The notes under the pieces: model-generated
Databases searched by the model: none
Told to the model about the DNA's origin: nothing
What the model saw: only the letters and a program-made list of their open reading frames with translations
Part shown: in pieces, positions 1 through 64,000 of the stretch
Position numbering within the stretch: the stretch's first letter is position 1
How the letters are laid out: every line of letters starts with the position of its first letter
DNA from: Spirochaetota bacterium
GTDB taxonomy: Bacteria; Spirochaetota; Brevinematia; DTOW01
Direction of reading: 5' to 3'
Assembly: GCA_025061835.1 (NCBI GenBank)
Contig: JANXAC010000001.1
Location: 202,684-266,683 of the forward strand
Length of the DNA stretch: 64,000 bases
Program-made: the position numbers and the translations under genes

Positions 1-25
1 GATTTTTATCTTAAGGAGTCCAGGT

Positions 26-481
26 ATGGGAATGTTTACGTCTCTAAACATAGCAGGTAGTGGTCTAACAGCACAGAGATTTAGACTTGATGTAATAGCA
101 AATAATATCGCTAATGTTGAAACAACGAGAACTACTGAAGGAGGTCCCTACCAGAGACAAAGAGTTGTACTTATGCCGAGAGATGATAGTTTGAAGTTCA
201 AAAGTTATCTTTTACCTGAAGCACTGCAACCTGGTCAGGGTGCTGGTGTTAAGGTTGTAAAAGTTGAGAAAGACAATAATCCTCCAAGGATGGTTTATGA
301 CCCATCTCATCCAGATGCCATAAAGTATGGTAAGTATAAAGGTTATGTCTTGTATCCTAATGTGAATGTAGTCCAAGAAATGGTTGATATGATATCAGCG
401 TCAAGATCCTACGAAGCAAACGTAACCGTAATAAACTCAACTAGACAGATGTTTGAAAAGGCTCTGCAGATTGGTAGATAA
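26..481 (+). CDS. flgC: Flagellar basal-body rod protein FlgC
   Basis: Proximal rod subunit of the flagellar basal body, acting in the periplasm after export by the flagellar type III system. The 151-residue length is normal for FlgC. The N-terminus has the rod/hook signature [20 protein letters not shown] followed by NNIAN, and the C-terminus has the [20 protein letters not shown] helix that packs in the rod. The start follows AAGGAG 8 bases upstream. flgB would be expected just left of the window. fliE, the usual next gene, is not here: a convergent gene follows instead, so the rod operon ends or is split at this point. Confidence 0.95.
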
Positions 482-487
482 AATCTG

Positions 488-613
488 TTATTTGCTTCTC
501 TTTCTCATTTCATATTGCCTTTTTTTATTCCTGTAGTCAATATAGAAGATCAGCGCTAGAAGTCCTAGTAATATCACCAATAACACTACTGCTATCAGTA
601 TTATTCTTGCCAT
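488..613 (-). CDS. Small single-span membrane peptide, 41 aa, unknown
   Basis: Open frame of 41 codons, ATG at 613-611 with GAGG about 7 bases upstream, and TAA at 490-488. The product has an N-terminal hydrophobic stretch of about 24 residues (starting MARIILIAVVLLVILLGLLA) and a basic tail rich in Arg and Lys (RNKKRQYEMRKRSK). This is a classic N-out, positive-inside small membrane protein. It overlaps the 3' end of the upstream amidohydrolase by 77 bases in another frame. The amidohydrolase tail in the overlap is Asp/Ser/Thr-rich and unlike its family, which suggests that the small gene, not the hydrolase tail, is the constrained reading. No family recognised. Confidence 0.55.
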   Translation of the reverse strand: MARIILIAVVLLVILLGLLALIFYIDYRNKKRQYEMRKRSK

Positions 614-1859
614 AGTCATCCTCTACGGTAATAGGAATAAATGGCAACTGTTTCTTGAAACCTACAAACTTCCATACTGTCCTCATAAGCCCTTCAAGAG
701 AACCGACAATTATCCGGTTTTGCCTATCAATTATTGCTTTTGAGTATTCAATGTTATTTGAGAATTTGTCAAAGAGTTCTTGGTAGTAATCGTAACCATA
801 TCTAGGTATCCCATTTATGAATACCAACTCAATGTCGTTAAACCACGCTTGAGTTATGTTTGAAAACAGATCCTCATTGTTTCTCCTGAATATCGTTATG
901 TCCGCAAGATAACCTTTCCTTATATAGCCTACCTTGCTTTGTATCCTGAAAGCTTTCGCTGGATTTTTCGTTATCATATAAAGTATCGTTCTATCGCTTA
1001 GTTCCTCACCATACTTACTCTTGTATGCCATCTTAAGAAACCTCATTTCTTCAAGAATGTTCATACCTCCTGACATTGGTGAGTCCGTTCCCAAAGAAGT
1101 ATTTATGCCTTTTGCCAACCATTCTTTTATTCTAGCAATTAACTTAAACATAAAGTAATTTGACACAGGACAGGTTACAAGATGAGCTCTTGCTTTTGCT
1201 ATTCTGTCAAGGTCTTCATCTGATAGCGCAAGGCCGTGTACCATAACCGTATGGTCTGTTAGTGCTCCGTAATCTATCAAGTAATCAACACCTTTCATTG
1301 ACTCTTCGTCAAAACCCTCTTCTATATGAGTTACAAAGGGCCAGTTATTCTCAACTGCTCTCCTGTGTTCTATGTCAACTCCATCTCCCCACTTGAGGTC
1401 GTAAGAAGATACTTCATGTGCAAGACAGTATTCTCTTATAACCTTAATAGGTAATTTGTCTATGAAGTTATCGTTTACTTTGTGAGGGATGTGATCCATA
1501 ACAGTAGTTACGCCAGATATCAGGTTTTTATACGAACCAATCAGGTAGAGATAGAAGTTTGGTATTCTACTTCTCTCCTTATAAAGGTCGGAGGACTTTA
1601 GTATATCATCCCAGGGTTTCCAAGATATGTGAGGACCCTCTCCGACTCTGGGCCAGTATGAACCCAACAAGTGGTCGTGTGCGTTGATTATTCCTGGTAT
1701 TGCTATCGTGTTTTTGGTTAGAAGCACATTAATATCCGCCTTAGTTTTATACTCGCTTACATCAATGATAAGACCATTCGTAGTGTCAATGTATATACCT
1801 TTATCTTCTACTACCTCATCAGGTGTTATTATTATCCCTGGCTTCAAAAACAATATCAT
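537..1859 (-). CDS. Amidohydrolase-family metal-dependent hydrolase
   Basis: Member of the amidohydrolase superfamily (cytosine/guanine deaminase and chlorohydrolase branch, TIM barrel with a bound metal), 440 aa. Metal-binding residues are visible in the usual order: HxH at about residues 61-63 in GIINAHDHLLG, a His near 177 in VTHIEEGF, a His near 208 in VMVHGLAL, and the Asp in LGTDSPMSGG near 260. The C-terminal ADITIFRRN resembles the composite beta-sandwich end of this family. The substrate cannot be told from sequence. No Shine-Dalgarno precedes the ATG. The last 25 or so residues are encoded in the overlap with the 41-aa membrane peptide and look non-homologous. A deaminase of nucleobase derivatives or another cyclic amide is equally possible. 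Confidence 0.8.
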   Translation of the reverse strand: MILFLKPGIIITPDEVVEDKGIYIDTTNGLIIDVSEYKTKADINVLLTKNTIAIPGIINAHDHLLGSYWPRVGEGPHISWKPWDDILKSSDLYKERSRIPNFYLYLIGSYKNLISGVTTVMDHIPHKVNDNFIDKLPIKVIREYCLAHEVSSYDLKWGDGVDIEHRRAVENNWPFVTHIEEGFDEESMKGVDYLIDYGALTDHTVMVHGLALSDEDLDRIAKARAHLVTCPVSNYFMFKLIARIKEWLAKGINTSLGTDSPMSGGMNILEEMRFLKMAYKSKYGEELSDRTILYMITKNPAKAFRIQSKVGYIRKGYLADITIFRRNNEDLFSNITQAWFNDIELVFINGIPRYGYDYYQELFDKFSNNIEYSKAIIDRQNRIIVGSLEGLMRTVWKFVGFKKQLPFIPITVEDDYGKNNTDSSSVIGDITRTSSADLLY

Positions 1860-2062
1860 ACTAGATATATTCGGAAATCAGTATTATTAAAAATAGTCTC
1901 TCTGTAAAATTTTTCAAGTTGTTTTAATACTTGAGATTCAGCAGAGATCCGAGATTTTCTCAATAGATCTCAAGTTTCAGGTTTGTTATCGAACTATTTG
2001 AAAGTTTTCGCCGTTTGGTTTATTGAAGAAAGCGATTAGTGGTTGACATAATTATTGTGAAT

Positions 2063-2899
2063 ATGAAAGTGTTGTTAGTAATTCTGCTAACTTTCATGTT
2101 TCTCACCTATGACTGCTATGCTGTAGTTATTGATAGTTTAGGTAAGAAATTTGAGCAGAAGAGATACACTAGGGTAATATCTCTTGCTCCTAGTATAACA
2201 GAAACTCTGTTTTTTATGGGACTCGGTGATAGGTTGATAGGTGTTACTAGGTATTGTGGAGTAGAAAGGGAAATTGTGGGGGGGATTTACGACCCAGACC
2301 TTGAGAAGATAATAAAACTAAAACCTGACTTGGTCCTGATGCTAAAGATGGGGAGTTATGAAAACTATGAGTACCTTGTGAGAAGAGGTGTAAAGGTATT
2401 CGTTCTTGACTACAAACGAGTAGATGATATAGTTGATAATATGTTCAAACTCTCAAGACTCCTTAAAGGAGAAGAAAAGGAGGAAATTATCAGGAGTTTC
2501 AGATACTCCTTCTATGCTAGTGTCAGAAATGCTATTCAGTTCGCAAAAGGTAAGAGGTTTTTCTTCTTATATTCCTATCCACTAATATACACAGCCAGTT
2601 CTAATAGTTATGCATCTGATATAGTAAGAAGAATTGGAGGAATAAACGTAGTTGATCACCTGAAATCACCTTACCAGACGCTTACAGTTGGAGTTGAAAC
2701 TCTGCTTAAGTTGTCTCCAGATATCATTGTATTATCTACCGAAAACAACAAACTAATTGAGGAGGAACTTAGGAATCTAGGGCTTAATTCTACTTTCATA
2801 AGTGTTGATCCTATGGAGATAAGTCCATCTGTTAGAATAACCAACTTCCTTTTGAAACTCATCTCAAATTTGAAATCCCCGGTTGTTCCATCTAGATAG
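2063..2899 (+). CDS. Periplasmic-binding protein, BtuF/FepB-like (PF01497 type)
   Basis: Solute-binding protein of the vitamin B12/siderophore class. RVISLAPSITETLFFMGLGD is the hallmark N-terminal motif, followed by LEKIIKLKPDLVL and a C-terminal LLKLSPDIIVLST lobe. The first residues from the chosen ATG (MKVLLVILLTFMFLTYDCYA) form a signal peptide. An upstream GTG at 2039 would add eight residues ahead of it and is less likely. No ABC permease or ATPase is adjacent, so the protein either works with a transporter elsewhere or is an orphan. The long repeat-filled gap follows it. The ligand (corrinoid, haem or ferric chelate) is not determinable. Confidence 0.8.
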   Translation: MKVLLVILLTFMFLTYDCYAVVIDSLGKKFEQKRYTRVISLAPSITETLFFMGLGDRLIGVTRYCGVEREIVGGIYDPDLEKIIKLKPDLVLMLKMGSYENYEYLVRRGVKVFVLDYKRVDDIVDNMFKLSRLLKGEEKEEIIRSFRYSFYASVRNAIQFAKGKRFFFLYSYPLIYTASSNSYASDIVRRIGGINVVDHLKSPYQTLTVGVETLLKLSPDIIVLSTENNKLIEEELRNLGLNSTFISVDPMEISPSVRITNFLLKLISNLKSPVVPSR

Positions 2900-3186
2900 T
2901 TTATCTTCCAGGTTCAATAGTCTTGATCTCCGTAGTAGTTTACAATTTTCAACGATGTTCTACTTATAACTTTGTTGAGATATTGATAGTAGATTTTTTC
3001 AGAAGGACTTCTAAAGAGTAAGAGGTTGGAATAAATGGTAAAAAATAACAGTAATCAATCTCAGCATTAGCTTCCTAAAAGCGTTATGGGTATGTCTGCG
3101 TGACAATGTAGTTCATATCAGAAATGTTTAGAACGATGATAGGAATTTGTCCTACGAGTCTGTTAACCAATTCCAGCCATACGGTT

Positions 3187-3255
3187 GATAATAACATGAT
3201 TAAAATAATAACGATAATAAATAATAATAATATATATTATTATCATTATTATTGT
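3187..3255. repeat. AT-rich trinucleotide tract with 20-bp palindrome
   Basis: Run of about 65 bases almost wholly A/T with repeated AAT/ATA triplets, containing the perfect palindrome ATAATAATATATATTATTAT at 3224-3243 and a nearly symmetric extension on both sides. It lies immediately left of the first TGTGCG element at 3253. An unwinding-prone tract beside a cluster of protein-binding repeats is the layout of bacterial replication origins, but no dnaA gene or canonical DnaA box (TTATCCACA) was seen nearby, so the role is inference. Confidence 0.7.
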
Positions 3256-3714
3256 GCGCGTTTTTTATACAAAAATATTTTGGTAAAAATTGCTGAAGAG
3301 TGCTTCGGGACTTTGATTGAATGCACGCACAAAATTGTGCGTAGCAATGTGCGTACAATGTGCGTTTGTGCGTCAATGTGCGTAAAAAGGCTAAATTATG
3401 TTAACTTTGTGCGTCAATGTGCGTAGAAGATTCTTTGTTGATACCAAAATATTTTGGTAAATGGGCTCAAAAGAGTGCTTAAAGACTTACAGATCCAATC
3501 ACGCACATTTTGTGCGTGTCAATGTGCGTCGCATCACCAAAATATTTTGGTTTTTAATCCAAAAATGCAAGTCTTGAAGGTATATTGAAACATATTAAGA
3601 TTCACGCACAAACGAATATTTTCCACTAGCAACCAATTTACCAAAATATTTAGGTATTTTCTTTTGAAGGGTATATTCTGAATAGGTTTTGAATGCGCGC
3701 ACATTTTTGTGCGT
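3253..3714. repeat. TGTGCGT / ACGCACA repeat family, about 15 copies
   Basis: Copies of TGTGCG(T) on the plus strand start at about 3253, 3337, 3348, 3359, 3367, 3377, 3408, 3418, 3511, 3523 and 3708. Inverted copies (ACGCACA or GCGCACA) start near 3325, 3501, 3604 and 3697. Several pair into dyads: ACGCACAAAATTGTGCGT at 3325-3342, ACGCACA-TTT-TGTGCGT at 3501-3517, GCGCACA-TTTT-TGTGCGT at about 3697-3714. The 20-mer TTTGTGCGTCAATGTGCGTA occurs exactly twice, at 3365-3384 and 3406-3425. Many copies are preceded by CAA (CAATGTGCGT). Such GC-containing words stand out in AT-rich surroundings. Confidence 0.9.
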
Positions 3715-3765
3715 GTAAGAGAGATACCTAAAATACGACTAAAATTGATACCAAAATATTTTGGT
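3269..3765. repeat. Palindrome ACCAAAATATTTTGGT, five copies
   Basis: Perfect 16-bp palindrome at 3443-3458 (18 bp with flanking T/A), 3536-3551 and 3750-3765, and one-mismatch copies at 3269-3284 and 3640-3655. A half-site-like ACCTAAAATA lies at 3726. The last four are spaced 93, 104 and 110 bases apart. The full dyad symmetry suggests sites for a dimeric DNA-binding protein. The copies interleave with the TGTGCGT family, so two different proteins may bind this block. Confidence 0.9.
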
Positions 3766-3774
3766 TTTAGGTAG

Positions 3775-3799
3775 TCTAATTTTATTAGAATAATCTAAT
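3775..3799. repeat. TCTAAT / ATTAGA triple motif ahead of fliS
   Basis: TCTAAT (3775-3780), ATTAGA (3784-3789) and TCTAAT (3794-3799) alternate with short A/T spacers, so either neighbouring pair can form a hairpin. It lies 55 bases upstream of the fliS ATG and may be an operator or a leader structure. Function unknown. Confidence 0.5.
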
Positions 3800-3854
3800 T
3801 TATATCTTAAGCTTTAAACTAAAGAACTTCTACTTGATTCCGAAAATTAGGTCT

Positions 3855-4274
3855 ATGAACTACGCTAGGGTTTATAAAGAAGCGCAGATTGAGACTGCGA
3901 CACCTGTAAAGTTGGTTGTTATACTCTATGATATAATAATCAACTCAATTGACCAGGCTCTCAAATACTTTGAGACAAGGAAGTATGACCTTTCTAATAA
4001 GGAGTTAGCTAGAGCGCAGGAAGGGCTTATTGAACTTATGACTGCTCTTGATTTTGAAAAAGGGCAGGATATTGCTAACAACCTTTACTCAATATACCTG
4101 TATTGTAGCAAAAGATTGTTTGAAGGAAACATTGAAAAAAACAAGGATATACTACTTGAGGTAAGGAATATACTGGGAAAATTAAGAGACGCGTGGGAGC
4201 AAATATCCAATATGAACCAAAATGTCAACGGGCGTGAAGAGGTTGTCTCAAAGAGTGTTGATATCAAAGGTTAG
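3855..4274 (+). CDS. fliS: Flagellar export chaperone FliS
   Basis: Cytosolic chaperone that binds the flagellin C-terminus and prevents premature polymerisation. MNYARVYKEAQIETATPVKL is the FliS opening, followed by LVVILYDIIINSIDQALKY and a helical-bundle body ending in QISN. The ATG at 3855 gives 139 aa, the usual length. A TTG at 3834 in the same frame would add seven residues and seems unnecessary. No fliD or flagellin gene is adjacent. The gene sits directly downstream of the repeat block, so its expression may be influenced by whatever binds there. It converges on thiD. Confidence 0.9.
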   Translation: MNYARVYKEAQIETATPVKLVVILYDIIINSIDQALKYFETRKYDLSNKELARAQEGLIELMTALDFEKGQDIANNLYSIYLYCSKRLFEGNIEKNKDILLEVRNILGKLRDAWEQISNMNQNVNGREEVVSKSVDIKG

Positions 4275-4287
4275 GGATAAATACTCA

Positions 4288-5082
4288 TTAATAAGTTTTT
4301 AAAACTCTAAACCCCTGACCTATGTAAATACCGTTCTTTATAGCGATGGATATAAACCTTTTAGCTTTTCTTATTGCTTCCAGAGGTTTCTCTCCTTTTG
4401 TTAGGTATGCGGTTATAGCAGCTGAGAAACTACACCCTGTTCCGTGAACATCACCTTTGTAGTGTTTTTTGGATTTCATTATTACGAAATCCTTTCCGTC
4501 ATACACAACATCAACTGCGTATTTCCCTTTTAGGTGTCCTCCTTTTACTATCACATACCTAGGTCCCATTTTATATATTTCGGTTGCTGATTTTTTCATA
4601 TCGCTTATGTTGTTTATCTTCATTCCTGATAGTAGTTCTGCTTCTGGAATGTTAGGTGTTATGATCAGAGCAAGAGGTAAGAGTCTATTAACGAGTGCTT
4701 CAACTGCATCTTGTTTTAGCAGGGGGTCTCCACCTTTTGCTCGCATAACAGGGTCTATTACGAGTCCCTTTAGTTTTCCTTCATCTAAAACTTTTTTTAG
4801 GTATTCACTTACAGCATTTACTATCTGTTCGTTGGATAGCATTCCAGTTTTGCTGTAATGTATGTTTAGGTCAGAGAACAATGACTCAAGTTGCTTTACC
4901 ACAAATTCAGGTGAAACATCATAAATGCCTTGAACTCCTAAAGTATTTTGTGCTGTCAGAGATGTTATGACGGATGCGCCAAAAACGCCGATTCTATTGA
5001 AAGTTTTTAGGTCAATCTGAATACCGGCCCCACCACCACTATCAGAACCTGCTATTGTTAATGCTACCTTTTCATTTGCCAT
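4288..5082 (-). CDS. thiD: Hydroxymethylpyrimidine/phosphomethylpyrimidine kinase ThiD
   Basis: Phosphorylates HMP and HMP-phosphate to HMP-PP for thiamine synthesis; ribokinase-like fold, cytosolic. Visible motifs: LTIAGSDSGGGAGIQIDLK at the N-terminus, GVFGASVITSLTAQNT, DPVMRAKGGDPLL, VKGGHLKGK, and the C-terminal anion-hole motif GDVHGTGCSFSAA. 264 aa, full length. A GAGGGGG ribosome site and a good promoter lie upstream. No TPP riboswitch was recognisable in the short leader. thiE, the next enzyme in the pathway, lies separately at 26.6 kb. Confidence 0.95.
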   Translation of the reverse strand: MANEKVALTIAGSDSGGGAGIQIDLKTFNRIGVFGASVITSLTAQNTLGVQGIYDVSPEFVVKQLESLFSDLNIHYSKTGMLSNEQIVNAVSEYLKKVLDEGKLKGLVIDPVMRAKGGDPLLKQDAVEALVNRLLPLALIITPNIPEAELLSGMKINNISDMKKSATEIYKMGPRYVIVKGGHLKGKYAVDVVYDGKDFVIMKSKKHYKGDVHGTGCSFSAAITAYLTKGEKPLEAIRKAKRFISIAIKNGIYIGQGFRVLKTY

Positions 5083-5106
5083 AATCTAGCCCCCTCAAAG
5101 TATCAA

Positions 5107-5135
5107 AAGATAGCAACTTTTAGAAGGTTCGTCAA
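5107..5135 (-). promoter_or_regulatory. Predicted sigma-70 promoter of thiD
   Basis: On the minus strand TTGACG (5135-5130), a 17-base spacer and TATCTT (5112-5107). Transcription would begin near 5100, giving a leader of about 18 bases with the GAGGGGG ribosome site. Confidence 0.55.
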
Positions 5136-5177
5136 GGTTTTTGCTAGATCGGGTCCGATTTTCAAAAAATCAATCTT

Positions 5178-5777
5178 TCAGAACCTTGGAAGGTTTAGGT
5201 TAAGTAGGTAGGATGTTATTCTTATCATAACTATAACCCCTATACATATCCAAACAGAGACTACAAAAGGAAATATTGAAGTTTTGACGAATAGTAAGAA
5301 TAAAACTAATCCTACGATACTTGCAGTTGCGTATATCTCCTTTTCCAGAACGAAAGGAACTTCTTTAACAAGTATATCTCTCAGAATTCCACCACCTATT
5401 CCAGTTATCAGCCCAACTATTACTACTCCAATATCAGGTAAGTTAGCATTAAGTCCCCTCTCTGCACCAATGATACTAAAAACTCCAAGTCCTAGAGCAT
5501 CCAGATAAACTAGAATGCTTTTATACTTCTCAACGAATTTTCTAAACACAACTACTATCAGAATACCTAAAAGTATAGCGAATGTGTAGTTAAGGTCGTA
5601 GAAATAGAATGGTATTCTGTTTATGATAATATCTCTTATGGTTCCACCGCCGACAGCAGTTAGAAAACTTACAACGAATATACCGAAAAGGTCTAGTTTC
5701 TTTTCAAGTCCTCTTATCGCTCCAGTGGAAGAGAAAACCATTGTCCCAAACAAGTCAAATACATATAGGATGTTCAT
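5178..5777 (-). CDS. UPF0126 / TRIC-type membrane protein
   Basis: Integral membrane protein of 199 aa built of two homologous halves. Each half carries the family signature: GAIRGLEKKLDLFGIFVVSF then LTAVGGGTIRDIIINRIPF in the first, and GAERGLNANLPDIGVVIVGL then ITGIGGGILRDILVKEVPF in the second. Six or seven hydrophobic spans are evident. E. coli relatives (YicG) have been linked to glycine uptake and the fold resembles TRIC cation channels; the substrate here is unknown. It begins 1 base after the prfB stop, so the two are almost certainly co-transcribed. Confidence 0.88.
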   Translation of the reverse strand: MNILYVFDLFGTMVFSSTGAIRGLEKKLDLFGIFVVSFLTAVGGGTIRDIIINRIPFYFYDLNYTFAILLGILIVVVFRKFVEKYKSILVYLDALGLGVFSIIGAERGLNANLPDIGVVIVGLITGIGGGILRDILVKEVPFVLEKEIYATASIVGLVLFLLFVKTSIFPFVVSVWICIGVIVMIRITSYLLNLNLPRF

Positions 5778-5778
5778 A

Positions 5779-6885
5779 TCATTTTGTTCTGTTGATATAT
5801 GCCCACTTTATGTAAGCGTTTATAAACTCATCAATCTCACCATCTAAAACTTGAGATGTCTTTGCTGTTTCAACTCCTGTTCTGTGGTCCTTTACAGAGT
5901 TGTAAGGATGAAGTATATAACTTCTTATTTGGTTACCCCAAGAAATGTTTTTCTTTTCACCTGCTACTTCCTCTTGTTTTTCTTTCAACTCTTTTTGTTT
6001 GAGTTCATAGAGTTTGGATTTCAGTATCTTTATTGCTAGCTCCTTGTTCTGTATCTGTGACCTTTCGTTTTGAATTGACACTACTATACCCGTTGGTATG
6101 TGTGTTATTCTTACTGCGGACTCCGTTTTGTTGACATGCTGTCCTCCTTTGCCACTTGACCTGAATGTTTCAATCTTTATTTCTGAAGGGTCTATTATGA
6201 TCTTATTGTCCTCTTTCAGTTCGGGAATCACATGAACAGCGGAGAAGGAAGTATGTCTTCTTTTGGATGCATCAAAAGGTGATATTCTCACAAGCCTGTG
6301 GATTCCTGTTTCTGACTTAAGGTAGCCGAAAGCAAAAGCACCTTGAACATAGATAGTCACATCTTTTATTCCTGCAACATCATCAGGTAGGAAATCTACA
6401 ATTTCATATTTGAAACCTTTTCTATCAAGAAATCTTGTATACATTCTGAACAACATTGCTGCCCAGTCGCACGACTCAACACCTCCAGCTCCCGGGTGTA
6501 TGTTCATAAAACAGTTGCTATTATCAATCTCATAGTCAAAAAACTTCTCAATCTCATATTCATTCAATTTATCTTCTATTGCTTTTAGTTCTTTGTTTAT
6601 CTCTGAAAGTAAATTTTCATCTTCCATCTTTTCTGCTTCTTGTGATAAGTTTGTAATGTCAAATGCTTCTTTTCTTAGGTTGATCCACTTTTCAATCTCT
6701 TTCTTTAGGTTGTTCTGTTCAACTAATAGTGATGATGCATACTGGATGTCGTTATTTGAGTAGGCTTTTGAGATAAGTTCTGTTATCTCCTTCATCCTTT
6801 CTAACTTTTGAGGTATTTTGAATATCTCAAGGTTTTGTTCAATTCTAGCAAGAAGGGACTTTGACTTGTCGTATGTGAATCCCAT
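5779..6885 (-). CDS. prfB: Peptide chain release factor 2
   Basis: Recognises UGA and UAA stop codons and triggers peptidyl-tRNA hydrolysis. It shows the RF2 SPF anticodon tripeptide in [15 protein letters not shown], the catalytic GGQ loop in [20 protein letters not shown], and the C-terminal [13 protein letters not shown]. 368 aa is full length in one frame. The programmed +1 frameshift with an internal UGA near codon 26, which regulates RF2 in most bacteria, is absent: the region reads through as [13 protein letters not shown]. No Shine-Dalgarno precedes the ATG; a TATAAT box lies only 6 bases upstream. Confidence 0.95.
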
Positions 6886-6891
6886 AACTGA

Positions 6892-6897
6892 ATTATA
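6892..6897 (-). promoter_or_regulatory. TATAAT box 6 bases before the prfB ATG
   Basis: TATAAT on the minus strand at 6897-6892, with 6 bases to the ATG at 6885. Normal spacing puts transcription start at or next to the A of ATG, so prfB mRNA may be leaderless. No ribosome-binding site is visible. Confidence 0.45.
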
Positions 6898-6974
6898 AAT
6901 AAGTTTCTAACTACTATCTCAACTAACCTTGACACAAAACTAAAGAGGTTATTAAATTTTAATGCGGAGGATGT

Positions 6975-7274
6975 ATGACAAAGCAGGAAGTTTTGGATCT
7001 TCTCAAAGCGATATATGACCCTGAAATAGGTCTTGATATAGTCAATCTAGGGCTTATATACAGAATTGATATATCCGAGGATGGAAAGAGTGTTGATCTT
7101 GATATGACATTAACATCGGTAGGTTGTCCGATAGGTCCTACCTTAATCAACATGGTTGAAGAAGTCTTGAAGTCAAAGTTTGAAAATGTTAGTGTGAATG
7201 TTGTGTTTGACCCACCTTGGACACCAGAGATGATATCGGATGAAGGTAAGCAGGCTCTAGGATTATTCTACTAG
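6975..7274 (+). CDS. MIP18/DUF59-family protein (SufT-like)
   Basis: Small acidic Fe-S cluster assembly or carrier protein of 99 aa. Family motifs are DPEIGLDIVNLGLIY at the N-terminus, LTSVGCPIGPTL with the conserved Cys, and the C-terminal DPPWTPEMISDEGKQALG. Homologues (SufT, PaaD domain) support maturation of Fe-S enzymes, several of which are encoded in this window (Hox subunits, radical SAM enzymes, GltB). Strong GGAGG ribosome site. Divergent from prfB and 3 bases upstream of the DUF58 gene, so probably co-transcribed with it. Confidence 0.88.
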   Translation: MTKQEVLDLLKAIYDPEIGLDIVNLGLIYRIDISEDGKSVDLDMTLTSVGCPIGPTLINMVEEVLKSKFENVSVNVVFDPPWTPEMISDEGKQALGLFY

Positions 7275-7277
7275 TTT

Positions 7278-8126
7278 ATGTATCTTGAGAAAATAGCCGT
7301 TGATTACCTAAAGAATGTAAGGATAGATAGGATTTTTAAAAAGTATTTTGTATCAGAAAGTAGTAACAAAAGTGTAAACATCAAAGGTAATAGTAACGAA
7401 TTTCTAGAGCACAGAGAGTATCAGTATTCTGATGACCTTAAGAATATCAATTGGAAGTTATTTGCGAGAACAAGTAAATTATATACAAAAGTCTTCTCAA
7501 CCGACGTGAGTAAGGATGTATTTATACTTCTTGATATCTCAAAGTCAATGGTTGCTGGGCGAAGTATCTCAAAGTTGGAGTATGCGAAGTATTTAGTAAG
7601 TGTCGTCGCTTACAAGTTGTGTATTGAAGGGTACAAGGTTATTTTCTCAACATTCAGTGATGCTTTATATCAGACGTTCTCCTTTGGGATAAAGAATTTC
7701 AGTAGGTTTGACAAATTTCTATCGCAAGTTAAACCTTACGGCAAAACTAACTTTTCAGAAGTTCTCAAAAGATTACCTGCTTTTGTGAATAGCAACTCCA
7801 ATCTTCTTATAGTCTCAGATTTTGTGTTTATAACATCACAAGAGGTTTCGTTTATAAGAAGATGCTTTCCGAAACGAGATATAATAGCATTTCAAATTCT
7901 ATCACAGGAAGAGATAGATTTTGTAGAAGGCAGTTTTGTTGAGTTGGTGGAGCCTGAAGAGAATGTCAAAAAACTTATACTGGTAAGTGAGTCCTATAAG
8001 AACTACATTGATAGGATTTCTACCTTTTTAGAGAGACTTTACATAGCAACAACCTCAAACAAAATACCACTTATAACATTCAATACATCTATTCCCTATT
8101 ACATAACTTTGAAGAAGTCAATCTAG
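7278..8126 (+). CDS. DUF58 protein with vWA-like fold
   Basis: 282 aa. HREYQYSDDLKNINWKLFAR is the defining DUF58 motif, followed by FILLDISKSMVAG, a DxSxS metal-binding (MIDAS-like) sequence of a von Willebrand A domain. DUF58 proteins usually sit next to a MoxR AAA ATPase and membrane vWA proteins; neither is adjacent here. No signal peptide. It lies between the SufT-like gene and the FtsW/RodA gene, 3 and 39 bases away, so all three may form one operon. Function is unknown beyond a suspected role in assembling or modifying other proteins. Confidence 0.85.
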   Translation: MYLEKIAVDYLKNVRIDRIFKKYFVSESSNKSVNIKGNSNEFLEHREYQYSDDLKNINWKLFARTSKLYTKVFSTDVSKDVFILLDISKSMVAGRSISKLEYAKYLVSVVAYKLCIEGYKVIFSTFSDALYQTFSFGIKNFSRFDKFLSQVKPYGKTNFSEVLKRLPAFVNSNSNLLIVSDFVFITSQEVSFIRRCFPKRDIIAFQILSQEEIDFVEGSFVELVEPEENVKKLILVSESYKNYIDRISTFLERLYIATTSNKIPLITFNTSIPYYITLKKSI

Positions 8127-8165
8127 AGGTATTCACAAAAGTGTTTATTTTCCGAAGATTCCTTT

Positions 8166-9341
8166 ATGAACTATTTGAACGAGTCTATAACCAAACAATT
8201 ACCTTTTCAAAAAAACGTAGGAAACTTAGATGATAATCTGAGGAGAGAGTTATCGTTTTATATACAGATGGTTATTGTGGTCGCATTTTCTCTAGTTGTA
8301 ATAGGACTTACCTTCATTCTATCCTCAACCTATTCAATCTCAATCCAGAGGTATGGTAATCCGTTTAGTCTTTTTTTGAGACAACTTTTATGGGTTGGTG
8401 TTGGAATATTGCTTATGTTGGTCTTTTCCAGAATAGATACATCGCTATATAGCAAATTTGTGAAAGTTATTCTACTTGTAGGGATAGTGGTTAGTTTGCT
8501 TCCTTTTGTTCCAGGTGTTGGTAAGGCTAGAGGGGATGCGTATAGATGGATAAATCTTGGGATACTAAACATATCTTCATCCGAGATTGTCAAGATGGTT
8601 CTTATAATCTATATTTCAGTCATCCTATCAAGAAAGATGGATAAGAAGAATTTTTTTAGTGTATTTTTACCTATCTTCATAGTTGCAGTTTTCTTTTTCG
8701 GGGTTATATCTCTTCAGATGGATGTTTCAATGGCTTTTCTGATATTGTTGAGTAGTTTGGTAGTTATGTATGTTGGGGGAGTTCCTCTTATACAGATAAT
8801 TTTAACATTCGTAGTCTCTTTGTCATTTACATTTCTTGTAGGTGATAGATTACCTTATCTTCACAATAGAATCATCGCTTTCCTAGACCCTTGGTCTGAT
8901 CCTTTCGGTAAAGGGTATCACTACATAAGTATGCTTAGGTCGTTCCAGAATGGAATTTTCGGTGTAGGAATAGGGAATGGTGTTATTAAAGACAAATATT
9001 TGCCTGAGGCACACACAGACTCAATATTTTCAGTAATAGCAGAAGAGACAGGAATTATTGGAACTCTTCTAGTAATAGTTTTGATTGTGATGTTATTCTA
9101 CTACTCAATCAGGCTAGCAGTAAGGATAAATGATACTTACAGAAGTTCATTGGTGGTAGGTTTTGCTTCAATAATATCAATCTGGGGGCTTGTGAATATA
9201 CTTGTAAATATAGGTCTTCTACCGCCTACTGGAACGAACTTACCTCTTGTAAGTTATGGAGGTGCTAACATTATAACTTCATTTATAGCACTTGGAATAA
9301 TCTACAGGTGCTACAAGGAGAAGATTAAAGGAATAGTTTAG
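8166..9341 (+). CDS. FtsW/RodA/SpoVE-family cell wall polymerase
   Basis: SEDS-family peptidoglycan glycosyltransferase, 391 aa, about ten membrane spans after a cytoplasmic N-terminus of about 30 residues. Signature sequences: RDAYRWINLG-like GDAYRWINLG near 120, LPEAHTDSIFSVIAEETG near 279, and PPTGTNLPLVSYGGANI near the C-terminus. The segment usually reading QPDLG is QMDVSM here (about residue 183). Neither FtsW nor RodA is certain from motifs alone. mreBC lies 20 kb away and no penicillin-binding protein is adjacent. No Shine-Dalgarno is seen. Confidence 0.9.
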   Translation: MNYLNESITKQLPFQKNVGNLDDNLRRELSFYIQMVIVVAFSLVVIGLTFILSSTYSISIQRYGNPFSLFLRQLLWVGVGILLMLVFSRIDTSLYSKFVKVILLVGIVVSLLPFVPGVGKARGDAYRWINLGILNISSSEIVKMVLIIYISVILSRKMDKKNFFSVFLPIFIVAVFFFGVISLQMDVSMAFLILLSSLVVMYVGGVPLIQIILTFVVSLSFTFLVGDRLPYLHNRIIAFLDPWSDPFGKGYHYISMLRSFQNGIFGVGIGNGVIKDKYLPEAHTDSIFSVIAEETGIIGTLLVIVLIVMLFYYSIRLAVRINDTYRSSLVVGFASIISIWGLVNILVNIGLLPPTGTNLPLVSYGGANIITSFIALGIIYRCYKEKIKGIV

Positions 9342-9466
9342 TTCTAGTGGTCATTTAGAATGTTGTTTTTATGATGTCTTCTTAAATATGTTATATAAGT
9401 TGATAAGTATTCTTTATGGATTTGAATCAAAGATTGTAAGTTATTCTAAAATTTGATATTGATATT

Positions 9467-10525
9467 CTAGTATTGTCCATTTCTACGGTATCTCCAGTAT
9501 TCAACCTGGTAGATATTAACATACTTTAGATGTTCTTGGTATGTTCGTGAGAATATATGTGTGCCATCATTTTTTGAGACGAAATAAAGATAGTCTGTTT
9601 CGTAAGGCATTACTGCTGCTTTCAGAGATTCAAGAGAGGGGTTAGATATTGGTGTTCTAGGTAATCCTCGCTTTATATATGTGTTGTAAGGAGTATCGTA
9701 GGATAGATGCCATTTTTTTAGATTGTTATCGTGCCACATATTCAGTTCCATAAGTCCGTATATAACAGTAGCACAGGATGCTAGGTGAATGTTCCTCTTC
9801 ATTCTGTTATGGAATACTGATGAAACGAGATACTTCTCTTCTTTGGGACTTCCTGCTTCTTTCTCTATTATTGATGCAAGAGTAACAGCTTGTTCAAATG
9901 TCAATCCAACTTTGCTAGCAAGATATTCATATTCCTTTCTATTCACTTTCTTGAAGAAGGTATTTACAAGCATCTCAACTATTTTTTCAGGCTTATCTTT
10001 ATAGTAGAATGGTATATAGTATGTTGATGGAAATAAAAAACCTTCTAGTCTGTCAGATTTTATACCATACTTTTGGATAAGTTCTTTGCTTCTTACTTCT
10101 TTTAGTATATCACCTCTCTTCGTAAGACCCGATTCTGCGATTATTTTGTCAATGTCATACGAAGTTGCTCCTTCTGGTATCCTTACTTTGATTGTGTATA
10201 TCCTTTCGTTTAGTATCATATCTATTATCTCAAGCATATTCATCGTTGAATTGACTTTATATGCGGAGGGGATGATCTTTTTATCTACACCTAAAAGCCT
10301 TGATAGGAGTATAAAGACTTGCTTATTCTCCAAGAACCCCTGATTGTGCAACTTTGTTGCGATTGTGTGTAGGTTATCACCCCGTTCTATGATAAGAATA
10401 TACTCTCGGTATTCCTTTCCACCAGTGTTGAATAGTGTTAAGTAGATTATTACCAAAAACGCGAATATTATAGCAGCAACTGAGATTATCGCAAAAGCAG
10501 TGATGAATGAACTTTTGACTTTCAT
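9467..10525 (-). CDS. mltG: Endolytic murein transglycosylase MltG
   Basis: Membrane-anchored enzyme that cuts nascent glycan strands. One membrane span close to the N-terminus, a LysM-like region (IIERGDNLHTIATKLHNQGF), then the YceG core: ASIIEKEAGSPKEEKYLVSS with the catalytic Glu, FHNRMKRNIHLASC, RGLPRTPISNPSLESLKAAV and a C-terminal YFVSKNDGTHIFS. ATG at 10525 gives 352 aa; an in-frame TTG at 10561 would add 12 residues before the span. Neither start has a ribosome site. It converges on the FtsW/RodA gene, whose activity it would complement. Confidence 0.93.
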   Translation of the reverse strand: MKVKSSFITAFAIISVAAIIFAFLVIIYLTLFNTGGKEYREYILIIERGDNLHTIATKLHNQGFLENKQVFILLSRLLGVDKKIIPSAYKVNSTMNMLEIIDMILNERIYTIKVRIPEGATSYDIDKIIAESGLTKRGDILKEVRSKELIQKYGIKSDRLEGFLFPSTYYIPFYYKDKPEKIVEMLVNTFFKKVNRKEYEYLASKVGLTFEQAVTLASIIEKEAGSPKEEKYLVSSVFHNRMKRNIHLASCATVIYGLMELNMWHDNNLKKWHLSYDTPYNTYIKRGLPRTPISNPSLESLKAAVMPYETDYLYFVSKNDGTHIFSRTYQEHLKYVNIYQVEYWRYRRNGQY

Positions 10526-10881
10526 AGCGTAATTATGAATAATATAGCCTGTCTTTTCCAATATCGGCTAATTCTTTGTGTAGGTCTAAAATTGTTGAAA
10601 AAAGAGTTATGGTTGATATTACTAATCAGTAGTCTTGCGAGTCTATGATTTAATTGTTTGTTGCTCTAAACGATAGTAGTCGGAGTTTCGGAGAAAGGAT
10701 TATGGATTTAATCTCAATACGGGATCTTTGAAAGATATCTTTGAAAGATATAATTTATTGAAGGTTTGTTGATGATTATGATTTATAATGATAGACACTT
10801 TTTACCTCTCAACGAAACCTAGAGGAAACGGGAGTTTGAGTTTCTTGATAAAGTAGTCTTTAAATTTTCATAATAGTTCGT
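10526..10881. other. Intergenic region of 356 bases between mltG and the hydrolase
   Basis: Divergent control region. Apart from the tandem ATCTTTGAAAGAT repeat at 10724-10749 and a CATAAT box 10 bases before the hydrolase ATG, I see nothing. Short open frames here (for example 9 codons from 10702) have no support beyond a purine-rich lead-in. Confidence 0.5.
10724..10749. repeat. Tandem duplicated palindrome ATCTTTGAAAGAT
   Basis: Two perfect, directly abutting copies of the 13-mer ATCTTTGAAAGAT (10724-10736 and 10737-10749). Each is itself a palindrome about the central G. A 13-base period with internal symmetry fits a double operator or a slippage product. It lies 133 bases before the hydrolase start and about 200 bases from mltG. 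Confidence 0.75.
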
Positions 10882-11670
10882 ATGAGACTAGAGATAGAGC
10901 ACAGTGGGTTGGACAAGACAAGGAATGCTATTATTTTCTTTCCAGCATTTCCTACTCCTAGAGATATGTATGTTGAGCAGATTAAAATTTTTTCAAAGAA
11001 TGGTATTCCTTATATATCCTTGAATTATCCTGGTATTGGCAAGAGTGATAAACCTGACAAGATTGAAATGACGGTATCTGATTTGGTTAGTGTTATATGG
11101 AATAATATAAAAGACCTTCCGTTTGACAAACTTATACCTATAGGAACGAGTATGGGTGGGTATGTGATGTTTGAGATGTGGAGACAACATAGGGATAGGA
11201 TAGCAGGATTTGTGTTCTGTCATACAAGACCTGAAGCGCTAGACGAAGAAGCAAGAAAAAAGAGATTATCTGATATAGATAGAATAAAGCAGGATAGACT
11301 TTCATACCTAGAAACCTTTAGCAAAAGTCTAGTTTCAGATTATAGTTATCAAAACAAACCTAAAGTTGTAGAGTTTATAAGTGAAATTGTTAAGAATACA
11401 ACTGAGGAAGGCTTATGTTATCTTGTTCATGTTATCGCAACGAGACCAGATTCAAGAGATTTACTCAAGGATATTACTGTCCCTTCTTTGGTAATAGCGG
11501 GTAAGTCTGATAAGATTGTTCCACTAGATGTAATGAAGAATATGGCTGATAGTTTACCTAATTCAACTTTTGTTGAGTTTGAGAATGTTGGTCACCTTTC
11601 TGCTTTGGAGATACCTGAAGAGTTTAACTCAGTAGTTCTATCCTTTCTTGACTCAAAGTCTATTATCTAG
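10882..11670 (+). CDS. Alpha/beta-hydrolase
   Basis: 262 aa alpha/beta-hydrolase fold enzyme. Nucleophile elbow GTSMGGYV near residue 93, acid in VIAGKSDKIVP, catalytic His in FENVGHLSALEIPEEF. The N-terminal segment IIFFPAFPTPRDMYVEQIK leads to SLNYPGIGKSDKP, typical of this fold. No signal peptide, so cytosolic. Substrate unknown. No Shine-Dalgarno. Its stop overlaps the convergent argB stop by 4 bases, leaving no room for a terminator between them. Confidence 0.85.
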   Translation: MRLEIEHSGLDKTRNAIIFFPAFPTPRDMYVEQIKIFSKNGIPYISLNYPGIGKSDKPDKIEMTVSDLVSVIWNNIKDLPFDKLIPIGTSMGGYVMFEMWRQHRDRIAGFVFCHTRPEALDEEARKKRLSDIDRIKQDRLSYLETFSKSLVSDYSYQNKPKVVEFISEIVKNTTEEGLCYLVHVIATRPDSRDLLKDITVPSLVIAGKSDKIVPLDVMKNMADSLPNSTFVEFENVGHLSALEIPEEFNSVVLSFLDSKSII

Positions 11671-12521
11671 ATTGTTATTTGAGTGCCTATACCTTCGTCA
11701 GTGAATATTTCTATAAGAAGAGAATTCTTTATAGTTCCGTTTATTATATGAACTTTATTGACGCCTCTCTCTACTGCCTTTATCATTGACATCGCTTTCG
11801 GTATCATCCCCTCCTTTATAACACCCTTTTCAACTAACTCTTCCAACTTCTTTATGGTTATTGAAGAGATGAAAGTTTCTGGATTGTTTATGTCTTCGTA
11901 TATACCATCTACATCTGTTAGGTAAATGAGTTTATCTGCTTTAAGAGCAACTGCTACTTCTGCGGTTACATCATCAGCATTTATGTTGTAGGAATTACCA
12001 TCTTCGTCCACTCCTACTGGTGATATTACAGGAATGTATCCGTCCTTAATTAGGGATAGTATTAGTGAAGGTTCAATCTTATCAACTTCTCCTACAAATC
12101 CTAGGTCTTCGCCAGTTTCTATTATTTTTTTCTTTGCTTTTATAGTAAAACTATCCTTGCCAGATATTCCAACAGCCTTACCACCAACCTTTATTATGTT
12201 GAATACGATATCTTTGTTTATGATACCACTCAAAACCATTTCAACAACTTCCATAGTTTCTGCATCTGTCACTCTCTGACCTTTTATGAAAACAGGTTCT
12301 TTGTTTAATTTATTCATCAATTCCGTTATCTTCTTGCCACCACCATGGACAATCACAGGATGCATACCTAGTGTTTTAATTAGAACAACATTCTCACAAA
12401 ACGATTTTTTAAGTTCTTCATTTGTCATAACACTACCACCATATTTTATAACGATTATAGAGTCTCTAAACTTTATTATGTATGGTAATGCCTTTATCAA
12501 AATCTCTACATCTTTGCTCAT
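11667..12521 (-). CDS. argB: Acetylglutamate kinase
   Basis: Second step of arginine synthesis: phosphorylates N-acetylglutamate with ATP. Amino-acid kinase fold, 284 aa, normal length. Motifs are IVIKYGGSVMTN, the substrate loop VIVHGGGKKITELMNK, VEMVLSGIINKDIV, GISGKDSFTI, VISPVGVDEDGNSYNINADD, LIYLTDVDGIYED and EGMIPKAMSMIKAVERGV. No other arg gene is nearby. No Shine-Dalgarno. Confidence 0.95.
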   Translation of the reverse strand: MSKDVEILIKALPYIIKFRDSIIVIKYGGSVMTNEELKKSFCENVVLIKTLGMHPVIVHGGGKKITELMNKLNKEPVFIKGQRVTDAETMEVVEMVLSGIINKDIVFNIIKVGGKAVGISGKDSFTIKAKKKIIETGEDLGFVGEVDKIEPSLILSLIKDGYIPVISPVGVDEDGNSYNINADDVTAEVAVALKADKLIYLTDVDGIYEDINNPETFISSITIKKLEELVEKGVIKEGMIPKAMSMIKAVERGVNKVHIINGTIKNSLLIEIFTDEGIGTQITI

Positions 12522-12880
12522 AGTGTTAATTATTTAAGATTATTTTCATTTCTATCATCTAACATAGAGTAGGTTAGTTAAAGTCTGAACCTTACAAAAA
12601 AGTTTGTGTTTAGCATTTTCAATCCAGTGACTTCTCAATTTTTATCATCATTTAGTTATTCGTTACTTTCCTAGTAGTTGCAAAGGTTTTAATAAGAATT
12701 CAGACTTTACTGATAGTAGGTTTTGGAGATAGTTTCTATAACAATCCGAAGTTTTAAGATCTTTAAATACCTATCTTAACTTCTAGGAAGCCCCTAAGGG
12801 AGAAATTTATGATTTTGAATTTTGATTTGATGTGTAATTTTGTTTTGACTTTCGTAAAAGAAATCTTATAGTTTTATGTT
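12522..12880. other. Intergenic region of 359 bases, argB to the McsB-like gene
   Basis: Divergent upstream region. It contains AT-rich sequence, AAGATCTT at about 12757, and a 20-codon open frame (12809-12871) preceded by AAGGG that could be a leader peptide but has no other support. No RNA gene or riboswitch recognised. Confidence 0.4.
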
Positions 12881-13948
12881 ATGATTGGTAATGTAATTTT
12901 TACTACTGCGATACCACCACAGTCAAAGAGAGATGAAAATTTTGTAGTGTATACAGTTTTGACGCTCTCAAGGAATATAGCAGGATATGATCTACCAGCA
13001 AGACTTGATGATAAACAGAAGAAGGAGATAAACGCAAAGATAAAAGAGTTTCTATCAACTCTGCCTGATGGTGATAGTATGACAGATATAACTTACATAA
13101 CATCAAGAGATGTGGAACTTCTAGGTATTATAGACAGGGAAATCCTTGAATATGATATAATTAAGTTCTTGAATACCAAAAATAGGAGCATCAAGATATA
13201 CCTTGAGAATAGAATAAGATACTCAATAACTACAAATTTTTATGACCACTTCTATGTTAGAAGCACTTTCACTGGTAATAGTATAGACGAGACTTTTGAT
13301 ATAATAGAAAGATATAGCATACTGTTTGATGACTATTTTGTTCCTGCGTTTAACAAATCTTATGGATACATAACCAGTGATGTGTCAACGATAGGTCATG
13401 GTGTTAAGGTCAAGTTTTTACTCAACATATGGGGCCTTAGAAATTCAAGCAATTTTGAGAATGTTCTAGATACACTTTCGTCAAATGGTATCCTGTACAA
13501 TAGGAATCCTCTCTACGATAGGACAAGCTTTATGGAGTTTACATACTCGTTTCAACCAGATAAGTCAATGATAGCAAACAAGATACTCTTCAAAACACTC
13601 ATTGACAGGGTTAAAGAAGTTGAGATGAACGAGAGGATAAAGATGGAACAAAGGTTCAGTGTTCATAACCTTATAAAAGAATACAATGACTTTAAGAATA
13701 CCATTAAAAGCGCCAATTTTATACACTACAAAGCGTTTGTGTCTCTAATATCAAAGTTGAGTATGATATCGTTTTTTAGTAGTATGAGGGATAGTGAAAC
13801 TATTGACCTGAGTGAGATGATAAACTATCTAATCTTACTTCTGCGGGATGCAAGTATCATGCTTTACTCAAACATACCTCCAACGGAGTCACTGGTTGGT
13901 AGAGAGAGAGCAGCAATGCTAAAGAAATTCTTCAACCTAAACAAGTGA
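12881..13948 (+). CDS. McsB-like guanido-kinase-fold protein lacking catalytic residues
   Basis: 355 aa that align by eye along the whole length of bacterial protein-arginine kinase McsB: SRNIAGYDLPARLDDKQ near 30, IKIYLENRIRYSI then DHFYVRSTFTG near 115-132, GYITSDVSTIGHGVKVKF at 162-179, and a C-terminal helical part (KSANFIHYKAFVSLISKLSM). The active site is gone: McsB's Cys in SCPTN is Asp167, the catalytic Glu pair of NEEDH is Phe120-Tyr121 (Asp-His retained), and the phosphate-binding Arg residues of SSRIRLARN are Val26 and Thr28. It is therefore probably a pseudokinase, perhaps binding phosphoarginine or another protein. mcsA and clpC are not adjacent. A loosely related unknown family is the alternative. 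Confidence 0.7.
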   Translation: MIGNVIFTTAIPPQSKRDENFVVYTVLTLSRNIAGYDLPARLDDKQKKEINAKIKEFLSTLPDGDSMTDITYITSRDVELLGIIDREILEYDIIKFLNTKNRSIKIYLENRIRYSITTNFYDHFYVRSTFTGNSIDETFDIIERYSILFDDYFVPAFNKSYGYITSDVSTIGHGVKVKFLLNIWGLRNSSNFENVLDTLSSNGILYNRNPLYDRTSFMEFTYSFQPDKSMIANKILFKTLIDRVKEVEMNERIKMEQRFSVHNLIKEYNDFKNTIKSANFIHYKAFVSLISKLSMISFFSSMRDSETIDLSEMINYLILLLRDASIMLYSNIPPTESLVGRERAAMLKKFFNLNK

Positions 13949-13949
13949 T

Positions 13950-15434
13950 CTATCTCTCATACTCTCCATAGGTCATATCGGTAGGATACTCAATCCAGTA
14001 AGATACAGTATTCTCAAATCTCTTGCCTTTACCTACTTTTGTCTTGATGTTAAACACACTGTCTTTGAGTATCTCTTCATACCGTGAAGTAGGAGTGGGT
14101 GTTATTCTTTCAATACCTATCTTTATCCTATCATCAGAAGGTATGGGTATTCTATCAACTATGGTTATATCAACATCAAAAGGTAAATTGTTGTCAATGA
14201 TATTCTTAAACACTCTGACTTTTCTTTTGTTCGTTCCTAGAAACTTAGGGTTTTCGGTTCGTTCTTCAACAATTTCTCTCCTTACTGATATTCCATCAAT
14301 CACAACACCATCAGTTTCAAAGAATAGGTTTTTAGGTATGAAACTGCTGATGTATAGTCCTTCTATTCTTTTGTTATCAATTATTAAATCCATTCTACCA
14401 GGCAAGATTGTAAGTTCGGATGTGTTTGAGATGTTTAATACTAGAAATCCTTTCTGATATCTTTGAGGGATTGCCATATACTTTTTGGTGATTTCTAGTG
14501 TAATGTTGCTAAAAATAGTTATTTCAAGCCCATTTTCTAGAGTGGTGTCTTTTGTGTATTCCCAGACAATTCCAACATCACTAAAGCTTTCTTGAATGTT
14601 TTCTGAAGTAGGTATTGTTTCTTTTGATAATTCTTCCTGACCGTTTTGAGGTTGCATTTTATACATCTTCCTACTCAACTGTGGTTTGAATATTCCTACT
14701 TCGTAAAGATATCCTATCAATTTAGGCAATGTAGTATTTACTATGTTTGGTGTGAATGGAAATGTTGTAAAAACAATCCTTGATGCTTTCATCTTTAAAC
14801 CACTTGGTAAATTTATTAGAACCTTGACTAGAAGTTTTGAACTACTTACATCAAGAGTATAGTTTATATTCCAAGAACCGTTGAATTTGAAGTATAAAAC
14901 TCCTCCAGTCTTGGATAGATATATAACCTTGATATCCTGTTTGGTTTCTTCTATCCTCTTTTCCAGTGCTAGTTTCATCTCCTCTTTTGTTTTCTTATCT
15001 TCTTCAAGTGATTCAATCTCGCTCTCAAGTTTGAGTATTCTTGTTCTTACTTCTTTGTATTCTTCAACCATCTGCGATATGTATTTTGTGTCTTTTTGAT
15101 ATCCACTGCCTAGAATTATCTTTATAAGTTCAAGACTGTCGTTGTGCTTATATATTTCGTTCTTATACTCTTTGATTCTCTTCTCTATTACTCTTATGGA
15201 ATTTACCACATTACTTAATTCTTGGACTAACCTAGCGTCTACATAGTTAGTGTTAGAAATACCAAGTATTGTATTATCTTCAACTACGAACTCAAGGTCA
15301 GTGTCTGGGATAATGATTACATTCGTTTTTATATCAATCTTTGCTAAAACTACATCTTTGTAGAATGTGAATTCGGAGTATCCGAAGGTGAGTAGTGGTA
15401 TTAGAGTGAAAATGAGAGCAAAAACTTTTATCAT
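13950..15434 (-). CDS. DUF4139-domain exported protein (MuiA-like)
   Basis: 494 aa with a signal peptide (MIKVFALIFTLIPLLTFGYS). The N-terminal beta domain is followed by a long coiled coil (about 65-165, heptads rich in Glu, Lys, Leu). The C-terminal DUF4139 beta domain carries LTILPGRMDLIIDNKRIEG, the line RKVRVFKNIIDNNLPFDVDI, and VDRIPIPSDDRIKI-GIERITP. The family includes Thermus and Streptococcus proteins loosely named mucoidy inhibitor A; the real function is unknown. Predicted periplasmic or surface location. The gene ends 1 base from the convergent McsB-like gene and lies about 50 bases downstream of gltX. Confidence 0.75.
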   Translation of the reverse strand: MIKVFALIFTLIPLLTFGYSEFTFYKDVVLAKIDIKTNVIIIPDTDLEFVVEDNTILGISNTNYVDARLVQELSNVVNSIRVIEKRIKEYKNEIYKHNDSLELIKIILGSGYQKDTKYISQMVEEYKEVRTRILKLESEIESLEEDKKTKEEMKLALEKRIEETKQDIKVIYLSKTGGVLYFKFNGSWNINYTLDVSSSKLLVKVLINLPSGLKMKASRIVFTTFPFTPNIVNTTLPKLIGYLYEVGIFKPQLSRKMYKMQPQNGQEELSKETIPTSENIQESFSDVGIVWEYTKDTTLENGLEITIFSNITLEITKKYMAIPQRYQKGFLVLNISNTSELTILPGRMDLIIDNKRIEGLYISSFIPKNLFFETDGVVIDGISVRREIVEERTENPKFLGTNKRKVRVFKNIIDNNLPFDVDITIVDRIPIPSDDRIKIGIERITPTPTSRYEEILKDSVFNIKTKVGKGKRFENTVSYWIEYPTDMTYGEYER

Positions 15435-15483
15435 AATTCTTGATGGAAAGATAAACCTTATGTCTATAGATTTTCAAACTTAT

Positions 15484-16866
15484 CTACTTTAGGAATTTTT
15501 GAACTCTCGCTAAGGTTTTTTCTTTACCTAATAGTTTGATTACAGGAACGAGACCTGGACTTACTTTGCGGCTAGTTAATGCTATTCTCAAGGGGGGACC
15601 GAATTGCTTAAGTTTTATTCCGTATCTCTCTGGTATTTCTCTCAAGATTCTATCACTCTCTTCATCGGGGCTAGAGATTATGGTATCCAAATTCTTTACG
15701 AAGTCCCTGAAGCACTTTATCACAGTCTCATCAATCATGCTTTCTATGTTGAACTCTTTGTCAATCTCAATATCATCACCAACATATACCCTTGTTTCGT
15801 AGTAAAAATCCTTTAGAGTATTAATTCTTGTTTTATATACCTCAAAAGCCTTTACAAGAAAGTCCTCGCTGAGTTCTTCTTCCAATGCATTCTCTTTGAT
15901 GAAAATCGTGTAATACTTTAGAAACTTTTCTGGAGTAAGCATTCTAATCTGTTCACTATTGACCCAAAGCATTTTCTGGTCGTCAAAGATTGCGTTTGAC
16001 TTGTTAAGGTTTTGTATGTCAAAGAGGTTTATAAGTTCTTCAATCGTGAATATCTCTCTGTCTCCGTAAGACCATCCTAGCCTTGAGAGGTAATTTATGA
16101 TTCCTTCTGGTATATAACCTTCTTTCCTGTAATGTTCTATAGTAATTGAGCCTTCTCTCTTTGATAGAGGAGATTTGTTAGAGTTTAAAATCAAAGGAAG
16201 ATGTGCGAATATAGGTGCTTTTAGTCCAAGTGCTTCGTATATGAGTAATTGCTTTGCTGTGTTTGTTATATGATCTTCTCCTCTTATCACATGAGTGATA
16301 TTCATAAGGTAGTCATCAATTACAACTGCGAAGTTATATGTAGGAGTTCCATCACCTTTTATTATTATGAAGTCATCAAGGTCAGAAAACGGAACTTTGA
16401 CCTCCCCCTTTACAACATCCTCATACTCAACTCTCTCAAAATCTCCAATGTCAAACCTCATAACATAATTGCCCGAAGGTTTTTCTCTTCTCCCCCTACA
16501 ATGCCTATCGTATTTTAAACCGAATTTTGAGTTAGGATTATCTTTTAGTCTATTTTCTATTTCTTCCCTGGTGCAAGTACAGTAATATGCTCTTCCTATG
16601 GATACAAGTTTTTCGGCATACTCTCTGTATATTTCAAACCTATGACTTTGAAAATATAGTTCATCCCATTGAAGTCCTAGCCATTCAAGGTCCTTTTTTA
16701 TCGCTTCAACAAATCTCTCTTCTGACCTCTGAAGGTCAGTATCTTCTATCCTTAGAATAAAACTACCATTATGCTTCTTTGCATATAGGTAGTTGAATAT
16801 CGCTGTCCTAACATTCCCAAGGTGAAGGTATCCAGTAGGGCTCGGTGCAAACCTTAATCTAACCAT
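15484..16866 (-). CDS. gltX: Glutamyl-tRNA synthetase
   Basis: Class I synthetase, 460 aa. HIGH motif as PSPTGYLHLGNVRTAIFN, RIEDTD, and the KMSKS-type loop as SPLSKREGSITIEHY, where the common KLSKR lysine is Pro. A four-Cys-type zinc region is hinted at by YYCTCTREEIE and DRHCRGRR. C-terminal anticodon-binding helices follow (SRLGWSYGDREIFTIEELI). Because the genome fragment shows no glnS or gatCAB, whether it also charges tRNA-Gln is unknown. No Shine-Dalgarno precedes the ATG. Confidence 0.95.
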   Translation of the reverse strand: MVRLRFAPSPTGYLHLGNVRTAIFNYLYAKKHNGSFILRIEDTDLQRSEERFVEAIKKDLEWLGLQWDELYFQSHRFEIYREYAEKLVSIGRAYYCTCTREEIENRLKDNPNSKFGLKYDRHCRGRREKPSGNYVMRFDIGDFERVEYEDVVKGEVKVPFSDLDDFIIIKGDGTPTYNFAVVIDDYLMNITHVIRGEDHITNTAKQLLIYEALGLKAPIFAHLPLILNSNKSPLSKREGSITIEHYRKEGYIPEGIINYLSRLGWSYGDREIFTIEELINLFDIQNLNKSNAIFDDQKMLWVNSEQIRMLTPEKFLKYYTIFIKENALEEELSEDFLVKAFEVYKTRINTLKDFYYETRVYVGDDIEIDKEFNIESMIDETVIKCFRDFVKNLDTIISSPDEESDRILREIPERYGIKLKQFGPPLRIALTSRKVSPGLVPVIKLLGKEKTLARVQKFLK

Positions 16867-16959
16867 AACTAATAGAAATTCTTAATGAGGGATTTTTTGT
16901 CATTCAATTCAATGAAATCCTATTCCAAAGCAATCCTAGGTTCAAAATTTGCTAACGAG

Positions 16960-17838
16960 TTAGATAAACAAGAACTTGGCAACTTTCTTCCTAATCTTGT
17001 AGCCACCGATAATAGTCGCGTATTTAAATAATTTGGGAACGTAATTTCTTTTAGTTAGGTTATCGTAATTTGAGAAGCGAACTGCGTTAAGTATCTCAAG
17101 ATACCATATACCTGCTAGATAGATAGAAGTTCTAACTTCCTTTTTCAACTTCCAGACTGTTCTGACATTCTCAAAGAAAATCTTTTCTGCTATTTCCATA
17201 AGCCTTTCAATCATAACCTTGTAGTTTCTAGTTATTATTCCTTTTCTTATGTCTTCAACACTAATGCTGTGTTCGTTGAGAAGTTCTGTAGGTATATATA
17301 TCCTATTTCTGTCTCTTATGTCTTCGCCTACATCTCGGATTATATTTACAATTTGCATAAACACACCGTAGTTATAGGCACTTTCATATAAACTATCAGG
17401 TTCATTGGATATTACAGGAAGTAGCATAGCACCGACAGAACCCGCGACAAGTCTAGAGTAGTAAATCAAATCATCTATAGTGTTTATAGGTTTTTTTAAT
17501 AAATCCCACCTTGCACCTTCTATTAGTTCTAGGAACGGTTCTATCCTAAATTTGTATGATTTGAAAGTTTGACTTAAAGCAATGAATATAAGGTCTTCAC
17601 CGTTATATTGTCCGTTATAAGAGAGTAGTAAGTCTCTTTTGACTCTCTCAAGTTCTTCAATACCTTTGGATGAATCGTTTGGAAACAATTCATCTGCGAT
17701 ATTATCAACTGTTCTGCAGTATGCATATATGCTCCAAAAGTGTTTTCTATCACTCAGTGGGAGTCTCTGTGATGCTAAATAGAATGTTTTGGCATACTTC
17801 TCCATTATACTTCTACAATATTCATAGGGATCTACCAT
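16960..17838 (-). CDS. crtB: Phytoene synthase (squalene/phytoene synthase family)
   Basis: Head-to-head condensation of two prenyl diphosphates. Both Asp-rich motifs that bind magnesium diphosphate are present: YCRTVDNIADE near 50-60 and IIRDVGEDIRDRNRIYIP near 165-182, with KTFYLASQRLP at the N-terminus. 292 aa. It overlaps the cruF-like gene by 7 bases and ends the operon. Given the crtI and cruF partners, phytoene synthase (C40) is favoured over squalene or dehydrosqualene synthase. Confidence 0.9.
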   Translation of the reverse strand: MVDPYEYCRSIMEKYAKTFYLASQRLPLSDRKHFWSIYAYCRTVDNIADELFPNDSSKGIEELERVKRDLLLSYNGQYNGEDLIFIALSQTFKSYKFRIEPFLELIEGARWDLLKKPINTIDDLIYYSRLVAGSVGAMLLPVISNEPDSLYESAYNYGVFMQIVNIIRDVGEDIRDRNRIYIPTELLNEHSISVEDIRKGIITRNYKVMIERLMEIAEKIFFENVRTVWKLKKEVRTSIYLAGIWYLEILNAVRFSNYDNLTKRNYVPKLFKYATIIGGYKIRKKVAKFLFI

Positions 17839-18608
17839 ATTTTGCCTCCTCTGTATATTGAGGATAGAATAATGATTAGAATTCCTCCAACTGTGAGCAA
17901 CCCAGGTAGAAGTCCCCCTGAAACTATTGAAAAAATAGCACTAAAGAGTGTTATGGTTAGATAAAGTAATAAAGCATTTTTACTATAGTTAATTTTTTCA
18001 TCACCAAAAAGAAGGTAGAATAAAGAATGAATGATAAATGCGGTTAATAACCATCCTCCCCAGTTTTCAATCGGCATTCCGTAGAAGAAACCACTTTCCC
18101 AAATCCAGAACTTCTGGATATAACTTGCCATATATTCAAGCGATAAATCCCAGAAAAGTACAAAAATAGATGAAACTATCACTAAATTCCAACCTCTATA
18201 ACCAAGTCTATGACCGATAAGGTATGAAGGTAGGATTATTGAGAACCACGAAAGCGGTATTAGGATAGGAACTTCCCCAAGTAGTTTATATCCCATCCTG
18301 TCAGTGTATTCATACTTACCATACGGAAATCCGTTGTATGTTGATGATAACTCAAATAGGAACGAAATTATAAAGGTTAGAATAAATATAGCAGCTGTTC
18401 TTTCATAACCGATTGCACTGACTCCTATCAGGAGTGCTAGAACTATCGTTAGGAGTATGAATGTTTGTGAAAGATAGTTTTCTATTGAAGATGTGTCTAG
18501 TTCTGGTAGAATAATAACTTTCAGTATATAACCGACGATACTGATTATAGAGGTTGCTATTGTGAGTCCTAGTAGCACTGCTATGGTTCTGTTATAAACC
18601 ATAGTCAT
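17832..18608 (-). CDS. cruF: CruF-like carotenoid biosynthesis membrane protein
   Basis: 258 aa, about seven or eight membrane spans. Diagnostic stretches of the CruF / DUF422 family: TYNGFPYGKYEYTDRMGYKL, GEVPILIPLSWFSIILPSYL, FWDLSLEYMAS and FFYGMPIENWGGWLLTAFII. CruF hydrates the 1',2' double bond of lycopene-type end groups; relatives also act in C50 carotenoid synthesis. Overlaps crtI by 17 bases and crtB by 7, so expression is tightly coupled. AAAGGA precedes the ATG. The exact reaction depends on which carotenoid CrtI releases. Confidence 0.85.
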   Translation of the reverse strand: MTMVYNRTIAVLLGLTIATSIISIVGYILKVIILPELDTSSIENYLSQTFILLTIVLALLIGVSAIGYERTAAIFILTFIISFLFELSSTYNGFPYGKYEYTDRMGYKLLGEVPILIPLSWFSIILPSYLIGHRLGYRGWNLVIVSSIFVLFWDLSLEYMASYIQKFWIWESGFFYGMPIENWGGWLLTAFIIHSLFYLLFGDEKINYSKNALLLYLTITLFSAIFSIVSGGLLPGLLTVGGILIIILSSIYRGGKIW

Positions 18609-20028
18609 TTTTTATCCTTTCTTTGACAAGTTGTGCTGATATGATTACCATAGGTATGCCACTACCTGGTATCGTTGAAGCACCTACATAATACAAGCCT
18701 TTTATATCTTTCTCGTAGTTTTTAGGTCTAAAATATGCTGACTGGAAAAGTGTGTGAGAGATACCAAAGGTGCTACCTTGATACAGATTGTAAAGAGATT
18801 GCCAGTCATTAGGTGTTCTTGTTATTACAAACTTTACTTTGTCTCTTCTAAAACTAGTCCTCTTCTCTAACCTATCAAATACGATGTTCAAGATATTTTG
18901 AGATAGTGTATTGTAGTCTTCTTTTGATACCTCAAGATTTGAAACAGGAACGAGAATATAAATATTTTCAGAATTTTTTGGTGCGTGCTCTGGGTCTGTC
19001 TTTGCGGAGATATGTACGTAGAACGATATATCTTCATTAAACTTACCACTCTTGAATATGTCGTCTAGAACTTCTTTGAATTTAGTTCCAAAAAATACAT
19101 TATGATGTAGTAGTTCTGTCTGACCTTCATAACCTATGTAATACATAAGTGTTGAACAAGAATGCTTGTATTTCGGGACTTTCTTGTTAAGAAGTTTCTC
19201 TTTTGCGAAAGTAAGGTCAGCATTTACAACTACGATGTCGGCATCATACTCTCCTCTGTTAGTTATAACTACTTTTTTACCGTTGCTATTGACAACACTT
19301 TTGACTTCAGTATTTGTTGTTATCTTAACCCCCATTTCTTGAGCGAGTTTAGCGATAGCCTCTGCAACTTTATACATTCCTCCAAGGGCATAATATACTC
19401 CTTCTACACTTTCCATGTAATTAACAACAGCATACGCAAAAGGTGCATCATAAGGAGATACGCCGAGATACATAGATTGGAAAGTATTAAGCCACTTTAA
19501 TCTGTAATCTTTGAAATAACTACTAGTCTTCCTATACAGATTAGAAAGGAAGCCAAATTTTAGAGCGTTATAAGCACCTTTCGGAGTTATCATATCAAAA
19601 ATTGTATTGAAATTTTTATAAACTAGGTTGGTTATAACGAAGTGATACATATTTGATATGTCTCCAAAGAATTTCAAAAGATTTCCAATCTCGTTAGGTA
19701 TTTGAGCAAGATAGTTAGGAATAATTACAGAAGGTTCTAGAACACTACCATCTTTCTCAAAATATACCCTATATGTGGGGTCAATTAGTTTGATTTTTAG
19801 GTAGTCTTCTAGTTTTCTACCGTTTTTTTCAAACAGGTCTTTTAGTGGTTTGAGCATTATAAGAAGTGAGGGACCTGTATCAAAGTAGTATCCGTCCTTT
19901 CTTATGAAGTTCATCCTACCACCGATAGTAGGGTTTTTTTCAAGAACTTCAACATCCAATCCTAGGCTTCTTAATTCTACTGCCGATGTAAGTCCTCCAA
20001 TACCAGAACCAACTATGATAGCCTTCAT
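18592..20028 (-). CDS. crtI: Phytoene desaturase family FAD enzyme (CrtI/CrtN type)
   Basis: 478 aa. FAD-binding Rossmann motif at the extreme N-terminus (IIVGSGIGGLTSAVELRSLG, VEVLEKNPTIGGRMNF), DTGPSLLIM, and a C-terminal LYYVGASTIPGSGIPMVIIS, the CrtI-family signature. First gene of crtI-cruF-crtB, with GGGGGTC as ribosome site and a promoter upstream. It would introduce double bonds into phytoene to give neurosporene or lycopene. The number of steps, or a CrtN/CrtD role, cannot be read from the sequence. No geranylgeranyl diphosphate synthase is in the window. Confidence 0.92.
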   Translation of the reverse strand: MKAIIVGSGIGGLTSAVELRSLGLDVEVLEKNPTIGGRMNFIRKDGYYFDTGPSLLIMLKPLKDLFEKNGRKLEDYLKIKLIDPTYRVYFEKDGSVLEPSVIIPNYLAQIPNEIGNLLKFFGDISNMYHFVITNLVYKNFNTIFDMITPKGAYNALKFGFLSNLYRKTSSYFKDYRLKWLNTFQSMYLGVSPYDAPFAYAVVNYMESVEGVYYALGGMYKVAEAIAKLAQEMGVKITTNTEVKSVVNSNGKKVVITNRGEYDADIVVVNADLTFAKEKLLNKKVPKYKHSCSTLMYYIGYEGQTELLHHNVFFGTKFKEVLDDIFKSGKFNEDISFYVHISAKTDPEHAPKNSENIYILVPVSNLEVSKEDYNTLSQNILNIVFDRLEKRTSFRRDKVKFVITRTPNDWQSLYNLYQGSTFGISHTLFQSAYFRPKNYEKDIKGLYYVGASTIPGSGIPMVIISAQLVKERIKNDYGL

Positions 20029-20569
20029 AAGACCCCCAAAAAGTTTTTAAATATAATCAAACTAAACTAGTATAGTCAAGCAATACAATTTCAGTTTTTT
20101 CATTTTGAAAATTGATAAAATCCTAAATTTTGATTATTGACTGATTTTGATGCTATGCAGGATTGTTAGTTCCAAGATTTCACTTCATAACGGTTACTTT
20201 AGTTTCTTATTAGGAGATTGTTTATTTTGTATTTGTAGAGACCTAAAAGGAAAAGAAGAAACTACGCTTAATTGTGAATTTTAGACTTTTAGAATATGAA
20301 TGTTGAACAATAAACTATAATCTCAATTAGGTGAGAGGATAAAATTATGAGCCTTTTGATTACTCAAGTCTTTGATTCTAGACAGATTTATCGGTTGCAG
20401 AGTATCACTTCTCACTAGATACCTTCTAGATGATTGCCAAGAAGATAATTCATACTACCCTGATAGTAACAGTGATGGAAAGGAGAAACTGCATCTGAAC
20501 TACTCTGCGTATTGCAAAATTGCCTTAGATACTGTAGATTGTTCAGAATAAAGTAAGAATTTGGGCGCT
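20029..20569. other. Intergenic region of 541 bases between crtI and serS
   Basis: Divergent control region. Apart from the crt promoter I find no T-box (the AGGGTGG motif is absent) or other riboswitch before serS. A 23-codon frame at 20347-20418 follows GAGAGGA but has no recognisable product. Confidence 0.5.
20050..20079 (-). promoter_or_regulatory. Predicted promoter of the crtI-cruF-crtB operon
   Basis: Minus strand TTGACT (20079-20074), an 18-base spacer, TATATT (20055-20050), 21 bases upstream of the crtI ATG. The leader would be about 15 bases and include the GGGGGT ribosome site. Confidence 0.55.
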
Positions 20570-21847
20570 ATGTTAGATATAAAGTTTATTGTTTCAAATC
20601 TATCGCTAGTAAAGGAAAAAATCAAATATAGAAATTGTACCGTTGATTTAGACTACATCGTCTCTCTGTATGAAGATAGAAGGAAAGCGGTTTTTGAAAT
20701 AGATAATCTGAGAGCAAGAGAGAAACAGTTATCCAAAGAGATAGGTATGCTAAAGTCAAAAGGGCAAGATACTTCAAGCCTATTACAGGAGATTTCAGAA
20801 ATATCAGAGAGGATAAAAGAGAGAGAAGAGATGCTGAATAACTTGGAAGAAGAAATAAAACAGAAACTCCTTCTAGTTCCGAACCTGCCACTTGATGATG
20901 TTCCTCAGGGAGAAGATGAGAAAAGCAATGAAGTTATAAGTTATTGGGGTGATATTAGGGAATTTGAATTTGAACCCAAACCGCATTGGGAGATTGGAGA
21001 AAGACTTGGGATAATGGATTTTGAGTCTGCTGCTAAAGTTGCAGGTTCAGGTTTTGTTGTGATGAAGGGAAAAGGAGCAAGGCTTGAGAGAGCTTTGATA
21101 AACTTTTTTCTAGATTATAATACTACAAAATCTGGATATAAGGAGATATTAGTTCCGTTTTTGGTAAAAGGAGAGTCTCTTCTATCTACTGGACAACTTC
21201 CGAAATTCAAACAGGATTTATACAAACTTGAGGATGAAGACCTTTTTCTTAACCCTACGGCGGAAGTTCCTCTTGTGAATATATTTAGAGATCAAATCCT
21301 AGACGAAGATGAATTACCAATATGTGTAACGGGATACGCTCCAAGTTTTAGAAAAGAGGCAGGTTCCTATGGTAAGGATACTAGAGGTATATTGAGACAA
21401 CATCAGTTCAACAAAGTTGAACTTATAAAGATAACGAAACCAGAAGATTCTGAAAAGGAACACCTCAAGATGGTTGAAGATGCATCTAACTTGCTTAAAG
21501 CACTTAACTTACCACATAGGATTGTAAAACTATCTTCAGGAGATATGGGTTTTTCTGCTTCAAAGTGCTACGATATTGAGGTTTATATACCAAGTTATGG
21601 AACTTATAGAGAGATATCTTCTGTTTCAAACTGTCTTGATTTTCAAGCGAGGAGAGGGAACATAAGATTTAGAAGAAAAGATACCAAGAAAGTGGAGTTC
21701 GTTCATACACTTAACGGTTCAGGACTAGCAGTTGGAAGAACAGTAATAGCGATACTTGAAAACTACCAACAAGTAGATGGAACTGTTGTGATACCAGAAG
21801 TTTTAGTTCCATACACACAGTTTGATAGAATAGAACCTGAAAGGTAG
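20570..21847 (+). CDS. serS: Seryl-tRNA synthetase
   Basis: Class II synthetase, 425 aa from ATG at 20570 (an in-frame TTG at 20561 adds three residues). N-terminal coiled-coil arm spans about 25-105 with heptad-rich ERIKEREEMLNNLEEEIKQK. Core motifs: GSGFVVMKGKGARLERALIN, PTAEVPLVN, the motif 2 loop SFRKEAGSYGKDTRGILRQH, and motif 3 LNGSGLAVGRTVIAILENYQ. Weak ribosome site. Confidence 0.96.
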   Translation: MLDIKFIVSNLSLVKEKIKYRNCTVDLDYIVSLYEDRRKAVFEIDNLRAREKQLSKEIGMLKSKGQDTSSLLQEISEISERIKEREEMLNNLEEEIKQKLLLVPNLPLDDVPQGEDEKSNEVISYWGDIREFEFEPKPHWEIGERLGIMDFESAAKVAGSGFVVMKGKGARLERALINFFLDYNTTKSGYKEILVPFLVKGESLLSTGQLPKFKQDLYKLEDEDLFLNPTAEVPLVNIFRDQILDEDELPICVTGYAPSFRKEAGSYGKDTRGILRQHQFNKVELIKITKPEDSEKEHLKMVEDASNLLKALNLPHRIVKLSSGDMGFSASKCYDIEVYIPSYGTYREISSVSNCLDFQARRGNIRFRRKDTKKVEFVHTLNGSGLAVGRTVIAILENYQQVDGTVVIPEVLVPYTQFDRIEPER

Positions 21848-21848
21848 T

Positions 21849-22979
21849 TTAGTTTCCAACGACCCTCTTAACCTCTAGAACAATATCCTTTGAGACGGTT
21901 ATTTTACCAATCACTCGTATGTTTTGACCGATGTATCCGTCTAGAAATTCTTTTGCTACTCCTTTGATGAAGCCTTTTACAATACTTTCGTTATCACCAT
22001 ATATTAGAAATGTGAATTCGGTATAGTTGGGTTGTTTTACAGCATTGACTACTTTGCCCCTCCAAGATACATATACTCCATCGTAAATAGTAGGTTTTGA
22101 ACTAACTTCTTCGTATATCGGTTGCCAGTCTAGATTTATATCTGGTTCTTCCATGAAAGTCTTTAGGACTTCCACTTTACTCTTTACTTCTGTTGAAGCA
22201 TTTGAGTTTAAGAGATAGTTTGCTAGAAACCTTGCTTTGTTTGAGCTACGATCCTTAGACAAAAGAATCCTTATCTCATTAAAGATAGAAGAAATTTCCT
22301 TTTCAGAAAGCCTTATATCATTTGTTAAAATTGGTTTTGGTTCAACAAGTTTTGTGGCACTCTCTAGTTCAATCCTTGAAATGTTTTCAGAAACTATATC
22401 TTTTGTGTTTGTTTTGTTTAGTAGGTTTGATAAGACTAGGTATATAACACCAAAGGTTAATGCAATTACTCCTAGGATTGCCATAATCTTACTACTTATC
22501 GTAGGCAATTTGAAGTTAGGCATTTTCAGTAATTTCTTTTTGACTTTTGGAAGTGATAGGATTAAGAAGTCCTTAGGTTTAACTATTGATTTTAGAGTGT
22601 TAATGTCCGGGTATTCCGAAAAGAGTTTTAGGTTTGATTTTATTCTTTCTTTCGTTTCACCTTGGGAGTAGTAGTCTGCATCAAGAAGATAGTTTAATGC
22701 TGGTGTCTTATTACCTTTCATTATCTGGATATACCCCATAGCATTGAGTAGTTCGGAGTCTTCAGGATTACCTTCTAAAGCTTTGTCAATTATGTATTCT
22801 GCTTCAAATATGTTTCCAGTCCTCAAAAGGGAGAATGAGTATATCTTCTTTGTAAGTAGATCAGAGTTATCAACTTCAAGGTTTTCATCAACGATATTTA
22901 TAACCTTACCGAATTCTCCTTGACTGTATAGTGTTATAATTTCGTTGATTATTTCTTCTGTTGTTTTACTTTTCTTCAT
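21849..22979 (-). CDS. TPR membrane protein with C-terminal OB-like domain
   Basis: 376 aa, no family recognised. N-terminal helical repeats of TPR type cover about 5-125 (LLTKKIYSFSLLRTGNIFEA, ELLNAMGYIQIMKGNKTPAL). A single membrane span lies near 165-187 (IMAILGVIALTFGVIYLVLS). An extracytoplasmic part ends in about 75 residues resembling an OB-fold (VYVSWRGKVVNAVKQPNYTE, then IGQNIRVIGKITVSKDIVLE). TPRs face the cytosol and the OB-like domain the periplasm. The ATG overlaps the stop of the DtxR-like gene by 4 bases, so they are translationally coupled. Converges on serS. Confidence 0.65.
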   Translation of the reverse strand: MKKSKTTEEIINEIITLYSQGEFGKVINIVDENLEVDNSDLLTKKIYSFSLLRTGNIFEAEYIIDKALEGNPEDSELLNAMGYIQIMKGNKTPALNYLLDADYYSQGETKERIKSNLKLFSEYPDINTLKSIVKPKDFLILSLPKVKKKLLKMPNFKLPTISSKIMAILGVIALTFGVIYLVLSNLLNKTNTKDIVSENISRIELESATKLVEPKPILTNDIRLSEKEISSIFNEIRILLSKDRSSNKARFLANYLLNSNASTEVKSKVEVLKTFMEEPDINLDWQPIYEEVSSKPTIYDGVYVSWRGKVVNAVKQPNYTEFTFLIYGDNESIVKGFIKGVAKEFLDGYIGQNIRVIGKITVSKDIVLEVKRVVGN

Positions 22980-23365
22980 ACCCTCGTGTTAAGGTATAGT
23001 TCAAGTTTTTGAATTACATCATCAAAGATATCAACGGATATTTCATCTGCTTGGAGTTTTGCTGTTTTCTCGTCAACTTTAAGAACATCAACGAAGAACC
23101 TGTAGAGTAATGTTGAGTTGTAGTGGAACTTATCGGCTAGTGCTTTCCCTTTAAATGTAAATCTTACAAAGAAGTGTTTTTCGTAGTCAATATAGCCTAA
23201 GTTTGATAGTTTTTTTAACGAGGTTGAGACAGATGACATTGAAACTCTAAGCCTATCTGCTATTTCTTTAACTCTTACAACCCCCTTTTCTACCTCAATA
23301 TCTGAGATTACCTTAAGATATTTCTTAAGACCTCTTGTTAATTGATCTTCAACTTTTCTTGGCAT
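22976..23365 (-). CDS. DtxR/MntR-fold transcription regulator without metal ligands
   Basis: 129 aa. Winged helix (RVKEIADRLRVSMSSVSTSL-KKLSNLGYIDYEKH, about 31-64) followed by the DtxR dimerisation helices (LLYRFFVDVLKVDEKTAKLQ). The residues that bind Fe/Mn in DtxR relatives are replaced: the RHRLLERF His and Glu are Ser84 and Tyr88, and the ACRLEH Cys, Glu and His are Lys103, Ala106 and Asp107. It therefore probably does not sense metal in the standard way, and lacks the SH3 domain. Overlaps and likely controls or is co-made with the TPR protein. Confidence 0.75.
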   Translation of the reverse strand: MPRKVEDQLTRGLKKYLKVISDIEVEKGVVRVKEIADRLRVSMSSVSTSLKKLSNLGYIDYEKHFFVRFTFKGKALADKFHYNSTLLYRFFVDVLKVDEKTAKLQADEISVDIFDDVIQKLELYLNTRV

Positions 23366-23400
23366 ACAAATGGAATTCTAAAAGATTGTAGAATAACATT

Positions 23401-24579
23401 CTAATTATCTCTGGTAGTGTAGGATAGTATGAACTGTTGATCGTCTGGAGAGATGAATGTAAATGCTCCAGCTACCCATAGTTTTTTGGTATTTTTAGTT
23501 GTATCTATTCTTAGGATCCTAGCAATAGCCTGTATATTCCTACCTTCAATGTTGATAAAAGTTCTTATTGAGTCCCCTACTTTCATTATCTTGCCTATAA
23601 TATCATCAACTTCAAATCTTATTCCACCTGCGCTTATGTCTATTACTTGTAATGAGAGTTCTCCTGCGTTCTTGATAGCGTTAATTTTGGTTTTTATGTA
23701 TGCTTCGGATACTATCCCTGCTAGGGCGTCTATGAAAATTACATCCTTGATAGAGAATTGTTTACTAGTGTTCTTGCATACTATAAAACCTATTATATCG
23801 TTTATGACTTTTATAGGAACACATATAAAACTCCTGATGTTTTGTTCTAGGAATGATGCTCTCAATTTCCTTATCTGTTCTATAACTTTGGTTTCACTCC
23901 ATGACATCTTTCGCATATAGTCGCCATATGTTATTATGTTGAACACTTCGTAGCTTGTGATGTAGCTTTCTAGGTTTGAAGTATCTTCAACAAAAAGTGG
24001 TTTTCTAAAATACATACTTACTATCGCTGATGATGATAAAGACATACCTCTTTTATAGAAGATAAAATCATACTTCTCCGATGTCTTATGAATTTCTCTT
24101 ATTATCATACTAACAATCTTCTTTAGGTCAGGAAGGTCTTTATCAAGTTCAGTTTTTATGTCTTTTAAGTTGTCTGGGATTTCTTCTTTTTTTTCGACTA
24201 TTCTTGAAAAATCCAAAGGTTTTATAAACGATATACTCATAAATAATTTACCATACACATTCTTTCTAGGATACTTTCTCTTGGTCCATACTTCTATCTT
24301 CGTTGGCATAATTAAGAGTAGGATGTTGTCTCTTTTGTTCAAAACTTCTGTTCTTATGTGGTATATCTTATTCTCAAAAGGTAGCTCTAATTCTATTATT
24401 GGGTCGCTAATATCAATTGGAGATTGGGTGGATATTTCAAAACTATAGTCTCCTACATACCTAACATTTCCTTTCGTTTTTGAATTTTTATAGATTATCT
24501 CAATAGTTGTATTTATGCTCCTTAACCTCTTAAGGAAAGAAACTATTTTCTGAGGTTCTACTATGCCTTCATCAAACAT
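23401..24579 (-). CDS. PilZ-type protein with GAF-like insert
   Basis: 392 aa, no signal peptide. An N-terminal YcgR-N-like beta domain (about 20-95: IEIIYKNSKTKGNVRYVGD, then LLLIMPTKIEVW) leads to the c-di-GMP-binding RxxxR motif at R101-R105 (KRKYPRK). The second PilZ motif DxSxxG is at D314-G319 (VIDISAGGIRF), 209 residues later instead of the usual few tens. Between them lies a GAF-like region (IRSFICVPIKVINDIIGFIV, VIFIDALAGIVSEAY). So a GAF sensor appears inserted into one PilZ domain. A role in flagellar motility or signalling is inference. It overlaps recJ by 8 bases. Confidence 0.7.
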   Translation of the reverse strand: MFDEGIVEPQKIVSFLKRLRSINTTIEIIYKNSKTKGNVRYVGDYSFEISTQSPIDISDPIIELELPFENKIYHIRTEVLNKRDNILLLIMPTKIEVWTKRKYPRKNVYGKLFMSISFIKPLDFSRIVEKKEEIPDNLKDIKTELDKDLPDLKKIVSMIIREIHKTSEKYDFIFYKRGMSLSSSAIVSMYFRKPLFVEDTSNLESYITSYEVFNIITYGDYMRKMSWSETKVIEQIRKLRASFLEQNIRSFICVPIKVINDIIGFIVCKNTSKQFSIKDVIFIDALAGIVSEAYIKTKINAIKNAGELSLQVIDISAGGIRFEVDDIIGKIMKVGDSIRTFINIEGRNIQAIARILRIDTTKNTKKLWVAGAFTFISPDDQQFILSYTTRDN

Positions 24580-26569
24580 TTCTTATCTCCAAAATTTTCG
24601 GATAGAAAACTTCTTGTTGCAAATTATTTTCAAAGATGATATCGTAAGAGTATAGTATTATAACTTCAGTACCGATAAACTTTCTGATGTAATCTGTATC
24701 TGTGTATATTACATTGAACCATCTATTATCTATATTCAGTTGGTATGATTTGCCCGAACGAGATCTTCTGAAATCCTGTATAATGACTCTGTCCTCAAAG
24801 ATGGGCTTATAATCTTCGTTCAAAGGTTCTATTGAATACAGTAGCTTTACATATCTGTTGTAAAATTCGGATATTTTTATTTTCATAAGTGGTTTTAGTT
24901 CGTCCTTAAACTTTGTGTAATCTATATTTCTGAAATCGTTTATAAAACTCTGGATATTCTTTTCCAATATTACGAAACCAGCAGCTTTCTTGTGTCCTCC
25001 AAAATTTTCAAGATGTTTAGACAAAGACATTATAATTGAAAATATATCTCCATTCCTAAACCTAGCAGAACCTGAATACTTATCTCCATCCCCACTATTG
25101 CTGATCAAGACTATAGGGGAATCAACCTCATTTGATATTCTTGTTGATAGTATACTTATGATACCTTTATCAATTTCATTACTTACAAAGATTCTATCTC
25201 TCTTTATTACCTCGGAATATTTCTTGCTAACTTGATTTATTATCGCTTTTCTGTTATTGTTAATCGTTCTTAATTCTGATATCATGCTTTTAATTCTTTG
25301 AATATTATTTTCAAGCAGTAGTTCTACAATTTTTGACCCCTTACCCATTCTGCCAGCAGAGTTTATAAAAGGTGTTACATTTATGGTCAAGTTCCATATG
25401 TTTAATTTGTTATTACCAACTATCTCTGAGATTAGAAGTTTCATACTTTCTATATTAATCCTATCTAGCTTGTCTATAGTTTCTTTTATGAAGAACTTGT
25501 TGTAAGACAAGTAAGGCATATTGTCTGACAATACAGATAAACCAACTAGGGGTAAGTAAGTGTCTACATAATTTTTTATTTCATCTTTGTTAAGTATGTG
25601 TATTAGAAACATAACTTTTGATAACTTTTCTCCTTCTGAATAGAACGGAGGAATGTTAGAGTCTGATAGGAATTTTTGAAAATTGCACTCCTTTAGTCCA
25701 AAGAAAGAACAAACGCTCTGAAAGTAATAGAATTTATCAACAATTTTTGATAAATCAACTAACCTTGAAATTCTACCAAAATGTTCCTTGCTGATGAATA
25801 GGAAAGTTCTTCTGGCAATATCTGTTCTTCTTCTAAAATCATCTAATTTATAAATATGAGTTTTCGGAACAAATTTATCTACATCAGTTAATTCAACAAT
25901 ATTGTCTTTGGTTATGTTTATATGAGAAAAACTTGTATTGTTGTAATAGTGTTTTATTAGTATCCCTAGTATCAAAAAGAAAACAACGCCACTACCGGAG
26001 AGATACTTCCCTTCAGTCTTTTTAATCTTTGGGTTCAAAACCCCATAGGAATACTTAAAAACATCATTGTTGTGTAATTCATGGTGGTCAGTAATTATGA
26101 CATCAATTCCTAAATTTTTAGCCTCTTTAAGTGCGTCTATAGCGGATGTGCCGTTATCTACAGTTATTATAAGAGACACTCTGTTTGAGTATTTTATTAC
26201 ATCATCAGGAGTAATTCCATAAACATCATTGCCTTCAGGAACTTCGTAGAATATTTCGGAGTTTGAGTTAAATGATTTCTTGAGGTTCTCTAGAAAATGT
26301 TTGAGAATAAAAGTCCCTATCATTCCATCTACGTCTCTGTCACCGAATATTAGTATGTTGTTATTGTTCTTAATGTTTTGTACTATTTTGCTACATACTT
26401 TGTCCATATCTTCAAATACGAACGGTGAGAAAAGTGATGAGGGACAAACGTTAAGCGTATAGTACAGGTCTTCCTTTTCAAGGTGTTTAAAGATTTCAAA
26501 TAGTATTCTTTCGTTTTCTTTAGTGAATAGGTTTTTACGGTTGAGGAAGTTTCTGATTATGCTGTTCAT
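24572..26569 (-). CDS. recJ: Single-stranded-DNA exonuclease RecJ (DHH family)
   Basis: 5'-3' ssDNA exonuclease of recombination and repair. DHH motifs: NILIFGDRDVDGMIGTF, SLIITVDNGTSAIDAL, VIITDHHELHN, GVLNPK, SGSGVVFFLILG. DHHA1-type motif FGGHKKAAGFVI near the C-terminus, then an OB domain. ATG at 26569 gives 665 aa; the frame is open for another 82 codons upstream but that part overlaps divergent thiE and has no homology. GDRDVDG replaces the common GDYDVDG. A TATAAT box lies 10 bases upstream, with no ribosome site. Confidence 0.9.
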   Translation of the reverse strand: MNSIIRNFLNRKNLFTKENERILFEIFKHLEKEDLYYTLNVCPSSLFSPFVFEDMDKVCSKIVQNIKNNNNILIFGDRDVDGMIGTFILKHFLENLKKSFNSNSEIFYEVPEGNDVYGITPDDVIKYSNRVSLIITVDNGTSAIDALKEAKNLGIDVIITDHHELHNNDVFKYSYGVLNPKIKKTEGKYLSGSGVVFFLILGILIKHYYNNTSFSHINITKDNIVELTDVDKFVPKTHIYKLDDFRRRTDIARRTFLFISKEHFGRISRLVDLSKIVDKFYYFQSVCSFFGLKECNFQKFLSDSNIPPFYSEGEKLSKVMFLIHILNKDEIKNYVDTYLPLVGLSVLSDNMPYLSYNKFFIKETIDKLDRINIESMKLLISEIVGNNKLNIWNLTINVTPFINSAGRMGKGSKIVELLLENNIQRIKSMISELRTINNNRKAIINQVSKKYSEVIKRDRIFVSNEIDKGIISILSTRISNEVDSPIVLISNSGDGDKYSGSARFRNGDIFSIIMSLSKHLENFGGHKKAAGFVILEKNIQSFINDFRNIDYTKFKDELKPLMKIKISEFYNRYVKLLYSIEPLNEDYKPIFEDRVIIQDFRRSRSGKSYQLNIDNRWFNVIYTDTDYIRKFIGTEVIILYSYDIIFENNLQQEVFYPKILEIRNV

Positions 26570-26579
26570 AGACAAGGTA

Positions 26580-26585
26580 ATTATA
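26580..26585 (-). promoter_or_regulatory. TATAAT box 10 bases before the recJ ATG
   Basis: Minus-strand TATAAT at 26585-26580. The predicted transcript would have a leader of about 3 bases. It fits the absence of a Shine-Dalgarno and supports the ATG at 26569 over upstream codons. Confidence 0.4.
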
Positions 26586-26634
26586 AAACAATTTATATTG
26601 ATAATTCTTTTTGGTGGGAATAATAATTTGATGT

Positions 26635-27309
26635 ATGACAAAGCAAGAAAAAATGTCTCTTTTTTACCAAAATCAGATCTATTGTATAACTGCCGAGGAA
26701 TATTCGTTGGGTAGAACGAATATACAATTGGTAAAGGAGATGGTTGAAGCCGGTATAAAGATAATACAGTATCGTGAGAAAAAGAAAAAGGGGCTTTATA
26801 GATACAACGAGGCAAAAGAGATAAGGAAGATTACAAGAGATTATGGTGCGTTAATGATAGTGGATGATTATGTAGATTTGGCTATGATGGTTGAAGCCGA
26901 TGGTGTTCATGTAGGGCATGAAGATTACCCTGCAGATGAAGTTAGAAAAATTGTAGGGGATGATATGATAATAGGTGGTTCAACACACTGGGATTTCCAG
27001 ATGATTGATATGATAAACAAAGGTGTTGATTATATAGGAGCAGGACCATTGTTTGAAACTCATACCAAAGAAGATGTTATACCGCCTGTTGGATTGAAAT
27101 ATCTTGATTTTGCACTTAAGAATTCAACAGTTCCAGTTGTAGCAATAGGAGGGATAAAAGAACATAATATAGGTGAAGTTGTGAAAAGGGGAGCAAAGTG
27201 TATCTGTATAGTAACAGACATTACTCAATCAGAGGATATAAAAGCAAAGATAAGAAGATTATACGATATATGGAACAAAGTTCTGGAGGAGCAGAACTCC
27301 TCCATATAG
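26635..27309 (+). CDS. thiE: Thiamine-phosphate synthase
   Basis: Joins HMP-PP and thiazole phosphate to thiamine phosphate; TIM barrel, 224 aa. Motifs: EAGIKIIQYREKKKKG, LMIVDDYVDLAMMVEADGVH then VGHEDYPADEVR, IIGGSTHWDFQM, VDYIGAGPLFETHTKEDV, VPVVAIGGIKEHNI. Works with ThiD (4.3 kb) though unlinked. An internal ATG at 26653 is an alternative start. Divergent from recJ and convergent with groES; a perfect 8-bp hairpin covers its last codons. Confidence 0.95.
   Translation: MTKQEKMSLFYQNQIYCITAEEYSLGRTNIQLVKEMVEAGIKIIQYREKKKKGLYRYNEAKEIRKITRDYGALMIVDDYVDLAMMVEADGVHVGHEDYPADEVRKIVGDDMIIGGSTHWDFQMIDMINKGVDYIGAGPLFETHTKEDVIPPVGLKYLDFALKNSTVPVVAIGGIKEHNIGEVVKRGAKCICIVTDITQSEDIKAKIRRLYDIWNKVLEEQNSSI
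27284..27304. terminator. Hairpin at the thiE/groES convergent ends
   Basis: TGGAGGAG, loop CAGAA, CTCCTCCA: 8 perfect G/C-rich base pairs overlapping the thiE 3' end and adjoining the groES stop. Neither strand has a T-run, so it is not a standard intrinsic terminator, but its place between convergent genes suggests transcript-end or mRNA protection. Confidence 0.4.
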
Positions 27310-27576
27310 CTAGTCCTCAACGACAGCTAAAACATCATCATTCTTGAGAATTAGATACTCAACTTCATCTATCTTTATTTGAGTTCCAGCATATTTGTCG
27401 TATATTACCTTTTGTCCAACCTTTACCTTGACAAGATCAGGATCACCTATCTCTTCAACGATACCTTGTTGTGTCTTCTCTTGAGCAGTTTGAGGTATGT
27501 AAATACCTCCTTTGGTTTTTTCCTCAACTTGTAAAACTTTAACAAGTAACCTATCTCCTAAAGGCTTTACCTTCAT
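27310..27576 (-). CDS. groES: Co-chaperonin GroES
   Basis: 88 aa from ATG at 27576, which has an AGGGGGTG ribosome site; an upstream start at 27597 is unnecessary. Family motifs: MKVKPLGDRLLVKVLQVEEK, TKGGIYIPQTAQEKTQQGIV, the mobile loop before it, and VKVGQKVIYDKYAGTQIKID. It caps the GroEL ring. groEL, normally the next gene, is not present: the following gene is thiE on the other strand. A near-consensus promoter lies upstream; no clear CIRCE element. Confidence 0.96.
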   Translation of the reverse strand: MKVKPLGDRLLVKVLQVEEKTKGGIYIPQTAQEKTQQGIVEEIGDPDLVKVKVGQKVIYDKYAGTQIKIDEVEYLILKNDDVLAVVED

Positions 27577-27607
27577 ACTACACCCCCTAATCGTCAAACG
27601 CTAATAA

Positions 27608-27636
27608 AATATAACAAAAACATGACTTTATGTCAA
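27608..27636 (-). promoter_or_regulatory. Near-consensus promoter of groES
   Basis: Minus-strand TTGACA (27636-27631), a 17-base spacer, TATATT (27613-27608). This is the best sigma-70 match I noticed and fits a strongly expressed chaperone. No TTAGCACTC-type CIRCE repeat is visible. Confidence 0.7.
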
Positions 27637-27700
27637 TAGAGGTATATTGGTATCTTTCTTCAAAACTCTTGATCGTTAAATACTTTCCGATAAATATTCT

Positions 27701-28003
27701 ATGGTCAATAGTATTGATTACACAAGTCTAATGGATGTTGTGAAGGTAGAGTCTGTAAAAGACAAGATTAGGAGTGCTAATCTTACAAAGCTCAGGGAAG
27801 TTGCTGAAGAGTTTGAAGCGATTTTCGTTAATATGATGCTGAAGGAGATGAGAAAGAGTATAAACGAAACTGGTTTTCTTAAAGGCTTTAGGGAGGATAT
27901 TTTTAGAGATCTACTGTATTGGGAGTATGCGAAGTTAATCTCAAGAAATACTTCATTAGGAATATCAGAAAAGATACAAGATCTTTACAAAAATAATCTA
28001 TAA
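27701..28003 (+). CDS. flgJ: FlgJ-like rod-binding protein (N-terminal domain only)
   Basis: 100 aa. Matches the rod-binding domain of FlgJ: LREVAEEFEAIFVNMMLKEM then RKSINETGFLKGF, and a C-terminal GISEKIQDLY. The muramidase domain of enterobacterial FlgJ is absent, as is usual in spirochaetes and many others, so a separate lytic enzyme would open the wall for the rod. Not near other flagellar genes. Converges on mreC. Confidence 0.85.
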   Translation: MVNSIDYTSLMDVVKVESVKDKIRSANLTKLREVAEEFEAIFVNMMLKEMRKSINETGFLKGFREDIFRDLLYWEYAKLISRNTSLGISEKIQDLYKNNL

Positions 28004-28006
28004 AAA

Positions 28007-28846
28007 TTATCTTTCCTTTATTATCATAACTGATGAGATGTTCTTTATGTCAATAGCAGGTTTTACAACTACTTCTTGGTATCTACTTCTTTCTCGTTTT
28101 TTTGATAATATAACGGTTCCTACTAGAATACCTCCAGGGTATTTCAGACTCTTGGAAAATGTGAATATTCTTTCAGATCCCACTCTTACATTAATATTAT
28201 CCGATATATATTTTACGCTAGATGTTCCGTTTAATTTCCCATTTCCATAAAGTATGCCTACTTCTTGTGATGATTCAAGCATAACACCAACATTTATATT
28301 GGGTGAAAGTATTGTTTCAATGACACTTGATGTTAGATATACTTCTTTTACTATTCCTACCAGTGCTATATTACCCATAAAGTAAGCAATTACAGGCATA
28401 TTCTTTACTATTCCATTAGCCATACCTTTATCAACAACTATCGTCTCTTCAGCAGAGTCAAAACCAGAAGAGATTATATTAGCAACTTCAACTTTGTATG
28501 GTAGAGATTGAACGACATTTAACATTATTGATAATCTTTTGTTTTCTGTCTCATAGTAGTCAACTAATGCGGATTTCTTCTTCAATTTTTCGTTCTCCTC
28601 CTCAAGTTCTCTTATTCGTTCAATACTTCTTGTAAAGCTGGTCCAACTTGATGAAAGAGATGTTAACGCTTGGGATGATACATTTGACAGGAGTATGATA
28701 GGTGTTAGAATAACATTACCAACAAACTTTATGGAAAGATTCACATAGTGTGTTATTGAGGTGAATATTAGCAATACTATAGATATTGACAAAACTATCG
28801 CATAAACCAAGAACGGTGATGTGTATTTTGCTCTTTTTACATCCAT
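28007..28846 (-). CDS. mreC: Rod shape-determining protein MreC
   Basis: 279 aa. Short cytosolic N-terminus, one membrane span (about 12-35), coiled coil (RIRELEEENEKLKKKSALVD, about 70-105), then the periplasmic beta domain (VEVANIISSGFDSAEETIVV, GMANGIVKNMPVIAYF, and LSPNINVGVMLESSQEVGIL with YGNGKL). It scaffolds the elongasome with MreB. Its ATG is 1 base after the mreB stop. mreD does not follow; flgJ lies on the opposite strand. Confidence 0.93.
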   Translation of the reverse strand: MDVKRAKYTSPFLVYAIVLSISIVLLIFTSITHYVNLSIKFVGNVILTPIILLSNVSSQALTSLSSSWTSFTRSIERIRELEEENEKLKKKSALVDYYETENKRLSIMLNVVQSLPYKVEVANIISSGFDSAEETIVVDKGMANGIVKNMPVIAYFMGNIALVGIVKEVYLTSSVIETILSPNINVGVMLESSQEVGILYGNGKLNGTSSVKYISDNINVRVGSERIFTFSKSLKYPGGILVGTVILSKKRERSRYQEVVVKPAIDIKNISSVMIIKER

Positions 28847-28847
28847 A

Positions 28848-29882
28848 CTATATTATTTGTCCTATCTTGTGTTGCCTTAAGAAATCCAGATATTTACCAG
28901 TTCCTACCGCAACACAAGCCATAGGATTGCTTGCTACTATAACTGGTATTTTCATATGGTGTTGGAAGAACTTATCCATACCCTTTAGTAAAGCACCACC
29001 ACCTGTAAGGACTATTCCCCTATCAACCAAGTCAGCGGATAGAGTTGCTGGAGTTTCATCAAGAACCTGCTTTACAGCGTCTAGTATCTCCTGTAGAGGT
29101 CCTTGTAGTGCTTCCCTTATTTCAGTGCTATCTGCTCTTATAGTTTTTGGTAATCCTGTTATCGTATCTCTACCTTTTACTTCCATAGTTAGAACTTCTT
29201 GTAATGGAGATGCACTGCCTATGTTTTTCTTTATCTCTTCTGCTGTTGTTTCTCCAATAAGTAAGTTATGGTTTTTCTTTAAGTAATGAACTATCGCTTC
29301 ATCAAATTTGTCACCACCGACTTTTATTGATTTTGAAACAACTATGCCACCGAGAGATATAACTGCTATTTCGGTAGTGCCTCCGCCTATGTCTATCACC
29401 ATATGTCCGTAAGGTTCGCTTATAGGTAGTTCTGCGCCGATTGCTGCTGCTAATGATTGCTCAACCAAATATATCTTTGCTGCACCTGCAAGTTCTGCTG
29501 CTTCTCGGACCGCCCTTCTCTCAACTTCTGTAACACCTGAAGGAACTCCTATTACCACAGTTGGTTTTATAAGTTTTCTGTCTTGAGCCTTTAAAAGAAA
29601 ATACTTAAGCATCTTACCAACTGCCTCAAAATCTGCAATTACACCATCCTTCATAGGTCTGATAGCCATAATCTCACCAGGTGTTCTCTCAAGCATTCTT
29701 TTTGCTTCGTATCCTACTGCTATCACATTACCAGTCCTAGTTTCTATTGATACAACAGAAGGTTCCGAAAGAACTATCCCCTTTCCTTTTACATAAATCA
29801 GTGTATTTGCTGTTCCTAAATCTACTCCAATCTCATTTGTAAATGCATCTGTAATCCTACCAAAAAGATTCATAAACCCCAA
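28848..29882 (-). CDS. mreB: Rod shape-determining protein MreB
   Basis: Actin-like filament protein that organises lateral wall synthesis, 344 aa. Nucleotide-binding motifs: [58 protein letters not shown], and [17 protein letters not shown]. Ribosome site GGTTGGGG. First gene of an mreB-mreC pair. Confidence 0.97.
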
Positions 29883-29893
29883 CCTCTAAACTC

Positions 29894-29923
29894 ATTATAA
29901 ACATATAATTGGCTCTTTTACAA
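29894..29923 (-). promoter_or_regulatory. Predicted mreBC promoter
   Basis: Minus strand TTGTAA (29923-29918), an 18-base spacer, TATAAT (29899-29894), 11 bases before the mreB ATG. The -35 box is only a partial match. Confidence 0.45.
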
Positions 29924-29952
29924 ATCAAAGGAATAACTAAATGTTTTTAACC

Positions 29953-31299
29953 CTAATTACCTCTACTCACACTTATTGATGGGACAGCACTTGTTTCTTC
30001 GGAATATTCACTCTTTGATCCATCTTTCCTTACACTCCTTATGGCAAAGTAATAAGTCTTATTGTTTGCTAATCCTCTTATGGTGTATTTAAGGACTGGA
30101 TAGAATTTTAATGGTTTTTTGACCCTTATCGGTGATACTCCGTTCAGTGATTCGCTTCCAAAATATTTTCTGTCAAAAGGACCATAATATATCTCATAGT
30201 ATTCAATCTCATCATCAATATCGTTCTTCCAATATACGGTTACCTCTCCGTTTTTCCTAGACTCTGCAGATAGTATTGAAGGTCTTTGGGGTTGTATATC
30301 ATTAATCGTATGTATTTCTATACTTTCAAGTGCATTCTGTTCGTAATCCATAACAGGGGTTATCTTGACTTGTATATACCTTCCTTTCCTATCTTTGATT
30401 TCGTTGATATCCTTCCAATCGGCTACGTTATTTAGTAGTTCGTATAGATTGTTTGATATTCTATATTGGATTATAAATTTACCTTTGCCGTTTAGTATGA
30501 TCTTATCAATTCTCGTTGATGGATCTCTAGTATCTATTACTTTAGAAATCAAATTAGGAATTTGAATAGTTCTTTTAGGCATTGATCTTATAAATGTTGG
30601 GGTAATTAATATGCTTTCACCATACCCAAAAAAGTCTGTAAAAAATTCTATTATGCTTTCAGTAGTTGCTAGTTCAATACTAGCTGGTTTGACTATCTCT
30701 CTGTCGGTTTCAATTCCATTTATGTAGAATGATATTCTAGAATTTATAGTATCAAGAACCAAAGATATTTCATACCAATTTTTTGGTGTTATCGTTTCAT
30801 CAGAAATTAACTCAACTTCCTTCCTCTCTCCATCAGGTTTGACCACAATGCCTTTGATGGATATGTGTATTCTTGACTTTCTTACGAATACTTCAATACT
30901 TCTACTGGTATCTTCAATAGAGTAGAACCTAGCCAGAACTGTTCCTTCATCAAGTCTAGAAGCCCAAAATGACAGATAAATTGAGAATATGCTGCTTATT
31001 ATAGGAACTCCTATTAGACTTTGAGATGATATGAACGATATGCCATGGTGCTTTGTAAAGAACTTGCCAACTTTTTTACTACCAACAAGTTGAGTGTCAA
31101 AGGAGTATTTTATGAATCTCATATCGTCAGGTTGATCTTTTGAAAGGTCAAGGAATATGCTCTGTGGTGGTATATTCATAACATCTAGTCTCTCACTTAC
31201 AAACCCAAAATCTTCAAGTTTCAATATGATCTGTGAGGATAGTACTTTTGTATTCCATCCAAAGATTAATAGTAATACTGTGAATATTACTCTTATCAT
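29953..31299 (-). CDS. Exported LamG/ConA-like plus fibronectin III protein
   Basis: 448 aa, family not named. Signal peptide (MIRVIFTVLLLIFGWNTKVL). Residues about 60-215 look like a concanavalin-A/laminin-G jelly roll (FSIYLSFWASRLDEGTVLAR, then NWYEISLVLDTINSRISFYI with NGIETDREIV). About 340-440 is a fibronectin III domain (RPSILSAESRKNGEVTVYW, DDEIEYYEIYYGP, GLANNKTYYFAIRSVRKDGS). Likely periplasmic or outer-surface, binding a sugar or protein. GATAAT sits 10 bases before the ATG and there is no ribosome site. Confidence 0.7.
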   Translation of the reverse strand: MIRVIFTVLLLIFGWNTKVLSSQIILKLEDFGFVSERLDVMNIPPQSIFLDLSKDQPDDMRFIKYSFDTQLVGSKKVGKFFTKHHGISFISSQSLIGVPIISSIFSIYLSFWASRLDEGTVLARFYSIEDTSRSIEVFVRKSRIHISIKGIVVKPDGERKEVELISDETITPKNWYEISLVLDTINSRISFYINGIETDREIVKPASIELATTESIIEFFTDFFGYGESILITPTFIRSMPKRTIQIPNLISKVIDTRDPSTRIDKIILNGKGKFIIQYRISNNLYELLNNVADWKDINEIKDRKGRYIQVKITPVMDYEQNALESIEIHTINDIQPQRPSILSAESRKNGEVTVYWKNDIDDEIEYYEIYYGPFDRKYFGSESLNGVSPIRVKKPLKFYPVLKYTIRGLANNKTYYFAIRSVRKDGSKSEYSEETSAVPSISVSRGN

Positions 31300-31429
31300 A
31301 CTTCTAGTTATTATCGGATTGTAGTCATTTTCTGGGAGTTTTTGATGAAGAAAAATATAATATTCTAGTCTTTTGTAAGTGATTGATTAAGTTCAAAAAT
31401 ATAGTTTAAGATCTTAATAGAGAAGATTG

Positions 31430-31445
31430 GTAAGTATATACTTAC
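31430..31445. promoter_or_regulatory. Perfect 16-bp palindrome GTAAGTATATACTTAC
   Basis: Perfect dyad in the gap between the glutaredoxin gene stop and the ATG of the exported LamG-FN3 gene, 131 bases upstream of the latter. It looks like an operator; the regulator is unknown. Confidence 0.45.
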
Positions 31446-31591
31446 AGATACAACAAACATTTGTTTTAGAAACACTTTTTACATCGTAAGAATAAAGAGT
31501 ATTTTATAGCAAATTGTAGTTTTGAGTAGTTTATGACAATTATGGAAGAAATATGTCTCGTTATATGCCTTCTATAGATTTTTACACCATC

Positions 31592-31825
31592 CTATGAAAG
31601 ATTTAACATCCTGTCTATCATTGGCTTATTGAAACCGACTATAACTTTTCCGTTTATGACCACTACAGGAACTCCCATCTGTCCTGAAATCCTAACCATT
31701 TCCATAGCCTTTCTTTCATCTTTGGATACATCGTAATCAACAAATTTTATACCTTTTGACCTTAAGTAATTCTTAACCATATTGCAGTATGGACAACTAG
31801 GTGTAGAATAAACTTTGACTTCCAT
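31592..31825 (-). CDS. Glutaredoxin-like thiol-disulfide protein (NrdH type)
   Basis: 77 aa thioredoxin fold. Active site CPYC at residues 11-14 (STPSCPYCNMVKNYLRSKGI), cis-Pro in GVPVVVINGKVIVGF, and a C-terminal helix. The length and the VVINGKVIVGFN end fit the small glutaredoxin-like/NrdH group. It would reduce cytosolic disulfides such as those of ribonucleotide reductase. Ribosome site AAAGGAGG. Flanked upstream by an inverted repeat. Confidence 0.9.
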   Translation of the reverse strand: MEVKVYSTPSCPYCNMVKNYLRSKGIKFVDYDVSKDERKAMEMVRISGQMGVPVVVINGKVIVGFNKPMIDRMLNLS

Positions 31826-31848
31826 AGTCTACCTCCTTTGATATACAT

Positions 31849-31868
31849 ATATACTGTATATAGTATAT
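31849..31868. promoter_or_regulatory. Inverted repeat in glutaredoxin promoter region
   Basis: ATATACTGTATATAGTATAT: 7-base arms ATATACT/AGTATAT, 24 bases upstream of the glutaredoxin ATG on the minus strand. The site overlaps TATA-like -10 sequences, so a bound repressor would block transcription. AT-rich sequence makes chance symmetry easy. Confidence 0.3.
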
Positions 31869-32400
31869 AAAAATTTTTAGGCGTAGTCAAGAGATTTTTA
31901 TTAGAGTTGATAGGAATTTAAGTTAAAGGATCTTACATATAGTGCTATGCATACTGTTAGTAGTATTTGTTGGGGATAAATGAAATTAGAAAATTTGGAT
32001 TTTAAAGAACTTAAAGTTTAGTGAATATTATAGTAAGGTGTATTAACGCTAGGATTGAAAAGTTTTGCAGAACTTACATAAATAGTTAAATGATTACTCT
32101 TGGTGATATAATAGTGATATATAATTCTACAGAATATCCATATTAGCGTAGATTTCTAATTTCTACTATGTCTAGAGGTAGGGATTATAAAAGTGTTTTG
32201 ATCATTCTTTTTTGTTATTGTAGTTGGGTAGATTTCTAATTTTTTGTACTCTAGTCTGAAACATCAAATCCAAAGTTAAGAACTAATCTTAAATCTGACA
32301 TTATTGTTTATTAATAAAACTTGCATGGTCTTCGTAACCTTCTAGACGTTTGTAAGTTTCTTAAGTTTGTAATTTATTGGATAATCTGTAAGTTGGCAAG
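31869..32400. other. Gene-free stretch upstream of the glutaredoxin gene
   Basis: About 530 bases with no gene. The only structure is the 15-mer GTAGATTTCTAATTT, present exactly at 32148-32162 and 32228-32242; the first copy continues into CTAC, giving a GTAGA...TCTAC hairpin. Hand counting 31861-32340 gives roughly twice as many G as C on the plus strand. A 12-codon frame at about 31980 following GGGG has no support. Confidence 0.5.
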
Positions 32401-33336
32401 TTAGATTACTTTCTTTAGCAAGAACCTTAGGAATTTGTAAAGAAGTTTTATTGGTAGGAGTATTAGGCTTATTATTGTTTTTTTTATTCTACTGATATCT
32501 ATTCTTTGGTGGAATTTTTCAAAGTCTTCAATGGCTTTCTCTATAGGAAGTAGTGGATTTTCGGTATTCTCTTTCAGGTAGTGCCAATGATCCATAATCC
32601 ATATGTAAATATCATCGGGAGTTCTGTGAGGGAAGTATTTGGTTAATTTTTTCTTTTTTATGATTTCAGTTACCTTGAGAAACATATTTTGATACCAATC
32701 TTTTACTGCTTCTTCAATTGATACTTCTCTTCCTAGTCTTTCGCTTACGAAGTATTTGTAAGTTTTTATGTGTTCAATTAATGTTATGTATCCCCAAGGG
32801 TTTGTGAGTTCTATGTGAGCGTTTGGTAGAACTTTGTCAAAGTGTGTTTCTTCAATGAACAGGTGGTATGCGTCTGCCAATAGTAATTCTTTTTCGGATA
32901 ATTCTTTTATAGGAAATTTTGTTAACATTTCAATGACTTCTGCGTCAATGTATTCAAGACCAAGTCTTTTTGCTACCGAAACTCTATGATTTCCATCTCT
33001 TACTATATAGCTGTTTCCAATCTTATAGACAACTATTGGTGGTATTTTTGGTGTTTTATCAATGAAGTCCATCATGTTTTCCCATTTATCTCTTACTCCT
33101 TCATGTTTAGGTAAGAACTCTCTATCAAAGTCGTTATACCTACCTTCGCTACCTTTTATTTTTGACAGTGGAATGCTTTGAATACCTCTATACCTGTAGG
33201 CGTAGGATTTTGTTAATAGTTTAACTTCATCAAGAGAGAAGAGTTCGTTTGCTCCTATGGATAAACTCATTATTATTTCGTTTAGTTTGCTTCTTGCTCT
33301 TGCTTTTTCAAATTCAATCCTACTTTTGAGAGACAT
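32401..33336 (-). CDS. ParB/Srx-fold protein, DUF4032-like
   Basis: 311 aa. Residues about 45-135 resemble the ParB/sulfiredoxin nucleotide-binding fold: SIPLSKIKGSEGRYNDFDRE then FLP, PPIVVYKIGNSYIVRDGNHR, and VSVAKRLGLEYIDAEV. This replaces the GERRxR of true ParB with DGNHR. The rest (ELTNPWGYITLIEHIKTYKY, DWYQNMFLKVTEIIKKK) is helical, ending in a hydrophobic/basic segment (ISLILLPIKLLYKFLRFLLK) that may bind membrane. Not a partition ParB: no HTH is seen. The gene lies just downstream of parB with a parS site between them. Function unknown. Confidence 0.7.
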   Translation of the reverse strand: MSLKSRIEFEKARARSKLNEIIMSLSIGANELFSLDEVKLLTKSYAYRYRGIQSIPLSKIKGSEGRYNDFDREFLPKHEGVRDKWENMMDFIDKTPKIPPIVVYKIGNSYIVRDGNHRVSVAKRLGLEYIDAEVIEMLTKFPIKELSEKELLLADAYHLFIEETHFDKVLPNAHIELTNPWGYITLIEHIKTYKYFVSERLGREVSIEEAVKDWYQNMFLKVTEIIKKKKLTKYFPHRTPDDIYIWIMDHWHYLKENTENPLLPIEKAIEDFEKFHQRIDISRIKKTIISLILLPIKLLYKFLRFLLKKVI

Positions 33337-33350
33337 AAATACCTCGTTTA

Positions 33351-33366
33351 TGTTTCATGTGAAACA
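33351..33366. promoter_or_regulatory. parS site between parB and the ParB-fold gene
   Basis: TGTTTCATGTGAAACA differs at one position from the universal parS palindrome TGTTTCACGTGAAACA. It overlaps the ParB stop region side (stop at 33369) and lies 15 bases upstream of the next gene. Confidence 0.85.
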
Positions 33367-33368
33367 GT

Positions 33369-34241
33369 TTATTTTTTGTTCATCAAGATACTATAAATTT
33401 TTTCAAGGTCATCTCTAGAGTAGTAATTTATTACTATCTTTCCCTTATTTAAGTCGCCTATTACAGAAACTTTGGTTCCTAATCTTTCTATAAAGTCTTC
33501 TTCTATGTTTGAAATTTCCATGCTTTTTGAAATGTTTTTATTTTGTTTTGTTTCACGTGAAACATTCAGAGTTATACCAGAATTTTTGCGAAAATTGATA
33601 AGTTCTTCAAGTTCTCTAACAGATAAATTCTTGTCTATACACTCCTTTGCCACTTTTAGTATTTCTTCATCACTTTCTAGTGAAAGTAGTGTTCTACCAT
33701 GACCTTCTGAAAGTGTTCCTTGAATTATATATTCTTTAACCTTATCTGGTAATTTTAGTAGCCTTAAAGTGTTCGCAACGGCAGACCTACTTTTACCTAC
33801 GACTTTTGATATGTCCTCTTGTGTAAGATTGTATTTCTCTATAAGTTCGTTGTAAGCGCTAGCTAGGTCAATCGGGTTTAGATCTTCCCTTTGAATATTT
33901 TCTATCAATGCTAGTTCCAAACTGTTTGTGTCATCAATGTCATTTCTAATTATAACTGGAACCTCCGATAATCCAGCAATCTTTGCTGAACGCCACCTCC
34001 TCTCACCCGCTACTATCTCATAATATCCATTCCTCTCTCTAACAATTATAGGTTGTAATATCCCCTTCTCTTTTATTGATTCTGCAAGTTCCTTTAAAGA
34101 GTTTTCATTAAAGTTCTTTCTTGGTTGATTTGGATTTGGCTTTATCTTGTCAATACTAACATTGGTTATTTTTGATCTATCTTCTAAATCAAAGTCTTCA
34201 AGTAATGCTTTTATCCCCTTCCCAAGTCCTCTTTCCTTCAT
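33369..34241 (-). CDS. parB: Chromosome partitioning protein ParB
   Basis: CTP-dependent DNA clamp that loads at parS. 290 aa from ATG 34241, chosen because GGAGG lies 7 bases upstream inside the longer frame that starts at 34253. Motifs: ISIDKIKPNPNQPRKNF-type N-terminus, QPIIVRERNGYYEIVAGERRWRSA region with the CTP-binding GERRxR, HTH LTQEDISKVVGKSRSAVANT, and a C-terminal dimer segment. parA lies 14 bases upstream. A perfect parS is embedded in the coding sequence, as in Bacillus spo0J. Confidence 0.96.
   Translation of the reverse strand: MKERGLGKGIKALLEDFDLEDRSKITNVSIDKIKPNPNQPRKNFNENSLKELAESIKEKGILQPIIVRERNGYYEIVAGERRWRSAKIAGLSEVPVIIRNDIDDTNSLELALIENIQREDLNPIDLASAYNELIEKYNLTQEDISKVVGKSRSAVANTLRLLKLPDKVKEYIIQGTLSEGHGRTLLSLESDEEILKVAKECIDKNLSVRELEELINFRKNSGITLNVSRETKQNKNISKSMEISNIEEDFIERLGTKVSVIGDLNKGKIVINYYSRDDLEKIYSILMNKK
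33549..33564. promoter_or_regulatory. Perfect parS site inside parB
   Basis: TGTTTCACGTGAAACA, the exact bacterial consensus, within the linker-encoding part of parB before the C-terminal domain. It encodes part of NVSRETKQ. Together with the site at 33351 it forms a local parS pair 198 bases apart, the usual hallmark of an origin-proximal region. Confidence 0.95.
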
Positions 34242-34255
34242 ATAGACCTCCATAG

Positions 34256-35023
34256 TTAGATTTTATTTGCTGCTAATATTTCTTCTGCTACCTTTTGGTA
34301 TGCTATTGCTCCCGGACAGGTCGGATCATAATCAAATATTGATTTGCCATAACTAGGTGCTTCAGATAGCCTTACATTTCTAGGGATAAAACTGTTATAT
34401 ACTCTCTCTTTGAAATAATCTTTTGCCTGCTCTGCTACATCTTTTGATAACTTCGTCCTTATGTCATACATAGTCAGTAATAATCCTTCAATCGTCAATG
34501 AAGTATTGAGAGATTTCTGAATTGTTTTTATGGTTTTGAGAAGTTGAACTAATCCTTCCATGGCAAAAAATTCTGTCTGCAAAGGAATTAAAACACTATC
34601 CGCAGCAACTAGTCCATTTATTGTAAGAATGCCCAGCGATGGTGGAGTGTCTATAAAGATAAAGTCAAAGAATTCTTTAACTTCTGAAATAAAATTTTTT
34701 AGTCTGAAATCCTTATCTTCATAGTCCATTAGTTCAACCTGTGCTCCAGCCAACTGAATATTAGCAGGAAGAATGAATAAATTATCATATTTAGAGGGTA
34801 TAACAATATCATTTGGGTCTTCTTGGTTCATAAGTGCTTCGTAAGTTCCCTTTCTTGAACTGGAAAGTTCTATTCCAAGCCCCCTGCCAAGATTACCTTG
34901 AGGATCTATATCCACTGCTAAAACTTTGTAGCCTCTCATTGCAATGTAGTGCGATATATTTATGACAGTTGTTGTCTTGCCAACCCCACCTTTTTGATTT
35001 GCAACTACTATACACTTCCCCAT
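34256..35023 (-). CDS. parA: Chromosome partitioning ATPase ParA/Soj
   Basis: Deviant Walker ATPase that drives origin segregation with ParB. 255 aa from ATG 35023 with GAAGGTG upstream; the longer frame to 35089 begins inside the promoter. Motifs: VVANQKGGVGKTTTVINISH (Walker A with signature Lys), VLAVDIDPQGNLGRGLGI, FIFIDTPPSLGILTINGL, and RLSEAPSYGKSIFDYDP. parA-parB are co-transcribed. Confidence 0.96.
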   Translation of the reverse strand: MGKCIVVANQKGGVGKTTTVINISHYIAMRGYKVLAVDIDPQGNLGRGLGIELSSSRKGTYEALMNQEDPNDIVIPSKYDNLFILPANIQLAGAQVELMDYEDKDFRLKNFISEVKEFFDFIFIDTPPSLGILTINGLVAADSVLIPLQTEFFAMEGLVQLLKTIKTIQKSLNTSLTIEGLLLTMYDIRTKLSKDVAEQAKDYFKERVYNSFIPRNVRLSEAPSYGKSIFDYDPTCPGAIAYQKVAEEILAANKI

Positions 35024-35060
35024 ACCAACACCTTCTTGAATTATATGATAAAATAACAAT

Positions 35061-35089
35061 ATCGTAAAAACAAAATAAAGTCTTGTCAA
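35061..35089 (-). promoter_or_regulatory. Predicted parAB promoter
   Basis: Minus strand TTGACA (35089-35084), a 17-base spacer, TACGAT (35066-35061). Transcription would start near 35054, 31 bases before the parA ATG. Confidence 0.6.
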
Positions 35090-35279
35090 TAAGTTATAAT
35101 TTCAGTAGGATGATTGGAAAGGATAATAGACTTTTTACTTATATCCTTGTGGTTGTACATATTCATCAGTACTAAAATTTCACTCTATGCTAAATCTCTT
35201 GGGTACTTGTTGTGAAAGGATAAGCGGTGATTACTCCTAGTTGTGAGTTTCAGAGTTTATTAAAGTCTTCACTTTGTTA

Positions 35280-36182
35280 TTATTGTAGTTTTTCTTTGAG
35301 AATGCTTCTGTCAAAGATTAATATGAATAATAACACTAAAATAATTGCTATTATTCCTGAAACTCCAGTGATATTATAGAGAATATCGTTCTTGAGGTAA
35401 TTCGTGTAAATATATAGTCCTGCTACTCCATTGAATGTTCCGTGCATCATAGAAGATAACACAACTGAGTTTGATCTGTATCTAAAGTAGTTCATAATGA
35501 AAGACATAGCGATACAAAATACTATCATCATAAATATTCCCTCAAAAGGATGCATTGGAAAGTTGTGTCCTAGTGATATTATAGGTGCATGCCAGACGCC
35601 CCAAGTAAGACCTATCAGAAAAGATGATTTTACAAATCCGCTATCCTTGAGTTCGTTGTACATTAATCCTCTCCAACCCAGTTCCTCTCCAAAAGCAATA
35701 ATAGAGTTCAAACTTAAACCTGCTATAACTCCCATAATTATAGAAAATAAATAGAATATAAATACATTGTAATTAAATAACTTTCCTAATTTATCTACCG
35801 GCCCCAGGATAGAGCCTGATGCCTGGTCTTTACCATACATAAGGTATAAACTCTCTTTAAATTGCTCCCAATTTGAATTAAAGCCCGAACCTAGTAGATG
35901 AGATATAATTATGTTAAGTAGAGATATTGCTAAGGTTAGAGATATTCCTATCAACCACCAGATGTTAGGTTTAAAACTAACACCTAGTGATAAGACTTTT
36001 TCTCCACTAACTTTTTGAGATACTATCGCACCTATGGCTGGACCAAACATGTAGACTACTCCTAATAGGGTTAGGATTAGTCTATTTTCACCTTTGTTGA
36101 TACCTGGTATCCATATTGCAAGAGATACAAGCCAACTAAATGTAAATGAAATTACAATGAAGATGATGATTTTTCTGTTCAT
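35280..36182 (-). CDS. CPBP-family intramembrane metalloprotease
   Basis: 300 aa, about eight membrane spans. The CAAX-protease/bacteriocin-processing signatures are all present: FGEELGWRGLMYNE (EExxxR), GLTWGVWHAPIISLGH (second His motif) and MMHGTFNGVAG (HxxxN). Bacterial members are implicated in peptide processing and bacteriocin self-immunity; the substrate is unknown. GAGGGG precedes the ATG; a TTG two codons upstream is less likely. It lies downstream of parA, separated by 250 bases, and is the last minus-strand gene before the strand switch at 36.2 kb. Confidence 0.9.
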   Translation of the reverse strand: MNRKIIIFIVISFTFSWLVSLAIWIPGINKGENRLILTLLGVVYMFGPAIGAIVSQKVSGEKVLSLGVSFKPNIWWLIGISLTLAISLLNIIISHLLGSGFNSNWEQFKESLYLMYGKDQASGSILGPVDKLGKLFNYNVFIFYLFSIIMGVIAGLSLNSIIAFGEELGWRGLMYNELKDSGFVKSSFLIGLTWGVWHAPIISLGHNFPMHPFEGIFMMIVFCIAMSFIMNYFRYRSNSVVLSSMMHGTFNGVAGLYIYTNYLKNDILYNITGVSGIIAIILVLLFILIFDRSILKEKLQ

Positions 36183-36369
36183 AAACAACCCCTCAGAATT
36201 ATATAAACCTAATTCTTACCCTTTCAAAAATCATAAGTTTTTTTCAAATCTATATGTATGTCATCTTCAATTCTAGTTGGCTTATACGCAATATTACTTC
36301 ATAATTTCAGGCCTGTCTAGGACTTTTCTAGAAAAGATATTTTATCCTACTTTAAAATACATACAAGTT

Positions 36370-37743
36370 ATGTTGGATTTGAATAATTCAAAAATAGTCT
36401 CAAAAAAAGTCTTCATAGAGACACTTGGTTGTGCTAAAAATGTAGTAGATTCTGAGAGAGTTGCTTACGTTCTCAAGACAAAAGGAGCGAATATCACTGA
36501 ATCTCCAGAAGAAGCAGATATAATTATGGTTAATACATGTGGTTTTATAGAGGATGCCAAGCAAGAGTCTATTGACTACATACTGACATATGCAAGAATG
36601 AAAGAAGAACTCAACAAGAAAAGGCAAGTACCTCAAAAACTTGTAGTCTTTGGATGTCTTGCAGAGAGATACAAAGAGGAATTAATAAAGGAGATACCAG
36701 AGATAGACTTTATATCGGGTGTTAAAGACTATCTTGTTTTATTAGACACTCTAAACGGAAAACATAACGGAAAGATATTAGATACAACAAAAGAGTATAA
36801 CGATATAATATTTTCGGATAGAAATTTTGAAAGGGTTGTAAATTCAGAATTCCCCTACGCATACCTGAAAATATCCGAAGGATGTAATCACACTTGTTCT
36901 TTCTGTGCTATCCCCCTCATAAGAGGAAAGCAAAGAAGTAGAACAATACAAAGTATAGTTGATGAAGCAAAGTTTTTAGTGGATAATGGTATTAAAGAAG
37001 TCATACTGGTTTCACAGGATACGAGTAATTACGGAATTGATATCTACAGTAAGCCAAGACTGGTAGAACTTCTTGAAAGACTCAATCAAGTAGATGGTTT
37101 AGAATGGATTAGATTACATTATCTTTATCCAACAGAAGTTAGTGATGAACTTATTGATGCAGTAGCAGGTCTGAGTAAAGTCTGTAAATATTTTGACATT
37201 CCTTTACAGCATGTAAGCGATAGGATACTCAAACTTATGCGACGGGGGGGTAATAAGGAGAGATACGTTGAACTTATAAGTAGGATTAGAGAGAAGGTCA
37301 AAGATGTTGCAATAAGAACTACATTTATTGTAGGTTTTCCTTCAGAAACAAAGGAAGAGTTTGAGGAGCTAAAGGAATTCGTTGGTAATATTAGGTTTAA
37401 TTGGATGGGTGTATTTACATACTCTCACGAGGAAGGAACTTATGCTTTCTCAATGAATGATAATATACCTAAATCAACAAAGTCTAGAAGGAGGAATACT
37501 CTTCTTAGGATACAACAGAAGATTACCGAAGAGGAATTGAGGAAGTTAGTTGGCAAGGTTAAGAAGGTTATGATTGATACTGTCCTTGATGATAGAAATT
37601 ACATAGCAAGGTCCGAAATTAACTCACCTGAAATTGATGGTGCAATACATCTTGTATCAACGAGAAAATTGAGTAAAGGTGATGTTGTTGATGCTTTTGT
37701 GGTAAAGGTTGTAGGTTATGACTTGTACGCAAGAACGATCTAA
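36370..37743 (+). CDS. rimO: Ribosomal protein S12 methylthiotransferase RimO
   Basis: Radical SAM enzyme that adds a methylthio group to an Asp of S12. 457 aa from ATG 36370; an open frame extends 31 codons further but is not conserved. N-terminal cluster Cys in IETLGCAKNVVDSERV, NTCGFIEDAKQES and VFGCLAERY; radical SAM CxxxCxxC in KISEGCNHTCSFCAIPLIRG; C-terminal TRAM domain (LVGKVKKVMIDTVLDDRNYI). VDSERV and IRGKQRSR favour RimO over MiaB. Overlaps pgsA by 26 bases. Confidence 0.94.
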   Translation: MLDLNNSKIVSKKVFIETLGCAKNVVDSERVAYVLKTKGANITESPEEADIIMVNTCGFIEDAKQESIDYILTYARMKEELNKKRQVPQKLVVFGCLAERYKEELIKEIPEIDFISGVKDYLVLLDTLNGKHNGKILDTTKEYNDIIFSDRNFERVVNSEFPYAYLKISEGCNHTCSFCAIPLIRGKQRSRTIQSIVDEAKFLVDNGIKEVILVSQDTSNYGIDIYSKPRLVELLERLNQVDGLEWIRLHYLYPTEVSDELIDAVAGLSKVCKYFDIPLQHVSDRILKLMRRGGNKERYVELISRIREKVKDVAIRTTFIVGFPSETKEEFEELKEFVGNIRFNWMGVFTYSHEEGTYAFSMNDNIPKSTKSRRRNTLLRIQQKITEEELRKLVGKVKKVMIDTVLDDRNYIARSEINSPEIDGAIHLVSTRKLSKGDVVDAFVVKVVGYDLYARTI

Positions 37744-38368
37744 ACTCAAGGTTGCTTTGGTAAATATTTTTACATCGTTAAGGATATTACTGTTTCCTAT
37801 AATATTCATACTAATAAGCAGTGGCGGAATTATAAACATTGTTGTTGCACTTATACTTTTTGTTCTTGGTGCTCTAACTGATGCTTTTGATGGGATGATA
37901 GTAAGGAAGTATAACCTTCAGACAAAGTTTGGTTTTATACTTGACCCGATAGCAGATAAGTTTTTAGTTTTAGGAACACTTTTAGCGATTTCTCTTGTTG
38001 ATTATTTGATGATACCACTCTACTTCTTCTTCATCATACTTTTCAGAGATGTTTTAGTCTCAATACTGAAGCCGATATCGGATAGAAATGGCTTTCCGAT
38101 ACCTACAACATTTTTCGCAAAACTTAAAACGACAATACAGTTTGTAAGTATTATCTCAATACTAGTTTATATGTTGGTAATCAACTTCATTTTCAAAGAA
38201 CTTTCAAAGGAATCTATACTATCTAATCTTGGGTTGTTAGGTTTAATACCTTACTACACTATGTTGTTGATGGTTTTAGTTACTATAATTTCTGGTATTG
38301 ATTACATCGTTTTGTTTGTGAAAGGATTCTTGAGGTCAGTTAAGGTATCAAGAACCGATGAAAGGTAA
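37718..38368 (+). CDS. pgsA: CDP-diacylglycerol-glycerol-3-P phosphatidyltransferase
   Basis: Makes phosphatidylglycerol phosphate, 216 aa, about five spans. The CDP-alcohol phosphotransferase motif reads TDAFDGMIVRKYNLQTKFGF then ILDPIADKF, with all four Asp and the Gly residues in place; the usual Ala of DGxxAR is Val. A TTG at 37757, preceded by AAGG, would give the more typical N-terminus (VNIFTSLRILL), so the first 13 residues are doubtful. Overlaps rimO, so coupled to it. Confidence 0.9.
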   Translation: MTCTQERSKLKVALVNIFTSLRILLFPIIFILISSGGIINIVVALILFVLGALTDAFDGMIVRKYNLQTKFGFILDPIADKFLVLGTLLAISLVDYLMIPLYFFFIILFRDVLVSILKPISDRNGFPIPTTFFAKLKTTIQFVSIISILVYMLVINFIFKELSKESILSNLGLLGLIPYYTMLLMVLVTIISGIDYIVLFVKGFLRSVKVSRTDER

Positions 38369-38619
38369 GATAGTGTGAATCAAGGGTTGATAGGGTAAAA
38401 CAGTAAATGTCTAGAAACCGATGTAAATTGGTTTTGTGCTTGATACTTTTAATCTGATAATCCCGTTAGCAATATTATCTTTAGTTTTTTGTCCTTGTAT
38501 CTTCATTAATAGTTGTAAAATCTCTCAAAAGGATTCTGGACTTCGTTGAGAGTAAAAACTAGTGTATATTGCATTTACATTTCATTGTTGGTTATAATCA
38601 AAACTGTATGAGGTAAAGT

Positions 38620-40260
38620 GTGAGAAGGTTTTCAAACTTAAAGATTAAGTCCACTCCTTTAAGGATTGCTATAATCTTTTCTATATTCATCTTGTTTTCA
38701 AACCTGATCACGAATTATATAAACTTGTCTCTTAACAATGTTGAGATAGTTAATCAGTCCAAAAAGATATTAGCAAATGACTTAAGGTTGATATACAACT
38801 ACGCAAACAATCAGTATGACCTTTTTGTGAATACCGGTAATTTTGAGAAAGCATTCTCAAACATAGTGGCAAGGAGTATTAATACTTTTGAGAATAAAGG
38901 TTCAGTTTGTATTGGAATATCAAACAATAAAATTATATTTTCCTCATCAACTTTTGAGATAACTAATATCTCTATTACTACTCTTACTAACCTTGAAGGT
39001 TCTGTTGAATTTATGATAAACGGTAATAAGTATTTTGGTTTTTACAAATTCAACCAGAAATTCAACTTTCATATCGTAAGGGCTGAGAATGAAAATGAGT
39101 TTTATGAATACTCAAGGAGAGTTTTTTTCAACATCTCCCTGATTGTTGTTGGAATAACTCTTATAATGTTTGGACTTGGACTGATAGTTGTTTTCTACAT
39201 TCTGAGGTACATAAGAAAGATAACCAATTCAATACTTGAAATGGTAGAAAAAGAGCAACTTGGAATTATAGATGTCAGCAAAGCGGACAACAACGATATA
39301 ACATTCCTTGCGATGTCTTTCAATTCACTCTCATCTCTCATAAACACTCTTCTTGATATATTTAAGAGGTTTGTAAATAAGGATACTGTTATGAAGGTCT
39401 ATCAAGAAAAGGAGGTAAGACTAGAAGGACATACAAAAGAATTATCAATTTTATTCTCTGACATAAGAAGTTTTACATTCATGACAGAAACTCTTGGTAA
39501 CAACATAATAAACCTTCTTAATCTACACTACAGCAACGCTATAAGTAAGATCGTTCAAAACAACGGTTCGGTAATATCCATAATAGGAGATGCTCTTCTG
39601 GTGGTATTCGGGCTTATAAGTGATAAGGGTAAATCCTATGATGCTATTAAATCTGCTTACGATATTCAGAGAGCCGCTAAGATGCTTAGAGATGATATGA
39701 AAAGAGTGAGGGATGATTTAATTTCTATGAAAGGATACTTAACCGAAGAGGAGGAGAAGATATACAAGGCTGTTATGATAGAAGTAGGTGTAGGTATAGA
39801 TGGTGGTGAGATATTCTATGGAAATGTCGGTTCTTACGAGCGGATGACTAACACAGTTATAGGAGATGCCGTAAATTCTGCTTCAAGACTAGAGGGGCTT
39901 ACAAAATACTACAAACTACCTGTTATAGTTTCAGAGTATGTTAAAAATGATGTTGAAAATATGCCATACTATAAGTCGGATATAATATTCCTAGAGATTG
40001 ATAACGTTGCTGTTAAGGGTAAGAAGGAATCAAGAAGAATATACTTGCCTATATTTGAGAATGAAATTTCTGATAGTATGAAGAGGGAGTTTGAGATGTT
40101 TTCAAAAGCACTTAAGTTATACTACGATGGAAATTGGAAAGAGGCTTATAATATATTTGCTTCAGTAAATTTACCTTTTGTTGATATTTTCATTGAAAGA
40201 ACGAGAGTAGGAGTTGCTCCTCAGGGATGGGGTGGTGTATGGGAGATGAAAGAAAAATAG
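38620..40260 (+). CDS. Membrane class III nucleotidyl cyclase, degenerate Lys site
   Basis: 546 aa. GTG start with GAGG upstream and a TATAAT box at 38593. Two spans (about 14-35 and 168-192) enclose a periplasmic sensor of about 130 residues; a HAMP-like linker follows. Cyclase domain: LSILFSDIRSFTFMTETLGN (first metal Asp), SVISIIGDALLVVFG (second metal Asp) and TNTVIGDAVNSASRLEG (transition-state Asn and Arg). The Lys normally in DKFIGD, which helps select adenine, is Ser here. The C-terminus has a helical extension of about 60 residues. Activity is uncertain. Confidence 0.85.
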   Translation: MRRFSNLKIKSTPLRIAIIFSIFILFSNLITNYINLSLNNVEIVNQSKKILANDLRLIYNYANNQYDLFVNTGNFEKAFSNIVARSINTFENKGSVCIGISNNKIIFSSSTFEITNISITTLTNLEGSVEFMINGNKYFGFYKFNQKFNFHIVRAENENEFYEYSRRVFFNISLIVVGITLIMFGLGLIVVFYILRYIRKITNSILEMVEKEQLGIIDVSKADNNDITFLAMSFNSLSSLINTLLDIFKRFVNKDTVMKVYQEKEVRLEGHTKELSILFSDIRSFTFMTETLGNNIINLLNLHYSNAISKIVQNNGSVISIIGDALLVVFGLISDKGKSYDAIKSAYDIQRAAKMLRDDMKRVRDDLISMKGYLTEEEEKIYKAVMIEVGVGIDGGEIFYGNVGSYERMTNTVIGDAVNSASRLEGLTKYYKLPVIVSEYVKNDVENMPYYKSDIIFLEIDNVAVKGKKESRRIYLPIFENEISDSMKREFEMFSKALKLYYDGNWKEAYNIFASVNLPFVDIFIERTRVGVAPQGWGGVWEMKEK

Positions 40261-41588
40261 GAAGTTCAAAAGAAATAGTAAGATATTTTCTTAAACATGA
40301 AATTAAATCAAAGACAAGGTCTGAAAATATATACAATTTGGAGGAAGAGTTTGAGAAAACCAAATCAAACAAAAATTATATCATACCTGTTGTGTTTCTC
40401 ATTTTCCTACTTATAGGAATAGCAACCTATTTCGTTATGGATAGCATCTCTAGAAGATCCTATGATGTTGATATAGGTCAGAAAGAACTCAAGGATTTAT
40501 CAGCAGAGGATATGGTAAATAGTTACTATGACAAACTGTCTTACATACAATCATACCAGAGAGATATAAAAAATCTTGAGTTCCTAAGAAATCTTGAGAT
40601 AGAATTTCAGAAAGATAGACTGGATAAGGAAGTGTTTTTGACCTTGAGTAGAACTGATATATCTGAAGACAGTATAGCGAAGGTTCTTAAGAATATTAGC
40701 AACAATTTTGCATCATCTTTGGGGAGGATAAGTAATTATTATGATAGTCTTATAGAAGAAAGGATATCAAACATACAGGAATTGAGAAGAGCGGTTCAAG
40801 AGTTAAAACCTCAAATTTTGGCTCTATCACCTGAACTGTTGGTATCTCAAAGGAGGATAGTTGATATAGAGGTTTCCAAAGAAAGAAGATACAATCAAAA
40901 AAATTTAAGAACTCTTGTATCAAATTACAACAGATATCTTAACTATCAGAACGAGTATTTTAGCAATCTAGTAGATACTTTGACGATGAGATATAATCCT
41001 ATATTTAAAGATCAGAGAGTAATTAGTATAATTGATAATACTAAACCTACAAGGTACAACTACAGCAATCTATATGAATTACCACTTCTTGATAGTGAAA
41101 TATCAAATTATGTGAATGAGATTGTTGAGAGGATACTGAATAGGAAACTGATAATGGATGAGATTAGCAAGATACCATTCACTAACTCTCTTCCATCAGC
41201 AATCCGAAGTCAAGAAGATATTTATGAGGGAATTTTGGTTCTATACGAGAGTATTACAAGAAGGTATCTAGACCATTTCAATGCTACTAACTCTTATCTT
41301 ATCAAAAAATTAGGAACTCTGAATTATTTTGTAATGTCTTATTTAAGAAGCCTTAGGAATGCAGATGGTTGTGTTGTTGATAGTAGAGACAAGACGAATA
41401 TTCTTGTTGTGCTAAAAGAAGAATTTACTAACAGTTCATACAGTTTATCATTTTTCAAACAAGGTGCAAAAGAACCTTTCGCTAGGGGAGTAGGTATCTA
41501 TTCAGATGGTTTCTATGTTGTTAGTAGAATAACCTATCTTACCAATCAGACATTACTTCCTATGGATATAGTTATGGTGAGTAGGTAG
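40227..41588 (+). CDS. Single-span protein with coiled coil, cyclase neighbour
   Basis: 453 aa, not recognised. Cytosolic N-terminus of about 45 residues rich in Lys/Glu, one span (IIPVVFLIFLLIGIATYFVM, about 52-71), then a long extracytoplasmic helical part with many Glu/Lys/Arg heptads (KDLSAEDMVNSYYDKLSYIQ; RRAVQELKPQILALSPELL). The C-terminal 60 residues look beta-rich. The first 34 bases overlap the cyclase gene in another frame; a second ATG at 40239 could be the start. The overlap suggests a partner or regulator of that cyclase. Confidence 0.7.
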   Translation: MGWCMGDERKIGSSKEIVRYFLKHEIKSKTRSENIYNLEEEFEKTKSNKNYIIPVVFLIFLLIGIATYFVMDSISRRSYDVDIGQKELKDLSAEDMVNSYYDKLSYIQSYQRDIKNLEFLRNLEIEFQKDRLDKEVFLTLSRTDISEDSIAKVLKNISNNFASSLGRISNYYDSLIEERISNIQELRRAVQELKPQILALSPELLVSQRRIVDIEVSKERRYNQKNLRTLVSNYNRYLNYQNEYFSNLVDTLTMRYNPIFKDQRVISIIDNTKPTRYNYSNLYELPLLDSEISNYVNEIVERILNRKLIMDEISKIPFTNSLPSAIRSQEDIYEGILVLYESITRRYLDHFNATNSYLIKKLGTLNYFVMSYLRSLRNADGCVVDSRDKTNILVVLKEEFTNSSYSLSFFKQGAKEPFARGVGIYSDGFYVVSRITYLTNQTLLPMDIVMVSR

Positions 41589-41796
41589 TATTTCATACAT
41601 TCCATCTAATATAAATTTGTTCCAGATTACATTTTAGAAATTATATTTTGAAGTTCCTGACATATTCTCATCTAGGATAGAAATTCGCTATGAAGTGAGA
41701 GATACTCATTTCTAGTAGGGATAGGCTTGATTTCACTAGAAGTTTATGTTTTAAGGTTTCTAGAAAAGTAATCTAAAAATCATAGAAAATGAACTT

Positions 41797-42948
41797 ATGA
41801 GAAAGATGAGAGTTTTCTTCTCGGCTGGTGAAGTTTCTGGTGATCTAAGTGCTTCTGAGGTAATAAGGGAACTTACAAAAGTTGGTGTAGAGTGTGTTGG
41901 AATAGGGGGCAGGAAGATGGAGGAAGCAGGAATGGTTAATATAACTAAAACTGATGAGAGTATAACGAGTTCGGTAGGTTTTGTTGAATCGCTAAAATTC
42001 GTTCCTTACAAACTCTTCTTACTTAGTAGAGTGAAAAGGTATCTTAAGGATAATAAGCCAGATTTAGTGTTTCTTGTAGATAATCAAGGTTTTAACATAC
42101 TACTTGCGAGAGTGTCAAAGGAACTTGGCTTGAAAGTATTTTACTATTTTCCGCCGATGGTATCAGTTTGGGGGGAGAATACGAAGTATAAAGTTGCTAA
42201 ATACTGCGATAAAATAATATGCACTTTTAGAAATGACTATGATATTTATAAACAAGTTTCAGATGGTGCTGTATATGTAGGGCTACCATTTATTGACAGA
42301 ATTTCAAGAAACTACTCTTCAAAGGATAAATACAAAAATTTCTTTAAAGAAGGAACTAAAAAAATTCTTCTCTTGCCCGGTAGTAGAGAACAAGAGGTTA
42401 GAACGCTTTTGAGACCTATTTTAGATGTTGTCAAACTGATTTTATCAGGTGAAACGAGTATAGACCCTACTAGAGTGGAATTCTACACGATCATAGCACA
42501 TCCTACTTATAGAGATTACATAGTTGGAATGATTGGGGATATGAAATTGGAGAATACTGTGAAAGTTTTTGATAACAACAACGATTATGCTTTACTAGAT
42601 GTTTGTGACCTTGCAGTTTCGGCATCAGGAACTATAACGCTAGAACTTGCCTTACTTAAAAAGCCAACAATAGTTGTTTATAAAGTATCAAGGCTAACAT
42701 TTGAAATAGGTAAGAGATTAGTGAAAGCAAAGTATATATCCTTACCTAACATACTCCTAGGAGAGAAATTATTTCCTGAACTACTACAAGATGATGTTAA
42801 TGCCAAGGTCATAGTAAAGTATGTTGAAAAGATCTTTAACGATAGAGATACTTATATAAATCTAGAAAACAGAGTCAAAAAACTAGTGGATAGTTCAGGA
42901 ACCGTTGATAGGATTGTTAAAATAGTAGTTGATAATTTATCTTCTTAA
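41797..42948 (+). CDS. lpxB: Lipid-A-disaccharide synthase
   Basis: GT19 enzyme joining UDP-diacylglucosamine and lipid X, 383 aa. N-terminal FFSAGEVSGDLSASEVIREL, IGGRKMEEAGM, VGFVESLKFVPYKL, LVDNQGFNILLARVSKELGL, then YYFPPMVSVWGENTKYKVA, LLPGSREQEVRTLLRPIL and a donor-site ASGTITLELALLKKPTIVVY. Implies lipid A in the outer membrane. Stands alone, without lpxA, lpxD or fabZ. No Shine-Dalgarno. Confidence 0.95.
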   Translation: MRKMRVFFSAGEVSGDLSASEVIRELTKVGVECVGIGGRKMEEAGMVNITKTDESITSSVGFVESLKFVPYKLFLLSRVKRYLKDNKPDLVFLVDNQGFNILLARVSKELGLKVFYYFPPMVSVWGENTKYKVAKYCDKIICTFRNDYDIYKQVSDGAVYVGLPFIDRISRNYSSKDKYKNFFKEGTKKILLLPGSREQEVRTLLRPILDVVKLILSGETSIDPTRVEFYTIIAHPTYRDYIVGMIGDMKLENTVKVFDNNNDYALLDVCDLAVSASGTITLELALLKKPTIVVYKVSRLTFEIGKRLVKAKYISLPNILLGEKLFPELLQDDVNAKVIVKYVEKIFNDRDTYINLENRVKKLVDSSGTVDRIVKIVVDNLSS

Positions 42949-42992
42949 TTGAAGTTTATTCTCTTCAGATTTGTTATAGGTATCCTATCCAG

Positions 42993-43415
42993 TCATATTC
43001 TGTTATGAGATAATTGTTCTGAAGATACTGGTTTGAATAAAAGTTTTCCATTTTTTGTTTCAATGAGACCTCTTCGCATTTCCATAACTGTGAAATATTT
43101 TGACTTTAGGACATCCTTTAGATAGTTGAACCCTATCCAAGGATCAACATCATCCCCGCAAGTAAAGAGATCAACAGCAGCAAATCCGTATTCGGGCCAT
43201 GTGTGTATGGATAAGTGTGATTCTGCAATAACTACCACTCCGCTAACACCAAAGGGACTAAAGTGATGAAAAGTGTTGTTTATAACTGTCGCTCCTGATA
43301 GTTCTGCTGCCTTGACCATAGCAGCACTAATCTGTTCAACACTGTCAAGCACATCTGCATCACAATCGTAATACTCAACAAGCAAATGCCTACCAAGAGA
43401 GTTTATCCTTTCCAT
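42993..43415 (-). CDS. speH: S-adenosylmethionine decarboxylase proenzyme
   Basis: Pyruvoyl enzyme supplying decarboxylated SAM for spermidine. 140 aa, bacterial SpeH type. Self-cleavage occurs at the Ser of [20 protein letters not shown], converting Ser to pyruvoyl; [20 protein letters not shown] carries the conserved Cys. Strong GGGAGGTGAGAGG ribosome region. No speE or ornithine/arginine decarboxylase is adjacent. Confidence 0.95.
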
Positions 43416-43565
43416 CTCTACCTCTCACCTCCCTAAAAATTTTTATAGGTAGAATTTTAATAAAGTTTTTACCTACTCTCAAATTCACTAAAAAATTTGT
43501 TTTGTCTAACAAGTTTCTAGTTTTCCATAAGAGTTAGAGATCAGTTCTAGTAAAATATACAAGTT

Positions 43566-43574
43566 TGGTATAAT
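43566..43574 (+). promoter_or_regulatory. Extended -10 promoter of the hox operon
   Basis: TGGTATAAT (TGnTATAAT) 68 bases upstream of the hoxF ATG. No -35 match at 17 bases, as is common for extended -10 promoters. The leader would be about 60 bases. Divergent from speH. Confidence 0.45.
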
Positions 43575-43641
43575 TTTTAATGACCATACAAAGGTATGAG
43601 ATGTAATTAATAAAATTTTGATGTAGTTGTAGGAGTTTGTT

Positions 43642-45303
43642 ATGAATGTAGAGGAACTAAAGGATATATACCAGAAGCAAAACGATGTTTTGAGTAAGTA
43701 TAAGCATAGGATATTGATATGTGGGGGTGCGAGTTGTCACTCATTAGGTAGTGTCTCTTTTAAGAAGATAGTTGAGGATGTTTTGGCGAAGTACGACTTA
43801 AAGGATAGTGTTGCTGTTGTGAATGTTGGTTGCCTTGGTCTTTGTGGTAAGGGGCCTCTTGTTAAAATTGAACCGGAAGGGATTATATACACTAATGTTT
43901 CTGTTGAAAATGTCGCAGATATAGTGGAGAGACATTTTGTTAAGAGAACTCCTAGGGAAGATGGAGTAATGAGAGCAGATGATCCGTTCTACAGAAAGCA
44001 GTTCTATATTGTTCTGAAAGACTTTAGTAATGTTGATCCTGCCGACCTAAATTCATATATTGCTTTTGGGGGTTACACAGCGCTTGCAAAGTCTCTTCTG
44101 GAGATGAGTAGGCAGGATGTGATAGAAGAGGTTAAAAAGAGTGGGTTAAGAGGTAGGGGAGGAGCAGGATTTCCAACAGGAATAAAGTGGGAGACTGTGT
44201 CAAAACAACCTTCTGAGACTAAATTTGTTGTGTGTAACGGAGATGAAGGAGACCCTGGTGCGTTTATGGATAGAAGCGTTATGGAGAGTATGCCTCATAG
44301 ATTGCTTGAAGGTATGACTATAGCAGCGTATGCAGTTGGAGCATCTCAAGGATTTATATATGTAAGAGCGGAGTATCCTCTGGCGATAGAAAGACTTTCC
44401 AAAGCGATAAGGGATGCAAGAAGAGCAGGGTTACTTGGAACTAACATAATGGGAACTAACTTTAGTTTTGATATAAGCATCAGAGTAGGTGCTGGTGCTT
44501 TCGTGTGTGGTGAGGAGACTGCTTTGCTTGCTTCAATAGAAGGTAAGAGAGGAATGCCAAGACAGAGACCACCATTTCCTGCCGAAAAGGGTCTCTGGGG
44601 CTATCCTACATTGATAAATAATGTAGAAACTTATGCCAACATTTATGCGATAATCAATAACGGTGGAGATTGGTTCGCTAGTATCGGGACTCAAAAAAGT
44701 AAAGGAACAAAAGTTTTTGCTCTTGCGGGGAAGATAAACAACACAGGTCTTGTTGAGGTGCCGATGGGTGTAACAATAAGAGAGATGATATACGAGATAG
44801 GTGGAGGTATTCAAGGAGGTAAGAAGTTCAAAGCTGTTCAAACGGGAGGTCCTTCTGGAGGATGTATTCCAGAGAAGTTCATTGATCTACCTGTTGATTA
44901 TGAAAGTCTTAGGGAAGTTGGATCTATAATGGGGTCTGGTGGATTTATAGTTATGGATGAAAACACTTGTATGGTTGATGTTGCAAAATTCTTTATGGAA
45001 TTCTGTGCTGACGAGTCCTGTGGAAAGTGTATTCCTTGTAGAGTTGGAACAGTTATTATGAAGGATATACTCCAAAAGATAACAGACGGCAGAGCAACAA
45101 TGAGAGATTATCAAAACCTTAAAGACCTTGCGTATATGGTTCGTGAGATGAGTTTGTGCGGTCTTGGACAAACTGCACCGAATCCTGTTTTGAGTTCAAT
45201 AATGTATTTTGAGGAAGAATACTTGGCACATATAAATGAACGAAGATGTATTGCTAATGTTTGTGAAGTTAAACAGTTTGATGTTGTTAATACTTATCTG
45301 TAA
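43642..45303 (+). CDS. hoxF: Bidirectional [NiFe] hydrogenase diaphorase subunit HoxF
   Basis: NADH-oxidising FMN subunit of a group 3d type hydrogenase, 553 aa. N-terminal thioredoxin-like [2Fe-2S] domain with CGGASC near 27-32 and NVGCLGLCGKGP near 68-72. NuoF core: SGLRGRGGAGFPTGIKWETV (NADH/FMN loop), CNGDEGDPGAFMDRSVMES, and FVCGEETALLASIEGKRGMP. A C-terminal [4Fe-4S] motif DESCGKCIPCRVGTVIMKDI plus SLCGLGQTAPNPVLSS. Clear AGGAG site. First gene of hoxFUYH; an NADPH or NADH preference cannot be settled. Confidence 0.92.
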   Translation: MNVEELKDIYQKQNDVLSKYKHRILICGGASCHSLGSVSFKKIVEDVLAKYDLKDSVAVVNVGCLGLCGKGPLVKIEPEGIIYTNVSVENVADIVERHFVKRTPREDGVMRADDPFYRKQFYIVLKDFSNVDPADLNSYIAFGGYTALAKSLLEMSRQDVIEEVKKSGLRGRGGAGFPTGIKWETVSKQPSETKFVVCNGDEGDPGAFMDRSVMESMPHRLLEGMTIAAYAVGASQGFIYVRAEYPLAIERLSKAIRDARRAGLLGTNIMGTNFSFDISIRVGAGAFVCGEETALLASIEGKRGMPRQRPPFPAEKGLWGYPTLINNVETYANIYAIINNGGDWFASIGTQKSKGTKVFALAGKINNTGLVEVPMGVTIREMIYEIGGGIQGGKKFKAVQTGGPSGGCIPEKFIDLPVDYESLREVGSIMGSGGFIVMDENTCMVDVAKFFMEFCADESCGKCIPCRVGTVIMKDILQKITDGRATMRDYQNLKDLAYMVREMSLCGLGQTAPNPVLSSIMYFEEEYLAHINERRCIANVCEVKQFDVVNTYL

Positions 45304-45312
45304 GGAGGATTT

Positions 45313-46029
45313 ATGAGTGTCTTAACTTTAACTATTAATGATATTCAATGCACTGGTAGAGAAGGACAAACGATTCTTGATATCATCAAAGAGAATAAAA
45401 TATCTCTACCGGTTCTATGTGATCTGAAAGGTCTTACACCAGTTGCGGCTTGTAGGCTCTGTCTAGTTGAAGTAAAGGGAATTCCAAAACTTGTTCCTGC
45501 ATGCACTACCAAAATTCAGGAGGGAATGGTAGTTTATACAGATAGTGAAAAATTAAGAAATTATCGTAGGATGATAGTGGAACTGCTTTTCGCTGAAGGT
45601 AATCATATCTGTGCTTCCTGTGTTGTGAACGGATACTGTGAATTACAGAACCTAGGCTACATGGTAGGGATGGAGAGTGTAAGATTTGACTATTTGTGGC
45701 AGTTGTTCCAAATAGACGCTTCGCATCCTAGATACGTAATGGACCAAAGCAAATGTGTCAAATGCACTAGATGTATAAGAGTTTGCGATGAGGTTGAGGG
45801 AGCTCATGTTTGGGACCTTAAGGGTAGGGGAATAAATGTAAGAGTCATTTCTGGTCTTGACGAACCTTGGGGTCAGGTTAAGGAATGCACTCAATGTGGT
45901 AAATGTGTTCAAGTTTGTCCTGTTGGGGCATTATTTGAAAAAACTGCTACAACTTCAGAAATGATAAAGGATAGATCTTTCCTAGAAAGAATCCTTGAAG
46001 GTAGGGAGGCTAAAATATGGGTAAGGTAA
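45313..46029 (+). CDS. hoxU: Hydrogenase diaphorase subunit HoxU
   Basis: Fe-S electron-transfer subunit related to the NuoG N-terminus, 238 aa. [2Fe-2S] region around LCDLKGLTPVAACRLCLVEV, His-Cys3-type cluster in EGNHICASCVVNGYCELQNL, and two ferredoxin-type [4Fe-4S] motifs CVKCTRCIRVC and CTQCGKCVQVCPVGALFE. Carries electrons from HoxF to HoxY. GGAGG ribosome site; overlaps hoxY by 13 bases. Confidence 0.92.
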   Translation: MSVLTLTINDIQCTGREGQTILDIIKENKISLPVLCDLKGLTPVAACRLCLVEVKGIPKLVPACTTKIQEGMVVYTDSEKLRNYRRMIVELLFAEGNHICASCVVNGYCELQNLGYMVGMESVRFDYLWQLFQIDASHPRYVMDQSKCVKCTRCIRVCDEVEGAHVWDLKGRGINVRVISGLDEPWGQVKECTQCGKCVQVCPVGALFEKTATTSEMIKDRSFLERILEGREAKIWVR

Positions 46030-46580
46030 GGATTGGCACTGTTTGGCTCGGTGGTTGTTCAGGTTGTCATATGTCATTTTTGGATCTAGATGAGAGGCTT
46101 ATAGAACTTGCTCAAGTTGCTGAAATTATGTCCTCTCCAATAACAGATTGGAAGCTACACACTCCTGTAAAAGAGTATCAAGATTATCCAGAAGTTGATA
46201 TATCTTTAGTTGAAGGTGCGGTTGTTAATACAGATAATGTTGAGGTTTTGAAACTTGTGAGAGAGAGAAGTAAGATACTTGTTGCATTTGGTGATTGTGC
46301 AGTAACTGGGAACGTTCCTTCTTACAGAAACCTATTCAAGACTGACGATGTGTTAAACTCAGTGTATCTTGACAAAGCAACACATAACCAGATGATACCA
46401 TCCGACAGAGTAGTCGTTCCAAGGCTACTTAACAAAGTCGTTCCTATATCTCATGTTGTGAAAGTGGATTATTTTATGCCTGGTTGTCCTCCTTCAGCAG
46501 ACTCAATTTGGTATACTATAAAATGCCTTCTTGAAGGCAAGGAACCAGAGTTTTCAAAAGAACATTATAGATACGGTTAA
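46017..46580 (+). CDS. hoxY: [NiFe] hydrogenase small subunit HoxY
   Basis: 187 aa. Four ligands of the proximal [4Fe-4S] cluster are visible: WLGGCSGCHMSFLD, AFGDCAVTGNVPSYRNL and FMPGCPPSADSIWY. The short form lacks the medial and distal cluster domain, as in soluble group 3 enzymes. GGGAGG precedes the ATG within hoxU. Confidence 0.93.
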   Translation: MGKVRIGTVWLGGCSGCHMSFLDLDERLIELAQVAEIMSSPITDWKLHTPVKEYQDYPEVDISLVEGAVVNTDNVEVLKLVRERSKILVAFGDCAVTGNVPSYRNLFKTDDVLNSVYLDKATHNQMIPSDRVVVPRLLNKVVPISHVVKVDYFMPGCPPSADSIWYTIKCLLEGKEPEFSKEHYRYG

Positions 46581-46591
46581 GGAGGTGACCT

Positions 46592-48025
46592 ATGACAAAA
46601 AGAATAATTCTTGATCCAGTCACTAGGATAGAAGGACACGCTAAAATAAGTATATACCTAAACGAAGATGGTGGTATTGATGACGTTCAATTTCATGTTA
46701 CTGAGGTAAGAGGATTTGAGAAGTTCTGCGAAGGCAGGATGTTTACCGAAATGCCCGGGATAACGCAGAGGATATGCGGTATATGTCCTGTAAGTCATTT
46801 GCTCGCATCGGCTAGGGCTGGTGATGACATAATGAGTGTGGAAGTTCCAGAAGCTGCTAGACTCTTAAGATACCTAATGAATTCAGCACAACTTACACAG
46901 TCGCATGCTTTGAGTTTCTTCCATCTATCATCACCAGACTTTCTACTAGGTTTTGACTCTGACCCGGCAAAGAGAAACATATTCGGTGTGATAGAGAAGT
47001 ATCCAGACCTTGCAAGGAGAGGAATCAGACTTAGAAAGTTTGGACAAGATGTTATTGAAATGCTAGGTGGTAAGAAAATACATCCCGCTTGGGCTGTGCC
47101 AGGTGGTGTAAGAGAACCTTTGTCAGAGGATAAGAAGCAGATAATCCTTGATTGGATGCCAGAGGTAAAAGAAACCGTAAGGATTGGACTTGAGTTCTTC
47201 AAGAGGTATATCGATGAGAATAAGGATCTAGTTGAAAACTTCGGTAATTTTCCAAGTTACTTCATGGGACTCGTTAATGAGGATGGTTCATTCAACCATC
47301 ATGATGGCTTGTTGAGAGTTGTTGACTCAAATGGTAATATAGTTTTTGACAAAGTTGATCCTAGAAAATACTATGAATACATAGGAGAAGCGAGTTCTAA
47401 CCATTCATACCTGAAATTCCCATATCTGAAGGCTTTTGGGTTTCCAGAGGGAATGTATAGAGTTGGACCTTTAGCGAGGTTAAATGTTTCTGAAAGTATG
47501 GGAACACCTTTGGCTGATAAGGAGTTAAAAGAGTTTAAATCTCTATCACCAACAGGAGTAGTAACAAGTTCCTTTTTGTATCACTACGCAAGATTGATAG
47601 AGATAGTGCACTGTATTGAGAAAATAGAGGAGATAGTCCAGAATCCAATAATCTATAAAGGAAAAGTAAGGGCTCAAGGTGGTGTTAATAAAGAAATAGG
47701 CGTTGGAGTATCCGAGGCACCAAGAGGAACTCTATTCCATCAATACTGGGTTGATGAAAACGGAGTTCTACAGAAAGTTAATCTCATAATAGCAACGGGT
47801 CAGAATAACTTAGCAATGAATAAAACTGTCCTTCAGATTGCTAAAGCGTACTTAAAGAACGGAAACGGAGAAATAAAAGAAGGAATACTCAACAGAATAG
47901 AAGCAGGTATAAGATGCTACGATCCTTGCTTATCTTGCTCAACACACGCAATCGGTCAGATGCCATTGAAGGTTGAAGTGATTGATCCAAAAGGAAATGT
48001 TATAAAGACAATAACTAGAGATTAG
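46592..48025 (+). CDS. hoxH: [NiFe] hydrogenase large subunit HoxH
   Basis: 477 aa catalytic subunit with the Ni-Fe site. L1 motif [14 protein letters not shown] and L2 motif DPCLSCSTH supply the four Cys ligands. A C-terminal tail of 25 residues follows the L2 His and should be cut off by an endopeptidase after Ni insertion. [14 protein letters not shown] is at the N-terminus. Ribosome site AAGGAGGTGA. No hoxW or hyp maturation gene lies in the window, and there is no hoxE. Confidence 0.95.
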
Positions 48026-48214
48026 TCTAAAACATTTTGTTGGTAAAGCATAAGAAGTAAGTTATACAAGTTATTCTACTGCGAAGTTAGAGATAATTGT
48101 AAGATGGCTGTTGTTGGGACAAACATAAACCTAGGAACGAGGACTTAATACACTTGTTCTTCCAATAACAGAAGTGTCAATAAAAAGGTCAAGTAACTCA
48201 ACTAAAAGATAGTA

Positions 48215-48230
48215 GGATCACAAGTGATCC
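48215..48230. repeat. Hairpin GGATCACAAGTGATCC
   Basis: Seven base pairs around AA, 190 bases after the hoxH stop. No T-run, so not a standard terminator. It may stabilise the hox transcript end or be an operator. Confidence 0.35.
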
Positions 48231-48449
48231 CAATCTGCTAGCAAAAAACAAACAGTAAAAACTTTAGTTTATTCCTGCTAAAAGGCTTGACAGAGATTAG
48301 ATTGTTCCGCTAATGAGGAGGTTAGATATTATGTTTGTCTCTATTAGGATGTAGATTAAAGATTAGATTATTCAGCGAGAAAAGAGTAAATGATAGGATA
48401 GAAATTCCTTGATGTTAATTCAAATTCGCAATCAAAGACTAGCAAAACA

Positions 48450-48455
48450 TATAAT
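48450..48455 (+). promoter_or_regulatory. TATAAT box 6 bases before the spiro-SPASM ATG
   Basis: TATAAT followed by CTCTTT and ATG at 48462. Start of transcription would fall on the ATG, giving a leaderless mRNA; no ribosome site is present. Confidence 0.5.
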
Positions 48456-48461
48456 CTCTTT

Positions 48462-49802
48462 ATGCTTCCTCTGGTGGTGATAAAAGATACGGACTATCAG
48501 AATCATCTGTTTGATAAACTACCATATCAAAAGATATTCGTAGAACCTAACTACGAGAGTTTGAAAGCGTCCTTGAAGGACTTGGATAGAGTGGTGGTAA
48601 CTTGGAATTCATCCGCTTTTCTAGATGTCTCTATTATTGATAGACTCTCAAAGGAAAGAGGAGAGATATTATTTATTGCAAATCTTCCAGAGTATATGGA
48701 GTTTGAAGTTTGGGATACAAAATTACTCACCGAAGTTCTAGAGAAGTATAAGAAAATTGATAAACCTTTAAGAAACATCTTATCATCTACTGAGCTTGAT
48801 GAGTCTTTGTATTTTGTTGATATTTTAGATAGAGATATAAGGATGTATAGATGGGATTTTGACTTAAGAACTTATAAAGGTAGGGAGATGTTTGAAAGAG
48901 TTGTTGATGAGATTGATTTTTCTAGTAATGTTGTGGAACAGTTAGTGAGTTTAATTTCTTCCAAACCTTTTATCATCACAGAGATACCGTCCTTTTATTA
49001 CATTGAGATTTCCAACGTCAAAGTCAATACAAAATACACTCCATCTTGGGGTAAAGAAGTTGAAAACATAACGGAAGAAAGTTTTAGGAAGATAATCAAT
49101 AAAGTCGTAGATTATTCAAAAACCCTTGGAGTAATGCTAGGGGCATTCAACGAACCTATTTATAATCCGAGATTCAATCAGATTATCAAAGAAATTCTAA
49201 ACTACAAAAAAAGTGAAATCAGTTTCATTTTAAGCACCTCTTTGCCCGAACTTCCTGACACTCTAAAGGAAATTTACTCGGAGACTAGAGATACAAAAGG
49301 TTTCAAAGGATATCCGTTTTTTAGCATCTTCGTTGATATACCTAGCAACAGGAAAGAAGGATTTGAAACACTTAAAGAACTTGACTACGACAAGGTAATG
49401 TCTAATCTAAACGAACTACTCAAGATTGACCCAACGAGACTTTATGTAAAATTTGTCAGAAGCAAATATAATGATGATATTTTACCTTCTTTTCATAAGG
49501 AATACAAGAATTTGAACTTGATAATACAAAGACCTCAAATAGAAGAAATAGTTGCAGTCAATACAATTCTACCATACAGGCTTCCTTGCTATAAACTACA
49601 TACAACTTTGGTAATTCTACCAAACGGGGATGTTGCACTTTGTTTGAACGATACAAGGTTGGATAACATCATTGGTAATGTATTGAATGAAGATGTTAAG
49701 GATATTGCTAATAGAAAAGCAGATGTTTTGAAAAAGCACTTTATAAATGATTTTTCAGGTATATGCGGAAGATGCGTTATATGGGATCAGTTTGACCTTT
49801 GA
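48462..49802 (+). CDS. Spiro-SPASM-like protein with inactive radical SAM core
   Basis: 446 aa. The C-terminus has a SPASM-type cluster site with Cys at about 376, 394, 435 and 438 (YRLPCYKLHTTLVILPNGDV, ALCLND, GICGRCVIWD), including ILPNGDVALCLNDTRLDNIIG. The middle looks like a radical SAM barrel, but where CxxxCxxC should be (about 181-193) it reads IEISNVKVNTKYTP, with no Cys. The N-terminal 150 residues resemble a nucleotidyl- or glycosyltransferase-like alpha/beta domain. Such SPASM proteins are known from spirochaetes (spiro-SPASM family), whose role is unknown. Confidence 0.7.
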   Translation: MLPLVVIKDTDYQNHLFDKLPYQKIFVEPNYESLKASLKDLDRVVVTWNSSAFLDVSIIDRLSKERGEILFIANLPEYMEFEVWDTKLLTEVLEKYKKIDKPLRNILSSTELDESLYFVDILDRDIRMYRWDFDLRTYKGREMFERVVDEIDFSSNVVEQLVSLISSKPFIITEIPSFYYIEISNVKVNTKYTPSWGKEVENITEESFRKIINKVVDYSKTLGVMLGAFNEPIYNPRFNQIIKEILNYKKSEISFILSTSLPELPDTLKEIYSETRDTKGFKGYPFFSIFVDIPSNRKEGFETLKELDYDKVMSNLNELLKIDPTRLYVKFVRSKYNDDILPSFHKEYKNLNLIIQRPQIEEIVAVNTILPYRLPCYKLHTTLVILPNGDVALCLNDTRLDNIIGNVLNEDVKDIANRKADVLKKHFINDFSGICGRCVIWDQFDL

Positions 49803-49915
49803 AAAATATAGTTCAACTGGAGTTTTGGTTTTGATAAATCATTTAACCTATTAGCAATCAGTGAGTGGTAAGAGTTTATAATAAATATGAAGAGAATTTG
49901 CGAAGGGCTGACATT

Positions 49916-50839
49916 ATGAAAGATGTTAGTGTGATACTGGTAAGTTACAAAACCAGAGATATTACTCTGAACTGTATAAACTCCATACTAGATAAGACAA
50001 AGGATTTGGACTACGAGATAATACTTGTTGATAATGATTCTAGGGATGGGACTGTTGAGGCTGTTATGAATAGTTTTCCTCAAGTTGTAATAATTGAAAG
50101 TGGAAGTAATTTAGGTTTCGCTGGGGGGTGTAATCTCGGGAGTAGATATGCTAGTGGTAAGTATCTTCTGTTTTTGAATACAGATACGATACTTATTGAA
50201 AACTCAATCAAAGTTATGTTTGACTTTATGGAGAGCAATCCGGAGTATGGTGTTATAGGAGTTGTTTTGGTTGATAAAGATGATAACTTTGTTCAGTCTT
50301 GGGGTGATTTCTTTCCTGTCAAGGTTGGTATAACAGAATATATTCTCAAGCCATTCTTACCTAGAAGTTTGAAGAACAAGTTTAGTTTCAAAGACAAGAA
50401 ATATAAAGATTTTGTAAGAGACTTTTTTGGTAGTCAAAGAGTTGTTAGAGTTGATTATATAATTGGTGCGGATATGTTTATAAGAAGAGACATTTTAGAG
50501 AAAGTTGGTGGATTTGATGATAGGTTTTTTATGTATTTTGAAGAGGCAGATTTACAGATAAGGGTCTTACGAAGTGGATATAAGATAGGATTACTTGGAG
50601 AGACAAGGATAATACATCTTGAGAGTGGTAGTTTTAAGGTCTCAAATCACAAGAGAATAATGAAGATGGTTTCATTCCTCAAATATCTCAAGAAAAATTT
50701 TGTTCCTTACTACATCGTTTTTAAGCCATTTTCAATAGCGTATGCTGTCGCGAAGATGATTTACGACATCTTCTTGAAGGAATACACTTTCAGAGAGAAC
50801 TTGGAATTTTTAAAGAGTTTGGTTTTTGAGAGTTATTAA
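49916..50839 (+). CDS. Family 2 glycosyltransferase
   Basis: 307 aa from ATG 49916, which has GAAGGG 10 bases upstream; a GTG at 49865 in frame lacks one. GT-A motifs: VSVILVSYKTRDITLNCINS, ILVDNDSRDGT, GSNLGFAGGCNLGSRYASGK, LLFLNTDTILI (DxD variant), GADMFIRRDILEKVGGFDDR and FFMYFEEADLQIRV. Resembles rhamnosyltransferases of WbbL type. Probably adds sugar to an envelope polysaccharide. It follows the spiro-SPASM gene at 113 bases. Confidence 0.9.
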   Translation: MKDVSVILVSYKTRDITLNCINSILDKTKDLDYEIILVDNDSRDGTVEAVMNSFPQVVIIESGSNLGFAGGCNLGSRYASGKYLLFLNTDTILIENSIKVMFDFMESNPEYGVIGVVLVDKDDNFVQSWGDFFPVKVGITEYILKPFLPRSLKNKFSFKDKKYKDFVRDFFGSQRVVRVDYIIGADMFIRRDILEKVGGFDDRFFMYFEEADLQIRVLRSGYKIGLLGETRIIHLESGSFKVSNHKRIMKMVSFLKYLKKNFVPYYIVFKPFSIAYAVAKMIYDIFLKEYTFRENLEFLKSLVFESY

Positions 50840-50850
50840 TTTTATATTCG

Positions 50851-50869
50851 CAGGGAGCAGTGCTCCCTG
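50851..50869. terminator. Perfect hairpin between convergent genes
   Basis: CAGGGAGCAGTGCTCCCTG: 8 base pairs, loop AGT, between the glycosyltransferase and the convergent outer-membrane-like gene. No T-run on either side, but the G/C-rich stem in AT-rich DNA and the position favour a bidirectional transcription or processing stop. Confidence 0.5.
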
Positions 50870-50874
50870 TTAGA

Positions 50875-51525
50875 TTAGAATACGATGAAATACCACGCTA
50901 CAATCGTGCTTGAAGTGATGTTATATCCTAGGCTTAACTCTCCAGCGCTACCGAAGTTTAGGTCTATACCACCTATGAGTGTGTATCCAAAACCTGATTC
51001 TGGGGATATTGCAAAACTAGGGTCAAACTCAAAGTATATGCTTAAAGGTCCAAAAATATTCACGACTGGTGCTATTATAGCTCCTAGTGATATGAAATCT
51101 GGTGCCAAGTAGCTTACACTTGCGTTAAATTCAATTCCGAATATATCAATCGGTTTAATCAATGTGTGATACTGAAGCGAAGCAAGTAAATTACCTAAAT
51201 AACCTAACTGTAGTGCTATTATGTTATATGGTAATAGCCCAGCAGAACCAAGATCGTATCTTGGCATTATCCATGCTCCACCCCAACCGAAGCCAGCACT
51301 ACTAAAGGAAAGAGAAGATAAGTTTGCTATGACATCAATGTTACCACTAAATCCATACGCAACTGCAAGGTCTAGTGTAATTCCGTCAAACGAAGTAGGA
51401 ACATATATAAATGGATTTAAAGCAAATTTGCCTTCGCCCGTCATTCCTACCCAAGCGGAGAAACTTGCTCCGAACGCCATGCTTGTTAAGCACACAATCG
51501 CTAGAACTAATATCAGCCTCTTCAT
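50875..51525 (-). CDS. Predicted outer-membrane beta-barrel protein
   Basis: 216 aa, family unnamed. Signal peptide MKRLILVLAIVCLTSMAFGA, then alternating hydrophobic/small residues with many Gly, Ser, Tyr and aromatic girdle residues (SFSAWVGMTGEGKFALNPFI; SAGELSLGYNITSSTIVAWY) and a terminal Phe, the hallmark of BamA-inserted barrels. About 190 mature residues fit 8-10 strands. AGGAGG precedes the ATG. A major spirochaetal surface protein is a plausible role. Confidence 0.7.
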   Translation of the reverse strand: MKRLILVLAIVCLTSMAFGASFSAWVGMTGEGKFALNPFIYVPTSFDGITLDLAVAYGFSGNIDVIANLSSLSFSSAGFGWGGAWIMPRYDLGSAGLLPYNIIALQLGYLGNLLASLQYHTLIKPIDIFGIEFNASVSYLAPDFISLGAIIAPVVNIFGPLSIYFEFDPSFAISPESGFGYTLIGGIDLNFGSAGELSLGYNITSSTIVAWYFIVF

Positions 51526-51964
51526 AATATACCTCCTATTCTTTATGTTATTGGTTAGTCATGGTATCAAATAGTGTGCCAATTTGTTTTTAGTTTTTTC
51601 TATAAATGCCAAAAAATACTTGTAAATAAGTCTATTCCTTATTTTTGAAGTTCTGTGAATTGTTGCTTGTTTTTTAGACAAGTAAAATATTTATGCTTAA
51701 TTTTGTAATAAATTTGCTTAATTTATAATCAGAATAGTTTTTGAATGCCTGAATTTTATACATCTTGTTATTTCTTGTTGTTTTTTTAACAGGATTCCAT
51801 AGCAATCAGGAAAGTAGCCGACAACAAAGTCAAGGAGAATACAAAAGTTCAAGATAGGAGATATTACCGAGTAGATCAGTTTTTAATTCTAGATTTACTA
51901 TTGTTTTTTTATTTGATTTGACAAATATTGTGAGTTGATTTATAGTAATTAGTATGGAGGATAT
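51526..51964. other. Intergenic region of 439 bases before the AmrS gene
   Basis: Divergent and very AT-rich. Contains the AmrS promoter (below), several T-runs, and no RNA gene that I recognise. The minus-strand side serves the outer-membrane gene, but I could not assign its promoter with confidence. Confidence 0.5.
51918..51946 (+). promoter_or_regulatory. Near-consensus promoter of the AmrS-like gene
   Basis: TTGACA (51918-51923), a 17-base spacer, TATAGT (51941-51946). Transcription would start near 51953, next to the GGAGG ribosome site at 51956. Confidence 0.65.
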
Positions 51965-52984
51965 ATGGTAGAGACTAAGGTTGTTGCTAAATGGTGGGAG
52001 AAAGGTGATGGCAAAGTGAGATGTTATCTTTGTCCTAGATACTGTGTCATTGGAGATGGGAAAACTGGTTTCTGCTTCATAAGGAAGAATGAAGGAGGTG
52101 TTCTTTACTCTATCGGCTATGCTAGACCTGCGGCAATCCATATAGACCCTATTGAGAAGAAGCCCCTATTTCACTTTTTACCATCAACCCCAATACTCTC
52201 TCTAGGAACTGCAGGATGTAATCTAGGCTGCTTGTTCTGTCAAAATTGGGACATATCCAAAGCGAGGATAGATCAAGTTAATAGTGTATATGTTCCTCCA
52301 GAAAATCTTGTAAATCTAGCGATACATTACAAATGTCCAAGCATAGCATTCACTTATAATGAGCCAACAATAATAGGAGAATATATAATAGATACTGCAA
52401 AAATAGCAAAGGAATATGGTATAAAGATAGTAATGGTTTCAAATGGATACATATCAAGAGAAGCCTTTTATGATGTTTATCAGTATGTTGACGCAGCGAA
52501 CATAGACCTAAAAGCCATAACGGAGACTTTTTACCAAAAGATAACTCTTTCGCACCTAGATCCAGTTAAAGAGACATTAATAAGGCTAAAGGAACTGGGA
52601 ACAGTATGGTTTGAAATAACAAACCTGATAATACCAACACTCAACGACAGCACAGAAGAAATAAAGAGATTGTCAGAGTGGGTTTTGGAAAACCTAGGTG
52701 ATAGTGTTCCATTACATTTTACGGCATTTCATCCAGACTATAAGTTGAGAAATTTGCCAAATACTCCGAAAGAGAAACTTATAGAAGCAAGGAACATAGC
52801 CTTGAGAATGGGAATTAAATATGTATACACAGGTAATGTGTGGTATAGTGAAGGTAGTACAACATACTGCCCAAATTGCAAAGAACCCCTTATAACCAGA
52901 TTGTGGCACGATGTGACGATGATGAGAGTGGAAGGGGGAAAGTGTCCGAATTGTGGAACTGTAATTAGTGGTGTTTGGAACTAG
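51965..52984 (+). CDS. amrS: AmmeMemoRadiSam-system radical SAM enzyme (AmrS-like)
   Basis: 339 aa. Radical SAM CxxxCxxC in SLGTAGCNLGCLFCQNWDIS near 80-99, preceded by a Cys pair RCYLCPRYCV and followed by SIAFTYNEPTIIGEYIIDTA, typical of PflA-like AmrS. A zinc-ribbon-like end has CPNC and CPNC (about 305-330). The two partners of the system, AmrA/AMMECR1 and AmrB/Memo, are not adjacent. Function of the system is not established. Strong GGAGG site. Confidence 0.88.
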   Translation: MVETKVVAKWWEKGDGKVRCYLCPRYCVIGDGKTGFCFIRKNEGGVLYSIGYARPAAIHIDPIEKKPLFHFLPSTPILSLGTAGCNLGCLFCQNWDISKARIDQVNSVYVPPENLVNLAIHYKCPSIAFTYNEPTIIGEYIIDTAKIAKEYGIKIVMVSNGYISREAFYDVYQYVDAANIDLKAITETFYQKITLSHLDPVKETLIRLKELGTVWFEITNLIIPTLNDSTEEIKRLSEWVLENLGDSVPLHFTAFHPDYKLRNLPNTPKEKLIEARNIALRMGIKYVYTGNVWYSEGSTTYCPNCKEPLITRLWHDVTMMRVEGGKCPNCGTVISGVWN

Positions 52985-53044
52985 TTTAATAGAAAATCAG
53001 AATCTATCAACAAAAAAGTTTATCAAAGTATGATGACGATATAT

Positions 53045-53050
53045 TATAAT
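53045..53050 (+). promoter_or_regulatory. TATAAT box 7 bases before the ATG at 53058
   Basis: TATAAT, then ATGTCTT, then ATG at 53058. No Shine-Dalgarno, so again a possibly leaderless transcript. Confidence 0.45.
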
Positions 53051-53057
53051 ATGTCTT

Positions 53058-53852
53058 ATGAAGAGACTTATCTTACTCGTTTTTCTGTTTATTGTAGCAT
53101 CAACTTCGTTTGGTTATGTTTATAATCTAGTTTCTTCAACGAATCTGGAAAACAACTTAATATTAATTCAATGGTATGGACCTACTAACCTTATAGGAGG
53201 TCTGTATTATAATGTATATTCTTCAACAAATGAACTTACGATACAAAATAATAGACCTGTTAACCTAACGGATTTTCAAATACTAGGTATTCTTAAGTAT
53301 TCAACCAATGATAGTAGATACTCAATAACAGACAGCTTACAACCGAACAAAAAGTATGTTATCATCCCAGTATTAAATGGTGAATACATTTATGAAAACA
53401 TAAGAGCAAATGTTATACCTCAAACTCAATTCCCCACAAATACAAACATCATAACAAATCTATATACCAACAAACTTCAAGTTAATACAAATACAAACAT
53501 AATGACGAATACTGTATTGACACAAACAAATTTGCAAACTAATGTATCTTTGGCAGAAATCTCTACAAACAATACTATGGAATATAAGGATAAGAGTTTA
53601 GGACTTAGTAAAATTATAAGGGAATATTTTCTGAAAAGAGATTATAGGGCCTCACTTGAGAAGTTGAGAGTGATAAGGGAGGAAGTAGAGACACAAGAAC
53701 AGAGAGATTTAATTGATGTCTATATCGCCAGAAGTTATTACGCTCTAAACAAGCGAAAGAAAGCGATCTATATACTTTTAAGAATAACTTCTGAAGAAGT
53801 AAGACCTCTAGCAGAGTTTTGGTTAGATAGATTCTCAAAATATTATAGATGA
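53058..53852 (+). CDS. Exported protein with Asn/Thr repeats and TPR-like tail
   Basis: 264 aa, not recognised. Signal peptide MKRLILLVFLFIVASTSFGY. Residues about 22-110 resemble a fibronectin III or similar beta sandwich (NLILIQWYGPTNLIGGLYYN; SLQPNKKYVIIPVLNGEYI). Then an Asn/Thr-rich linker with repeated TNTNI-x-TN units (NTNIITNLYTNKLQVNTNTN). The C-terminus (about 185-264) is helical and TPR-like (YRASLEKLRVIREEVETQEQ). Likely envelope-associated, mediating protein contacts. Confidence 0.65.
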   Translation: MKRLILLVFLFIVASTSFGYVYNLVSSTNLENNLILIQWYGPTNLIGGLYYNVYSSTNELTIQNNRPVNLTDFQILGILKYSTNDSRYSITDSLQPNKKYVIIPVLNGEYIYENIRANVIPQTQFPTNTNIITNLYTNKLQVNTNTNIMTNTVLTQTNLQTNVSLAEISTNNTMEYKDKSLGLSKIIREYFLKRDYRASLEKLRVIREEVETQEQRDLIDVYIARSYYALNKRKKAIYILLRITSEEVRPLAEFWLDRFSKYYR

Positions 53853-54014
53853 ATTTTTAACATCACATTTTGATGATTGACTATTTAATTTTGGGGAAGT
53901 TTAAAAATCTACTCATAATTTTCAGATAACATGAGACGACTGTTTTGATAGTCTGTTATACTGTCGGTATGGTATTTGAAAAAGCAAGTGTGAGATGTTA
54001 AATTTTTATAGGGT

Positions 54015-54968
54015 ATGAAACTAAAATATGTTTTTGGTCCTTTACCATCTAGAAGATTGGGCATGTCTTTAGGGATTGACCTAGTGCCTCATAAGATTTG
54101 TAATTATGATTGCGTGTTTTGTGAGATAGGCATTACGAAAAAAACTGTAGTGCAAAGGAAGGAGTATGTCAAGAAGGAAACTATACTTCAGGAACTTGAT
54201 ATGTTTTTTAGTTCTTTTGACGGTAGAGTTGATCACATAACTCTCACTGGTGCTGGTGAGACAACGCTAAACTCCAAATTGGGAGAGATAATATCTAGTA
54301 TAAAGAGTAGATATAAATATCCAGTTGCTGTTTTGACACACTCTGGGAATATTTATGAAGAAGATGTTAGAAGAGAATTATCTCTTGCGGATGTTGTGTG
54401 TCCATCGCTAGATGCGGTTAGTGAGGATGTATTTATCAAGGTTAACAGACCAGATAGATCAATAAGTGTAGATAAAGTTATAGAAGGACTTGTAAGGTTC
54501 AGGGAAGAGTATAGAGGTAAGATGCTACTTGAAGTTCTGTTAGTGAAAGGCATTAATGATGATGAAGTTGAATTACACAAGATAGGTCAGACTTGTAGTA
54601 TGATAAAACCCGATATGGTTCAGATAAACACTGTTGACAGACCTGGAGCTTATCCTTTCGCAAAATCCTTATCATCAGAGGAACTAAGGAGAGCCAAAGA
54701 GATCATATCAATTTACTATCCGAAAGTTGAATTCTTGAGTAGGCATTATTCTTCACCAGAGAGTGTTGTTAAAGATAATTCAAAACTTGAGGAAGATATA
54801 ATGAGTATCATGCAAAGAAGGCCACTGACAATACTTGACATTGTTATATCTGAAGGTATTGATTTCTTCAGAGCAAGAGAATTAGTTACAAAACTCATGA
54901 CAGAAAACAAAGTTGAAGAAATAGAACTGAATGGAAACAAGTTTTATAGACCTTTTTATGTGAAATAG
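54015..54968 (+). CDS. Radical SAM protein with C-terminal winged helix
   Basis: 317 aa. CxxxCxxC in LVPHKICNYDCVFCEIGITK near 27-46, after FGPLPSRRLGMSLGIDLVP, a signature of COG0731-type radical SAM proteins. ITLTGAGETTLNSKLGEI is the usual GGE-like motif. Residues about 235-317 form a small helix-turn-helix (RPLTILDIVISEGIDFFRAR, ELVTKL) that may bind nucleic acid. The substrate is unknown. TATAGGGT lies just before the ATG. Confidence 0.82.
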   Translation: MKLKYVFGPLPSRRLGMSLGIDLVPHKICNYDCVFCEIGITKKTVVQRKEYVKKETILQELDMFFSSFDGRVDHITLTGAGETTLNSKLGEIISSIKSRYKYPVAVLTHSGNIYEEDVRRELSLADVVCPSLDAVSEDVFIKVNRPDRSISVDKVIEGLVRFREEYRGKMLLEVLLVKGINDDEVELHKIGQTCSMIKPDMVQINTVDRPGAYPFAKSLSSEELRRAKEIISIYYPKVEFLSRHYSSPESVVKDNSKLEEDIMSIMQRRPLTILDIVISEGIDFFRARELVTKLMTENKVEEIELNGNKFYRPFYVK

Positions 54969-55222
54969 AATCTCTTGCTTTCGGTATAGAATAAGCTAAA
55001 GAGAGATAGCTATACTTATCCTTTATCTAGTAAGTCTAAAATTCACAAAAGCTGATCTTTTTGTTTTGTATAGTCTTTGAAAAAGTCTCAATAGTATGCA
55101 ACATAACCCCAATAGCTACTATTGATCTGTTATTTGAATTTATAATCAAACTTCCGAAAAATGTAGTATAGGTCAAGAAAAAGTAGGTTTTGATCCTTTA
55201 TCATATAACTACAAATAAACTT

Positions 55223-57487
55223 ATGAGAAAGTATATAGTTTCAATTGGAGGAGGAATACTCCAGGAGAGGATAATAAGGGAGATAAATGAACTAGGATTT
55301 GAGTCAATTGTTTTTGACAAAGACCCAGACTGTATAGGCTCAAGGATAGCAAATCTTTTCTTTCCTATTAGTACAAGAGACTATGAAGCGATAATAGAGA
55401 AACTTAAATCAGAGAACCTCCTAGACAAGACAATCTGTGCGATAACTGTTGGGACTGATATGTCTTACACAGTAGCGAAAATCAACGAAATTGTAGCACC
55501 TTATCTTGTCTCAACAGATACAGCACTTAAAACTACTGATAAATCACTTATGCGACAAACACTCAAGGACAGCAGTATAAAAGTTCCAGAATTTTATCTA
55601 TGCTCCAATATTAACGAAGTTAAGGAAGCATTTTCTATCCTATCTTCAAAAAAGAAAGAAGTTGTGATAAAACCAGTTGACAACATGGGGGCTAGGGGTG
55701 TTAGGAAAGTCTTAAGTTTAGATGAACTAGAAGAAGCGTTTACTGAAGCAATCTCCTACTCAATTAAAAGTAGAGTTTTGGTAGAAGAGTTTATTGAAGG
55801 AGATGAGTTAAGTGTTGATGCTTTAGTCTATAAAGGTGAGGTTATGATAACAGGTATCGCGGACAGGATAATAGAATATCCTCCATATTTCGTTGAAACT
55901 GGTCATATAATGCCAACAAACCTACCGAAAGAAGTTGTTGATTTAGCATTATTTGAATTCAAAAAGGCTATAAAAGCAGTTGGTATCGGGAACGGTTGTG
56001 CTAAAGGAGACATAAAGATTTCCAAAGATGGTAATGCATATATAGGTGAGATTGCTTCAAGGCTATCTGGTGGGTTTATGTCAACTCACACGTTTCCTTA
56101 TTCCACTGGTATAAATCTGATGAAGAATGCTTTACTCATCCATCTAGGCAAAGAACCTGAGATTGGTAATTATGAATACAAGTATGTAGCAGTTGAGAGA
56201 GCAATAATACCATACAAGGGGATTGTAACAAAGATACTAGGTGTTGATGAAGCACTACAACTTGAAGGTGTCAAGGATGTTATAATCAAGGTTAAAGAAG
56301 GAGATATAATAAGAGAACCTAAAAGCAACCTTGACAAAGCAGGTAATGTAATAGCAGTCGGGAGAAACAGAGAAGAAGCAATAAGGAATGTGAATAATGC
56401 TATTAGAAGGATAAAAATCTCAACAGAAGTATCTAGCGAGATTAGGGTAATAAGTGAAGAGGATGTGCTTAAGATTGCTAAAGAGAGGTTTAACGGTAGT
56501 TGTTACGTTTGTAGGGAATGTAATGGTGAGGCTTGTAGAGGCAGGATGCCAGGTATAGGAGGAGTTGGGACAGGTCAAACATTCGTTGAGAATGTAAAAG
56601 CACTTAAGAGGTACAAAATCCTACCAAGATACATATACACTAACTCTTTTGAGATTGACACATCGGTTGACTTTCTTGGGATTAGATTGAGTTTGCCCAT
56701 TGTTGTCTCACCTGTGACTGGGACTAAAACTAATCTCGGTGGTGTGGTTGATGAACTTGACTACCTAAGATGGGTTATTAAGGGTGCTATGTATTCTGGA
56801 ACTATCGCTATGGTTGGTGATAGTGCTACCCCTGACAAATACAAAGTAGGTATAAGAGCAATGCTTGAGAACTTTGGAAACGGAATAGGTATCTACAAAC
56901 CAAGAAAAGATAATAACGAAATAATAAAAAGAATAAGGGAAGCAGAAAACGCTGGAGCAATAGCGGTCGGAATGGACATAGATGGAATATCAATTATTAC
57001 AATGAAATTAAAGAATCAAGAAGTTTCCCCAAAAGGTCTAGATGAACTTAAGTATATCATCTCTTCAACCAAACTACCTTTTGTTGTAAAAGGTGTTATG
57101 ACTCCAGAAGATGCTATCCTTGCATACGAGGCAGGTGCTAGAGTTATAATGGTGTCAAACCACGGTGGTAGAGTAAATGACTCATTACCTTCTACCATAG
57201 ATGTTTTACCTAGTATTGTTGAAGTTTTGAAAGATAAAGATGTCATTATAGGGATTGATGGTGGATTTAGAAGTGGTGCCGATGTTGTTAAGGCTTTGTG
57301 TATCGGTGCTCACTTTGTCGGGATTGGGAGACCTATCACAATCTACGCGTTTGGAGGAGGGGTCGATGGTGTCAAAAATTATTTTGACAAGATAAAAAAT
57401 GAGATGAAAGAAACTATGAAAATCTTGGGCGTTAGGTCAATAAAAGAACTCAAACCTGGGCTCATTTTTAGATCATCTGTTGTATAG
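55223..57487 (+). CDS. ATP-grasp ligase fused to FMN-dependent 2-hydroxyacid dehydrogenase
   Basis: 754 aa from ATG 55223. Residues 1-400: ATP-grasp enzyme (YIVSIGGGILQERIIREINE; VVIKPVDNMGARGVRKVLSL; LVEEFIEGDELSVDALVYKG; IGEIASRLSGGFMSTHTFPY). At 427-440 a Cys cluster, CYVCRECNGEACRG. About 450-754: FMN alpha-hydroxyacid oxidase barrel with PIVVSPVTGTKTNLGGVVDE, FVVKGVMTPEDAILAYEAGA, catalytic SNHGGRVNDSLPSTIDVLP and DGGFRSGADVVKALCIGAHF. Stand-alone forms of the second half exist in anaerobes; fusion to an ATP-grasp domain is unusual to me. It suggests a substrate that is ligated then oxidised. No ribosome site; an in-frame ATG at 55190 is less likely. Confidence 0.85.
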   Translation: MRKYIVSIGGGILQERIIREINELGFESIVFDKDPDCIGSRIANLFFPISTRDYEAIIEKLKSENLLDKTICAITVGTDMSYTVAKINEIVAPYLVSTDTALKTTDKSLMRQTLKDSSIKVPEFYLCSNINEVKEAFSILSSKKKEVVIKPVDNMGARGVRKVLSLDELEEAFTEAISYSIKSRVLVEEFIEGDELSVDALVYKGEVMITGIADRIIEYPPYFVETGHIMPTNLPKEVVDLALFEFKKAIKAVGIGNGCAKGDIKISKDGNAYIGEIASRLSGGFMSTHTFPYSTGINLMKNALLIHLGKEPEIGNYEYKYVAVERAIIPYKGIVTKILGVDEALQLEGVKDVIIKVKEGDIIREPKSNLDKAGNVIAVGRNREEAIRNVNNAIRRIKISTEVSSEIRVISEEDVLKIAKERFNGSCYVCRECNGEACRGRMPGIGGVGTGQTFVENVKALKRYKILPRYIYTNSFEIDTSVDFLGIRLSLPIVVSPVTGTKTNLGGVVDELDYLRWVIKGAMYSGTIAMVGDSATPDKYKVGIRAMLENFGNGIGIYKPRKDNNEIIKRIREAENAGAIAVGMDIDGISIITMKLKNQEVSPKGLDELKYIISSTKLPFVVKGVMTPEDAILAYEAGARVIMVSNHGGRVNDSLPSTIDVLPSIVEVLKDKDVIIGIDGGFRSGADVVKALCIGAHFVGIGRPITIYAFGGGVDGVKNYFDKIKNEMKETMKILGVRSIKELKPGLIFRSSVV

Positions 57488-57549
57488 CAAAAGTTCAAAA
57501 AGCATCTTTCTTGATATGATCTTTCAAGTAGTTATATTATTTATGTAGT

Positions 57550-59592
57550 ATGAACAATACCTTTAAGATAAGGATCAGTCTAGGTAGAAAAATATTTCTA
57601 TCAGTGCTAGTTGTAATAATTCTGATGGTTTCTATACTTTACACATCAACCACTCGCTCAATCACGGAAGGACTAGAGAGCGAAATGAAGGTGAGAGGCA
57701 CATCAATATCAAAGAATGTATCTTCTTCATTATCTACTATTCTATCTTCAATAATAGCTGAAAGGATCGCAAGAAACCCTAACCTAGAAAAAGAAATCTT
57801 CTCATCAAAAGAGATAATGTCCTCCATATTTTCAGAACTCCAGATAAAAGAAGAATACATAAACCTTATAGAAACATTTGCAGAGATACCTAAAACTGAA
57901 GATATAATGTGGGCTACTGCTGTTGATATTGATAACAATGTCCTTGCTCACTCAAGTCCAGATATAGGCTTTATGTCTAAATTCAACTTACCTAAAGGAA
58001 CATACAACAATAGAGACATTCTGATTATATACAACATACTACTTACTAATCTTGTTGTTAGCAAGAAGAACTTCTTTGAGAGAACAATATCAAGGCTTTT
58101 TGGAGGAGAGATAAAATTCAAAGTTTCAACAGATAAACTGATTAGCATGGCTTCTGAAAAACTTTCCATAGATAGTAATTATGCGTCTAAACTTATTAAC
58201 ACTGCGATAAGAAATTTAGATAGCAATCTCAAGAACAGTTATGAAAAACTATCTGTTCTCTACTGGCAGATAAAGTCAGTTCAGAGAAAATATGATCAAG
58301 GAAAGTTTGGAGATGAATTTAGAAACGCACTTTCAGAATTGGTAGAAATTTTTGAATATGAGTATGTGACTTATGAAATAGCAGACAAATACTTTAGTAA
58401 GTTTAAAAGCTTCATAAATAACCGAAAGAGCTCAATTACAAAGGATGATTACAATTATATAATTTCTCTAATTGACCAGTTTTTTAGTAGTAGTTTTGGT
58501 ATAACTGGTTTTCTACAGTATTACTATGAAAGTTATGGTGGCAGAAGTGAAAGAAGACTACTTTTCTCCTATCCTGTTCTCATAAAAGGCGACATTGACA
58601 AATATGTTGCGAACCTCTACATAGGTATGTCAACAGAAAGTATTGACAAAACTATTCAAACTGTTGAAAGACAAGTTCAGATTGGTGTCTTGATTGCTAT
58701 AATAATTGCTATACTGCTTGTAGTCTTTCTATCTAGCAGAATATCCAAAGGTGCTAGAATAATAACAAACGCTATGCAGAAACTTTCAGAAGGAGACCTA
58801 ACGGTTAGAGCACTGGTTAAGTCTAGAGATGAAATAGGGTTTATAGCATCAAACTTCAATAGTATGGTAGAGCAGATCGAAGAGAAGGAGAAGATGAGAG
58901 ATATAATGAACAAGGTTGTTTCTGAAGAGATTGCGAAGGAACTTATGAAGAAAGGTATAGAGCTAGGTGGTGAGATGAGGTTCGTAAGCATGTTATTTTC
59001 AGATATAAGAGGTTTTACATCAATGAGTGAGAAAATGGATCCAAGAGACCTTATATCCATACTCAACGAATATATGACCGAAATGGTTGAGATTGTGAAG
59101 AGGTATAAAGGAGTTGTTGATAAATTCGTAGGTGATGAGATAATGGTAGTTTATGGAGCACCTGTATCATTCGGAGAACAAAATGATGCTTTACTATCCG
59201 TTGTAACTGCTTATGAGATGATAAAAAGGATGGATACTCTTCACGAGCGATGGAAAGAGGAAGGTAAGCCTTTACTAATGCCTGGTATAGGTATAAATTC
59301 GGGAAATGTCGTTGCAGGGAATATGGGGTCAAAAGACAGGTTAAGTTACACTGTAATAGGTGATGCTGTAAACACTGCTGCTAGGCTATGTGGAGCAGCA
59401 CCCGGAAAGACCTGTATCGTAAGTGAGAACACTTACTCTCTAGTAAAAGACTTCTTTGAGTTTGAAGAGCAGGAACCTATAAAAGTTAAAGGGAAAAGCG
59501 AACCATTGAGAATATACAAAGTAGTATCCATTAACCAGTTTGGATACCAAAAAGTTGAAGAGATTCTCTCCAATACACATCACTCTACATAA
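57550..59592 (+). CDS. HAMP-linked class III adenylate/guanylate cyclase
   Basis: 680 aa. First span about 14-36, large periplasmic sensor (about 40-370, helical, possibly dCache/CHASE-like), second span about 377-397 (IGVLIAIIIAILLVVFLSSR), HAMP (RISKGARIITNAMQKLSEGD), then the cyclase domain: VSMLFSDIRGFTSMSEKMDP, VVDKFVGDEIMVVYGAP with the Lys retained, GIGINSGNVVAGNMGSKDRL and SYTVIGDAVNTAARLCG. All metal and transition-state residues present, so likely active. Unlike the 38.6-kb cyclase it keeps the adenine-contacting Lys. Confidence 0.92.
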   Translation: MNNTFKIRISLGRKIFLSVLVVIILMVSILYTSTTRSITEGLESEMKVRGTSISKNVSSSLSTILSSIIAERIARNPNLEKEIFSSKEIMSSIFSELQIKEEYINLIETFAEIPKTEDIMWATAVDIDNNVLAHSSPDIGFMSKFNLPKGTYNNRDILIIYNILLTNLVVSKKNFFERTISRLFGGEIKFKVSTDKLISMASEKLSIDSNYASKLINTAIRNLDSNLKNSYEKLSVLYWQIKSVQRKYDQGKFGDEFRNALSELVEIFEYEYVTYEIADKYFSKFKSFINNRKSSITKDDYNYIISLIDQFFSSSFGITGFLQYYYESYGGRSERRLLFSYPVLIKGDIDKYVANLYIGMSTESIDKTIQTVERQVQIGVLIAIIIAILLVVFLSSRISKGARIITNAMQKLSEGDLTVRALVKSRDEIGFIASNFNSMVEQIEEKEKMRDIMNKVVSEEIAKELMKKGIELGGEMRFVSMLFSDIRGFTSMSEKMDPRDLISILNEYMTEMVEIVKRYKGVVDKFVGDEIMVVYGAPVSFGEQNDALLSVVTAYEMIKRMDTLHERWKEEGKPLLMPGIGINSGNVVAGNMGSKDRLSYTVIGDAVNTAARLCGAAPGKTCIVSENTYSLVKDFFEFEEQEPIKVKGKSEPLRIYKVVSINQFGYQKVEEILSNTHHST

Positions 59593-59694
59593 AATAACTT
59601 AAAAGACTGCGAAAGGCATTTAATTCAAAAGTTGAAAAATGAAATTGTTTTAGTATCTTATTTAAAATACTATCTCAACTGTAGAGGTTACTTT

Positions 59695-62600
59695 ATGGAT
59701 ATAGATTGGAGGAAATACTTTGAGAATTTTCATGATGAATGCGGCGTAGGGTTTGTTGCAAATATAGATGGTAGAAGAGATCATCAAACCGTTATTGATG
59801 GTATCAGTGCCGTTGCTAATTTAACTCACAGAGGCGCCTTGAGTGCTGATGCAAAAACTGGTGATGGATGCGGTGTTTTAACTAGAATACCATACAAGTT
59901 TTTTAAGAGAGTTGTATCTCCTTCGCTAGATGAAGGTAAGTTCGCAGTAGCGGTTATTTTCTTACCAACCGACAAGAGTAAAAAAGAAAAATCTCTCCAG
60001 ATAATAAATGAAGTTTTGTCAATAAGAGGTTTCAAGGTAATTGCTTGGAGAGATGTCCCTATAAGAAAAGAATTTCTAGGAGAGTCTGCTCTCAAAAGTT
60101 TGCCTGACATCAAACAGCTATTTATTGAAGTTCCAGATAATTCAAAAGAAACAGAAAGAAGATTGTATATCACAAGAAAACATATAGAATACCTTTTCTA
60201 TCAAAACGCTCTTGACAACGAGTGTTATATTGCATCATTCTCATCAAGAACTATTGTCTATAAAGGTTTGTTAATTGCACCACAGTTGGCAAAATTTTTT
60301 GCTGACTTGAATGAGGAAGATTTTGAGTCGGACTTTGTGATATTCCATCAAAGGTATAGCACAAATACTCTTCCAAGTTGGTTTATCGCTCAACCATTCA
60401 GAATGCTTGCCCACAACGGAGAGATAAACACACTTCAAGGCAACTACTACTGGATGAAAGCGAAAGAATCAAACTTTTCAAAGGATATATGGGGTGAAGA
60501 TACCAAATATTTATCACCAGTTATATGGCCTTATGGTAGCGACTCATCGCAACTTGACAATGTCCTTGAACTACTTTATATGTCAGGTAGAGATTTAATA
60601 CACTCAATAATGATGCTTATTCCAGAAGCATACAAGTCAAACCCATTTTCAAGTAATGATGTTAAGGCTTTCTTTGAGTATAACCTAACAATCTCTGAAC
60701 CTTGGGATGGTCCTGCTGCCTTGGTTTTAACTGACAGTGAGTTTATTGTGTCTATACTGGATAGAAATGGTCTTAGACCTGCAAGATATGTCATCACTGA
60801 AGATAATAGGATTGTGATGGGGTCTGAAGTTGGAATGATAGAAATTGATGATAGAAAAGTTGTAGAGAAAGGTAAACTAGGTCCAGGTGAAATAATAGCA
60901 ATTGATCTTAAGAATAGTAAGGTTTTAAAAGACCTTGAGATAAAAGAAACTTATTCAAAGATGTATCCGTACTCAGACTGGGTCAAGAATATAGTAGAGA
61001 TCAAGATTCCAGATATCCCAGGTCAAACATACCACACTACCTACATAGAGGAAGAACTAATAAGACAACAAAGATCATTTGGATATGATGCTGGTGAAAA
61101 TGAGAAACAACTTGCAGAGATGATATCAACAGGGAAAGAACCAATAGGTTCAATGGGAGATGACACACCGATTCCAGTCCTTTCATTCAAACCTAGAAAT
61201 CTCTTTGATTACTTCAGGCAAAGATTTGCACAGGTTACTAATCCTCCTATAGACCCATATAGAGAGAAAATCGTAATGTCTCTTGATACTTACATCGGTT
61301 CATTTGGAGATATTCTTAAGGATAGCCCTGATAATACTAAATTACTAAAATTTTCATCACCTGTCATAACAAACGCAGAGATGAGTTACCTTAAGGAATT
61401 AAACAACGAAAATTTTAGATCTATTGTTATAAGCACTCTATACGATTCAAGAAGCGGTAAAAAGCTCAAAGATGCTCTTGAGGAAGTTATAACCAAAGGT
61501 GTAGAAGCGGTAAAAAATGGATACAATATAGTTATTTTAAGCGATAGAGGAGTAGATGGCAATAATACTTATGTTCCAATACTTCTTGCTAGTGCTGGAT
61601 TACATCACAGACTCATAAGAGAAAATCTTAGGTCAAAATGCTCAATAATAGTAGAGTCTGGAGAACCTAGAACAGACCACCATTTTGCAGTCCTGATAGG
61701 ATATGGTGTTTCACTCATAAACCCATATCTTGCCTATGATACTGTAGTTGATATAGCCAGAACTGCAGCGGTTGAAAAGGTATCTGAGTATCCGGCCGAA
61801 TTTACAACTACTCTTTCAAATTACAGAAAGGCTATTGAGGCAGGACTTTACAAGATAATGTCAAAGATGGGCATATCCGATATCACTAGTTATAGAGGAG
61901 CTCAAATATTTGAAGCACTAGGTATATCAAGCGAAGTTATCAATGAATACTTCAGGGGGACAATAACCAAGATAGAAGGTGTAGGACTTGATGAGATAGA
62001 GAAAGATTATCTTGAATTTTACAAGAAAGGTTATGGAGATAATTTTGTTCCGATGTTAGACGATTACGGGTTCTACAAATATAGAAAGGATGGGGAATTT
62101 CACGAGCATAATCCTGATATGCTTAGAGCGATACAGAAAGCAACAAGACAAGGTGATGCAGAAGCTTACAAAGAGTTTTCAAAGATTATCAATACAAGAC
62201 AACCTTCTTCCTTGAGAGACCTGCTTGAGATAAAGAGTGATAGAGAACCTATACCTATTGAAGAAGTAGAGTCTGAATATGAGATAGTGAAGAGGTTCAC
62301 TACTCAAGCAATGTCCTTTGGTGCCTTGGGCAAGGAAGCTCATGAGACGATTGCTATTGCTATGAATAGATTAGGCGCTAAAAGCAATAGTGGAGAAGGA
62401 GGAGAACTTGAAGAAAGACTATTTAGTGAGTCAAACAGCAAGATAAAACAAGTTGCATCAGGTAGGTTCGGTGTAAGTCCTAGTTATCTCATCTCTGCTG
62501 AGGAGATGGAGATTAAGATTGCGCAGGGAGCAAAGCCTGGTGAAGGAGGACAATTGCCGGGAAAGAAAGTAAGTGGAGATATAGCACGAGCAAGACATAC

Positions 62601-64000
62601 CAATCCTGGCATAAGTCTTATATCACCTCCTCCCCATCACGATATATACAGTATTGAGGATATAGCACAACTTATATACGACCTCAAACACATAAATGTT
62701 GATGGCAGGGTTTGTGTAAAGTTAGTCTCTGAAACAGGAGTTGGAATAGTCGCTGCTGGTGTTACTAAAGGATACAGTGATACCGTGCAAATAAGTGGTC
62801 ATAATGGTGGAACTGGTGCTTCACCTTGGGGCTCTATAAAATACGCAGGTATGCCTTGGGAACTCGGTCTTGCTGAAACACAGAGAATACTCGTTGAAAA
62901 TAACTTAAGACATAGAGTTAAGTTAAGAGTTGATGGTGGTTTTAAGACAGGAAGAGATGTTGTGATATCCGCTCTGCTTGGTGGAGACGAATACGGGTTT
63001 GGAACAATGGCTATGATAGCAGAAGGTTGTATAATGGCTAGAATATGTCATACTAACAAGTGTCCAGTAGGCGTTGCTACACAAGACCCTGAACTAAGAA
63101 AGCGTTTCCCCGGCAAGCCTGAATGGGTAATGAACTACCTATTATTCGTAGCAAGAGAGGTAAGAGAAATACTTGCAAATATGGGCTACAATAGCCTGCA
63201 AGACATCATAGGTAGAACTGACCTGCTCAAACCGAAGTCAGAAGTGTTCTTACCAAAAACTAATAATATCAATTTAGGATACATATTACAAGACTACTCA
63301 GGATATGATAGAAATCTTTTGAGGTATAGTGGTAATAAGAACGAAATTCCAGAGAGAGAACATCTGGATGACAAGGTTATAAACGACGATAGTTTCAAGA
63401 AAGTAGTCCAGAACGACTCCGGAGAAGTTAATTTCTCATTCAAGATCAGAAATACCGATAGGACAGTAGGAGCAAAAATCTCAAACTACATAGTCAAGAT
63501 GTATAAGAAAAATAATCCTCTCAAGAATGCGAAGATAAACATTGAATACCGTGGAAATGCTGGACAAAGTTTCGGTGCCTTTATCATTGAAGGTATCAAT
63601 TTAACACTTATAGGTGATGCTAATGATTACCTCGGTAAAGGAATGTTTGGTGGTAGGATAGTTGTTAAACCTTCTGATGATGTTAAGTTTGACCCATACA
63701 AGAATGTTATCGCTGGTAATGTTTTACTTTATGGTGCTATAGGTGGTGAGGTTTATATAAGAGGTAGAGTTGGTGAGAGATTTGCTATCAGAAACAGTGG
63801 TGTCAAGGCAGTCGTTGAAGGAGTTGGAGACCATGGTTGTGAGTATATGACCGCCGGTATTGTTGTTGTAATAGGTAAGGTAGGTAAAAACTTCGGTGCT
63901 GGTATGAGTGGAGGACTTGCGTTTGTTCTTGATGAGGAAAATGTCTTCCCAAAACTCTACAACCCACAAATGGTTTCAATACAGAGAATTGACACAACCG
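59695..64000 (+). CDS. gltB: Glutamate synthase large subunit (3' end outside window)
   Basis: Partial: 1435 codons of a protein normally about 1500, open to the window edge. GAGGTT precedes the ATG. Amidotransferase Cys16 is exposed after a 15-residue propeptide (FHDECGVGFVANIDG). The central and FMN regions carry AQGAKPGEGGQLPGKKVSGD and SGHNGGTGASPWGSIKYAG; the [3Fe-4S] ligands are in EGCIMARICHTNKCPVGVAT. The C-terminal GXGXG beta-helix domain is entered (GGRIVVKPSDDV). It makes glutamate from 2-oxoglutarate and glutamine. gltD may follow outside the window. Confidence 0.97.
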   Translation, partial: MDIDWRKYFENFHDECGVGFVANIDGRRDHQTVIDGISAVANLTHRGALSADAKTGDGCGVLTRIPYKFFKRVVSPSLDEGKFAVAVIFLPTDKSKKEKSLQIINEVLSIRGFKVIAWRDVPIRKEFLGESALKSLPDIKQLFIEVPDNSKETERRLYITRKHIEYLFYQNALDNECYIASFSSRTIVYKGLLIAPQLAKFFADLNEEDFESDFVIFHQRYSTNTLPSWFIAQPFRMLAHNGEINTLQGNYYWMKAKESNFSKDIWGEDTKYLSPVIWPYGSDSSQLDNVLELLYMSGRDLIHSIMMLIPEAYKSNPFSSNDVKAFFEYNLTISEPWDGPAALVLTDSEFIVSILDRNGLRPARYVITEDNRIVMGSEVGMIEIDDRKVVEKGKLGPGEIIAIDLKNSKVLKDLEIKETYSKMYPYSDWVKNIVEIKIPDIPGQTYHTTYIEEELIRQQRSFGYDAGENEKQLAEMISTGKEPIGSMGDDTPIPVLSFKPRNLFDYFRQRFAQVTNPPIDPYREKIVMSLDTYIGSFGDILKDSPDNTKLLKFSSPVITNAEMSYLKELNNENFRSIVISTLYDSRSGKKLKDALEEVITKGVEAVKNGYNIVILSDRGVDGNNTYVPILLASAGLHHRLIRENLRSKCSIIVESGEPRTDHHFAVLIGYGVSLINPYLAYDTVVDIARTAAVEKVSEYPAEFTTTLSNYRKAIEAGLYKIMSKMGISDITSYRGAQIFEALGISSEVINEYFRGTITKIEGVGLDEIEKDYLEFYKKGYGDNFVPMLDDYGFYKYRKDGEFHEHNPDMLRAIQKATRQGDAEAYKEFSKIINTRQPSSLRDLLEIKSDREPIPIEEVESEYEIVKRFTTQAMSFGALGKEAHETIAIAMNRLGAKSNSGEGGELEERLFSESNSKIKQVASGRFGVSPSYLISAEEMEIKIAQGAKPGEGGQLPGKKVSGDIARARHTNPGISLISPPPHHDIYSIEDIAQLIYDLKHINVDGRVCVKLVSETGVGIVAAGVTKGYSDTVQISGHNGGTGASPWGSIKYAGMPWELGLAETQRILVENNLRHRVKLRVDGGFKTGRDVVISALLGGDEYGFGTMAMIAEGCIMARICHTNKCPVGVATQDPELRKRFPGKPEWVMNYLLFVAREVREILANMGYNSLQDIIGRTDLLKPKSEVFLPKTNNINLGYILQDYSGYDRNLLRYSGNKNEIPEREHLDDKVINDDSFKKVVQNDSGEVNFSFKIRNTDRTVGAKISNYIVKMYKKNNPLKNAKINIEYRGNAGQSFGAFIIEGINLTLIGDANDYLGKGMFGGRIVVKPSDDVKFDPYKNVIAGNVLLYGAIGGEVYIRGRVGERFAIRNSGVKAVVEGVGDHGCEYMTAGIVVVIGKVGKNFGAGMSGGLAFVLDEENVFPKLYNPQMVSIQRIDTT

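Follow-up and report, generated by a model that had tools for sequence, protein, structure and literature searches.

Layout of the non-coding block

The window analysed here, a stretch of 64,000 nucleotides, covers positions 202,684 to 266,683 of C1, a 278-kb contig of a draft spirochaete genome of 1.80 Mb in 55 contigs (G000). The lineage is perhaps related to Brevinematales. Its flagellar genes include those for FlgC, recognized by sequence, and FliS, recognized by Pfam. A block of repeats centred on C1:206,176 has as its neighbours fliS and a periplasmic-binding-protein gene (Peripla_BP_2). No Rfam family matched the block. Its elements, in window coordinates, were as follows.

3187..3799, no strand: whole block, candidate oriC, non-coding; single copy, conserved in three congeners, with a skew switch
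3201..3253, no strand: AT-rich candidate unwinding element with TTATT/TAA trinucleotide periodicity, 94% AT
3253..3259, + strand: box-like TGTGCGC at the edge of the AT tract; not kept in relatives
3269..3284, no strand: palindrome P1, ACAAAAATATTTTGGT
3325..3342, no strand: inverted pair of DnaA-like boxes, ACGCACA ... TGTGCGT
3348..3383, + strand: direct array of four TGTGCGT boxes (3348, 3359, 3367, 3377), 8-11 bp apart
3393..3412, + strand: conserved core of 20 bp, AAATTATGTTAACTTTGTGC; exact match in all four species (G000 to G003)
3408..3424, + strand: two TGTGCGT boxes (3408, 3418)
3443..3458, no strand: palindrome P2, ACCAAAATATTTTGGT
3501..3529, no strand: inverted box pair (3501, 3511) and a direct box (3523)
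3536..3551, no strand: palindrome P3, ACCAAAATATTTTGGT
3604..3610, - strand: single box, ACGCACA
3640..3655, no strand: palindrome P4, ACCAAAATATTTAGGT; relatives read ACCAATATTTATTGGT and ACCAAAATTTATTGGT
3697..3714, no strand: inverted box pair, GCGCACA ... TGTGCGT
3750..3765, no strand: palindrome P5, ACCAAAATATTTTGGT
3774..3799, no strand: terminal element, CTAATTTTRTTNGAAT-like (TCTAAT set), conserved in four species

The preliminary description of this DNA had listed an AT-rich trinucleotide tract with a 20-bp palindrome at 3224-3243, about 15 TGTGCG(T) elements in both orientations, five palindromes with the last four spaced 93, 104 and 110 bp apart, and a TCTAAT/ATTAGA set. All of these were found. 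The 20-bp palindrome (ATAATAATATATATTATTAT) falls where the intergenic region is richest in AT (94% over 50 bp), and the count over the two strands was 15 for TGTGCG and 13 for TGTGCGT. The direct array at 3348 carries on from the box at 3336. Three of the five palindromes are exact copies of ACCAAAATATTTTGGT and two have one mismatch, and the first gap between them is 174 bp. TCTAAT by itself is common (182 occurrences in C1); the stretch at approximately 3774-3799 is kept in relatives.

A genome-wide search for both motifs had been proposed as a check, and neither was frequent elsewhere. The 613-bp block makes up 0.2% of C1 and holds 13 of the 17 TGTGCGT copies of that contig, as well as five of the nine palindrome sites with at most two mismatches in the 1.8-Mb genome, whereas a reversed control pattern of the palindrome gave a single match. 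This clustering is far beyond chance. The block is present as a single copy in the window genome, with no further TGTGCRT cluster at the density searched, and as one copy per genome in the species compared.

Conservation and spacing among species

The relatives compared were three congeners (G001, G002 and G003), a member of another genus of the same family (G004) and, beyond these, class- and phylum-level relatives. Conservation in close relatives, likewise suggested as a check, was borne out, as the block was found in 3/3 congeners searched. The G001 and G002 copies were located by a paired-TGTGCGT search and the G003 copy by its 20-bp core. The order of the elements is common to all four blocks, the G002 contig stopping inside the array, and in the three species with this side assembled (the window genome, G003 and G001) the AT tract keeps to the same side of the array. 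No TGTGCRT cluster was found in G004, an assembly that is 82% complete, so that missing sequence would look alike; a near-match to the core in this genome was rejected, as the surrounding sequence held no origin elements.

The neighbours of the block differ in every species, in tandem as well as divergent arrangements. They are a protein without family assignment and phosphoglucomutase in G003, MlaD and Fe-ADH in G001, and FliM and the contig end in G002. The fliS loci of G001, G002, G003 and G004 were examined and found to be without the block; fliS orthologues were dropped as anchors, since the block does not travel with fliS. A contig search with FliS gave one distant planctomycete match, which was left unused.

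Two alternatives from the preliminary description, a multi-promoter control region and a decayed mobile element, were found to fail, the first on the differing flanks and the second on the single copy, the conserved spacing and the lack of a plasmid or phage match. A multi-operator region controlling fliS or the periplasmic-binding-protein gene would suit the operator-like palindromes, a perfect copy of which is also found in two species upstream of the same gene, which codes for an alpha-amylase-like secreted protein (C2:32,924, L007 4,925, in the window genome; C1, L189 1,399, in G003). However, such a region does not fit with fliS loci that lack the block or with neighbours that change from species to species, and it leaves the skew switch and the proximity of parAB, both described below, unexplained. 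It was deemed highly unlikely. Descent from a mobile element, or from an integrated plasmid origin of the iteron type, is suggested by the direct repeats of about 10 bp, which resemble iterons, and by the variable gene neighbourhood. Gene order is strongly scrambled among these species, so that the neighbours can change without transposition. Moreover, searches of 72,556 plasmids and 50,697 phages gave no match to the block, no replication-initiator gene is among its annotated immediate neighbours, the skew switch at the block is chromosomal, and a mobile element would be expected neither at one copy per genome nor with spacing constrained across four species. We therefore give this explanation very little weight.

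The tally of the spacing took in 16 intervals between elements, each in as many as four species, and gave 61 values. The intervals were picked out visually from the motif lists ahead of the tally, and the box at 3367 (element d) was excluded because it shifts by a few bases among species, the interval that spans it being 18-19 bp in all four. Fifty-seven of the 61 spacings were at most 2 bp off the commonest value, and the other four deviated by +11 bp (G003), +11 and +11 bp (window genome) and +9 bp (G001), in each case approximately one helical turn. The box at 3418 is accompanied by about 11 bp of extra length in the window species only. The distance from P1 to the inverted box pair is 56-57 bp in three species, and that from P5 to the last box is exactly 42 bp in all four. 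Identity among the species was 85% in the elements and, with the core excluded, 44% in the spacers. The four species thus amount to a natural experiment, in which the spacers have diverged to 44% identity while the spacing has been kept to within 1-2 bp or has moved by about one turn. This indicates that the rotational phasing of the origin complex is under selection, and selection acting on how bound proteins are arranged around the helix would be the plainest reading of the spacing.

GC skew, parAB/parS and dnaA

All compared assemblies of the genus are drafts, and skew was fitted on the contigs C1, G003 C3 and G001 C30. Fourfold-site GC skew was modelled as two states separated by one switch, with a further term to correct for gene strand, and the fit was compared with 200 gene-order shuffles. 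The switch was placed at C1:203,789 in the window genome, 2.4 kb from the block centre (bootstrap 5-95%, 200-211 kb), at C3:118,436 in G003, 6.5 kb from the block at 124,950 (bootstrap, 115-124 kb), and at C30:18,465 in G001, 1.5 kb from the block at 17,000 (bootstrap, 15.6-22.6 kb). The agreement in G003 is approximate, as the bootstrap interval stops 1 kb short of the block. In each of the three genomes, 0 of 200 shuffles matched the observed fit. The sign of the top-strand skew goes from negative to positive at the switch in either orientation of the block, and this is the change expected at an origin. The skew minimum proposed earlier as a check was thus upheld in one form and not in the other: the strand-corrected fourfold switch lies near the block, whereas the raw cumulative minimum lies about 25 kb to its left, the raw curve of C1 being a broad plateau and uninformative.

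Two further observations on skew were made. For genes on the + strand, skew at fourfold sites flips again in the last 20 kb of C1 (260,000-278,130, starting at window 57,317), possibly as a result of a recent rearrangement or an assembly join. In G006, a single-contig class-level relative in which no box cluster was found, the raw skew minimum within the 360 kb read is at C1:799,392 (L164), a short way upstream of parA and some 875 kb distant from dnaA; several skew flips nearby make this position tentative.

The preliminary description had also placed parS sites about 30 kb from the block. These were confirmed, together with parAB, to the right of the block.

33351..33564, no strand: parS, inside and beside parB: TGTTTCACGTGAAACA without mismatch at 33549 and with one mismatch at 33351
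33369..35089, - strand: parB and parA, by Pfam matches; 30 kb from the block and transcribed towards it

In G003, parAB/parS lie about 20 kb to the left of the block and are also transcribed towards it. The distance was measurable in these two genomes, parAB and the block being on separate contigs in G001 and G002. A protein comparison between the window genome and G003 found no other genes common to the intervals between block and parAB. The dnaA gene is on another contig (C2:25,719), the block is not adjacent to dnaA or dnaN, and no negative-to-positive skew switch was found near dnaA. The usual linkage to dnaA is therefore of no help in locating the origin. Nearness to parAB/parS and adjacency to dnaA/dnaN are both usual in a bacterial oriC, but neither defines it.

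The repeated boxes could titrate DnaA, and the block is within 20-30 kb of parS. It might lie close to the origin without being the start itself, acting as a centromere-like or nucleoid-organising site or, like datA, titrating DnaA. Against this, the block has its own AT-rich tract beside the box array, it is the sole TGTGCRT cluster of the genome at the density searched, and in the window genome the corrected switch maps to the block rather than to parS. A site of this type was judged improbable. The rarity of the motifs, the gene-strand-corrected skew and the conservation all agree with the origin reading of the preliminary description, as does the proximity of parAB/parS despite the scrambled gene order. 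It was concluded with high confidence that the block serves this spirochaete genus as its chromosomal origin of replication (oriC).

Putative binding proteins of the two motif families

The box element is TGTGCRT (R = A or G), and most G003 boxes are TGTGCAT. The reverse complement of the latter, ATGCACA, is identical to the final seven bases (positions 3-9) of the canonical E. coli box TTATNCACA; the window-genome box TGTGCGT (ACGCACA) is one base off ATGCACA. The canonical box itself was found 0 times in the block. Domain IV of the genus DnaA carries the changes P423S, D433V, T435S and H439R (E. coli numbering), with R399K besides in two species, and positions 423, 433, 435 and 439 are listed among the base-specific contacts in PMC7561715. 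Divergent DnaA boxes are known in other oriCs (PMC10316083). TGTGCRT is proposed to be a DnaA-box variant bound by the DnaA of this genus. The palindrome has the symmetric 16-bp consensus ACCAA-N6-TTGGT. The block sites keep ACCAA and TTGGT and vary in the middle (e.g., ACCAATATTTATTGGT and ACCAAAATTAGTTGGT), which fits a dimeric protein. As the preliminary description had supposed, the two motif families would be bound by two different proteins.

From these elements we infer DnaA as the box binder, the site of opening, and the existence and role of a palindrome protein. A DnaA whose box-reading domain is unlike the E. coli type would bind the TGTGCRT elements, assembling into a filament along the inverted pairs as well as the direct array (3336-3424). 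Opening of the AT-rich tract at approximately 3201-3253 would follow, and the helicases would load there. The second, dimeric protein would bind the five ACCAA-N6-TTGGT palindromes and set bends or loops joining the modules. Since such bends or loops would bring the modules together, their relative rotational position would have to be kept.

The block is similar to the E. coli oriC in its DnaA-like boxes in both orientations, its candidate AT-rich unwinding tract and its interspersed putative sites for another DNA-binding protein, and the E. coli oriC, like the block, is not adjacent to dnaA. It differs in that the box TGTGCRT is without the TT of TTATNCACA and that the second protein would have five symmetric 16-bp palindromes as its sites. 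The IHF site is asymmetric, and the symmetric palindromes of the block do not fit its consensus. The orientation and spacing of boxes matter in oriC (PMC10316083, PMC8407004). The oriC of Thermotoga maritima offers a precedent in its divergent box, read by a DnaA whose contact residues in domain IV also diverge (PMC7561715, PMC10316083), but has an extended 12-bp motif and a minimal origin of 149 bp, and no second palindrome family is described for it in the available parts of PMC7561715 and PMC10316083. In that origin, box phasing matters and the DUE contains TTATT and TAG-type repeats (PMC10316083). The trinucleotide-periodic AT tract and the TAA repeats beside a box are reminiscent of the basal unwinding system of B. 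subtilis, in which the DnaA-trio is defined as at least three 3'-NAN-5' trios at most 16 bp from a DnaA box (PMC8287927). The window genome has TAA-type repeats directly next to TGTGCGC, a box that relatives do not keep; in contrast to B. subtilis, the conserved element nearest to the AT tract is the palindrome P1. Within the known category of oriC, this one is set apart by the box, the absent dnaA linkage, the helical phasing across species and a palindrome common to CRISPR leaders. The canonical box is a poor predictor of origins in uncultured lineages with dnaA away from the origin.

Good palindrome sites outside the block were few. Two are in a CRISPR leader of the window genome (C18; L006 300-482), one ending about 10 bp before the first repeat and the other 157 bp farther upstream, and the same pair occurs in G003 (C6; L192) beside an array with the same repeat. 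A leader-like locus of G001 (C69) has one site 10 bp before a repeat, a second 121 bp beyond the first and a third another 149 bp on; a matching layout lies beside degenerate repeats on C14, and C119 has the site pair with no array seen (the G001 leader loci include L198 and L200). In general, the nearest site is 10-11 bp upstream of the first repeat and the next is 120-157 bp farther upstream. Other matches (G001 C5 and C53; G002 C59 and C66; C3, C4, C24, C28 and C31 of the window genome) were rejected as low-scoring or chance-like.

The presence of the palindrome at the origin and in CRISPR leaders points to a putative host factor shared by both. E. coli IHF acts at oriC (PMC8407004) and bends the leader of type I-E and I-F CRISPR arrays (PMC13034035). 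The block palindrome is comparable as a host-factor site for both, but differs from the IHF site in sequence and symmetry; by analogy, a dimeric protein at the palindromes may have the part that IHF plays in E. coli. Each genome yielded a single HU/IHF-family gene, and the palindrome binder is therefore probably another protein. We suggest as a possibility, though less likely than not, that a genus-specific dimeric protein unrelated to IHF serves oriC, where its five palindromes are helically phased, as well as the acquisition of CRISPR spacers. If so, the dual oriC/CRISPR role of E. coli IHF would have been reinvented in this lineage, and immunity would possibly be coupled to the replication state. 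For several CRISPR types, the host factor that recognizes the leader is stated to be unknown (PMC13034035).

Weak palindrome-like sites were also observed a few hundred base pairs upstream of dnaA in the window genome (C2:25,416), G004 (L119 1,188) and G003 (L120 3,114), and none were found there in G001 or G002. These sites are low-scoring and might possibly reflect autoregulation.

Follow-up and report, generated by a model that had tools for sequence, protein, structure and literature searches.

In the accessible parts of the respective reports, the ATP-grasp protein SfmE (SO_3265) of Shewanella oneidensis is required for full flagellin modification, the Shewanella flagellin glycan is given as a 274-Da residue of the mono-N-acetyl pseudaminic type together with a methylated moiety that contains no nitrogen (PMC3765264), and a C. 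difficile flagellin cluster also contains an ATP-grasp gene (PMC5207246). Within spirochaetes, the flagellins of T. denticola carry a glycan of 450.2 Da that is essential to filament assembly and motility, according to the accessible part of that article (PMC9481697).

Here we analysed a gene in a 64,000-nucleotide stretch (hereafter the window) of contig JANXAC010000001.1 from a Spirochaetota bacterium (assembly GCA_025061835.1; Brevinematia, DTOW01). The gene joins an ATP-grasp half to an FMN half. As described in the accessible text, SfmE is likewise an ATP-grasp_4-type ligase, and its flagellin-modification operon also encodes a methyltransferase, but the protein stands alone without an FMN half and has a TPP enzyme and a FabG-like reductase as partners; this comparison is by description, not by sequence (PMC3765264). 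The initial annotation of the window knew of no described enzyme of the fused kind. This held for function but not for architecture, which has appeared once in print: an expression-table line lists Leptospira interrogans LA2659 as an FMN-dependent isomerase with an ATP-grasp fold and gives no function there (PMC2964297). The table entry, set beside the fusion by its description, implies that LA2659 probably has the same architecture (PMC2964297). Our search of openly available texts found no function reported for the fusion. We propose, with a probability of roughly 60%, that it acts as a bifunctional enzyme in a flagellar-glycan pathway shared across spirochaetes, making and attaching the acyl side chain of a nonulosonic-acid glycan.

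The fusion is a genuine gene conserved across spirochaetes

The gene and its parts lie in the window as follows.

55223..57487, forward strand: fusion gene, 754 aa, full length in 41 of 60 relatives
55223..56434, forward strand: ATP-grasp half, aa 1-404, L-amino-acid-ligase type with LAL_C2 (Pfam; 3vot fold match)
56414..56476, forward strand: inter-domain linker proper, aa 398-418, poorly conserved (nonsynonymous difference 0.32-0.51)
56444..57484, forward strand: FMN 2-hydroxyacid-oxidase-type half, aa 408-754 (Pfam; HAO1 and mandelate oxidase folds)
56501..56536, forward strand: Cys4 motif C427-x2-C430-x2-C433-x4-C438 opening the FMN half at its N-terminus (retained in 125 of 129 full-length rows)
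57155..57172, forward strand: SNHGGR active-site motif, aa 645-650, with His647 and Arg650 (sequence and alignment)

A single unbroken frame runs from the ATG at 55223 to the stop at 57487. Its product matches Pfam ATP-grasp_4 at aa 146-288 (59.9 bits against a curated cut-off of 27), LAL_C2 at aa 329-402 (71.4 bits against 29.4) and FMN_dh, with the best stretch at aa 606-748 (208 bits against 24.9), in agreement with the earlier proposal of an acid-ligase-type ATP-grasp domain and an FMN domain on one polypeptide. Four genomes of the same family encode the identical full-length architecture at 71-76% protein identity. Comparison with the four nearest relatives gave 0.13-0.19 nonsynonymous and 0.71-0.82 synonymous differences per site for both halves, and purifying selection thus acts on each of them. 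The junction is therefore no sequencing or assembly error, and an artefact caused by misassembly or a frameshift is ruled out.

The same domain order was sought in other genomes and found widely. One frame spans both halves in the 41 full-length relatives, the window's own genome included, and in 4 of these the FMN half is decayed. When we surveyed the phylum (159 Spirochaetota genomes of at least 90% completeness), 148 contained a match. At least 81 full-span fusions were present among the matches listed in this survey, where those of two further genomes (G208 and G041) are nearly full-span or broken at contig ends; among the same matches, the FMN half matches weakly in at least 24 genomes of family f14. 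The fusion is also present in 21 of 40 Nitrospinota genomes, and the best 80 of 222 relatives in a scan of genome contigs were mostly from Spirochaetota, with Nitrospinota and one contig labelled Coatesbacteria. No relative was encoded in the 75 pattern-matching viral stretches examined for a viral origin. The fusion is real and widely conserved in spirochaetes.

The ATP-grasp half resembles acid-amine ligases

An AlphaFold model built from 25 fusions reached a mean pLDDT of 88.9 and a pTM of 0.81. In this model the ATP-grasp half matched the L-amino-acid ligase BL00235 (3vot; Z 39.7, rmsd 2.5, 378 residues aligned) and 4dim (Z 38.2, rmsd 5.1, 383 aligned), with which it shares the fold over its whole length at an identity of 22-24%, and its substrates are expected to differ from theirs. 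At the head of the Foldseek list for the whole model stood 4dim and pyruvate carboxylases; the carboxylase matches are mixed ones over two domains and were not used. The residue alignment comprised 169 rows, of which 146 were distinct and 129 full length. Lys107, Lys150, Glu188, Glu276 and Arg280, which we take to be the nucleotide- and metal-site residues of the ATP-grasp half, are kept in 126-129 of the 129 full-length rows, the exceptions being rows of family f21. By domain and predicted fold, the ATP-grasp half is of the acid-amine ligase type, and formation of an acyl amide is its likely reaction.

The FMN half is a divergent relative of hydroxyacid oxidases that begins with a Cys4 motif

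The modelled FMN half aligned with hydroxyacid oxidase 1 (HAO1, 6w45) at Z 37.7 and rmsd 2.6 over 316 residues, and with 4-hydroxymandelate oxidase at Z about 37 and rmsd 2.6 over about 316 residues. It thus has a common fold with both enzymes (Z about 37) at 27-30% identity, and it retains their His, Arg, Lys, Asp and FMN-site residues. In the window protein these are His647, Arg650, Lys623 and Asp587, presumably corresponding to the active-site residues of FMN hydroxyacid oxidases. Unlike those enzymes, the FMN half has an N-terminal Cys4 motif and does not conserve the tyrosine of the QxY motif (presumably Tyr129 of glycolate oxidase), which is gapped in the alignments, where a KPR motif takes its place. 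No alignment to hydroxyacid oxidases was obtained for the region of their N-terminal active-site tyrosine (Tyr24, as we assume), which is here occupied by the Cys4 motif. His647 is a His in 116 of the 129 full-length rows; it is lost in four decayed rows and replaced by Arg or Lys in nine fusions that retain all four Cys. The His-Gly-Gly-Arg motif reported earlier is accordingly intact in the window protein but is not a rule of the family. In an NCBIfam scan, the equivalogs for L-lactate oxidase, LldD and MftD all scored far below their cut-offs (MftD, 117 versus 470.85 bits). Because the Tyr129 equivalent is not conserved and His647 varies, the residue pattern marks the FMN half as a relative of hydroxyacid oxidases and not a standard member.

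The four Cys (C427, C430, C433 and C438) had initially been placed in a Cys-rich linker between the domains. This assignment is ruled out, since the stretch also starts stand-alone FMN proteins and is well conserved: its nonsynonymous difference was 0.04-0.22 in four pairs, versus 0.32-0.51 for aa 398-418, and the real linker is at aa ~398-418. The Cys4 motif opens both clostridial stand-alone FMN proteins and separate spirochaete FMN genes. The clostridial proteins, annotated as 'alpha-hydroxy-acid oxidizing protein' (Acetoanaerobium, Vescimonas), have the same Cys4 start and barrel at 37-43% identity but no ATP-grasp half; that of Acetoanaerobium is 342 aa long and 43% identical. We know of no function for these proteins. 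Retention of all four Cys in 125 of the 129 full-length rows suggests a putative metal or Fe-S site, in a loop that is poorly modelled (pLDDT below 50 at aa 428-430 and 442-447).

Gene order links the ATP-grasp gene to flagella

In 13 loci from six families (L029, L199, L200 and L249-L258; f11, f22, f32, f37, f41 and f45), all of ATP-only lineages and chosen for close gene coordinates, the ATP-grasp gene occupies a fixed place in the order spiro-SPASM, Y, CTP_transf_3 cytidylyltransferase, PseG-like/methyltransferase, ATP-grasp, amidase-like, (GerMN-like), FlaA. The names amidase-like and GerMN-like were given from reading the sequences, and one of the 13 loci (L256) showed no amidase-like gene. 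In a family scan the spiro-SPASM protein of this operon reached 665 bits, where the cut-off is 250; Pfam recognised the cytidylyltransferase and the methyltransferase, and family search confirmed FlaA, CheA and the flagellins. CheA and CheW come after FlaA in L199. Gene Y, about 317-370 aa long and located between spiro-SPASM and the cytidylyltransferase (L199, L200, L249-L258), matched no Pfam or NCBIfam family in either of the two copies scanned. Among the 27 ATP-only genomes with both genes in the matches listed, spiro-SPASM lies within about 7 kb of the ATP-grasp gene in 16 and not in 11. Assignment to a flagellar-glycan pathway is supported by this gene order.

The FMN half has flagellar associations as well. 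In genome G114, where the two halves are separate genes, the FMN gene lies in a spiro-SPASM cluster (spiro-SPASM, Y, cytidylyltransferase-methyltransferase, HAD, FMN) and the ATP-grasp gene is elsewhere. Genome G002, of the window's own genus, has a flagellar rod gene at 72 bp and two flagellin genes at 4-6 kb from the fusion.

Envelope or capsule polysaccharide synthesis, in which amino-acid or hydroxyacid amides would be formed on sugars and the flagellar link would hold in some lineages only, is an unlikely reading. The closest plasmid homologues of the ATP-grasp half (34-35% identity) do adjoin sugar transferases in capsule clusters, but the FlaA-operon order in the 13 loci, the flagellin neighbours in the window's genus and the retention of both halves in the small genome of G114 speak for the flagellar glycan. 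The flagellar-glycan pathway is further favoured by a plasmid homologue of the ATP-grasp half that sits among pseB, pseC, pseF, FabG, transketolase and methyltransferase genes.

Co-occurrence across the phylum agrees with the operon association seen in the 13 loci. Spiro-SPASM is present in 151 and the ATP-grasp half in 148 of the 159 genomes; the same eight lack both (G190 and seven of family f35, whose genomes we take to be of Borrelia-like size), another three contain spiro-SPASM without the ATP-grasp half, and none shows the reverse. This co-absence supports a link between the two without proving it, because it may represent one or two ancestral losses.

In the window, as in most fused genomes, the fusion lies outside the FlaA operon, and no FlaA match was found within the window. 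A spiro-SPASM-like gene is located 5.4 kb upstream of the fusion.

48462..49802, forward strand: spiro-SPASM-like gene (TIGR04321, E 3.4e-44, below cut-off; SPASM domain PF13186)

This gene is a probable pathway partner of the fusion. Its product had no radical-SAM domain match in the family search, and the window's lineage has possibly lost the radical-SAM chemistry of spiro-SPASM, judging by this protein. Proximity of spiro-SPASM to the fusion was noticed in two fused genomes (G000 and G119). Of 20 spiro-SPASM loci, mainly from fused genomes, 12 have a cytidylyltransferase nearby; the operon is whole through FlaA, without an ATP-grasp gene at its place, in L234, L236, L240 and L247 (fused or f21), and absent from six loci that belong to the same class as the window.

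No neighbourhood is conserved over all fused loci above the lineage level. In 3 of 43 independent contexts among 107 loci, the immediate neighbour is a tRNA-modification gene, its family confirmed by search: MnmA (L039, L040, L062, L159), MnmE (L057, L064, L071, L127, L156) or MnmG (L146, L149). These neighbours would fit a role in wobble-uridine (U34) tRNA modification, in which the FMN half would oxidise the glycine-derived group of cmnm5U and the ATP-grasp half would acylate the amine. We regard this role as very improbable: there is no anticorrelation with MnmL-type genes (TIGR01212 is over its cut-off in 38 of 60 relatives), MnmM occurs in 2 of 60, the fusion has no RNA-binding part, and the Mnm-neighbour test is post hoc. 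The flagellar context, by comparison, accounts for both halves, even when they are separated.

A probable single ancestral fusion, followed by fission and decay

In a tree of the FMN half, every fused sequence falls in one supported clade. In a tree of the ATP-grasp half the ATP-only sequences are scattered among fused ones with four label changes. The separate FMN genes of G114, G035, G046 and G025 nest within the fused clade of the FMN-half tree, which indicates that these halves were released by fission; those of f14 and two others cluster with a clostridial protein. For the ATP-half tree, 48 of 113 ordinary rows, 30 special rows and 4 outgroups were offered, and 78 are in the tree; the FMN-half tree omits the four decayed FMN halves. 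Both are quick trees with long-branch warnings, including for f21 rows and Treponema-type FMN rows, and the fused clade itself is more secure than the exact position of the fission rows. The trees suggest one ancestral fusion, with FMN-half loss, FMN-half decay or a gene split later in some lineages.

In family f14 the decay of the FMN half appears to have been step-wise, as the decayed rows group with two rows having Lys at position 647 in the ATP-half tree. The FMN half of L023, L024, L025 and L066 (f14) lacks Cys4 and His-Gly-Gly-Arg, yet is still read in frame without a stop. A second match occurs in most f14 genomes with a decayed FMN half; in the loci read it is a separate clostridial-type FMN gene. 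The reverse case occurs in family f21, where the ATP-grasp half of L026, L072 and L074 has decayed and the FMN half is intact; in these genomes an intact separate ATP-grasp gene stands elsewhere.

G114 has a genome of 1,139,633 bp, which we take to be the size of that of Treponema pallidum, and retains both halves as separate genes. The initial annotation had predicted a two-step pathway on one polypeptide; the two steps survive this comparison, since halves retained as separate genes after fission point to two steps of one pathway. The FMN-half step is dispensable or variable, because the FMN half has been lost, has decayed or has a changed His in several lineages. The wording of that annotation also implied general two-step metabolism outside glycans, such as a dipeptide or 2-hydroxyacid catabolic step. 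The folds alone would allow it, but we find it improbable in view of the flagellar gene context, and retention in a 1.14-Mb genome suggests little place in general catabolism.

Proposed role in flagellar glycan synthesis

In the flagellar-glycan pathway proposed here, the ATP-grasp half would use ATP to join a carboxylic acid to the amino group of a nonulosonic acid of the pseudaminic type, either nucleotide-activated or free. The initial annotation had placed ligation first and oxidation second; the gene context suggests that the FMN half acts on the acid, before or after ligation. It would interconvert a 2-hydroxy and a 2-keto acid and in this way set the alpha carbon of the acyl group, more probably ahead of ligation than after it. 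The methyltransferase, cytidylyltransferase and PseG-like protein of the FlaA operon would perform neighbouring steps, and the glycan product would decorate flagellins. The substrates, redox direction, cluster type and target protein are those that we infer for this scheme.

The T. denticola flagellin glycan is reportedly a mono-acetyl nonulosonic acid bearing a 2-methoxy-4,5,6-trihydroxyhexanoyl amide, a residue for which we computed a mass of 450.185. Such a glycan would need a carboxylate-amine ligase, a redox step at C2 of the acid and a methyltransferase. The Shewanella protein SfmE is a precedent for an ATP-grasp protein in flagellin modification. HpcH/HpaI-type aldolases make 2-keto-3-deoxy acids, and in Nitrospinota the gene for such an aldolase comes immediately after the fusion in each of 12 loci; loci of this kind are L161-L172 and L259-L262. 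An aldolase homologue is present in 21 of the 60 relatives and absent from the window's genome, which rules out the aldolase as an obligate partner in Spirochaetota.

We tentatively extend the proposal to a bolder form, which we consider rather doubtful as a whole. In most spirochaetes, a single fused enzyme would make and install the hydroxyacyl amide on a flagellar nonulosonic acid; its FMN half would be a Cys4 Fe-S-coupled 2-keto-3-deoxy-acid reductase, working in reverse of the known FMN hydroxyacid oxidases, and the Borrelia-sized family and one relative would have lost the pathway. If the main proposal is right, a gene present in 148 of the 159 spirochaete genomes examined, probably including Leptospira and Treponema, would gain a function, as would spiro-SPASM and the genes around it. 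It would become directly testable where the unusual acyl group of spirochaete flagellins comes from, and the FMN hydroxyacid-oxidase fold would have a new use.

Other genes in the window

By reading only, an apparent hydrogenase operon with a NuoF-like subunit was recognised at 43642-48025 of the window. Two membrane proteins with adenylate-cyclase-like C-termini were likewise read at 38620-40260 and 57550-59592, the latter gene lying immediately downstream of the fusion.
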